Part shown: positions 1 through 32,048 of the stretch, piece by piece
Numbering within the stretch: the stretch's first letter is position 1
Layout of the letters: every line of letters starts with the position of its first letter
Assembly: GCA_035529855.1 (NCBI GenBank)
Contig: DATKVX010000088.1
Coordinates: 1-32,048 of the forward strand
Length of the DNA: 32,048 nucleotides
Source of the DNA: a bacterium
GTDB lineage: Bacteria > RBG-13-66-14 > B26-G2 > WVWN01
Reading direction: 5' to 3'
Translations under genes and position numbers: made by a program
Notes under the pieces: model-generated
The model's database searches: none
The model's input: the letters and a program-made list of their open reading frames with translations, nothing else
What the model was told of the DNA's origin: nothing

Positions 1-37
1 CCGCGCCGAAATGCGGCACGTAACAGTCGCTAATAAA

Positions 38-59
38 AAAGGGCCCTTGCGGGCCCTTT
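38..59 (-). terminator. Rho-independent terminator of tRNA-Val
   Basis: On the minus strand a GGGCCC stem with a four-base loop is flanked by complementary AAA/TTT and followed by a run of T. It lies just downstream of the tRNA-Val 3' end, so it should end that transcript. Confidence 0.85.
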
Positions 60-66
60 ATCGTAT

Positions 67-140
67 TGGGCGATGGGGGACTTGAACCTCCGACCTCCTG
101 CTTGTAAGGCAGGCGCTCTAGCCAACTGAGCTAATCGCCC
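67..140 (-). tRNA. tRNA-Val (anticodon TAC)
   Basis: The reverse complement folds as a complete cloverleaf. The acceptor stem GGGCGAT pairs with ATCGCCC, the D arm reads TTAGCTCAGTTGGCTAGAGC, the anticodon stem CCTGC/GCAGG encloses loop CTTACAA with anticodon TAC, and the T arm contains GGTTCAAGTCC. The discriminator base is A and CCA is not encoded. It has its own promoter (150-179) and terminator (38-59), so it is a single-gene transcript. An insertion sequence begins just upstream of its promoter. Confidence 0.95.
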
Positions 141-149
141 GACGCCATT

Positions 150-179
150 AGTATAATGAAAAAAGGGCTTAATAGTCAA
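150..179 (-). promoter_or_regulatory. sigma70 promoter of tRNA-Val
   Basis: On the minus strand TTGACT (174-179) and TATACT (150-155) are 18 bases apart and about 10 bases upstream of the tRNA 5' end. The outermost base of the -35 box is also the first base of the IS target duplication, so the insertion just spared this promoter. Confidence 0.8.
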
Positions 180-197
180 CCTAAAATTCCCCGACGT
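179..197. repeat. Left target-site duplication of the insertion sequence
   Basis: The 19-base sequence acctaaaattccccgacgt occurs here and identically at 1525-1543, bracketing the insertion sequence. Matching stops on both sides, so the duplication is exactly 19 bases. Long duplications are a known feature of IS1202-type elements. Confidence 0.92.
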
Positions 198-245
198 GTT
201 ATTACCACATAAAAATGTCACATAATTCCCGAGTAATAATGTCAC
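198..245. repeat. Left terminal inverted repeat of the IS
   Basis: This end contains two direct AATGTCAC blocks (214-221 and 238-245). The inner one lies in AGTAATAATGTCAC, which is a perfect inverted match to 1475-1488. The transposase stop codon is read from inside this inner block. Confidence 0.8.
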
Positions 246-1471
246 AAGGGGTTAGAGGTGGCGGCCAACTTCCGGTAGAGTTTGAGGGAAGGGATGCGGT
301 CGAAGTCGGGGGCAGGGCCCTTAGTTTTAGGGAAGGAGACCAGGAGGCGATTTTGGTAGTAGATGCGGATCTGGCCATTGAGGAGTTCGCGGACTTCGAC
401 GGAGGCCTTGGCATAGGAGGCGCGGTAGGGGTTGGGAGGTATCTGGAGGGTGCGGCCGTGGAAGGAGATGGTGTTGTCGGGTTTGACGACGCGATGGTCT
501 TTAAGGGCACACACGGCGTCGAGGTCTAGGTCGGAAGGCAGGGGACGCCAGGCGGGCTGAGGGTCGTCCGGGGCCCGGGCGAAGCGGCGGTTGTAAGCGG
601 GGACGAAGCGGCGGAGGGAGCTATTGGCCGCGTTGAGGTCGGCCACGTTGGCGAGGCGGAGTTCGGCGCGGAGGCGGTCTTGGAGGGTGCGGAAGGCGCG
701 TTCGATGCGGCCTTTGGCCTGGGGGGAGTTGGCGGCGATGTAGTGTATGTTGAGCTCTTGCAAGGCGCGGGAGAACTGGGTGGCGGGTTCCAGGCCGCGG
801 AGCTGTTCTTCTATGGTAGGTTCGCGGTTCGTTTGGAAGATGGAGTGTTTATCGGCGTAAAGCGCCAGGGGACGGCCGTAGCGGCGGCAGAGTTGGCGTA
901 GCATTTTAAGATAAGCCACGGTGGTCTCGCGTCTTTCGAAATGGGCGTAGAGGATCTTTTTGGTGGCGTCGTCCACGGCCACGACGAGGGCGATGTACTC
1001 CTCGCCGAGCCAGGGGTGCGGGCTGGCGTCGGCCTGGACGAGCGCCCCTTCGGCGGGCCAGGGTGGACGACGGCTGCGGTGCCCAGGGCTTCGGCGAGAG
1101 TGCTTCGGCGGGATGCCGTCGGCCCGTAGGAGCTTGCGTACCGTTTCGCGACCCACGACTATCCCCTCTACCTCGTTAAGCTTCTCGGTGAAGTGGACGT
1201 CGTTGAAGTCGCCGTAGACGTTGGTTCTGAGTTCCACGATGCGGTCGCGGGTTGTGGCCGCGAGGGTCCGTGGGGAGGGACGGCCCCGCAACCGGTGGGC
1301 CAATGCATCAGCGCCCCCTTCCCGGTAACGCCGCCACAGCCGCCAAAACTGCCTGGCCGTTACCCCCAGCGCCACCGCCGCCTCTTGGTACCGAATCGCT
1401 TTCTTCTCGTAAAGGCTTAGTACCTGAAACCGGCGCAATTCTCGCTCCTTTAAATACGTCTTCCTCTCCAT
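242..1471 (-). CDS. IS1202/ISNCY-family DDE transposase
   Basis: This 409-aa protein catalyses cut-and-join transposition of the surrounding element. The N-terminal 60 or so residues form a helix-turn-helix (KAIRYQEAAVALGVTARQFW) followed by a second DNA-binding helical region. The catalytic core is RNase H-like with the DDE residues visible in QADASPHPWL, LYADKHSIF and KGRIERAF. A basic C-terminal domain contains the family-like segment VVKPDNTISFHGRTLQI. The reading frame is intact and of normal length for the family. The ATG start lies just inside the right inverted repeat; a TATAAT (1509-1514, minus) in the IS end could drive it, and no good ribosome-binding site is close to the start. 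The stop lies in the left inverted repeat. Confidence 0.93.
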   Translation of the reverse strand: MERKTYLKERELRRFQVLSLYEKKAIRYQEAAVALGVTARQFWRLWRRYREGGADALAHRLRGRPSPRTLAATTRDRIVELRTNVYGDFNDVHFTEKLNEVEGIVVGRETVRKLLRADGIPPKHSRRSPGHRSRRPPWPAEGALVQADASPHPWLGEEYIALVVAVDDATKKILYAHFERRETTVAYLKMLRQLCRRYGRPLALYADKHSIFQTNREPTIEEQLRGLEPATQFSRALQELNIHYIAANSPQAKGRIERAFRTLQDRLRAELRLANVADLNAANSSLRRFVPAYNRRFARAPDDPQPAWRPLPSDLDLDAVCALKDHRVVKPDNTISFHGRTLQIPPNPYRASYAKASVEVRELLNGQIRIYYQNRLLVSFPKTKGPAPDFDRIPSLKLYRKLAATSNPL

Positions 1472-1474
1472 GAT

Positions 1475-1524
1475 GTGACATTATTACTTGGGAGCTCCTT
1501 GTGCCATTATTATATGGGAACCAC
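1475..1524. repeat. Right terminal inverted repeat of the IS
   Basis: GTGACATTATTACT at 1475-1488 is the perfect inverted counterpart of 232-245. An outer degenerate block (GTGCCATT, 1501-1508) mirrors the left outer block. A TATAAT on the minus strand inside this end may be the transposase promoter. Confidence 0.78.
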
Positions 1525-1543
1525 ACCTAAAATTCCCCGACGT
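1525..1543. repeat. Right target-site duplication of the insertion sequence
   Basis: Identical to 179-197. Its last base is the first T of the -35 box of the next gene, so the duplication rebuilt that promoter. Confidence 0.92.
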
Positions 1544-1571
1544 TGCGGATTCGTAAAGGCCGTGGTAAAAT
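1543..1571 (+). promoter_or_regulatory. Promoter of the C25-type peptidase gene, leaderless geometry
   Basis: TTGCGG (1543-1548) and TAAAAT (1566-1571) are 17 bases apart. Only 7 bases separate the -10 box from the GTG at 1579, so transcription should begin at or next to the start codon. The same geometry occurs at 26371-26409. Confidence 0.6.
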
Positions 1572-1578
1572 ATACCTC

Positions 1579-4209
1579 GTGCGGTTATATTTTCGCATCT
1601 TCGTTTTATTGAACTTAAGCGTCGGTGCGGCCTTCGCCGGTTGGCGGCCTATGCCCCGCCTGGCCCTCGTCCACGACGACGCGAGCGCCGACTCCCTTTA
1701 TAACTACTTCGCCGCGGCGCCGGCGTTCGTCTTCCGCTACGCCGGCGACACCTACCAGGCTCCGGTCCTGGCCGACGCCGTCGGTAACGATACCGTCGCC
1801 CGGTTCTTCGACGCGTACCGAAGGTACCTCGACGGCCGCGGCGGCCTGAGGCAGCTCGTCGCCGTGGGCGGCGTGGCCCCGTCGGACGTCGAGTACGCGC
1901 GGAAGTATTTCGCGCTGGACGAAGAGAGCGTTCGGGAGATAATCGGGCCGCCGCCCCGCGTCGCGTGCGAGCTCTCGCGCGATTGGCTTGCCAGCGAGTA
2001 CGTCGTCGTCGCGCCGTACGTCGCCGCGCCGACCGTCCGCGACGTCGAGAGCGCCGCCAACGCGGCCTCCATCGCCTCCTACCTCAATGCGCCGCTCTTC
2101 TACGCCGGCCCCTCGGACCTTTCGCTTGAGACGTTGAAATTCATCGGCTACCTCGGCGCGTCGAAAGCGGTCGTGGTCGAGATAGGGGACACGTTGCCGC
2201 CCTCGGTCCGCGAGGCGCTCGCCGCCCGAGGCGTCCGCGTCGTCGCCGATTTAAAGACGGAGCGCGACGTAGTAACATATATCAACGGGCTTACGGACCC
2301 GGCGCCGCCGGTGCTGTGTTGCTTCCGCGGCCGGGGGATGGCGGCGCCGGCGGCGGCGGCCGCGGCGCGGTACGGCGGCTTCGTCCTGGAACTCCCCGCG
2401 GACATAACCGCGCTGAGCTCGAGCGCGTGGGAATTGGAACGGGCGCTGGCCCCCGAGAGCCGCGAGAAGCTGCTCGAGCCGTACGTCATGCCCGCGGCGG
2501 CGCTAGCCGGCGAGCAGGCCGTGGCGGACCGATTTTACGACTGGCTCGAGTCGCTGGGCGGCACCGACCCCAACCAACTCGAGTACGTCCTGACCTTCGC
2601 GCCCGCCTTCGGCGACGGGAGTCTCCCCTACGCCTTCGACCGGGCGATTATCGGCGATTCCGAGACGCCCGACGAGCGCGGCGCCGCGCCGGGCCGCTTC
2701 GTAAATCCACCGGCGGAGAGCCTGGCGTCGCTCAACATGACGTCGGCCTACCGCGCCCTCATCTTCGCTAACCCGCGGCCGGACCACGTCACGTTCTGCG
2801 GCGTTTCGTATATGGCCCAGAACGTAGTATCGTGCCCGGATACCTACAGAGACAACTACGGCAAGTTCCACAAGGTCAACGAGGTGTTGGGGTGCCGCGG
2901 CGGCGGCTTCGACGACCCGGGCGTCTTTACCGACTTCCGCGAGGGCGGGTACGGGGCCGTCGTCCACGACGGCCGCCGCGCGGGAAAAGGGCCCCCGCAC
3001 CCGTTCGTCCCCGGCGAAGAGCTCTTCGGTTTCCAGAAGGACGTCAACCTCGGCACGGCTTTCTTCTATTGCTCGAGCCACGGCTCGAAGGGCGGCGTCT
3101 ACCCCCTGGACGGAGACACCGGCATCGCGCAAAACGTCCCCTGGGGTAGGGAGGATTGGCCCGGCGGGCCTTCCGGGTTCGTGAACCTCGACGGCGAGTC
3201 GTTCTCGTACAATCGCTGGGACGAAATGCCGAACAGGAGCCCGGGTCTCGTCGCGGCGTTCAACGCGTGCTCGGTCGGCTCGGGCGATATGAACGCGGTC
3301 GTGACGCGGCGCCTCGGCGCGGCCTCCGTATCGTCGTACACGGCGGTGGGCGCGCCGTCGTCCGGCTGGTTCTGGATATCGTTGGTCAACCGCCTCGTGA
3401 AGCGCCGCTACACGTTGGGGGAAGCGCTATGCTTCGCGACGGCGCAGGTCTCCGAGATATTCCCGGCTCACCGGATACGCGGCGATTCGCTGATAAGGTA
3501 CGTCCTGGTGGGCGACCCGTTCATGCTTTATTACAGGCCGGCGTGGCAGCCGCCGACGCCGGCGTCCCCGGGGCGCGACTACGGCGGCCATAACCCGGGG
3601 GGCGCCGGGCCGTTGGCGCGGGAATTCACCGCCCACGCCGGCGCACGACGCGTGACGCTCTCGTGGCGCGCGGCTACGAACAGGGAAGTGGCCGGTTGGA
3701 ATTTATATCGGGCGGAGGGCCCGGCCGCGGCCGAGGGCGTGGCCGGCGGCTCGAGCGGCCCGGTCAAAGTGAACGACGACCTTATCGCGGGCGAGTCTCC
3801 TTTTACTTTCGTGGATACGCCGCTCGAGAACGGCGAGGATTACTACTATTGGCTCGAGGGCGTGGAGGAAAGCGGCCGGGCGTTCCTGCAAGGGCCGGTG
3901 GACGCGGTCCCGGCGCCGGACTACGGCAAGGCGACGTTCGCGCTGGCGCAGAATTACCCCAACCCCGTCCGCGCCGCGACGGCGATAGTATTCGTCGTAC
4001 CCGACGGCGGGCACGCGACGTTGACGGTTTACGACTTGAGGGGTGCCGTCGTTCGGCGGTTGTGGGACGGGCGGGCCGCGGCGGGCGGCCACAAGGTAAC
4101 GTGGGACGGCACGGCTGAAGACGGCGCGCCGCTCCCGCCGGGCGTGTACTTGTACAAGCTCGAGGCGGGCGGTCGGGCGGCGGCCAGGAAGCTGGTTTTA
4201 ATCCGTTGA
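1579..4209 (+). CDS. Secreted C25-type (gingipain-like) cysteine peptidase with C-terminal sorting-like domain
   Basis: This protein of about 876 aa is a predicted secreted caspase-fold (clan CD) peptidase. I chose GTG 1579 because it begins a clean signal peptide (MRLYFRIFVLLNLSVGAAFA). The in-frame TTG at 1543 overlaps the IS duplication and a -35 box. Residues 140-235 look like a cell-wall-binding-2-like Rossmannoid unit (ASIASYLNAPLFY then LGASKAVVVEIG). The catalytic pair is probably His501 (YCSSHGSKGG) and Cys564 (FNACSVGSGD). Residues 680-775 resemble a fibronectin type III domain. The end, from about 786 (LAQNYPNP through GVYLYKL), is a FlgD-like/type A sorting-like domain that would carry the enzyme to the surface or export machinery. 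Substrate specificity cannot be told. No Shine-Dalgarno site is seen. A bidirectional terminator follows. Confidence 0.85.
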   Translation: MRLYFRIFVLLNLSVGAAFAGWRPMPRLALVHDDASADSLYNYFAAAPAFVFRYAGDTYQAPVLADAVGNDTVARFFDAYRRYLDGRGGLRQLVAVGGVAPSDVEYARKYFALDEESVREIIGPPPRVACELSRDWLASEYVVVAPYVAAPTVRDVESAANAASIASYLNAPLFYAGPSDLSLETLKFIGYLGASKAVVVEIGDTLPPSVREALAARGVRVVADLKTERDVVTYINGLTDPAPPVLCCFRGRGMAAPAAAAAARYGGFVLELPADITALSSSAWELERALAPESREKLLEPYVMPAAALAGEQAVADRFYDWLESLGGTDPNQLEYVLTFAPAFGDGSLPYAFDRAIIGDSETPDERGAAPGRFVNPPAESLASLNMTSAYRALIFANPRPDHVTFCGVSYMAQNVVSCPDTYRDNYGKFHKVNEVLGCRGGGFDDPGVFTDFREGGYGAVVHDGRRAGKGPPHPFVPGEELFGFQKDVNLGTAFFYCSSHGSKGGVYPLDGDTGIAQNVPWGREDWPGGPSGFVNLDGESFSYNRWDEMPNRSPGLVAAFNACSVGSGDMNAVVTRRLGAASVSSYTAVGAPSSGWFWISLVNRLVKRRYTLGEALCFATAQVSEIFPAHRIRGDSLIRYVLVGDPFMLYYRPAWQPPTPASPGRDYGGHNPGGAGPLAREFTAHAGARRVTLSWRAATNREVAGWNLYRAEGPAAAEGVAGGSSGPVKVNDDLIAGESPFTFVDTPLENGEDYYYWLEGVEESGRAFLQGPVDAVPAPDYGKATFALAQNYPNPVRAATAIVFVVPDGGHATLTVYDLRGAVVRRLWDGRAAAGGHKVTWDGTAEDGAPLPPGVYLYKLEAGGRAAARKLVLIR

Positions 4210-4238
4210 GGAAGGGTGTTAAAACCTGATAAAATAAA

Positions 4239-4257
4239 CCCCGCGTACGGCGCGGGG
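4239..4257. terminator. Bidirectional terminator between the peptidase and ssb
   Basis: CCCCGCG (4239-4245) pairs with CGCGGGG (4251-4257) around a five-base loop. CTTTCT follows on the plus strand, and AAAATAAA precedes, giving TTTATTTT on the minus strand. It serves two convergent genes. Confidence 0.85.
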
Positions 4258-4280
4258 CTTTCTACCGGGATTTGGGCCGG

Positions 4281-4682
4281 CTAGAATTCCGAAGCCGGCG
4301 GTTCTTCCGGGGGAGCGGTTTCCGGCTCGGTTTCGGCGGCCGTCGTGTCGGCCCGGCGCGGCAATAGCACCAAACGTTCCACCACTACCTTAAGCTTCGA
4401 GCGTTTTTCGCCCTCGCCGGTCTCCCAGCGGTCCTGGTGGAGGCGGCCCTCCAGGAAGACCGGCCGCCCCTTTTTAAGGTAATCGCGCGCTATCTCTGCG
4501 GTGCGGCCGTACGCGGTGCAGTCGATAAACGATACCTCTTCCGTCTGTTCGCCGTCGCGGTTGCGGTACGTTCGGTTAACGGCCAACCGGAGGTCCGTTA
4601 CGATACCCCCCGTCGGCAGGTCGCGCGACTCGGGGTCGGCGGTGAGATTTCCCAATAGAAATACGCGATTGTAGTTAGCCAC
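4281..4682 (-). CDS. ssb: Single-stranded DNA-binding protein
   Basis: This 133-aa OB-fold protein coats single-stranded DNA in replication, repair and recombination. The N-terminal domain (residues 1-107) has the family signatures NRVFLLGNLTADPE, LRLAVNRTYRN, FIDCTAYGRTAE and KGRPVFLEGRL. A short Glu/Pro/Thr-rich tail follows and ends in PPASEF. The usual protein-docking tip is a run of Asp followed by Ile-Pro-Phe; here the last residue is still Phe but the tip is less acidic and lacks the Ile-Pro. The start is GTG, supported by GGAGGA six bases upstream and by the promoter at 4713-4741. The gene stands alone. Confidence 0.96.
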   Translation of the reverse strand: MANYNRVFLLGNLTADPESRDLPTGGIVTDLRLAVNRTYRNRDGEQTEEVSFIDCTAYGRTAEIARDYLKKGRPVFLEGRLHQDRWETGEGEKRSKLKVVVERLVLLPRRADTTAAETEPETAPPEEPPASEF

Positions 4683-4712
4683 GGTTCCTCCGTTTCGTTG
4701 AATAACCGGTCC

Positions 4713-4741
4713 ATAATATTTTTTTACCGGGGTCGTGTCAA
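4713..4741 (-). promoter_or_regulatory. sigma70 promoter of ssb
   Basis: On the minus strand a consensus TTGACA (4736-4741) is 17 bases from TATTAT (4713-4718). The ssb start follows after about 30 bases that include a GGAGGA ribosome-binding site. Confidence 0.88.
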
Positions 4742-4771
4742 GGGATTTATCGGCGCACCCGCGGGTTAGAT

Positions 4772-4799
4772 TTGAAAAATCCGACGGTTTTTGTTAAGT
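4772..4799 (+). promoter_or_regulatory. Possible promoter of the amidohydrolase operon
   Basis: TTGAAA (4772-4777) is followed after 16 bases by TTAAGT (4794-4799). The -35 box is good but the -10 box is weak. It faces away from the ssb promoter and lies about 20 bases before the GTG start. Confidence 0.45.
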
Positions 4800-4820
4800 T
4801 AAGGGTCGTGGACCAGGACG

Positions 4821-5981
4821 GTGGCGATGAAGACGCTTGCGATTATAAACGGAACGACGTATCGTACCGGCGACGCGGCGCCCGCGAGGGCGAACGTCGT
4901 AATTCGAAACGGTAAGATAATTTCGGCGGGCCCGGCCGCTAAAGTCCCCCGCGGCGCCGAAGTTATCGACGCCAAGGGCCTGGTCGTAACGCCCGGTTTG
5001 ATAGACGCCCATACCCACGTCGGCAACTTCGGCGAGGGTACCGGCCAGCCGGGGTTCGACGCCAACGAGGCTGCGGAGGCCGCCACGCCGCACGTACGCG
5101 CGCTAGACGGCATCGACCCCCGCGACCTCGGCTTCGACGACGCCCGCCGCGCCGGCATCACGGCGGTGTGCGTACTGCCGGGGAGTGCCAACGTCATCGG
5201 CGGCACCGGCGTGGTGTTGAAGACCGCGGGTTTCATAATAGACGAGATGGTCGTCTCGGCCGACGCCGGCATGAAGGTCGCCTTCGGCGAAAACCCGAAA
5301 TTCTCCCACCCCGACAATCGGCGGATGCCGGTTACGCGGATGGGCACGGCCGCGGTCCTGCGCGAGATGTTGACGCGGGCGGGCGAGTACCGGCGCAAGC
5401 GCCGCCTGCCGCCGGCGAAGCGGCCCGACCTCGACATCCGTATGGAGCCGTTGGCGAGGGTGTTGGCGGGCCGGATGCCGCTGCGGGCGCACGCCCACCG
5501 CGCCGACGATATCGCCACCGCGGTCCGCATAGCGCGGGAGTTCAAGTGCCGGTTGATATCGGACCACTGCACCGAGGGGTACCTCATCGCCGACTACCTG
5601 GCCGAGAACGGCGTGCCGTGCGTCGTGGGCCCGACCCTCATCGGCCGGTTCAAGCTGGAGTTGAGGGAGCGTTCGTACGCCGCCGCCGGTATTTTGGAGA
5701 AGGCGGGTTGCGCCGTGGCGTTGACCACCGACCACCCGTTCGTACCTATCGACGTCTTGACCGCCTCGGCCGCGACGGCGGTGCGCGAGGGGATGACCGA
5801 GAAAGGCGCGCTACGTGCCATCACCAACGGCGCGGCGCAAATGCTCGGCCTAGGCCGGCGCTTGGGCAAGCTGGCGCGCGGCTACGACGGCGACGTCGTC
5901 GTTTGGAGCGACCACCCCCTCGACGCCCAGGCGAGGGTCGTGGCTACCGTGGTCGAAGGCGAGGTGGTGTACCGCTCGTAG
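4821..5981 (+). CDS. Metal-dependent amidohydrolase (imidazolonepropionase-like)
   Basis: This 386-aa TIM-barrel hydrolase has the small flanking beta-sandwich made from both ends of the chain (residues 1-55, and the end from KLARGYDGDVVVWSDHPLD). Metal ligands are visible as VTPGLIDAHTHVG, LRAHAHRADD, SDHCTEGY and ALTTDHP. It should hydrolyse a cyclic amide or similar C-N bond in the cytoplasm; there is no signal peptide, and family knowledge does not fix the substrate. The start is GTG 4821, or ATG 4827 two codons later; AGGACGG lies just upstream. The next gene starts 9 bases after this stop, so the two are probably co-transcribed. Confidence 0.88.
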   Translation: MAMKTLAIINGTTYRTGDAAPARANVVIRNGKIISAGPAAKVPRGAEVIDAKGLVVTPGLIDAHTHVGNFGEGTGQPGFDANEAAEAATPHVRALDGIDPRDLGFDDARRAGITAVCVLPGSANVIGGTGVVLKTAGFIIDEMVVSADAGMKVAFGENPKFSHPDNRRMPVTRMGTAAVLREMLTRAGEYRRKRRLPPAKRPDLDIRMEPLARVLAGRMPLRAHAHRADDIATAVRIAREFKCRLISDHCTEGYLIADYLAENGVPCVVGPTLIGRFKLELRERSYAAAGILEKAGCAVALTTDHPFVPIDVLTASAATAVREGMTEKGALRAITNGAAQMLGLGRRLGKLARGYDGDVVVWSDHPLDAQARVVATVVEGEVVYRS

Positions 5982-5990
5982 CGGCGGCTT

Positions 5991-7277
5991 ATGGACGCGG
6001 TCGTACTTTGCGACGTGAAGTTCGGTGCCGGGCCCATTCAGGCGGCCATCGACTACCTGATCGTGGAGAAGCGGTACCGCATCGTGGGCGCGGCGCTCAT
6101 CGGCAAGGCGGTCCCGGATAACTTTTCGTTGGACGTCCCGTTCGTGACGGAGGCCGAAGCCGCGGCCGGGGTCCGCCGCGCCGCCGCGGAGTTCAAGCCG
6201 CGGGCGATAGTGGACGTCACGGAGGCCGCCCTGGCGGAGCGCTTCGCGTGGGCCAACGAGGCGTTGCAGCTCGGCCTGGAAGTTCACGGCGCCGACTTCC
6301 GCCTGTGGCCGCCGGTTTTAAAGGGCGGCACCGTACCTACCGTAACTTTCGTGGGTGCCGGGGCCGCGGTGGGCAAGACGGCGGCCATAATATATTTTTT
6401 AGAACGGGTAAAGGCCAAGTATAAAACCGCGGCCGTCGTTTTGGACCTCGGCGGCCCGTCGTACCCGGAGGTCGTGGAACCGGGGGAGGCCGCGTCGGCC
6501 GCGGCTCGGCTGTTGTCGTATCATCGCGACGGCCGCGGCGTGGGCGGCGACCACTACCTGTTGGCCGCCGCGACCGGCGTCCCCGCGGTCGGGTGTTCTT
6601 TCGCCGGTACCGGGTTGACCGGCGTTCCGTTGAATTCTCTCCTCGGCGACGCCTTCGTATACGCCGCCGAAAGGGGAGGCGAACTCGTGGTGGTCGAAGG
6701 GTCCGGGGGGGCGATGCCGCCGGCGGCGGGCGCAGTTTGTTTCCTCGTAAACATCCGTACCGGCTTGGACGTCCTCAGGGCTTTCCCGTTCGCCTTCCAA
6801 TTGCGGAGGGCGCGCGTAGTAGTAGCGACCGGCTTTACGGCGAAACCGCCCCCCAGGGCCTTCGACGAGTTGCGGGCCGAGGTTAAAGCGGCCAACGGGC
6901 GGGCGGCCTTCTGCTACGGCAGGTTGGTTGCCGCGGCCGCGGCCGAGGTTACTTTCGGGAACGCGGTGGTGGTTACGGCCAGGCCGGCGGGCGAACGCCG
7001 GGAGCTTTCTCTTCATTGGCAAAGGAAAATCGACGGTTCGGTATTACAGGTGGTAGGCGCCGAGGATTTTCCGCCCGCGGCGCCGCTATCGAAGTCCCTG
7101 CGGAACGAAAGCGCCAACGTGGGCCTGCTGTTGGATATGGCGGCGTCCAATCTGGGCGAATGGTTAGCGTGGGCCGACGCGTGGGGCCTGCCGGCGGTAC
7201 CGACGTACGAGGTTTTAATCCCCTCGGCGCGCGTATGCGAGCCGCTCCTGAAGGAGGCTTTGAAGGCGGTACCGTAG
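5991..7277 (+). CDS. Cyclic 2,3-diphosphoglycerate synthetase-like P-loop protein
   Basis: This 428-aa cytoplasmic protein resembles the cyclic 2,3-diphosphoglycerate synthetase/predicted GTPase family known best from thermophilic archaea. A P-loop is seen at residues 122-130 (GAGAAVGKT). Family-like blocks follow: DLGGPSYPEVVEP, then GGDHYLLAAATGVPAVGCSFAGTGLTG, then VVVEGSGGAMPP. An N-terminal Rossmann-like region (residues 1-110) precedes the P-loop. In archaea the enzyme uses ATP to close 2,3-bisphosphoglycerate into a ring, and the product acts as a thermoprotectant. Whether this bacterial protein does that, or acts as a ligase on another acidic substrate, is open. It follows the amidohydrolase by 9 bases. 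The ribosome-binding site is weak, which suggests translational coupling. Confidence 0.72.
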   Translation: MDAVVLCDVKFGAGPIQAAIDYLIVEKRYRIVGAALIGKAVPDNFSLDVPFVTEAEAAAGVRRAAAEFKPRAIVDVTEAALAERFAWANEALQLGLEVHGADFRLWPPVLKGGTVPTVTFVGAGAAVGKTAAIIYFLERVKAKYKTAAVVLDLGGPSYPEVVEPGEAASAAARLLSYHRDGRGVGGDHYLLAAATGVPAVGCSFAGTGLTGVPLNSLLGDAFVYAAERGGELVVVEGSGGAMPPAAGAVCFLVNIRTGLDVLRAFPFAFQLRRARVVVATGFTAKPPPRAFDELRAEVKAANGRAAFCYGRLVAAAAAEVTFGNAVVVTARPAGERRELSLHWQRKIDGSVLQVVGAEDFPPAAPLSKSLRNESANVGLLLDMAASNLGEWLAWADAWGLPAVPTYEVLIPSARVCEPLLKEALKAVP

Positions 7278-7315
7278 GAAGGCGGCCGAGGCGCCGCGCC
7301 GCCCCTATTTTAATT

Positions 7316-7343
7316 TTGGCGTTAAAAGAAAATCGGTTATAAT
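7316..7343 (+). promoter_or_regulatory. Promoter of the envC-like/purN/ctpA operon
   Basis: TTGGCG (7316-7321), a 16-base spacer and a perfect TATAAT (7338-7343) lie 11 bases before the ATG at 7355. The leader would be about 5 bases or less and has no Shine-Dalgarno site. Confidence 0.65.
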
Positions 7344-7354
7344 TAATCTAAACC

Positions 7355-8524
7355 ATGTGTCCTTTTTTCGAAGGCGACGCACGATTGTTGAGAGGCCGTT
7401 GGTTGCGCTGGGGCGCGGCGGCCTTGGCCGTCGTCGCGTTGGCCGCAGGCCGCTCGAAACTCGAGAAAATAAAAGAAGACATCCGGCGCCACGAGGCGGA
7501 CCTGAAGAGGGTAGACGCCGAAGTCAGCCTGTCGGTGGAGTCGATCCACGAGATCGACCGGCGCCTCGAGGACATCGATAAGACCATGGCCGAGCTCTCC
7601 GCCGAGGTAATCGAGACCTCGGGGCGGATGGCGGCGGTGCAGGCCGACCTGGAGGAAGCCGGGCTCGAGCTGGCGGCGCGCGAGGCCGAGCTGGCGCGCC
7701 ACTTACGGCTGGTGTATAAATTGGGGCGTTATCCGACGGTCCGGTTGTTAGTGGGCGCCGAAGAGATGGGCGACTTCGTAAGGCGCGTGCGCTTTACGAT
7801 GACTATAGCGCGAGAGGACCGCCGCCTCGCCCGGGCGGCGGACCGTAAGCGCGTCGAGATCCAGCGGGACCGCGACGCGCTTCAGCGCGAGTTGGATTAC
7901 CTGAAGTCGCTCCAGCAATTGAAGCTGAAGGAGATACGGTTGGCCCGCCTTCGCCGCGACCGCAAGCGGGAGATATTGACGCGGGCTAAGTCCCAACACG
8001 ACGTCCTGAATAAACGGCTGCGGGAATTAAAGAAAGAACGGGCCGAGCTCGAGTCTCTGGTGCGGTCGAAGGCCGGCGGACGGAAGGTAACGCGGGTCCC
8101 CGGTAAAAGCGGGAAGTCGGAAATTCTCGCGCGGCACGGCAAGATAATCAGCCCCGCGTCGGGTCGCCTGGTACGCAGGTTCGGCCGTATCAAAGACGAC
8201 CGTTACGGGACGTTCACCCAAAACGACGGCATAGACATCGAGGCGGCGCTGGGGACGGGGGTGCGCGCCGTAATGAAGGGCAAGGTCGTCTACGCCGACT
8301 GGTTCCTGGGGTACGGCAAGCTGATGGTCGTGGACCACGGCGGCGGTTGTGCGTCCATCTACGCGCACCTGGGCGACTTCACGGCCCGCGTGGGCGAGCG
8401 CGTGGGCGAGGGCCAGACTATCGGCCTGGTCGGCGATACCGGCTACGTCGCCGCGTCGACGCTCCACTTCGAGGTCCGCCAGGACGGCGTCGCGATCGAC
8501 CCGGAACCGTGGATGAGGAAATGA
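7355..8524 (+). CDS. EnvC-like coiled-coil/LytM-domain protein, probable amidase activator
   Basis: This 389-aa protein has a short N-terminal hydrophobic segment (GAAALAVVALAAG), a long charged coiled coil (about residues 35-250) and a C-terminal LytM/M23 domain (about 265-389). In active M23 enzymes zinc is held by His and Asp in HxGxD and by the second His of HxH. Here the first motif reads NDGID (Asn290 replaces the first His, Asp294 is kept), and HLH has become Thr369-Leu-His371. With two conserved histidines lost, it probably binds and activates a cell-wall amidase, as EnvC does, rather than cutting peptidoglycan itself. Its stop overlaps the purN start by 4 bases (ATGA), and a ctpA gene follows, an arrangement common for envC relatives. 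Confidence 0.83.
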   Translation: MCPFFEGDARLLRGRWLRWGAAALAVVALAAGRSKLEKIKEDIRRHEADLKRVDAEVSLSVESIHEIDRRLEDIDKTMAELSAEVIETSGRMAAVQADLEEAGLELAAREAELARHLRLVYKLGRYPTVRLLVGAEEMGDFVRRVRFTMTIAREDRRLARAADRKRVEIQRDRDALQRELDYLKSLQQLKLKEIRLARLRRDRKREILTRAKSQHDVLNKRLRELKKERAELESLVRSKAGGRKVTRVPGKSGKSEILARHGKIISPASGRLVRRFGRIKDDRYGTFTQNDGIDIEAALGTGVRAVMKGKVVYADWFLGYGKLMVVDHGGGCASIYAHLGDFTARVGERVGEGQTIGLVGDTGYVAASTLHFEVRQDGVAIDPEPWMRK

Positions 8525-9177
8525 CGCCGGTGGGTAAACTTCGCATAGGCGTTTTGGCGTCCGGGGGCGGAACCGACACTCAGGCCATAATCGACGCCTG
8601 CGAGGCCGGCCGAATCGAAGGGGACGTCGTCGTCGTCGTAAGCAATAACTCTCGCGCCGGCGTCCTGGAGCGCGCCCGCCGCCACGGCATCCCGGCGCAC
8701 CACCTCTCGAGTTACCATTACTCGGACGACGCCGACCTCGACCGGGCGTTCGTGGAGCTGCTTCGCGGGTGCGACGTCAACCTGGTCGCGTTGGCGGGAT
8801 ATATGAAGAAGCGGGGGCCGGCGTTTCTCGCGGCCTTCCCCAACCGCATTTTGAATATCCACCCGGCGCTCTTGCCCGGGCTCCACGGCGGCGAGGGCAA
8901 GTACGGCATCCGCGTCCACGAGTCGGTGCTGGCCGCGGGCGACGAGGTCACCGGCGTATCGATACACCTCGTCGACGAGGAGTACGACCGCGGCCCGGTG
9001 GTGGCGCGGCGCGAGGTCCCGGTGCTACCGGACGACACGCCGGCGTCGCTGCAGCAGCGGGTGCTGGCGGTGGAGCACGAATTTTACGCGGCGGTCCTGG
9101 CCGCCGTCGAGCGCGGCGAAATAGACCTCGACGCGGTCGCGGCCGGCGAAGGGCCGGTAAATGTAGACGGAGCGTGA
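8521..9177 (+). CDS. purN: Phosphoribosylglycinamide formyltransferase
   Basis: This 218-aa enzyme transfers a formyl group from 10-formyl-tetrahydrofolate to glycinamide ribonucleotide in purine synthesis. The phosphate-binding loop is LASGGGTDTQAIIDA near the N-terminus. The catalytic segment is N112-I-H114-P-A-L-L-P, and the folate-site Asp152 lies in HLVDEEYDRGPVV. ATG 8521 gives the family's usual length and overlaps the preceding stop; an upstream in-frame ATG inside the LytM gene would add non-homologous sequence. Its place between two envelope genes is odd for a purine enzyme and probably reflects tight packing rather than shared function. Confidence 0.93.
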   Translation: MTPVGKLRIGVLASGGGTDTQAIIDACEAGRIEGDVVVVVSNNSRAGVLERARRHGIPAHHLSSYHYSDDADLDRAFVELLRGCDVNLVALAGYMKKRGPAFLAAFPNRILNIHPALLPGLHGGEGKYGIRVHESVLAAGDEVTGVSIHLVDEEYDRGPVVARREVPVLPDDTPASLQQRVLAVEHEFYAAVLAAVERGEIDLDAVAAGEGPVNVDGA

Positions 9178-9181
9178 CGAT

Positions 9182-10684
9182 ATGAAGTTCACCCGGATTT
9201 TACGTTTGATTTATACCGCGCTGGTCTTGGCGGCGTTCGCGGCTTCGCCGGCGATATTCTCGCGGGCCTGGGCCGACGACAACGCCCAGGATTTCGTACG
9301 CGAGATCCAGCTCTTCGACACCGTCGCCAACTACGTGCGACTGAGCTACGTCAAAGACGTCGACGCCCGGCAGCTGGTGCAGGACGCCATCCGCGGGATG
9401 TTGTCCGGCCTCGACGAGCATACCGCCTTCCTCGACGCCGACGATTTCCGCCTCCTCATCAACGACACCGAGGGGGCGTTCGGCGGCCTGGGCATCGAGA
9501 TCGCGGTGACGCCCGAGGACCAGATGCTAACGGTGATGAACGTGCTGGAGGGTACGCCGGCGGAGCGCGCCGGCCTCAGGGCCCGCGATAAAATAATCGA
9601 GATCGACGGCGAGACGACGAAGGGGATTACGACCCGCGAGGCCTTGCTCAAGATGCGCGGCGAGCCGGGGACCGACATCGAGGTCGGCATCGCCCGCAAG
9701 GATTACGCCGAAAAGTTGGACTTCACGATAACGCGGGAAGTTATCCACGTCGATTCCGTGCCGTACTATTTTATGGCGACCGACGACGTGGGCTACGTCC
9801 GCGTCGCCAACTTCGCCCGCGACGACGAACGGAGCACGTCCAAAGACGCCGATAAAGCGTTGGCGGCGTTGAAGGAGGCCGGCGCCAAAAAGTTCATCAT
9901 CGACATGCGCGGCAACCCCGGCGGCCCGCTCGACGAGGCCGTGGCCTTAGCCGGCCTGTTTTTGAAGAAGGACTCGCTCGTCGTCTATACCGCCGGCCGC
10001 TCGAGGCGGTGGGAGGAGCGGAAGTACTTCGTCAAGGGCGAGCCCAAGTATAAAAAAGAGCCCTTCGTCGTCCTTATAGACGACTCCTCGGCCTCGGCGT
10101 CGGAGGTGTTCACCGGCGCGCTGAAGGACCACAAGCGGGCCGTCGTGATGGGCGAGAAGTCCTACGGCAAGGCGTCGGTGCAGACGCTGATACCGCTCGC
10201 GGCCGCGGCCGACGTCGCCCCGGGCCCGGGGCTCAAGATAACCATCGCCTACTACTACTCGCCCGACGGCCACCTCATCGACGGCGAGGGCATCGAGCCT
10301 GAAATAAAATTGGAGCCGGAGGAAATCCCGTTGGTGGTGGGCAAGCTGTTCGCGCTGGGGTATTTCAGGATGTTCGCCGAGGAGTACCACGACGCACACG
10401 GCTCCGCGGCGCTGGCGGACTTCGAGGCCGACGCCGCGGCCTTCGACGAGTTCGTGGCCTGGGTCGACGAGCGCGGCTTCGACTTCTACCCGGAAGGATA
10501 CGCCGAGACGCTGCCGGACAACGGCCGCGAGTTCTACGTCGCCGCCATCGAGAAGGAGCGCGCCGCGGTGATGACGATGCTCACCCGGGAGGTCCTGCGC
10601 GAGGTCGCCGGCGACGCCGAGGCGTACAAGTACTGGCGCCGGCACGACCCCTGGCTCGCCGACGCTGTGGAAGAGCTATCCTAA
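9182..10684 (+). CDS. ctpA: CtpA-type S41 carboxy-terminal processing protease
   Basis: This 500-aa exported serine protease has an N-terminal signal or anchor (residues 8-31, ending at SRAWA), a helical region, a PDZ domain (about 100-190, with GGLGIEI and AGLRARDKIIEIDG) and the S41 catalytic domain. The catalytic Ser305 lies in SSASASEVF and the general-base Lys330 in YGKASVQ; the 25-residue spacing equals that of known CtpA enzymes. The consensus GKGSVQ carries Ala in place of the second Gly. A C-terminal helical domain of about 120 residues follows. The start follows purN by 4 bases, with GGAG upstream. Such proteases trim envelope proteins and cell-wall enzymes, which fits the EnvC-like partner. 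Confidence 0.93.
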   Translation: MKFTRILRLIYTALVLAAFAASPAIFSRAWADDNAQDFVREIQLFDTVANYVRLSYVKDVDARQLVQDAIRGMLSGLDEHTAFLDADDFRLLINDTEGAFGGLGIEIAVTPEDQMLTVMNVLEGTPAERAGLRARDKIIEIDGETTKGITTREALLKMRGEPGTDIEVGIARKDYAEKLDFTITREVIHVDSVPYYFMATDDVGYVRVANFARDDERSTSKDADKALAALKEAGAKKFIIDMRGNPGGPLDEAVALAGLFLKKDSLVVYTAGRSRRWEERKYFVKGEPKYKKEPFVVLIDDSSASASEVFTGALKDHKRAVVMGEKSYGKASVQTLIPLAAAADVAPGPGLKITIAYYYSPDGHLIDGEGIEPEIKLEPEEIPLVVGKLFALGYFRMFAEEYHDAHGSAALADFEADAAAFDEFVAWVDERGFDFYPEGYAETLPDNGREFYVAAIEKERAAVMTMLTREVLREVAGDAEAYKYWRRHDPWLADAVEELS

Positions 10685-10700
10685 CGACGACGCGACGACG

Positions 10701-10724
10701 AAAGCCGCCCCCGAGGGCGGCTTT
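10701..10724 (+). terminator. Rho-independent terminator after ctpA
   Basis: AAAGCCGCCC pairs with GGGCGGCTTT around a CCGA loop and is followed by TCGTTTTT. It closes the three-gene operon. Confidence 0.92.
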
Positions 10725-10737
10725 TCGTTTTTGTGAG

Positions 10738-10767
10738 TTGACAACCGCCGGGGGCGGGGTATATTAT
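10738..10767 (+). promoter_or_regulatory. sigma70 promoter of the R-M gene
   Basis: A consensus TTGACA (10738-10743) is followed by overlapping -10 candidates TATATT (10760-10765, 16-base spacer) and TATTAT (10762-10767, 18-base spacer). The leader carries CCGGAGGGAAG just before the ATG. Confidence 0.82.
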
Positions 10768-10801
10768 AACGAATACCATAATTGATACCCCCGGAGGGAA
10801 G

Positions 10802-13800
10802 ATGACGGCACCGAGTAAAGTAAAGGAATTAGTCGAACGCTTCGACCGGAATAAAGACGTCTATTGCGGGAGCGGTTTTAACGAAACCCAACTCCGCCGC
10901 GAGTTCGTCGACCCGTTGTTCGAGGCCCTCGGCTGGGACGTGGACAACAAACGCGGCGTCTCGCCGCTGTATCAGGACGTCGTTCACGAGTACGGCACCG
11001 AGGTCGAGGGTTCCCAGAAGACCGCCGATTACGCCTTCCGCGTCGGCGAAAAGGTGAAATTTTTCGTCGAGGCCAAAAAGCCCGGCACCCGCCTTAAAGA
11101 CGACGCCGGCCCCGCGCTCCAACTCCGCCGCTACGCTTATTCCGCCGGCCTGCCCCTTTCCATATTGACCGACTTCGAAGAGTTCGCGGCCTACGACGGC
11201 CGCGTTCCGCCGAAGAAGGCCGACGCCGCCTCCCGCGCGCGCGTTATGTATTTCACGTACGACCAATACGTCGACGCGTGGGAGGAAATCGCCGCGGTCT
11301 TTTCGAGGGACGCCGTATGGAGCGGCGCCTTCGATACGTACGCCGACGAGAACCGCGGCGGCAAGGCCGAACCGGTCGACAAAGCGTTTTTGAAGTTGCT
11401 CGAGCACTGGCGCGACGAGCTCGCCCGGAACGTCGCCAACCGCAACCGCGAGAAGGACCTCGACAAGTACGAGCTCAGCGCCGCGGTCCAGGCCATACTC
11501 GACCGCGTCATCTTCCTGCGCGTCGCCGAGGACCGCGGGATTGAGGGCCGCGGCCGGCTCGAGGCGCTCCGGACGGGCGAGGGCGTTTACGCCGGCCTGA
11601 TGGCGTTGTGCCTCGAGGCCGACGACGTATACAACTCCGGCCTGTTCCACTTCCGCGACGAGAAAGGCCGCGCCACCTCGCGCGACGAGCTTACCCCCAC
11701 CCTCCACGTAGACGACGCCATACTGCGTAAAATAATCCGCGAGCTCTCCGAAAGCCCGTACGAGTTCGGCGTCGTACCGGTGGAAATCCTCGGCCAGGTG
11801 TACGAGCAGTTCCTCGGCAAGACGATATGGCTCGACGGCCGCGGCGTCCACATCGACTACAAGCCGGAGGTCCGCAAGGCCAAGGGCGTCTACTACACGC
11901 CGCAGTACATCGTCGAGTACATCGTCAAGAACACGGTGGGGGAGCTGTTGAAGGGGTGCAAGAGCCCGAAGGACGCCGCCAAGCTTAAGATACTCGACCC
12001 GGCGTGCGGCTCGGGCTCGTTCCTGCTGGGCGCGTACCAGCACCTCATCAACTGGCACCTCGAGTGGTACGTGGGCGACGACCCGGGCGGGTATGAGGGC
12101 AAGGTCGTGCCGACGCCCGGGCCCGGGCCCGTGAGCTGGCGCCTCACCGCCGCCGCCAAGAAGGACATCCTGGTCAACAACCTGTTCGGCGTGGACATCG
12201 ACCCGCAGGCGGTGGAGGTAACTAAGCTCTCGCTGCTGCTGAAGGCGCTGGAGGGCGAGAGCCGCGAGTCCGTCGGCGCGCAGACGAAGTTCCTGCGCGA
12301 GCGGATATTGCCGGACCTGGCGGGGAACGTCAAATGCGGCAACTCGTTGATAGGTTCCGACTATTGGGACTTTGCCCGGGGAAAGACAGTGGGCTTAAGC
12401 CCACTGTCCGAACGATCGTTCGAAATAACGGAGGAGGAACGGCGCCGCGTCAACCCGTTCGATTGGGAGGTGGAGTTCGCGGATATAATGAAGGCCGGCG
12501 GCTTCGACGCGGTGATCGGCAACCCTCCGTGGGTTTACCAATTATTAATAGGCGAAGAAAAGGATTATTTAGTAAATAAGTATAAAACATTTGTACCTAC
12601 GGCTGATTTATACGTATGTTTTACTGAGGAGGGTCTAAAACTTACCCGCGGAAATGGGTTTTTTGGGTTAATAGTTCCCAATAAATGGTTACGAGTCGAT
12701 TACGGTGCGAACTTAAGGAGTTTTATTAAGGAATTCGAAATAGTCGAAATGGTTGACTTCCGCGATTTACACGTTTTCGAGGGGGCAACTAATTACCCAT
12801 TGATAATATTGGTTTTGAAAAGCCGACCGAAGAGAAAACCTTCATACGTGCCCGTCAGAAACCTAAGTTTCCGATATTTAAGTGAAGAAGTCGCGGCCAT
12901 AGGGTATAAACTCGAGCCGGGAGCGTTAGACAACGAGGGGTTTTCTCTAGTCCGGCCCAAAACCCAAGGCGTACTCGATAAGATAAATAACGTAGGCACC
13001 CCTTTACGCGAATATGCGGGCGCGAAGATTTACCGGGGCGTACTTACTGGGTTCAATAACGCTTTTATAATTAACCGCGGAACCCGGGACCGCCTTATCG
13101 CGAAAGACCCAAAGTCGGCGGAAATAATCGAACCCTTCGTCTTCGGCGACGACGTTAGGCGGTACTATATTAATTTCCGCGAACGCTTTTTGATATTTAC
13201 GAGGCGCGGTATTCGGATAGAAAGATATCCCGGGGTAAAAGAATATCTTGCTAATTGGCGTGACGAGTTAACACCTAAGAAAACGAGTAAAGAAAAACTA
13301 GGTCGTAAACCCGGGAACTATAAATGGTACGAAATACAAGATACAATCGATTACTTTGCCGAGTTCGATAAACCAAAGATTATCTACGGGCAATTCCAAA
13401 TAGCGCCACATTTCGCTTTAGACAGAACCGGTTTAACATTCGGCAGTAACCATTATATGTTGTTAGGGTTGAGCGCCGACGTGTTGCTATTTTTATTGGG
13501 CGTTCTAAATTCTAAGGTTTATTTCTTCTTTATGAACACAATAGTATCAAGTATACAAGGCGCTACCTTAGTCGCACAAAAAAGCCGTATAGTTAATTTC
13601 CCCATCCCAATATTAAATACTTCCGGTACATTAAAATCCGCGCGGCACGACAATATGGTGGCGTTGGTGGAGGAGATGTTGGAATTGCACAAGCGCCTCG
13701 CCCGGGCCAAATCCGACCCCGACAAGCAGCGCCTCCAACGCGCCGTCGCCACCACCGACCGCAAGATCGATAATCTGGTCTACGAGCTGTACGGCCTGGC

Positions 13801-13831
13801 GGACGAGGAGATAAGGATCGTTGAATCGTAG
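10802..13831 (+). CDS. Single-chain restriction-modification enzyme (type IIG-like)
   Basis: This 1009-aa protein probably both cuts and methylates DNA. Residues 1-130 hold a PD-(D/E)xK nuclease (Asp76 in KTADYAF; Glu90-Ala-Lys92 in FFVEAKKPG). A helical linker is followed by an N6-adenine methylase of the Eco57I type, with the SAM motif at Asp399 (DPACGSGSF) and the catalytic N574-P-P-W577. From about residue 580 to 950 lies the target-recognition region, then a helical tail (LQRAVATTDRKID, LVYELYGL). From about 12540 to 13650 the DNA turns strongly AT-rich with different codons, while both flanks are GC-rich, which suggests the recognition segment was swapped in. A 24 bp palindrome is inserted in frame at 12385-12408. 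Four extra copies of the tail follow downstream. The recognition sequence cannot be predicted. Confidence 0.9.
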   Translation: MTAPSKVKELVERFDRNKDVYCGSGFNETQLRREFVDPLFEALGWDVDNKRGVSPLYQDVVHEYGTEVEGSQKTADYAFRVGEKVKFFVEAKKPGTRLKDDAGPALQLRRYAYSAGLPLSILTDFEEFAAYDGRVPPKKADAASRARVMYFTYDQYVDAWEEIAAVFSRDAVWSGAFDTYADENRGGKAEPVDKAFLKLLEHWRDELARNVANRNREKDLDKYELSAAVQAILDRVIFLRVAEDRGIEGRGRLEALRTGEGVYAGLMALCLEADDVYNSGLFHFRDEKGRATSRDELTPTLHVDDAILRKIIRELSESPYEFGVVPVEILGQVYEQFLGKTIWLDGRGVHIDYKPEVRKAKGVYYTPQYIVEYIVKNTVGELLKGCKSPKDAAKLKILDPACGSGSFLLGAYQHLINWHLEWYVGDDPGGYEGKVVPTPGPGPVSWRLTAAAKKDILVNNLFGVDIDPQAVEVTKLSLLLKALEGESRESVGAQTKFLRERILPDLAGNVKCGNSLIGSDYWDFARGKTVGLSPLSERSFEITEEERRRVNPFDWEVEFADIMKAGGFDAVIGNPPWVYQLLIGEEKDYLVNKYKTFVPTADLYVCFTEEGLKLTRGNGFFGLIVPNKWLRVDYGANLRSFIKEFEIVEMVDFRDLHVFEGATNYPLIILVLKSRPKRKPSYVPVRNLSFRYLSEEVAAIGYKLEPGALDNEGFSLVRPKTQGVLDKINNVGTPLREYAGAKIYRGVLTGFNNAFIINRGTRDRLIAKDPKSAEIIEPFVFGDDVRRYYINFRERFLIFTRRGIRIERYPGVKEYLANWRDELTPKKTSKEKLGRKPGNYKWYEIQDTIDYFAEFDKPKIIYGQFQIAPHFALDRTGLTFGSNHYMLLGLSADVLLFLLGVLNSKVYFFFMNTIVSSIQGATLVAQKSRIVNFPIPILNTSGTLKSARHDNMVALVEEMLELHKRLARAKSDPDKQRLQRAVATTDRKIDNLVYELYGLADEEIRIVES
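12385..12408. repeat. 24 bp perfect palindrome inserted in the R-M coding sequence
   Basis: Two 12-base halves (GACAGTGGGCTT and AAGCCCACTGTC) are perfectly complementary. Its length is a multiple of three. It encodes part of GKTVGLSPLSE, lying between the conserved GNSLIGSDYWDF and NPFDWEVEF blocks, where relatives have a variable loop. Confidence 0.85.
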
Positions 13832-13840
13832 GGGCCGGCG

Positions 13841-13868
13841 GTAGGGGCGACTGGCCAGTCGCCCCTAC
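13841..13868. repeat. 28 bp palindrome P1 (core ACTGG/CCAGT)
   Basis: A perfect 14+14 inverted repeat with arms GTAGGGGCG and CGCCCCTAC. It lies 9 bases after the R-M stop codon, and its right arm runs directly into tail copy 1. Confidence 0.92.
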
Positions 13869-13966
13869 AACGCGCCGTCGACGCCACCGACCGCCAAATA
13901 GACGCGCTGGTCTACGTGCTGTACGGCCTGACGGATGAGGAGATAAAGATCGTGGAGGGTTCGTAG
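13865..13966 (+). pseudogene. R-M tail copy 1 (C-terminal 33 codons only)
   Basis: In frame it reads LQRAVDATDRQID, ALVYVLYGL, TDEEIKIVEGS and then TAG, matching the last 33 or so residues of the R-M protein. There is no start codon or ribosome-binding site, and the 5' boundary is palindrome P1. One conserved Glu is changed to Val (VYVLYGL). Codon choices are closer to the other downstream copies than to the intact gene, so it probably derives from another family member rather than a fresh local duplication. Confidence 0.85.
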
Positions 13967-14012
13967 AGTAATAACAAACCCCTTAAGCTTAATTAATGGG
14001 AGGTTCGATTAA

Positions 14013-14471
14013 ATGGCTGACGACCGAAAAGAACATATAGATAGGTTTATCCAAGATGTTATATCGTCGAGAGACGCTCATCGGATAAGGACTTCCGAGT
14101 TTGTTAGCTTCTCTAGCGTTTTTATTGGTATTCTCTTAGTCGGTTTTGGATACTTAGCGAAAGGACCTAACGTTACAATCTCTTTTTGCTCTTCGGTTTC
14201 TTTCGCATTATCTTTTTTATTTTTCCTAGGAGCAGTATTCATTAGTATAATTAGCTGGCATAAGTCTTTCGCGACCGTACGTTGGCCTTCCGCGAAACGT
14301 TTAACAAGAGCTAATTATATTAAGTACGCCGAACATAACTACGATCTTATTAAAACGAGTTTAAATCGTTGTTCGAAATGGATAACCGTAGCCGGGTTCC
14401 TTTTTTGCGCTGGGTTATTATTCCTCGGGGTGTCGGCGGTGTTATTATTCTTAACCGCCGTCGATTGCTAA
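14013..14471 (+). CDS. Small membrane protein of unknown function
   Basis: This 152-aa protein has about 25 charged N-terminal residues and three predicted transmembrane segments (about residues 30-46, 57-80 and 122-146). A basic stretch (WHKSFATVRWPSAKRLTRANYIKY) lies between the second and third. GGGAGG lies 12 bases before the ATG. The DNA is clearly AT-richer than the chromosome around it and uses different codons, so it looks acquired. It sits between R-M tail copies 1 and 2 and just ahead of a 43-aa gene with a strong ribosome-binding site. I do not recognise a family. Small membrane effectors are common in defence islands, but that role is only inferred from position. Confidence 0.75.
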   Translation: MADDRKEHIDRFIQDVISSRDAHRIRTSEFVSFSSVFIGILLVGFGYLAKGPNVTISFCSSVSFALSFLFFLGAVFISIISWHKSFATVRWPSAKRLTRANYIKYAEHNYDLIKTSLNRCSKWITVAGFLFCAGLLFLGVSAVLLFLTAVDC

Positions 14472-14525
14472 CGGTTTCCCGAATCGACTTAATAAATTTC
14501 GCTTTTCCGGAAAGGAGGTTTTAAT

Positions 14526-14657
14526 ATGGCAGGTAACGGGGAAGAAAATGGCGGACTGAACGATGACGATGGCACGGGCAAATTCGTTAAAGAAAGCGAT
14601 AAAGGAAAAGCCACTCGGCCAACGCCGTCAAAACCCGAAAAATCCGACGACAAATAG
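14526..14657 (+). CDS. 43-aa hydrophilic protein of unknown function
   Basis: The small reading frame starts MAGNGEENGGLNDDD and ends in a Lys/Pro/Ser-rich KPEKSDDK. It is supported by a near-perfect ribosome-binding site (AAAGGAGG, about 8 bases before the ATG) and by its position 54 bases after the membrane-protein gene. The composition, with an acidic N-terminus and basic C-terminal half, suggests a disordered protein. R-M tail copy 2 begins 14 bases after its stop. It has no recognisable family. Confidence 0.6.
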   Translation: MAGNGEENGGLNDDDGTGKFVKESDKGKATRPTPSKPEKSDDK

Positions 14658-14671
14658 AAACCTACAGGACC

Positions 14672-14776
14672 CGCCTCCAGCGCGCCATCGCCGCCACCGA
14701 CCGCAAGATCGACGCGCTGGTCTACGAGCTGTACGGCCTGACGGAGGAGGAAATAAAGATCGTGGAGGGGTCGTAG
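14672..14776 (+). pseudogene. R-M tail copy 2
   Basis: In frame it reads RLQRAIAATDRKID, ALVYELYGL, TEEEIKIVEGS and then TAG. All consensus residues are intact but there is no start codon. It joins abruptly to the 3' flank of the 43-aa gene, and the palindrome P2 follows the stop by a few bases. As in the R-M gene itself, the stop codon is embedded in TCGTAGGGGC. Confidence 0.85.
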
Positions 14777-14782
14777 GGGCGG

Positions 14783-14810
14783 CAGGGGGCGCACAGCTGT
14801 GCGCTCCAAC
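14783..14810. repeat. 28 bp palindrome P2 (core CACAG/CTGTG), degenerate arms
   Basis: The central 16 bases GCGCACAGCTGTGCGC are a perfect palindrome. The outer arms match the GTAGGGGCG/CGCCCCTAC consensus at most positions with a few changes, so this is a decayed copy of the element seen perfectly elsewhere. Confidence 0.8.
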
Positions 14811-14833
14811 ATCGCGGCCCATACGGGCGTAAG

Positions 14834-14853
14834 CCGTTGCGGTCCTGCAACGG
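14834..14853. other. Hairpin in the spacer upstream of the 119-aa gene
   Basis: CCGTTGC pairs with GCAACGG around a six-base loop. The surrounding 14811-14897 is otherwise unassigned spacer ending in a strong ribosome-binding site. It might be a decayed palindrome of the CAACG/CGTTG core type, or a weak terminator without a T run. Confidence 0.4.
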
Positions 14854-14897
14854 GCCCCGGTGGGAAGTTTTCACCCTAAAAGAAGGAGGTATAAACC

Positions 14898-15257
14898 GTG
14901 GCTTGTGAACAATTCGACGTTTGGTATTACATCGTATACCTTCACCGCGACGCGGACCGCGAGGGCGCCTCCCACATATCCGCGGCGCGAATTTGGTGCC
15001 AAGGCTACTGCCGGGGACGGATAGAAAATTTCGAAATCACGTTTTGGCAAGATATGAGCGACGCCCCGGAGAACTTGTCGGCTATAACCCCCGAACGGCT
15101 GGCGGGTTCTTTGCACGTCGCGGCCGCGGAATACCCTTGGTATATCGACTTGTTGCGTAACGAGAAACCGGTGCGCGCCAGGATTTTCACCGAACCGGCG
15201 TTAAACACGTTATGCACCCTTGACGAACGGGTCGGCGAGGGCGAGCCGGCGCCGTAG
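14898..15257 (+). CDS. 119-aa protein of unknown function
   Basis: The start is GTG with AAGGAGGT about 8 bases upstream, which makes translation likely. The sequence is soluble-looking, with many aromatic residues near the N-terminus (FDVWYYIVYLH), a CxxxC pair (WCQGYC, residues 34 and 38) and an acidic end. It matches no family I know. Its GC content is nearer the chromosome's than that of its AT-rich neighbours. The stop codon TAG is supplied by the left arm of palindrome P3 (GTAGGGGCG), so the palindrome's arrival may have set the protein's C-terminus. Confidence 0.7.
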   Translation: MACEQFDVWYYIVYLHRDADREGASHISAARIWCQGYCRGRIENFEITFWQDMSDAPENLSAITPERLAGSLHVAAAEYPWYIDLLRNEKPVRARIFTEPALNTLCTLDERVGEGEPAP

Positions 15258-15281
15258 GGGCGACTGGCCAGTCGCCCCTCC
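15254..15281. repeat. 28 bp palindrome P3 (core ACTGG/CCAGT)
   Basis: Same as P1 except for one base at the right end. Its left arm provides the stop codon of the 119-aa gene and its right arm runs into tail copy 3. Confidence 0.9.
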
Positions 15282-15382
15282 AGCGCGCCGTCGGCGCTAC
15301 GGACCGCAAGATAGATGAACTAGTGTACGAGCTGTACGGCCTGACGGATGAGGAGATAAGGGTCGTGGAGGGGGCTGAATAA
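15278..15382 (+). pseudogene. R-M tail copy 3
   Basis: In frame it reads LQRAVGATDRKID, ELVYELYGL, TDEEIRVVEGAE and then TAA. It has the same 5' boundary as copy 1, namely a palindrome with core ACTGG/CCAGT fused to the Leu-Gln-Arg codons. It has no start codon. It differs from the other copies mainly at synonymous or conservative positions. Confidence 0.85.
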
Positions 15383-15425
15383 GGATTGGAACGATGCCCG
15401 AAAAGCTAAAAAAGGAGAACATATT

Positions 15426-15998
15426 TTGAAAATAGATTTCCCTTTATTCCGCAAGTATTACGGAATAGCGAAAAATGCTTTTATAAAAGTAAAGGATATC
15501 GAGGATGAAATCCGGCCCGCAGAAATAGCTCTTGAACAATGCAAGGGTACCCCCGCTGAGAACGAAATTATAAGCCGATTATTGATTTGGAACCATGAAA
15601 CAGACCTAAAATCTATGGAAGCGGTTATTTTCTGCCATTTAGCCTTAGAATCTTTTATAAATTACTACGCTTTTAAATATCTAGGAAAAGCCGTCTTTGA
15701 AAAACGCGTAAAAAGATTGGATTTCTTATCTAAGTGGGTGTTCGTGCCTTTATTAAAATTAGGTAAGAATATAGGACCAAGTTCTAGAGAGATGATAGAA
15801 TTAGAATGGTTAAATAAGAAAAGGAATCTTTTAGTTCACGATAAACCGTTTTCTTCATCTTTGGATAAAATTACTAATTATTGTTTGAATAGAGAAGCCG
15901 ACGCGCGACGAGCTGTCGGTTGTGTTGAGAAAACCATTTCGTTTTTAAAATCTATCGATCCCGACGTTATCAAAATTTGGGCTCGTTTCGCAGAATAA
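15426..15998 (+). CDS. HEPN-like protein (Rx4H motif)
   Basis: This 190-aa, mostly helical protein is encoded by AT-rich DNA. Residues 133-138 read RNLLVH, the Rx4H pattern of HEPN domains. It is preceded by a helix (LESFINYYAFKYL) resembling the first conserved helix of such domains. Active HEPN proteins are RNases or toxins, frequent in abortive-infection and toxin-antitoxin systems. A single motif in an otherwise unrecognised sequence makes this a tentative call. The start is TTG 15426, chosen because AAGGAG lies about 9 bases upstream and homologous-looking residues begin at once. It lies between R-M tail copies 3 and 4. No antitoxin-like partner is adjacent. Confidence 0.65.
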   Translation: MKIDFPLFRKYYGIAKNAFIKVKDIEDEIRPAEIALEQCKGTPAENEIISRLLIWNHETDLKSMEAVIFCHLALESFINYYAFKYLGKAVFEKRVKRLDFLSKWVFVPLLKLGKNIGPSSREMIELEWLNKKRNLLVHDKPFSSSLDKITNYCLNREADARRAVGCVEKTISFLKSIDPDVIKIWARFAE

Positions 15999-16022
15999 GC
16001 GAAAAATTCGTCTTGTCACCGT

Positions 16023-16161
16023 TCCGACGCCGACAAGCAACGCCTCCAGCGCGCCGTCGCCGCCACCGACCGCAATATCGCCGTCCCGTCGTACGGGCGC
16101 AACGCGTTGCGCCCCTACCGGCCTGACGGCCGAGGAGATAAGGGTGGTGGAGGGGCGGTAG
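16023..16161 (+). pseudogene. R-M tail copy 4, disrupted by a palindrome
   Basis: The first half reads SDADKQRLQRAVAATDRNI, which extends further upstream than the other copies. The codons for the LVYEL segment are then replaced by palindrome P4. The tail resumes one frame away as GL, TAEEIRVVEGR and TAG. The frame is broken, so this copy is dead. Its stop codon lies in palindrome P5. Confidence 0.85.
16091..16118. repeat. 28 bp palindrome P4 (core CAACG/CGTTG), inside tail copy 4
   Basis: GTACGGGCG and CGCCCCTAC arms (one mismatch) flank a self-complementary 10-base core. It replaces about 20 bases of the conserved tail, showing directly that these palindromes insert into or exchange with coding sequence. 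Confidence 0.9.
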
Positions 16162-16185
16162 GGGCGCACAGCTGTGCGCCCCCAC
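16158..16185. repeat. 28 bp palindrome P5 (core CACAG/CTGTG)
   Basis: Arms GTAGGGGCG and CGCCCCCAC (one change) surround the CACAG/CTGTG core. Its TAG is the stop codon of tail copy 4. It marks the right edge of the tail/palindrome array; tRNA-Asp begins about 100 bases on. Confidence 0.9.
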
Positions 16186-16243
16186 AACGGCCGGCCCTAT
16201 AAAAACCGTCTCCGCATGCGCCGCCCCCTCCGGCTTTTCCCCC

Positions 16244-16272
16244 TTGATGAACGCGGCGGTTTATGGTATAAA
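16244..16272 (+). promoter_or_regulatory. sigma70 promoter of tRNA-Asp
   Basis: TTGATG (16244-16249) and TATAAA (16267-16272) are 17 bases apart and 12 bases upstream of the tRNA. Confidence 0.83.
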
Positions 16273-16284
16273 TAGCGCCTTACT

Positions 16285-16359
16285 GGGGCTGTAGTTCAAC
16301 TTGGATAGAGCACCGGCCTGTCACGCCGGATGTTGCGGGTTCGAGCCCCGTCGGCCCCG
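16285..16359 (+). tRNA. tRNA-Asp (anticodon GTC)
   Basis: A complete cloverleaf is visible: acceptor GGGGCTG with CGGCCCC (one G-U pair), anticodon stem CCGGC/GCCGG with loop CTGTCAC, a T arm with GGTTCGAGCC, and discriminator G as expected for aspartate. CCA is not encoded. It lies directly beside the defence-like array, but no duplicated tRNA 3' end was seen on the other side of that array. Confidence 0.95.
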
Positions 16360-16436
16360 AATGGACCAGCCCCCCGCGCGGCGGAGGGCATAAATAGTAA
16401 AATATGCGTAAATCTTTGACCGGAGGCTGAGATTAA

Positions 16437-18269
16437 ATGAAAAAAGTCTTAATCGTTACGGCTACGGCGGCCGCGCTGGCCTGGGTCGCCCTGACCTCGA
16501 GCGGGTGCGGCGGCTGCGGCTACGACGAGAACAAGGTCATCGCCGCTATCGGCGACAAGGGCGCCGTTACGGTGGGCGACTTCGTCTACCACTACAAACG
16601 CGCGGTCGAGATGGCGCCGCCCCAGGACAAACCGGTGATCAACACCTTCGACGACGCCAAGGACTTCCTCGACGATATCTTAATCAGCCGCGTGCTCGAG
16701 CTGGAGGCCGAGGAACTCGGCTACGGCGACGACGAGCAATTGAAAAAAGACGTCGAGACGTACCGGTCCAACCTCCTCCGCGAACGCGCCCGCAAAAAGA
16801 TCGAGGATACTATCAAGGTGACCGAGGCGGAGATTCTGGATTATTACAACAAAAATAAAGAATGGCGGCGCGTCTCGTTCCTTGTATGCGATAAGAAGGA
16901 CCAGGCCGAAAAGGCGCGCGCCGAGCTCAAGGCCGGGAAACCCTGGAACGACGTCGTCAAGAAGTACTCCGTCTTCGAGCAAAATAAAAACGAAGGTGGC
17001 GTAATGCCGGAGGACTTCTACTATTCCGGCGATAACGTGAGCCGCGCCGTGTACGAGGCCGAAGTCGGGAAATACACGCCCGTCATCGAGGCGGAGACCG
17101 GCAATATGTGGTTGATCTTCCGCGTCGACAAGAAGGTCCCGGGCCAAAAGGAAGAGTACGCCAAGGTCAAGGACGACATCCGCAACTCCATAAAGAGTTA
17201 CAAGGTCAACGTCACTACGGTGGAACACGTCGCGAAGTTGCGGAAGGAAGCCGATATCAAGCTTAACCGCGAAGTCTACGACGCGGTGGTGAAGGGCAAA
17301 CTCGCCGACGCCAAGGATAAATATAACCGCAAGGGAAAAGCGGTTTCTACGGTAGGCGGCGTACCGATATATTTTGAGAGCTGGTTCGAGGGTATGCCCC
17401 TTCAGTTCGGGATGAGCGAAGAGGGGCTGGATGAATTCAAGCGCAAGGAGCCCGGGGAGTTTAAAAAGATGTTGGACGGCCGGCTCAAGGCGTTGGAGGA
17501 CGACGCGTTGCTCGAGTTCGACGCCATCCGCTCCGGGGTGGATAAGGAGCCCGATTTCGTCCGCGACCTGAACAGGTTCCGCGCCGGCAAAATGGTGGAC
17601 CGGATTTACGACGAGGTGTTCGTCCCCACCATCCCGGACGTGACCGAGGCGGAGGTCAAGGAGTACTTCGAGAACCACAAGGACGAGTTCCAGGATATCG
17701 AACGCGCCGAGGTCGAGTTCGTCGCGATGCCGAAGAAGGCCGAAACCGACGACATCCGGGCCAAAGTAACGGCGGGCGGCGATTTCATGGCCGCCGCGCA
17801 AGAATACGCCCAAAAGTACTACGAGGAGTTGGAGAAGCGGGGCGAAGCGGAGAAGCAGCCGGCGCCGTCGGAATTGCCGATGGCCGACTTTTTAGTAATA
17901 CCGCGGCAAGCGGAAAGCGCCGGAGCGGGTGCGCCCGCCGGGCCCGAAGGCGGTCCGCCTCCGCTCGTGGACGAATTCCGGCCTCGCGTCTTCAAAGCCA
18001 AAAAAGGCGACGTGAGCGAGGTCTTCAAGTTGAAGGACGGCCGTTGGGCGTTCTTCAGGTACGTCGAATATTACCCGTTCGTACAGTATACGCTGGAAGA
18101 AGAGCAGTACAACGGCTTGGCGAAAGACGGCGCGTATCGCGAGAAGCTGGCCAGCCCGGAGATCGACCGCAAATGCCAGGCTTGGTTCGAGGAATTGCGC
18201 GGTAAGTATTCGATCGAAATCGACGATAGCGCCCTCAAGATGGCGTATAAGAAGGTCCAGAAGTTATAG
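16437..18269 (+). CDS. PpiC/SurA-like peptidyl-prolyl isomerase lipoprotein (first of three)
   Basis: This 610-aa lipoprotein has the lipobox LTSSGC with Cys24. After an N-terminal SurA-type helical chaperone region (about residues 35-140) comes a parvulin-like unit (about 155-250, WRRVSFLVCDKKDQAEKAR, VVKKYSVFEQN, GGVMPEDF). A second chaperone-like helical part is followed by a second, poorly conserved parvulin-like unit (about 415-570). It should help fold or ferry exported proteins in the periplasm, anchored to a membrane. The start is ATG with GGAGG upstream. Its stop overlaps the next start by one base, and all three genes form a likely operon for envelope-protein folding. Catalytic activity of the divergent isomerase units is uncertain. 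Confidence 0.82.
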   Translation: MKKVLIVTATAAALAWVALTSSGCGGCGYDENKVIAAIGDKGAVTVGDFVYHYKRAVEMAPPQDKPVINTFDDAKDFLDDILISRVLELEAEELGYGDDEQLKKDVETYRSNLLRERARKKIEDTIKVTEAEILDYYNKNKEWRRVSFLVCDKKDQAEKARAELKAGKPWNDVVKKYSVFEQNKNEGGVMPEDFYYSGDNVSRAVYEAEVGKYTPVIEAETGNMWLIFRVDKKVPGQKEEYAKVKDDIRNSIKSYKVNVTTVEHVAKLRKEADIKLNREVYDAVVKGKLADAKDKYNRKGKAVSTVGGVPIYFESWFEGMPLQFGMSEEGLDEFKRKEPGEFKKMLDGRLKALEDDALLEFDAIRSGVDKEPDFVRDLNRFRAGKMVDRIYDEVFVPTIPDVTEAEVKEYFENHKDEFQDIERAEVEFVAMPKKAETDDIRAKVTAGGDFMAAAQEYAQKYYEELEKRGEAEKQPAPSELPMADFLVIPRQAESAGAGAPAGPEGGPPPLVDEFRPRVFKAKKGDVSEVFKLKDGRWAFFRYVEYYPFVQYTLEEEQYNGLAKDGAYREKLASPEIDRKCQAWFEELRGKYSIEIDDSALKMAYKKVQKL

Positions 18270-19210
18270 TGGCGGTTCGGACGCGGATATGGGCGGCGGT
18301 CGCCGTTATAACGTTGCTGGCGGCGGCCGCCGGCTGCCGTAAGGGCGAGGAAGGAGAAGCCGCCCGGGAGCGCGTCGTGGCGCGCGCGGGCGACCGAGAG
18401 ATAACCGCCGCCGACGTTTACCGCGGCCTTTACCCCCAGGGTAGGCCCGAGGGCGCCGAGGTCGATGCCGACGCCGCGCGTCGGGTCGTAGAGCAACTGC
18501 TCGAGCGCGCGATAATACTCGCGTGGGCCGGGAAGAACGGATTGGAGGTCGGCGACGCCGAGGTCGACGCCCGCCTGGGCCTGATTAAAGCCGACTACGG
18601 CGCCCGGGGTTTCGCCTCCTACCTCAAGTCGCAGAACCTCACGGCCGAAGCGTTCGAGGAGACCGTGCGGGACGACCTCATCGTCGAGGCGGCAATCGAG
18701 GCCGCGGTGGTGGAGAAGGTCTCGGTCAGCTACGACGACGTCGTGGCCTACTACAACGTCCACGCCGCCGATTTCGAGGTGCCGGCCGAATTTCACCTCA
18801 AACAGATCGTTACGGACGATAAGGGCCGGGCCGAAGAGGCTCTCGCCAAGCTGACGTACGGCGCGACCTTCGAGGAAGTGGCCCGGGAGCTCTCGATTTC
18901 GCCGGACCGCCACGCCGGCGGCGACGTCGGCTATACCACCTTGGAGGCTCTTCCGCCGGAGGTGGCCGCGGCGGTGAAGGACCTGCCCCCGGGTCGGACC
19001 AGCGGCGTGATCGCGACGCCGTACGGTTGCGAAATCGTCAAAGTAGTAAGCGTGCGGGAAGCGAGGCGCCGCCCTTTGGCCGAGGTTCGACCCGAAATAG
19101 AAGACCTCCTCCGCACCGAGCGCGAGGAGGAGCTCTACGCGCGTTGGTTGGAGGGATTGCGAAAGGAAACCAAAGTGTCCGTCGACGACGGGGCTTTGGC
19201 CGAGTTATGA
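18269..19210 (+). CDS. Parvulin-type peptidyl-prolyl isomerase lipoprotein (second of three)
   Basis: This 313-aa lipoprotein has the signal peptide MAVRTRIWAAVAVITLLAAAAGC, with Cys23 the probable lipidated residue. A SurA_N-like helical region spans about residues 38-165 (VVARAGDREITAADVYRGL). A single parvulin domain follows (about 173-265: FHLKQIVTDDKGRAEEALAKL, FEEVARELSISPD, GGDVGYTTLEALPPEV, then VIATPYGCEIVKV). The start is GTG 18269, which shares a base with the previous stop. Its own stop overlaps the next ATG by 4 bases, so the three genes are translationally coupled. It resembles PrsA and SurA; the exact substrate set is unknown. Confidence 0.87.
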   Translation: MAVRTRIWAAVAVITLLAAAAGCRKGEEGEAARERVVARAGDREITAADVYRGLYPQGRPEGAEVDADAARRVVEQLLERAIILAWAGKNGLEVGDAEVDARLGLIKADYGARGFASYLKSQNLTAEAFEETVRDDLIVEAAIEAAVVEKVSVSYDDVVAYYNVHAADFEVPAEFHLKQIVTDDKGRAEEALAKLTYGATFEEVARELSISPDRHAGGDVGYTTLEALPPEVAAAVKDLPPGRTSGVIATPYGCEIVKVVSVREARRRPLAEVRPEIEDLLRTEREEELYARWLEGLRKETKVSVDDGALAEL

Positions 19211-20523
19211 GACCGCCGGTTGTCATTCGCCGTTTCGCCGCCGCCGTACAAGCTTTAGCTTGTGTTTTGTTTTTCGCCGGGACGGCTGGGGCGGCGCGCC
19301 GGCCCTTGGACGGCATCGTGGCGACCGTCAACGACGACGTAATCCTGGCGAGCGAGCTGGGCGAGGAGGTCTCGGTACGCTTGTATCAGATGGAGGCCGC
19401 CGGAGCGAAGGCGGGCGACCTCCGCGCTTTCGCGGCCGAGGTCTTGGCGGCCATGATGGACGACCGCCTCCTGTTGCAGGACGCCGACGGGCGCGACATC
19501 ATCGTATCTCGGGAGGACGTTAAACCCTACCTCGACGAGGAGCTCGAGCGTATTCGCGGCGGGTTCTCGTCGCAGGCGGAGTACGAGGCCGCGCTCGCGC
19601 AATACGGTATGACGGAAAAAGAGCTCGTCGTCCGTTACCGGAAAACCCTCCGCGACCAGTTGAAGATAAGACGCCTTCTGGACGTCGTCCTCTCGCCCCG
19701 GGTGGAGGTCAGGGAAGAGGAAATACGCGCCTACTTCGACGCCCGCCGGGACGAGCTCGCGCTGCCCACGCTCGTCACGCTGCGCGAGATTGCCGTTGCC
19801 AAGCAGCCGTCGGCGGAATCGAGGGCCCGCGTCAAGAACGAACTCCAACGCATTAGGGACGCGGCGCTGGCCGGAGGCGGTTTCGCCGCGCTGGCGAAGA
19901 AAGCGGCCGATGCGGAGGAGGGCGGCGAATTCGGCGCCTCGTTTAAATTCCGGCCGGGGGAGGCGGTGCCGGCGCTGGAACGGGCCGCGGCCGGCCTGCG
20001 GCCGGGCGACATATCGCAAGTGGTGGCGGGACCGGATGGTTATTGGCTGGTTCGCCTCGGGAGCATCGAGAACGAGCGGCGGGAAGTCCAATACGTCCAC
20101 CTCAAAGTGAGTTTGACGGACGCCGACGTGAGGGCCGCCCGGGCGAAGGCGGAAAAGGCCGCGGCGGCGCTGGCCGGGGGTGAAGATTTCGCCGACGTGG
20201 CGGCCGCGTACAGCGGGAACGAGGAGACCGCGGCCGCGGGCGGCCTGGTGGGCGAGATAGCCATGTCGGAGTTCGAAGCGGAGATGCCGGAAGTCGCGGC
20301 GGCGGTGGAGGGGCTTTCGCCCGGGGGCGTCACGACGGTCATAGAACGGCCCGAAGGGTTTTTCATCCTCAAACTCGAGGAGCGACGGGAGGGCCGCGAG
20401 GTTTCGTACGAGGAAGCGCGCGAAGTCGTTAAGAGGACCCTCAGGGCCCAGAAATTGGCGCTCGAGAAAAAGAAGTACGTACAGGAATTAAAGGATAAGG
20501 CCTACATCAAAACCTTTGACTAA
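19207..20523 (+). CDS. surA: SurA-like periplasmic chaperone/peptidyl-prolyl isomerase (third of three)
   Basis: This 438-aa exported protein lacks a lipobox and has a cleavable-looking signal (ending FFAGTAGAA). The N-terminal SurA domain begins DGIVATVNDDVILASELGEE, a strong match to the SurA opening. Two parvulin domains follow (about residues 185-285, VTLREIAVAKQPSAESRARV and GGEFGASFKFRPGE; and about 288-395, VQYVHLKVSL and AGGLVGEIAMSEFEAEMP). It should help outer-membrane proteins cross the periplasm. ATG 19207 overlaps the upstream stop (ATGA); a longer in-frame start lies inside the neighbouring gene and would destroy the signal peptide. A bidirectional terminator follows. Confidence 0.9.
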   Translation: MRPPVVIRRFAAAVQALACVLFFAGTAGAARRPLDGIVATVNDDVILASELGEEVSVRLYQMEAAGAKAGDLRAFAAEVLAAMMDDRLLLQDADGRDIIVSREDVKPYLDEELERIRGGFSSQAEYEAALAQYGMTEKELVVRYRKTLRDQLKIRRLLDVVLSPRVEVREEEIRAYFDARRDELALPTLVTLREIAVAKQPSAESRARVKNELQRIRDAALAGGGFAALAKKAADAEEGGEFGASFKFRPGEAVPALERAAAGLRPGDISQVVAGPDGYWLVRLGSIENERREVQYVHLKVSLTDADVRAARAKAEKAAAALAGGEDFADVAAAYSGNEETAAAGGLVGEIAMSEFEAEMPEVAAAVEGLSPGGVTTVIERPEGFFILKLEERREGREVSYEEAREVVKRTLRAQKLALEKKKYVQELKDKAYIKTFD

Positions 20524-20544
20524 ACCGGGGCCCGCCGGTAAAAA

Positions 20545-20569
20545 AAAAGCAGGCTCCGCGCCTGCTTTT
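20545..20569. terminator. Bidirectional terminator between surA and uspA
   Basis: AAAAGCAGG pairs with CCTGCTTTT around a seven-base loop, with further A before and a T run within, so it works from both sides for the convergent genes. Confidence 0.88.
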
Positions 20570-20592
20570 ATAAATGCCGGCCCGGCGGTACC

Positions 20593-20955
20593 TCACTCCA
20601 GATTGGGAACCAGCAAGACCGGGATGTCGGTCTTGGCCAGGATCTCGCGCGAGATAGCGCTCGAGATGTCGCCCCGTTCGTCGAGGCCTAAAATAATCAG
20701 GTCTACCTCCTCTTCCTGCGCCGTCTTCGCGATCGTGTCCGTCAGGCGGCCTATGCGAAGGATGGGGCGTATCTTGGGCGTCGCACGCCGGCGTTGGAAG
20801 ATGGCGAGCGCCTGTTGGCCGTCCTCGTATTCGTCCTGGCTGTCGACTACGTGCAGGACGATGAGTTGGGCGTTGGCGCGGGAGGCGACCGTTACCAGGT
20901 AGTCGGCTTTCTTCTTGGCGGGTACGCTTCCCGCGGTCGTTACCATTATCTTCAA
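20593..20955 (-). CDS. Universal stress protein, UspA family
   Basis: This short 120-aa UspA-fold protein opens with the beta strand MKIMVTTAGS and continues with LIVLHVVDS, a central VDLIILGLDERGD and the closing strand IPVLLVPN. The usual ATP-binding signature (Gly-x2-Gly-x9-Gly-Ser/Thr) is not clearly kept in the LGLDERGDISSAIS segment, so it may be a non-nucleotide-binding member. The start is TTG, favoured by AGGAGG seven bases upstream. It is a single gene converging on the surA operon, and the next gene diverges from it. Confidence 0.87.
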   Translation of the reverse strand: MKIMVTTAGSVPAKKKADYLVTVASRANAQLIVLHVVDSQDEYEDGQQALAIFQRRRATPKIRPILRIGRLTDTIAKTAQEEEVDLIILGLDERGDISSAISREILAKTDIPVLLVPNLE

Positions 20956-21053
20956 AAGTTTTCCTCCTGCGAGGTCCGGGCCCGCTTCGTTTATATTTTA
21001 CGCAAACGGCGGGGCGGCGTCAAGTGGTAAAGTAAATCCGTCGCCTCCTCGCG

Positions 21054-23009
21054 ATGCCCTTCGTCCCGATGGGTAAACCGTACGTAGCGCTGTTGTGGCA
21101 CTTCCACCAGCCCCCGTACGCCGACCCGCGCCGGCCCGGGCGCCAGCCGGCGTTGCCGTGGGTGCGACTGCACGCCGCCCGCGATTACTACCAGATGGGG
21201 CACCTGGTCGCGGGCTGCGACGGCCTGCGCGCTACGTTCAACTTCACGCCCGTCCTGCTGGCGCAGTTCGACGCGTACTTGCACCGGGGGCACCGCGACC
21301 GTTTGATGGAGCTCTCCCTCCGCGACCCGGTCCGACTCGCCGCGGCCGAGGCCGATGCGCTGATATCCCGCGCTTTCGACGTCGACTTCGAACGCGTCGT
21401 TAAAGGCCATCCGCGCTATTTTAAACTCTACCGGAAATACGTCCGCCGGGAATCGTTCGGCGCCGGCGAACTGCTCGACGCCGTGGCGCTGTTCAACCTC
21501 GCCTGGACCGGCGAGATATTCCGCGAGGGCCCGGTAACGCTGGAGGGCGGCGCCGTCGTCGACCTGAGGCCGTTATCCGAGAAGGGTTGCGGTTATACGC
21601 GCGACGACGTCGAGGCCGTAATCGCGGCGCAGCTCGACGTAATGGCGGCCGTCGTGCCGCTGTATCGCGGGCTTCGGTGGGAAGGCCGGCTCGAGATTTC
21701 GACGACGCCCTTTTACCACCCGATTCTCCCTCTCGTTCACGACTCGGACCTCGCGACCGTCGACCGCCCGGGCGCTACGTTGCCGCCGCGGTTCTCGTGG
21801 CCCGCGGACGCGCGCGAGCAAGTTACGCGCGCCGTTGCGTTCTTCGAGGCGGAGTTCGGCTTTAAACCCGCCGGCATGTGGCCCGCCGAGGGGGCGGTGG
21901 CGGAGAAGGTGCTGCCGTACTTCGACCGGGCCGGCGTCGCGTGGATAGCGTCGGACGAGGGCGTGTTGGCCCTCTCGGGAGAGCGCGATTACGAGCCGGG
22001 CCGCCCGGAGCTGTTGTCGCAGCCGTACCGGGTGGGCGACGGCGAGTTGGCGATATTCTTCCGCCACCGGGGCTTGTCCGACGCCATAGGTTTCGAGTAT
22101 CAACGTTGGCCCGACGCCGCGGCGGCCGCGGCCGACTTCTGTAAAAATTTGTGTTCGTTCCTGGCGGCGGCGCGGGCGCGTTCCGTCCACGACGCGCTGG
22201 CCTGCGTTATCCTGGACGGCGAGAACGCCTGGGGTGCGTACCGTCGCCAGGGCGTGCCGTTCCTGAGGGAGTTGTATAGCCGGCTGGCGCGGGGCGACGT
22301 GGCTCGAGCCGTGACGTTCGCCGAATACCTCGCCGGCGCGGCCGACAGAGGCCTCGCGCCCCACCCGCCCCTCACGCTCGACCACTTACGGCCGCTGGCC
22401 TGCGCCTCGTGGATCGACGAGGCCGGTTCCCTTCCCGGCAACGACCTCGGGACGTGGGTGGGCGAGCCGGAGGAGAACCGGGCATGGGAACTCTTGGGGG
22501 AAGCCCGCGACGCGCTGGAGCGCTCCTCCGCGCCGGAGGCGGCGAAGGCGGAGGCGCGCGAGTTCCTTCTGGCGGCCGAAGCCAGCGACTGGTTCTGGTG
22601 GTACGGCGACGACCAGGGCGGTGGCGCGGACGAGGAGTTCGACCGCCTGTTCCGGGAGAACGTGGCCGCGGCGTACCGCGCGCTCGGCGACGAGCCGCCC
22701 GCGGCGTTGAGCGAGGCCATCGCACCGCGCCGCGTCATCTGGCGGCCCGACGGCCGGTTGTCGTTGAAGGTGGGGGACTTGCTGGTCGTGGAGTGGCCGC
22801 GCGCCGGGGAAGTGTACTTCGGCGTCGACGGGTGGCGGCGACCCGGCCGGCGGGAGCTCGCGCCCGCGACCGCGGTCATGGCCGGGCCGGCGGGGGGCTT
22901 CCGCGCGCCGCTCCTCAAGATTACCGCCGACGTACGCCGCGTCGAGTTCACCTTCCGCGACGCCGACGGCGCGTGGTTGGGCCGGGATTTTTTCGTACTG
23001 GTCGACTAA
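21054..23009 (+). CDS. Glycoside hydrolase family 57 protein
   Basis: This 651-aa cytoplasmic enzyme has the GH57 signatures: HFHQPP at residues 16-21, the nucleophile segment with Glu279 (MWPAEGAV), the second catalytic Asp388 (LDGENAW) and the late DWFWWYGDD. A beta-sandwich-like C-terminal domain of about 110 residues follows. Family members act on alpha-glucans as alpha-amylase, amylopullulanase, 4-alpha-glucanotransferase or branching enzyme; this one cannot be placed more exactly by eye. ATG 21054 and ATG 21069 are both possible starts, and neither has a clear ribosome-binding site. A TAAAGT (21028-21033) may be its -10 box. It appears to be transcribed alone. Confidence 0.9.
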   Translation: MPFVPMGKPYVALLWHFHQPPYADPRRPGRQPALPWVRLHAARDYYQMGHLVAGCDGLRATFNFTPVLLAQFDAYLHRGHRDRLMELSLRDPVRLAAAEADALISRAFDVDFERVVKGHPRYFKLYRKYVRRESFGAGELLDAVALFNLAWTGEIFREGPVTLEGGAVVDLRPLSEKGCGYTRDDVEAVIAAQLDVMAAVVPLYRGLRWEGRLEISTTPFYHPILPLVHDSDLATVDRPGATLPPRFSWPADAREQVTRAVAFFEAEFGFKPAGMWPAEGAVAEKVLPYFDRAGVAWIASDEGVLALSGERDYEPGRPELLSQPYRVGDGELAIFFRHRGLSDAIGFEYQRWPDAAAAAADFCKNLCSFLAAARARSVHDALACVILDGENAWGAYRRQGVPFLRELYSRLARGDVARAVTFAEYLAGAADRGLAPHPPLTLDHLRPLACASWIDEAGSLPGNDLGTWVGEPEENRAWELLGEARDALERSSAPEAAKAEAREFLLAAEASDWFWWYGDDQGGGADEEFDRLFRENVAAAYRALGDEPPAALSEAIAPRRVIWRPDGRLSLKVGDLLVVEWPRAGEVYFGVDGWRRPGRRELAPATAVMAGPAGGFRAPLLKITADVRRVEFTFRDADGAWLGRDFFVLVD

Positions 23010-23014
23010 ATTTC

Positions 23015-23023
23015 TGTTATAAT
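23015..23023 (+). promoter_or_regulatory. Extended -10 promoter of the 62-aa gene and probably mtaB
   Basis: TGTTATAAT is a perfect extended -10 element (TGn plus TATAAT at 23018-23023). No good -35 box is visible at the right distance, which is normal for this promoter type. Confidence 0.65.
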
Positions 23024-23053
23024 TCCCGGAATATTAACCGAAAGGGATAGCTT

Positions 23054-23242
23054 ATGATCGAGTATCAATATCTCCTCGTAGTCCTGCTCGGTTTGGTCAT
23101 GTTGGTGGGCGGCTTTTGGCTCGGCCAGGTCTCGAAGGGCAAAGCGCTACGTATAATAGGGCCGCCGGCGGGCGTCGTAGGCCTCATCGTAGTATTTATC
23201 GGCATCCTGCTAACCTGCGTTCCAGGCTTCTTTACCTGGTAA
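23054..23242 (+). CDS. Small two-helix membrane protein
   Basis: The 62-aa product has two hydrophobic helices (about residues 6-26 and 38-58) joined by a short basic loop (VSKGKALRI), so both ends probably face the periplasm. AAAGGGA lies about 8 bases before the ATG and a perfect extended -10 promoter lies 30 bases upstream, so the gene is very likely real. It belongs to no family I recognise. mtaB begins 19 bases after its stop, so the two may share a transcript. Confidence 0.75.
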   Translation: MIEYQYLLVVLLGLVMLVGGFWLGQVSKGKALRIIGPPAGVVGLIVVFIGILLTCVPGFFTW

Positions 23243-23261
23243 ATCTTCGGGGACTTCCACT

Positions 23262-24524
23262 ATGCCGACCGTCGCTTTCAAAACGCTCGGCTGTAAGCTC
23301 AACCAGTACGAGACGGAGGCCGTGCGCGCCGGCGTCGAGGACGCCGGCTTTTGCTCCGTCCCGTTCGACGGCCCGGCGGACTTCTACGTCGTCAATACCT
23401 GCACCGTGACGCACCGCAGCGACTACAAGTCGCGGCAGCTCGTGCGGCGCGTCTGCCGCGAGCGGCCCGGCGCCCGCGTCGTCGTTACCGGCTGCTACGC
23501 CGACCTCGCGCCCGAGGTTTTCGCGCCGCTCGGGCCGAACGTAACGGTCGTCCCCAACAGCGACAAGGAACGGATACCGGCCCTCATAGCCGGGGAGGCC
23601 GGCGCGCCCGACGCCGCCCCCAGGCGCCGCGTGACGCGGTTCGCGAACAAGACCAGGCTTTTCCTCAAAGTCCAGGACGGCTGCGACCACGCGTGCGCCT
23701 ATTGCGTAGTCGTGGCGGCGCGGGGGCCGAGCCGAAGTCGGCCGGCCCGCGAAGTAGTCGCCGACGTCCGCGACGCCGTGTCGGTCGGCGTCAAGGAAGT
23801 CGTGCTGGTGGGCGTGGACCTGGGCTCGTACGGCCGCGACGGCCGCCGTTCGCTCGCGACCTTGCTCGCCGAGCTCTCGGCGCTGCCGGGCGAGTTCCGC
23901 TTGCGCCTGTCGTCGGTGGACGCGTCCGATTTCGAGCCGGCGCTGGTACGCGAGGTGGCCGCCGGCGGCCGCGTATGTCCCCACGTCCACCTGCCGCTGC
24001 AGTCCGCGGACGACGGCGTATTGCGTCGGATGCGGCGGCGGTACCGGGCGGCCGATTACCGGCGCCTGTGCCTCGAGCTGCTCGAGCGCGTCGGCGACGT
24101 CGCCATCGGCGCGGACGTTATCGCGGGCCTCCCCGGCGAGGACGTCGCGGCCTTTAAGAAAACGCTCGCGCTGGTAGAGGAGATACCGTTCGCGTACTTG
24201 CACGTCTTCCCCTACTCGCCGCGGCCCGGGACCGACGCCGCGGCCATGGCCGACCGGGCCCCTCCCGACGAGCGCGAACGTCGCGCCGCGCTGCTGCGCG
24301 AGCTCGCCGCGGCGAAGCGTCGCTCGTACGAGCGGCGGTTCGCAGGCGCGGTCCGGGCGGCGCTGGTGGAAGAGAGGCGCGACGGCCGCGGCGGCGCCGC
24401 GGTGGCCTTGACCGATAATTATCTACGCGTGCCGTTGCGAAATTACGAGGGCGCGGGCAACGTTTTCGCGAACGCGAAGTTGGTCGACGGGGAAGGCCGG
24501 CTGGCGGCGTTCATAGCGACGTAA
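23262..24524 (+). CDS. mtaB: MtaB: tRNA (N6-threonylcarbamoyladenosine-37) methylthiotransferase
   Basis: This 420-aa radical-SAM enzyme adds a methylthio group to t6A37 in tRNAs that read ANN codons. The N-terminal MTTase domain opens with the MtaB signature FKTLGCKLNQYE and uses Cys11, Cys47 and Cys78 for the auxiliary iron-sulfur cluster. The radical-SAM cluster cysteines are Cys141, Cys145 and Cys148 (CDHACAYC). The SAM barrel follows (VGVDLGSYG, HLPLQSADDGVLRRMRRRY, DVIAGLPGE, HVFPYSPRPGT), then a C-terminal TRAM-like region. The catalytic stretch after the last cysteine (VVVAARGPSRSR) departs slightly from the usual IIPxxRG. The ATG start lies 19 bases after the small membrane-protein gene. 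Confidence 0.93.
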   Translation: MPTVAFKTLGCKLNQYETEAVRAGVEDAGFCSVPFDGPADFYVVNTCTVTHRSDYKSRQLVRRVCRERPGARVVVTGCYADLAPEVFAPLGPNVTVVPNSDKERIPALIAGEAGAPDAAPRRRVTRFANKTRLFLKVQDGCDHACAYCVVVAARGPSRSRPAREVVADVRDAVSVGVKEVVLVGVDLGSYGRDGRRSLATLLAELSALPGEFRLRLSSVDASDFEPALVREVAAGGRVCPHVHLPLQSADDGVLRRMRRRYRAADYRRLCLELLERVGDVAIGADVIAGLPGEDVAAFKKTLALVEEIPFAYLHVFPYSPRPGTDAAAMADRAPPDERERRAALLRELAAAKRRSYERRFAGAVRAALVEERRDGRGGAAVALTDNYLRVPLRNYEGAGNVFANAKLVDGEGRLAAFIAT

Positions 24525-24546
24525 CCCCGCGTCAAGGTGGTAACTT

Positions 24547-25239
24547 ATGGGATACCCCCTTTACGCTTACCTCGAGCCCACGTACCTGATGTTGGTACCG
24601 GTTATCATATTGGGCTTCTACGCCCAATGGAAGGTTCGGGCCACTTATAAGAAGTATGCCCAGGTGGCCGCGGCGGCGGGCTTGCCGGGCGCGAAGGTGG
24701 CGGCGCAACTGTTGCAACAGGAGAACCTCGGCGGCGTCGGCCTGGAGGAAACCGGCGGCACGCTGACGGACCACTTCGACCCGCGCTCGAACACGCTGCG
24801 CCTTTCCTCGGGCGTGGCGCGCAGCGCGAGCATCGCGGCGTACGGCGTCGCCGCCCACGAGGTGGGTCACGCCGCCCAGCGCCGCGACGGGTACGCCTTC
24901 CTCACGGTTCGAAACGCGATATTGCCGGTCGCCAACATTGGCTCGCAGCTGTTCATCCCGCTGCTCATCGGCGGCTTTATCTTCCGGTGGGGTTTTCTGA
25001 TTAACATCGGGATAATCTTATACGCGTTCGCGGTGGCGTTCCAGCTCGTGACGCTGCCCGTCGAGTTCGACGCATCGCGGCGGGCGCTGGCTATGCTGCG
25101 GGGTACCGGCGCCGTCGCGCCGGAGGAAGTGGCCGGCGCCAGGAAGGTCCTCAGCGCCGCGGCGCTCACGTACGTCGCGGCGACGTTGACCGCGGTAACG
25201 TGGCTCATATATCTATTGATCGGGGCGCGGCGGAGTTAA
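24547..25239 (+). CDS. YugP-type membrane zinc metallopeptidase
   Basis: This 230-aa integral membrane protease has one N-terminal membrane helix (residues 11-25), the zinc-binding motif H104-E105-V-G-H108 and three further helices (about 120-140, 145-165 and 208-226). The segment GLEETGGTLTDHFDPRSNTLRLS is diagnostic of the YugP/COG2738 family. After the second hydrophobic pair, LPVEFDASRRAL supplies a Glu/Asp that is probably the third metal ligand. The physiological substrates of the family are unknown. AAGGTGG lies just upstream of the ATG. The gene begins 22 bases after mtaB and may be co-transcribed with it. Confidence 0.9.
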   Translation: MGYPLYAYLEPTYLMLVPVIILGFYAQWKVRATYKKYAQVAAAAGLPGAKVAAQLLQQENLGGVGLEETGGTLTDHFDPRSNTLRLSSGVARSASIAAYGVAAHEVGHAAQRRDGYAFLTVRNAILPVANIGSQLFIPLLIGGFIFRWGFLINIGIILYAFAVAFQLVTLPVEFDASRRALAMLRGTGAVAPEEVAGARKVLSAAALTYVAATLTAVTWLIYLLIGARRS

Positions 25240-25246
25240 TAAAAAA

Positions 25247-25263
25247 GCCCCGCGTCGCGGGGC
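25247..25263 (-). terminator. Rho-independent terminator of the beta-propeller lipoprotein gene
   Basis: GCCCCGC and GCGGGGC form a tight stem with a three-base loop. On the minus strand it is followed by six T, while on the plus strand it is followed by C, so it mainly ends the minus-strand transcript. Confidence 0.87.
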
Positions 25264-25281
25264 CCCCGGTCGTCGTTTCCG

Positions 25282-26373
25282 TTAACGGAACGAGAGCGTC
25301 GAGCCGTCGTCGGCGACGACGTAGACCGCGTCCGGCCCCACCGCCGGGCTCGACGATACGCCGGCCGGGGCATCCGCTTCCCAACTTATCTCGCCGTCCC
25401 CCGCGCGGACGGCGTAAATTTTACCCGCGGCGGTGCCGACGTATATGAAACCTCGAGCCGCGGCCGGGCTTCCTTCGACCGCGCCGTCCAGGCCGCGCTG
25501 CCACAACCGCGCGCCGTCGGCCGAACGCAGCGCGACGAGGTTGCCTTCCCACGTTCCGGCGAATATCGCGTCGTTCTCGGCGGCCAGGCCGCTTACGCCG
25601 GCGCCGGCGGCGTAGCGCCAGAGCGGCCTCGCGTCCGCGGCGCTCACCGCGAATATCTCGCCGTCCTCCGATGCCGCGACGACGGTCCCGGCCAGTACGA
25701 GGGGCGGCGCGGTGAGCGGCGCGCCGGCGTCGTAGCTCCAATCCGGGCGGCCGTCGGCGGCGTCCAAACATAGAAGCCGGCCGCTACGGGAGGCGACGAA
25801 GAGTTTCCGCTCCGCGAAGCAGGGCGTCGTCCAAACGGGCCCGACCTCTTCGGCGACCCATTTTAACCTGCCGTCGCGCGCGCCGAGGGCGAATACTTTA
25901 CCGTCCAGCGTGCCGAAGAAGACCTTGCCGTCGGCTACCACCGGGTCCGCGACTATTTTGCCGCCGGCGCCGAATTTCCATCTAAGGCGGCCGCGCGGCA
26001 CGTCCAGCGCGTAGAGGAATCCGTCGGCGGCGCCGAAGTAGGCCGTATCGCCGGCGAGGGCCGCGCTGCCCGCTACGTCGCCGCCGGTCCGAAAGCGGTA
26101 AAGGACCCTGCCGTCCTCGGGCGCGATAACGTTGAGGAAGTCGTCGTTGGTGCCGACGAGCAGAAAGCGCTCCGCCAGCACCGGCGACGAAAACGACGGC
26201 GACTTAAGCTCGAGCTTCCACCCGGCGACGCGCGGGGGGCCGGCGAAGTCGGGGCGGAGGGAAGCGGCGCGCCCCGGGCCGCCGCGATACGTTTCCCACG
26301 TCGGCCCGCAGGCCGATATGAAAAACGCCGTTGCGGCGAGAGCGAACGTAAGGTAATTTATTACGCGGCGCAC
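25282..26373 (-). CDS. BamB/PQQ-like beta-propeller lipoprotein
   Basis: This 363-aa lipoprotein has the lipobox FISAC with Cys22, then WETYRGGPGRA, then about seven repeats of the PQQ-type blade (such as VAGSAALAGDTAYFGAADGFLYALDVPRGRLRWKF and ADPVVADGKVFFGTLDGKVFALGARDGRLKWVA). The repeat and anchor resemble BamB, the beta-propeller subunit of the outer-membrane protein assembly machine, but no other bam gene is nearby and no cofactor residues are evident, so it may simply be a binding scaffold. The start is GTG with no Shine-Dalgarno site. A consensus promoter places the first transcribed base at or next to this GTG (leaderless). It diverges from ubiE, and the -35 box lies inside the first codons of ubiE. 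Confidence 0.87.
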   Translation of the reverse strand: MRRVINYLTFALAATAFFISACGPTWETYRGGPGRAASLRPDFAGPPRVAGWKLELKSPSFSSPVLAERFLLVGTNDDFLNVIAPEDGRVLYRFRTGGDVAGSAALAGDTAYFGAADGFLYALDVPRGRLRWKFGAGGKIVADPVVADGKVFFGTLDGKVFALGARDGRLKWVAEEVGPVWTTPCFAERKLFVASRSGRLLCLDAADGRPDWSYDAGAPLTAPPLVLAGTVVAASEDGEIFAVSAADARPLWRYAAGAGVSGLAAENDAIFAGTWEGNLVALRSADGARLWQRGLDGAVEGSPAAARGFIYVGTAAGKIYAVRAGDGEISWEADAPAGVSSSPAVGPDAVYVVADDGSTLSFR

Positions 26374-26380
26374 GAGCTGA

Positions 26381-26409
26381 ACTTTACCATCGCCGACGAG
26401 TTATGTCAA
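26381..26409 (-). promoter_or_regulatory. Leaderless sigma70 promoter of the beta-propeller gene
   Basis: On the minus strand a perfect TTGACA (26404-26409) is 17 bases from TAAAGT (26381-26386), then only 7 bases to GTG 26373. Base for base this geometry equals that at 1543-1579. Confidence 0.82.
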
Positions 26410-27110
26410 CTTTCGCCCGAGCTTCGGTTACCCAGGATTTCCTGGACGACTTGTACGGCCGGATCGCGCGCCGCTACGACCTGGTCAATTACGTCCAGAG
26501 TCTCGGCATGGTGGGCCTAATGCGGCGGGACGCGGCCGCGTTCGTGGGGCGCGGCGCGGTCCTCGACGCCGGGGCCGGCAGCGGCGGCCTGGCCGCGGCC
26601 TGCCTCGCCGCCGGCGCGTCGCGCGTGGTGTGCTTGGACCGCAGCCCGGAGATGTTCGCCGTCGCCCGGGCCAAGCTCGCGTCGTACGAACGGGCCGGCC
26701 GGGTGCGCTTCGTGCTGGGCGACGTCACGCGGCTGCCTTTTCGGGATGGCGCCTTCGATAACGTCGGCAGCGCCTTCGTCTTCCGGAATATACCGTCGAC
26801 GGATGCCGCGGTGGGCGAGGTGCGGCGCGTCCTCAAGGCCGGCGGCCGGGTAGCGGTGGCGGACGTCTTCGCGCCGCCGAAGGGTTTGACCGGCGCGTTG
26901 TACAAAATTTACCTCAACGTTATGGTCCCGTTGTGGGGACGACTCATCGCCCGCGACGGCCTCGCCTACCGCTACCTGTCGGCGTCCATTCAGAATTGCT
27001 TTTCGGCCGAGGAGCTCGCCGGCCGGCTGGCGGCGGCGGGCTTCGCCGACATTCGAGCCCAGGCCAAATTCTTCGGCGTCGCGCACGTCGTGAAAGGGCG
27101 CTTACGTTGA
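26403..27110 (+). CDS. ubiE: UbiE/MenG-type quinone methyltransferase
   Basis: This 235-aa class I SAM-dependent methyltransferase probably carries out the final C-methylation of demethylmenaquinone (or a ubiquinone precursor). It opens in the usual way (DDLYGRIARRYDLVNYVQSLG). The SAM loop is VLDAGAGSGGLA and the second acidic residue lies in VVCLDRSPEM. The family-specific stretches are GDVTRLPFRDGAFDNVGSAFVFRNI, VADVFAPP and the late AYRYLSASIQNCFSAEEL. The C-terminus ends FFGVAHVVKG. The ATG start lacks a clear ribosome-binding site. The next gene's TTG overlaps its stop by 4 bases. The dominant quinone of the organism cannot be told from here. Confidence 0.9.
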   Translation: MSTFARASVTQDFLDDLYGRIARRYDLVNYVQSLGMVGLMRRDAAAFVGRGAVLDAGAGSGGLAAACLAAGASRVVCLDRSPEMFAVARAKLASYERAGRVRFVLGDVTRLPFRDGAFDNVGSAFVFRNIPSTDAAVGEVRRVLKAGGRVAVADVFAPPKGLTGALYKIYLNVMVPLWGRLIARDGLAYRYLSASIQNCFSAEELAGRLAAAGFADIRAQAKFFGVAHVVKGRLR

Positions 27111-27727
27111 ACAGGGATATTCGGGCGTTATTGACGGCGGCGTTGGTACTGGCGGGCGCGTGTTCGGCGCCGCGGCCTGCGCCCGAGGAGCCGGCGGCGG
27201 TGGCGCCGTACGGCGAGGACGAGTTCGCGGCTCGAGCCGCGGCGCTGCAGAAGACGTGCGAGTTGGCCGCGGTTTACCTGGGGACGGACAACGCCCGGGC
27301 CGCGGCGGCGGTGGAGCGGGCGCGCGCCGAAGCCCGCGAGGCCGTGCGGCGGGCGCCGGACGCGTACCGGGGGGTGGTGTTCGCCCGCGCGCTCGAGCGG
27401 CTGGACGGCGCCGCGGCGGCCTTCGCCGGCGTGGGCGACTACGCGCCGCCGTTGCCGGACGTGACGTACGAGCGAATTCGCGGGGAGCTTCTGTCGGCCG
27501 CGGACGAGCTCCGGCCGTTGGGCGAACCTTATTATTTAAAAGTGGCTCGACGCTACGAGGGGGTGGGACGCCGGCGCGTCTTCTGGGGGCCGCTGCCGCC
27601 GACCAAATCGAACCGGCCGGCCGGGCCGCGCGCGGCCGCCCCCTCGCCCGAACCCGCCCCCGAGCCGGCTCCCCCGGCGGAGGCGCCGCCGACCCCCGCG
27701 CCCGAGACCCCCGCCCCGGGCGAGTAA
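27107..27727 (+). CDS. Lipoprotein with proline-rich C-terminus, unknown function
   Basis: This 206-aa predicted lipoprotein (lipobox LAGAC, Cys19) has a helical Ala/Arg/Glu-rich body (residues 35-150) and a tail made almost wholly of Pro, Ala, Glu and Thr (from about 165). The TTG start at 27107 overlaps the ubiE stop; it gives a proper lipoprotein signal, whereas the longer in-frame start lies inside ubiE. The body does not match a family I know. Proline-rich tails of this kind often span peptidoglycan or stay disordered. It converges on the MFS gene with only 13 bases between stops and no obvious hairpin. Confidence 0.75.
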   Translation: MNRDIRALLTAALVLAGACSAPRPAPEEPAAVAPYGEDEFAARAAALQKTCELAAVYLGTDNARAAAAVERARAEAREAVRRAPDAYRGVVFARALERLDGAAAAFAGVGDYAPPLPDVTYERIRGELLSAADELRPLGEPYYLKVARRYEGVGRRRVFWGPLPPTKSNRPAGPRAAAPSPEPAPEPAPPAEAPPTPAPETPAPGE

Positions 27728-27740
27728 CCGCCTTACCCCC

Positions 27741-28922
27741 CTATATTACCCGGTCCCGCCTGAGCGCGATGACCAGCGCGCCGCCGCCCACGACGGTGGC
27801 TGCGGCGGTGAGCAACAACCCCAGCCGGACGTCGACGGCGTCCACCGAAGCGCCTATCGCCGGCGCCGTTACGATGAATACGACGCGAGTCATTAAATTC
27901 TTTATCGACATCACCGTGGCCCGTTTGTCCGACCAGGTGTGGCGGTTGATGTAGTCGGCGATGACCGGGTGCGAGAAGCCGCGGACGAATTGCGCGAACA
28001 GCACGAACAGGAAACCGAACGGCGTCACGAACGCCGCCATCGCGACGAGGGAGGCGCCCAGAAGCACTGGCAGGCAGATGAGCGTGAGCCGTTTGCCGAT
28101 GGCCCGTTCCACCGCGAACGCGATCTTGCCGGAGAAGGCGGCGAATACGTTGAAGAGAGCGAATATCAGGCCGAAGTAGGGCAGCGGGATACGGCACAAC
28201 TCGAAATAGGGTTGATACAGCCAGAAGCCCACCGTTCCCAGGCCGTTGATGAGGGCGGCGAGCAGGATGAGCCACCGCACCTCGACGTTTTTATATAGCG
28301 CGAACCGGCCTATTTTATATAAAAAATATAACTCGCCGCGCGGATGGCCGCCCTTGCTGCGGGGCGGCTCGCGCAGGAAGAGCGCCACCACGACGGCCAC
28401 GGCGAGCGCGGCCGCCGTCAGGTAGAACGTCAGCCGCAACCCCGCGGTCGCGACGAAGCCGCCCACGACGGCCGCCGCCGCCGCCCCCGAGAGCGCCAGG
28501 AACGAGGCGTGGCCTTCCACCTTTTGGTACTCCTCCTCCCGGCCCAGCCCGAGCAGCGTGTCGTAGAGCACCGCGGTGTCGGCGCCCGAGATGAGCGAAG
28601 CACCCACGGCCCACAGCAACTCCGCGGCCAGGAATTGGCCGAAGCCGTAGCCGGTTCCGTAGACGACGCAGGCCGCCGTCACCGCGCCGGCGCCCAGGAA
28701 GATGCTCGGGCGGCGCCCCACGCGGTCGGCGAAGAACCCCGACGGCACCTCCAGCGCGACTACTGCCACCGCAAACGCCGTCTGCAGCAGCATCACCTGC
28801 GTCATCGAGAGCCCCCGGGCCTGGAAGAAGATGACGATGACGGGGATGAAAAAGACCAGGTTGCCGCACAGGCGCGCGGCGTAGAGCAGCGGGATATTGC
28901 GTTTTAACGTTCCGTATGCCAT
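27741..28922 (-). CDS. Major facilitator superfamily transporter
   Basis: This protein of about 393 aa has twelve predicted membrane helices. The MFS loop signature between helices 2 and 3 is GFFADRVGRRPSIFLG, and an acidic helix-4 segment (ISGADTAVLYDTLLGLG) is typical of the drug-efflux and YjgN-like branch. A central cytoplasmic loop (REPPRSKGGHPRGELYFLYK) separates the two halves. I prefer the start at ATG 28922 (MAYGTLKRNIPLLY), because the longer form to 28976 would include a GC hairpin and non-homologous residues. The substrate is unknown. No strong promoter or ribosome-binding site is seen. Confidence 0.85.
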   Translation of the reverse strand: MAYGTLKRNIPLLYAARLCGNLVFFIPVIVIFFQARGLSMTQVMLLQTAFAVAVVALEVPSGFFADRVGRRPSIFLGAGAVTAACVVYGTGYGFGQFLAAELLWAVGASLISGADTAVLYDTLLGLGREEEYQKVEGHASFLALSGAAAAAVVGGFVATAGLRLTFYLTAAALAVAVVVALFLREPPRSKGGHPRGELYFLYKIGRFALYKNVEVRWLILLAALINGLGTVGFWLYQPYFELCRIPLPYFGLIFALFNVFAAFSGKIAFAVERAIGKRLTLICLPVLLGASLVAMAAFVTPFGFLFVLFAQFVRGFSHPVIADYINRHTWSDKRATVMSIKNLMTRVVFIVTAPAIGASVDAVDVRLGLLLTAAATVVGGGALVIALRRDRVI

Positions 28923-28951
28923 ATCGTCTTCGCGGGGCTTTATTAGCGCAA

Positions 28952-28971
28952 GGGGCGGCTTACGCCGCCCC
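28952..28971 (-). terminator. GC-rich hairpin upstream of the MFS gene
   Basis: GGGGCGGC (28952-28959) pairs perfectly with GCCGCCCC (28964-28971) around TTAC. It lies 38 bases after the stop of the lipoprotein gene that is transcribed toward it, so termination is the likeliest role. A clear T run is missing. Confidence 0.5.
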
Positions 28972-29009
28972 CTCATTACGACCGAAAAGATTCCGGCTGC
29001 GTAGAGTGG

Positions 29010-29630
29010 TTACTTCTTGCCGCGCTCGGCCCACTTCCGCTTGAGCATCTCGCCGCGCTCGTGCCACTTCTTTTTCATAAGGTCGCCCTTCCATTCCGGG
29101 ATGGGCTCCTTCTTGGGCGCGGGGCCGGCGATCATAGCCTGGACGCGGGCGCGGATGTTGGCTATCTCCTTCTTCTTGGCCTTGGCGTCGGCGCCCTTGG
29201 GGTCAACGCCTTCGCCGGCGTTTATTTTCTCGTTGAGCCACGTGTCGATGTTGCCGAGGTCGACGATAGCGGCGTCGATGAAGTCGCGGTCGGCTTTACC
29301 CGGGCTGTAGGCCGGGGCGAGTTCCTCGAAGAGGCCGACGCACTTGTAGAGCGAGATGGAACAGAAGATATTGTCCCAACCCAGCGTATCTTCCGCGGAA
29401 CCGAGGGTATCGTCGAGTATGACCAGGTTGTCGAGTTTGGTCGGGTGGTAGACCGGCTGCTCGGGTACGGAGACCTCTTCCACGCCCTCTTCGGTGGGCG
29501 TCGTGGTCTCCTCCACCGTGATCTCTTCGAATTTGCCCGTCTCCTTAGCGGCTTTGCCCTTGCAGCCGAACGCGACGAGCGTCGCCGCCAGCGCCAGCGC
29601 GAGCGCCCAATACAAATATTTACCTCTCAT
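29010..29630 (-). CDS. Lineage-specific lipoprotein A (tandem paralogue)
   Basis: This 206-aa lipoprotein has lipobox AFGC with Cys23, then a Glu/Thr-rich linker and a globular domain from about residue 60 (KLDNLVILDDTLGSAEDTLGWDN through VQAMIAGPAP). It closes with a charged duplicated motif: DLMKKKWHERGE followed by MLKRKWAERGKK. It is clearly homologous to the gene at 29839-30468 over most of its length. It contains two Cys in the domain (IFCSISLYKC) that the paralogue lacks. It has its own promoter (29689-29717) and an AAAGGAG ribosome-binding site. I do not know a family for it. Confidence 0.8.
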   Translation of the reverse strand: MRGKYLYWALALALAATLVAFGCKGKAAKETGKFEEITVEETTTPTEEGVEEVSVPEQPVYHPTKLDNLVILDDTLGSAEDTLGWDNIFCSISLYKCVGLFEELAPAYSPGKADRDFIDAAIVDLGNIDTWLNEKINAGEGVDPKGADAKAKKKEIANIRARVQAMIAGPAPKKEPIPEWKGDLMKKKWHERGEMLKRKWAERGKK

Positions 29631-29688
29631 GAGAGCTGCTCCTTTCCCCTATGGAAGTAAGAAAATGCCGGTATATTTTCAGGGTTTG

Positions 29689-29717
29689 TTTATATGATAA
29701 TTCCCGGCCTAAGTCAA
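29689..29717 (-). promoter_or_regulatory. sigma70 promoter of lipoprotein A
   Basis: On the minus strand TTGACT (29712-29717) and TATAAA (29689-29694) are 17 bases apart. The start TTGACTTAGGCCG closely resembles that of lipoprotein B, so the promoter was duplicated along with the gene. Confidence 0.83.
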
Positions 29718-29785
29718 CGTAAAATTTCGCGCCAGGCCGAATTCCCCTTTATGACGGCCGCCACCCGCCGACGGTTTAAAGGCGG

Positions 29786-29807
29786 AAGGCGGCCCGCAGG
29801 CCGCCTT
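29786..29807 (-). terminator. GC-rich hairpin after lipoprotein B
   Basis: AAGGCGGCC pairs with GGCCGCCTT around a four-base loop, 31 bases past the stop of lipoprotein B. It lacks a strong T run but is placed to separate B from A's promoter. Confidence 0.55.
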
Positions 29808-29838
29808 TACCGGTCGTAAATATCGTAGGAGGTCGCTA

Positions 29839-30468
29839 CTACTTGCCGCGTTCGGCCCACTTTTTCTTCATCATCTCGCCGCGCTCGTGCCACTTCTCCT
29901 TCATGAGGTCGCCCTTCCATTCCGGGATGGGCTCTTTCTTGGGCGCGGGCGCGGGCCCGCCGATCATGGCCTTGACGCGGGCGCGTATGTCGCGGATTAT
30001 TTTCTTCTTGGCTTTGGCGTCGGCGCCGGTGGGGTCTATGCCCTCGGCTTTCGTAATATTCTCGTCGAGGAAGGTTTTGACGTTGTTGAGTTTGGCGATG
30101 GAGTCGTCGATGAAGGCGCGGTCGCCCGAGCCCGCGGCGTAGTGTTCTTGAAGCATGGTGAAGAGGCTCACGTTCTTCTCGAGCGAGATGGAGGTGAAGA
30201 CGTTGTCCCAGCCGAGGTTGTCCTCGCTCGCGCCCAGCGTGTCGTCCAGCATTTTGAGGACGTCGAGTTTCGCCGGCACGTACATGGGGGCTTCGGGCGG
30301 GGCTTCGGTTACCGGCTCTTCACCGGGCGGGGCCGGTTCTTCGGCGGGAGGCGTCTCGACGGAAATGGGCGCTTCGGCCGGTTTTTTCTTCAGTTTATCG
30401 CAGCCGAAGAGCGCGAAACCTACCGCCAACATGACGATCATAACCCACAATAATTTCGTGTTTTTCAC
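29839..30468 (-). CDS. Lineage-specific lipoprotein B (tandem paralogue)
   Basis: This 209-aa lipoprotein has lipobox LFGC with Cys23, a Pro/Glu-rich linker (about residues 30-62), then the same domain as lipoprotein A (KLDVLKMLDDTLGASEDNLGWDN, GDRAFIDDSIAKLNNV, GIDPTGADAKAKKK, VKAMIGGPAP). It ends with the duplicated charged motif DLMKEKWHERGE followed by MMKKKWAERGK. The start is GTG with AAAGGAG upstream and a consensus promoter beyond. Separate promoters and hairpins imply that A and B are transcribed independently. Function unknown; the basic Trp/Arg-rich C-terminus could touch a membrane or nucleic acid. Confidence 0.8.
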   Translation of the reverse strand: MKNTKLLWVMIVMLAVGFALFGCDKLKKKPAEAPISVETPPAEEPAPPGEEPVTEAPPEAPMYVPAKLDVLKMLDDTLGASEDNLGWDNVFTSISLEKNVSLFTMLQEHYAAGSGDRAFIDDSIAKLNNVKTFLDENITKAEGIDPTGADAKAKKKIIRDIRARVKAMIGGPAPAPKKEPIPEWKGDLMKEKWHERGEMMKKKWAERGK

Positions 30469-30525
30469 CTTCGGGCGCTCCTTTCCGATTCAGCGAAAAG
30501 TTTATAAGGACAGCTTTGTTTATTT

Positions 30526-30554
30526 AGTATAGATAACTAACGCGGCCAAGTCAA
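30526..30554 (-). promoter_or_regulatory. sigma70 promoter of lipoprotein B
   Basis: On the minus strand TTGACT (30549-30554) and TATACT (30526-30531) are 17 bases apart, followed by an AT-rich leader with AAAGGAG. Confidence 0.85.
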
Positions 30555-30578
30555 TACCAATTTTAGCCGCCTCGACGG

Positions 30579-32015
30579 TTACGCCTCGAGCAACAGGTCG
30601 GTACGGCCGCTGGCCACGAACGGCGCGGCGCGGCGGTTCAGCGCGTGTATGACGTATATCTGGACCGGGTCCTTCTTGCCCTTGACGCGGCTGGGGGGCA
30701 GCGGCGTCGCGAAGCAGTAGTCCTTGACGTGGAGGTAGGTGGTGTTGTCCATCAGTATCTGGCCGCGGTCGGTTTGGCCCTCGATGCGCTGCGCCAGGTT
30801 GACCTTGTCGCCGATTACGGTGTACTCCATTTTCTTCTCGGAGCCGATGTTGCCGGCTACGACCTCGCCGGTGGTGATGCCGATGCCGGCGTAGACGGGC
30901 TCTTTTCCCTCCTCGAGCCGTTTTTTATTAAATTCGGCTATGGCCTTTTGCATCTCGGCCGCGGCCAACGCGGCCTTGAGCGGCGCGTGGTCCTGGTCGA
31001 GGGGGGCGTTCCAATAGGCCATGACGCCGTCGCCCAGGAACTTGTCCAGCGCGCCCTCGTACAAAAAAATTATGTCGATCATTATGGCCAGGTACTCATT
31101 AAGGAGGGCGACCACCTCGTGCGGCTCGTGGCGCTCCGAGAAGGGCGTGAACCCCTCCAGGTCTGAGAATAGGACCGTCACCTCGCGCGTCTCGCCTTCC
31201 AGGCTGATGGCGTCCTTCTGGGAGAGGATTTTCTCGGCGACCTGTTTGGTTACGTACCGCTTGAAGGTGTTCTTGACGAACTCGCGGTCGCGCAGGCCCT
31301 CGGTCATCAGGTTGAAGTCGTGGGCCAGGCGGCCCAGCTCGTCGCGCCGCCGCTGCTCGAGGCGGTAGTCGAAGTCGCCCTCCTGGACGCGGGCCAGGCC
31401 CGCGGCCAGCTCTTTGACCGGCCTGGTCCAGGTGACCGAGACGGCGACGGCGACGGCCAGGCCGGCCAGGATGAAGACGGCCGCTACGCCGGCCGCGGTC
31501 AATACCTCGCGCTCGACGAGCCAATTCAGGCCCGCGACGGAGTAGCCGACGCTTATCATATAGCGGGCTTTGCCGGTCCGGGGGTCGGTGACGTTGGCAT
31601 TAACGCGGCCCAGGTTGGGGGCGTCTATTTTGTAGTAGTCGAGGGGCTCGAGCTTGCGGCCCGAGGCGTCCACCACCGGTACGCGCGGGTTGGAGGAGGC
31701 GAGGACGACTTCTTCTTGCCCCCGCAGCACGAGCACGTACACCGGCGTGAGGTCGTAGGCCGCGGTGTTGAAGCGGAGGCGGTATATCTCCTTTAGCCAC
31801 CCTTCGAACTGGCCGCGCTCGAGCGTCGTGAAGGCGCGCTGGATGAGGGCGACGGTGAGGTTCATGCGCGCGCGGGCGTCGTCGTCGATGCGGCCCAATT
31901 CCCGCCACAGGTTGACGGCCGCCACGGTTACGATGGCGAGGATTATTATCGCCTCGATGACGAGCGTCAGCTTGAGCGCGAGCGTTTTGCGGAATTTAAT
32001 GGCGTTTTTCGCCAT
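30579..32015 (-). CDS. HAMP-domain class III adenylate/guanylate cyclase
   Basis: This 478-aa membrane sensor makes a cyclic nucleotide. It has a membrane helix (about residues 14-36), a periplasmic sensor region of about 130 residues, a second helix (about 170-194) and a HAMP domain (195-247). The class III catalytic domain spans 275-455. Metal-binding Asp285 (VLFSDLEGF) and Asp329 (FLGDGVMAYW) are present. So are the base-selecting Lys395 and Asp403 (KKMEYTVIGDKVN) and the transition-state residues Asn406 and Arg410. The Lys/Asp pair suits ATP, so cAMP is the likeliest product. The ATG start has a modest ribosome-binding site. Its promoter probably lies at or beyond the window edge (a TACACT sits near 32035). 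Confidence 0.92.
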   Translation of the reverse strand: MAKNAIKFRKTLALKLTLVIEAIIILAIVTVAAVNLWRELGRIDDDARARMNLTVALIQRAFTTLERGQFEGWLKEIYRLRFNTAAYDLTPVYVLVLRGQEEVVLASSNPRVPVVDASGRKLEPLDYYKIDAPNLGRVNANVTDPRTGKARYMISVGYSVAGLNWLVEREVLTAAGVAAVFILAGLAVAVAVSVTWTRPVKELAAGLARVQEGDFDYRLEQRRRDELGRLAHDFNLMTEGLRDREFVKNTFKRYVTKQVAEKILSQKDAISLEGETREVTVLFSDLEGFTPFSERHEPHEVVALLNEYLAIMIDIIFLYEGALDKFLGDGVMAYWNAPLDQDHAPLKAALAAAEMQKAIAEFNKKRLEEGKEPVYAGIGITTGEVVAGNIGSEKKMEYTVIGDKVNLAQRIEGQTDRGQILMDNTTYLHVKDYCFATPLPPSRVKGKKDPVQIYVIHALNRRAAPFVASGRTDLLLEA

Positions 32016-32048
32016 AGGCCTTCGCCTCGCCCGAGTGTAATCGGCGCC

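Follow-up and report, generated by a model that had tools for sequence, protein, structure and literature searches.

The window analysed here, a stretch of 32,048 nucleotides, is contig C88 of a draft genome (G000; 2.62 Mb, 97% complete), and the genomes compared with it are draft bins. On its forward strand, an open reading frame (ORF) of 1009 codons at 10802-13831 (1009 amino acids) encodes what is, on its domain matches, a single-chain type IIG restriction-modification (RM) enzyme combining an N-terminal nuclease-like domain, a methylase and a target-recognition domain (TRD). Pfam places HSDR_N at residues 26-136 (E=2.2e-9), N6_Mtase at residues 329-487, with Eco57I (E=1.8e-41) reaching residue 659, and TaqI_C at residues 778-935 (E=4.7e-11), with one TaqI_C stretch in the gene, and PADLOC returns REase_MTase_IIG (E=1.2e-187). 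The structure model (mean pLDDT 77.8) matches CamA, M.BseCI, BrxX/PglX, BpuSI and MmeI, and the C-terminal tail is modelled confidently as a helical hairpin (helices 943-968, 972-996 and 1001-1008). Along the gene, a GC-rich stretch (GC 0.635; 10802..12520) encoding the nuclease and the first part of the methylase ends at the NPPW codons; codons 541-576 (12422..12529), which end in the NPP of NPPW, form a putative 5' recombination arm; an AT-rich segment that appears to have been replaced (12524..13636), delimited by third-position GC, ortholog identity, the TaqI_C match and the model, encodes the C-terminal methylase fold and the TRD; and the conserved GC-rich tail (13637..13831) is the candidate 3' recombination arm. 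The earlier note on this DNA had equated the AT-rich part with the recognition region. The TRD does lie within it, but so does part of the methylase fold: the Eco57I match extends to residue 659, and the model strands 615-626, 646-652 and 666-672, which we read as the last strands of the methylase, fall within the AT-rich part.

The composition changes at two sharp points. GC content is 0.635 before NPPW, 0.415 at 12533-13636 and 0.610 at 13637-13831, with a window mean of 0.630. An unsupervised two-change-point fit to GC at third codon positions (GC3), supplied with no positions, placed the first break inside NPPW, at codon 575 (nt 12524), and the second where the tail starts, at codon 946 (nt 13637), with GC3 of 0.86, 0.44 and 0.86 across the three parts. 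Its log-likelihood gain was 100.6, whereas 60 permutations gave no more than 12.3 and the 8 other long ORFs of the window no more than 30.2. These change points confirm the shift from GC-rich to AT-rich at NPPW and back to GC-rich at the tail that the earlier note had placed at 12535-13655, a range whose start was right to ~11 nt but whose true end is 13636. A GC drop after NPP was also found in 19 of the 19 homologs with usable values (the contig-edge fragments L051 and L063 were excluded), and the GC content after NPP is little related to that of the gene itself (r=0.37, p=0.12). Because the step is a family trait, it cannot alone show a swap, and composition was therefore ruled out as proof of one. 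Elsewhere in the window, the first ~80 codons of the ORF at 19027-20523 have a GC3 of 0.41 versus ~0.8 later; the start of this ORF is probably listed too early.

Comparison with orthologs bears on replacement directly. The nearest genome, G001, belongs to the same genus and carries an ortholog (contig C33) at the same chromosomal site, flanked by an S41 peptidase gene upstream and by tRNA-Asp and a PPIase gene downstream. The two proteins are 92% identical in the nuclease and 89% in the methylase, then 31% and 25%, and 79% in the tail, and at the DNA level, identity drops at the NPP codons from ~90% to ~40%, rising again at the tail start. The corresponding values are 74/85%, 18/14% and, for the tail, 84% in a further gene pair of these genomes (C64 in G000, C41 in G001), and 95/82%, 31/28% and 81% for two genes within one other genome. 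The TRD therefore differs between otherwise near-identical alleles whose flanks are conserved. Trees of the N-terminal part, the segment and the tail, built from 18 homologs, reject one another (p-AU<=8.1e-5), and the segments nearest to that of the window gene are those of G005 and G018 (43-48%). Two observations had been named beforehand as speaking against replacement, a composition step in all homologues and a single tree shared by both segments; the step is indeed general (19/19), but the trees conflict, and the reading is thus not refuted. A close donor of the window segment was not found among 386 genomes, in which the best match was 48%, nor was a plasmid or phage donor found among the 75 plasmid and 5 phage records that matched, all of them at <60% identity. 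We consider it well supported, with a probability of roughly 0.8, that the 3' half of the gene was replaced by homologous recombination between conserved flanks. The ortholog comparison places this replacement after the divergence of the two same-genus genomes, and because of the domain exchanged, the DNA specificity would have been altered with the segment.

Evidence on the breakpoints comes from the four RM genes of G000 and G001, in which we counted sites that group the orthologs against sites that group the genes of one genome. The ratio is 216:2 for codons 1-330, then 104:5 for codons 331-540, but 1:0 in codons 541-576 (3 sites of the third pattern) and 0:8 in the tail (2 sites of the third pattern). 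Codons 541-576 thus have 1 ortholog-supporting site in 108 nt, whereas codons 331-540 have 104 in 573 nt (Fisher p=1.2e-7), and the loss of ortholog signal in the tail is likewise marked (Fisher p=1.9e-9); tail codons 976-978, for example, read CAG CGC CTC in both G000 genes and AAA AGG ATC in both G001 genes. The tail tree pairs genes of one genome in G001 (C33 and C41, support 80), G005 (C10 and C9, 87) and G053 (C33 and C53, 92); as the G053 genes form a sister pair in the head tree as well, only the G001 and G005 pairs are informative. Both flanks of the segment look homogenised between loci, and because the ortholog signal is lost in both, they look like recombination arms, although the uniformity of the 36-codon 5' arm may stem partly from protein constraint rather than gene conversion. 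Ortholog identity, conflicting trees and homogenised arms together bear out the proposal that the breakpoints lie in the conserved methylase domain and in the tail. The further proposal that just the recognition segment is replaced does not hold, as the replaced part carries methylase strands too.

The tail is repeated downstream of the gene, as had been noticed from the sequence, in four 5'-truncated copies (stubs) at ~13856-13957, 14636-14767, 15269-15370 and 16020-16151, three of which are preceded by accessory ORFs, all on the forward strand. Stub 1 (13856..13957; tail profile E=7.2e-16) adjoins the gene tail, with no ORF between. It is followed by an ORF of 152 aa (14013..14471) with predicted membrane segments, a GC content of 0.40 and a weak DUF2721 match, by an ORF encoding 43 aa that are polar and disordered-looking (14526..14657), and by stub 2 (14636..14767; E=1.5e-17), in which the tail is recognisable from ~14673 and which shares 91% nucleotide identity with the tail of the C64 gene. 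An ORF of 119 aa (14898..15257; GC 0.58), for which no family was found, precedes stub 3 (15269..15370; E=7.2e-16), and an ORF of 190 aa (15426..15998; GC 0.35) precedes stub 4 (16020..16151), the most decayed, which is split by a palindromic insert. The 190-aa ORF gave no family match; it contains RNLLVH, which we take to resemble the HEPN RNase motif. In a comparison with the adjacent gene tail over 98 nt, the difference is 15-18% for stubs 1-3 and 23% for stub 4; the tail of the C64 gene is a better match to stubs 1 and 2 than the adjacent one. No homology was found among the accessory ORFs of different loci, the cross-locus ORF matches being tail-derived frames, RAYT-like ORFs and the shared PPIase gene. 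The 152-aa membrane protein and a 148-aa one at L055 are alike in layout, with no significant similarity (BLAST E=0.46, phmmer 0.02).

Stubs are not confined to the window. A tail-profile search, in which tail matches outside long RM frames were taken as orphan stubs, returned 32 tail matches in the same phylum (14 genomes), 19 of them orphans; a second phylum (3 genomes) gave 10 matches with 1 orphan (G062 C137), and a third (4 genomes) gave 9 with 6 orphans. Nearly all retain the tail's 3' end (two rows of the same-phylum search stop short), and the variable 5' ends of the stubs ruled out a fixed insertion core in the tail. All 6 orphans of G000 are found downstream of its two RM genes, no more than 2.3 kb away, so that stubs recur at its second locus, and a stub lies clearly near an RM gene at nine loci (the window, L011, L053, L054, L055, L057, L060, L068 and L069), with a weak 13-residue tail match at L084. 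When nine stubs were compared with the closest live tail of the same genome, 68 of 120 differences fell at third positions, and 48 of 97 changed codons were non-synonymous versus 74% expected at random. This third-position bias suggests that stubs descend from tails once under selection, a footprint that fits in part each of the three models of stub origin considered below. At the 26 RM loci readable downstream (L063 and L051 had no ORF), the GC content of the first downstream ORF was below that of its own locus in 22 and above it in 4 (L071, L072, L081 and L091). Among 20 ORFs beside tails or stubs that were run through Pfam, 7 had no match and several had weak matches only; Pfam names for ORFs beside gene tails or stubs include DUF4268, HEPN_LA2681, HepT with a nucleotidyltransferase, Fic/Doc, Nmad3, DUF2188 and Y1_Tnp.

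The content of the syntenic site itself varies among four genomes of the genus, each of which shows a different state. G002 (L083) has neither gene nor stub; G003 (L073) has no gene, one stub found by the search and two shorter tail-end pieces found by eye, one tail piece being joined to the S41 stop through a CCTGACG common to both; G001 (L053) has the gene, one accessory ORF and one stub, followed by a DUF2188 ORF; and G000 has the gene, four accessory ORFs and four stubs. At other loci, RM residues 3-52 are joined directly to the tail end, the gene body being gone (L087, reverse complement, ~4955-5198), and RM residues 3-59 are followed by an Nmad3 gene (Pfam E=2e-73) and a tail stub (L061, reverse complement, 6-1323), where the RM body seems to have been replaced by another gene. 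Lone tail stubs, in stretches that as retrieved contained no RM gene, follow nucleotidyltransferase/HepT genes at L056 (3485-4398) and a Fic/Doc-family gene at L074 (reverse complement, 4238-5140). In two species of one genus, an orphan stub lies just upstream of a gyrB-like gene, named by eye (L085, 266-355; L088, reverse complement, 358-444).

Palindromes accompany some of these junctions. One, GTGGGCTTAAGCCCAC, lies at 12389..12404 in a coding linker just 5' of the 5' recombination block, and has 5 sites in G000 at <=1 mismatch, 2 of them within the two RM loci. Another, GGGGCGACTGGCCAGTCGCCCC, stands immediately 5' of stub 1 (13844..13865) and, as a second copy, immediately 5' of stub 3 (15257..15278); counted as GGGGCGACNGGCCNGTCGCCCC, it has 19 sites in G000 at <=1 mismatch, 2 of them in the window array. 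The placement of GTGGGCTTAAGCCCAC and GGGGCGACNGGCCNGTCGCCCC at the RM loci and in the array has a chance of ~1e-4 each, computed post hoc. With stub starts placed by eye, a strong inverted repeat stands before 4 of the 25 stubs, as against 5 of 912 random positions; three of the four are in G000. The G005 RM genes (L055, L057 and L058) carry genome-specific CCCCGCC-type palindromic repeats in the coding linker before NPP, and a similar repeat lies near the stub at L074. Five matches to Y1 transposase genes were found in G000, and at L064 (reverse complement, 4-998) an IS200-like Y1 transposase gene has a tail stub on one side and a full-length copy of the tail on the other.

We propose that the RM gene occupies a variable chromosomal site at which it would trade its 3' half with other alleles by homologous recombination, with crossovers within the ~36 conserved codons that end at NPP and within the helical-hairpin tail. 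Such exchanges would also import accessory genes, often AT-rich, several of which resemble genes of defence or toxin-antitoxin systems. Where the 3' crossover fell within the resident tail, the 3' end of the old tail would stay behind as a stub, so that the array would be a partial record of past exchanges. This origin of the stubs is the one we favour, at somewhat less than even odds. Running counter to it, the accessory ORF at 14898..15257 is not AT-rich, stub 1 has no ORF before it, and stub 5' ends vary, only 4 of 25 starting at a strong palindrome.

The segment might instead have become AT-rich with no replacement at all, by fast evolution in the absence of partners for recombination (mutation bias with no GC-biased conversion, or an effect of amino-acid composition). 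The GC drop in 19/19 homologs and its weak relation to the GC content of the gene could indeed be accounted for in this way. However, it is GC3, and not amino acids alone, that halves at two sharp points; orthologs that are 92% and 89% identical are unlikely to have drifted to 25-31% from the next codon on; and the nearest relatives of the segment are other genes in other genomes, with conflicting trees. We therefore regard this explanation as largely refuted as a full account and very improbable, although the process may still contribute to the low GC content. A phase-variable RM locus, in which silent recognition cassettes are shuffled within one cell, would be in keeping with the tail repeats downstream of the gene, but the stubs lack a recognisable recognition domain and the genome holds one match to the window segment at E<=1e-20; no silent cassette was found in G000 at that threshold, which a very divergent segment could escape. 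We disfavour this explanation strongly and give it hardly any credence. Of the specificity switching by recombinational replacement that the earlier note had suggested, segment replacement and the flanks as breakpoints are upheld, whereas exchange of the recognition domain alone and on-demand switching are not, the latter because of the single segment match and the stubs' lack of a recognisable recognition domain; what is seen is allele replacement across evolutionary time.

For the stubs, a competing explanation is that accessory genes enter the tail independently of segment exchange, by insertion with long target duplication, duplicating the 3' end of the gene. This process (Nobusato 2000, as named in PMC1643837 and PMC3031569) is RM-linked and leaves inserted genes between long direct repeats, and the layout of tail, ORF and tail copy fits the H. 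pylori RM pattern as described there (PMC3031569, PMC1643837). Direct repeats are present here as well, and the empty site of the same genus (L083) carries no RM tail. Unlike in those accounts, however, what is repeated here comes from the 3' end of the RM gene itself, truncated at its 5' side and present up to four times. In addition, the stubs are 15-18% (1-3) and 23% (4) off the adjacent tail, stubs 1 and 2 being nearer to the C64 tail; the duplication length varies; and an allele with the tail but without the insert was not found at the site. We regard this origin as rather unlikely. The stubs could also derive from RM genes, tandem or former, whose bodies were deleted while the tail ends stayed in place. 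The truncated genes at L087 and L061 and the fusion to the S41 stop at CCTGACG in G003 all speak for such deletion, but in G000 the stretches between stubs contain no N-terminal remnant of an RM gene, and the stubs begin inside the tail, which leaves deletion an unlikely account.

Eco57I-like type IIG enzymes resemble the present one in that a nuclease-like N-terminus, a gamma-type adenine methylase and a recognition domain share one chain; enzymes of this type cut at a set distance from their recognition site and methylate adenine. Here, by contrast, the exchange unit takes in the C-terminal methylase fold, and tail stubs and accessory genes lie downstream. Integrons, characterised by an integrase and attC sites, carry gene cassettes in arrays whose genes are unrelated but have an element in common. 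The array described here is similar in this respect, whereas its shared element is a coding fragment of variable length whose 5' end is not fixed. In H. pylori, recognition domains are exchanged through flanking conserved DNA, also between loci, as stated in two reports (Furuta 2011 PMC3077401; 2014 PMC3983042). This domain movement (DoMo) or TRD exchange in Helicobacter pylori is like the exchange proposed here in its recombination in conserved flanks and between loci. It involves S subunits with two TRDs and short repeats, in contrast to the one TRD, fused gene and long coding arms found here, and with one TaqI_C stretch, movement of a TRD between two positions in one gene, as in DoMo proper, does not apply. 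No account of tail stubs at RM genes was found among the titles and abstract openings returned by a literature search that was thin on subscription journals and is not proof of absence.

In summary, the codon-level breakpoints provide a clear example of a single-chain restriction enzyme that appears to have exchanged its recognition half, including part of the methylase fold. We tentatively suggest, as a possibility to which we would give rather less than even odds, that the conserved tail of this enzyme family serves, in three or more phyla, as a portable landing site at which recombination would swap the recognition half, gather accessory genes, often AT-rich and of toxin-antitoxin or defence type, and leave stubs as an ordered record of past alleles, in an integron-like manner with no dedicated recombinase. 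If the stubs are former 3' ends, past alleles could be counted from one genome, and the gathering of small defence and toxin-antitoxin genes beside restriction genes would be explained.
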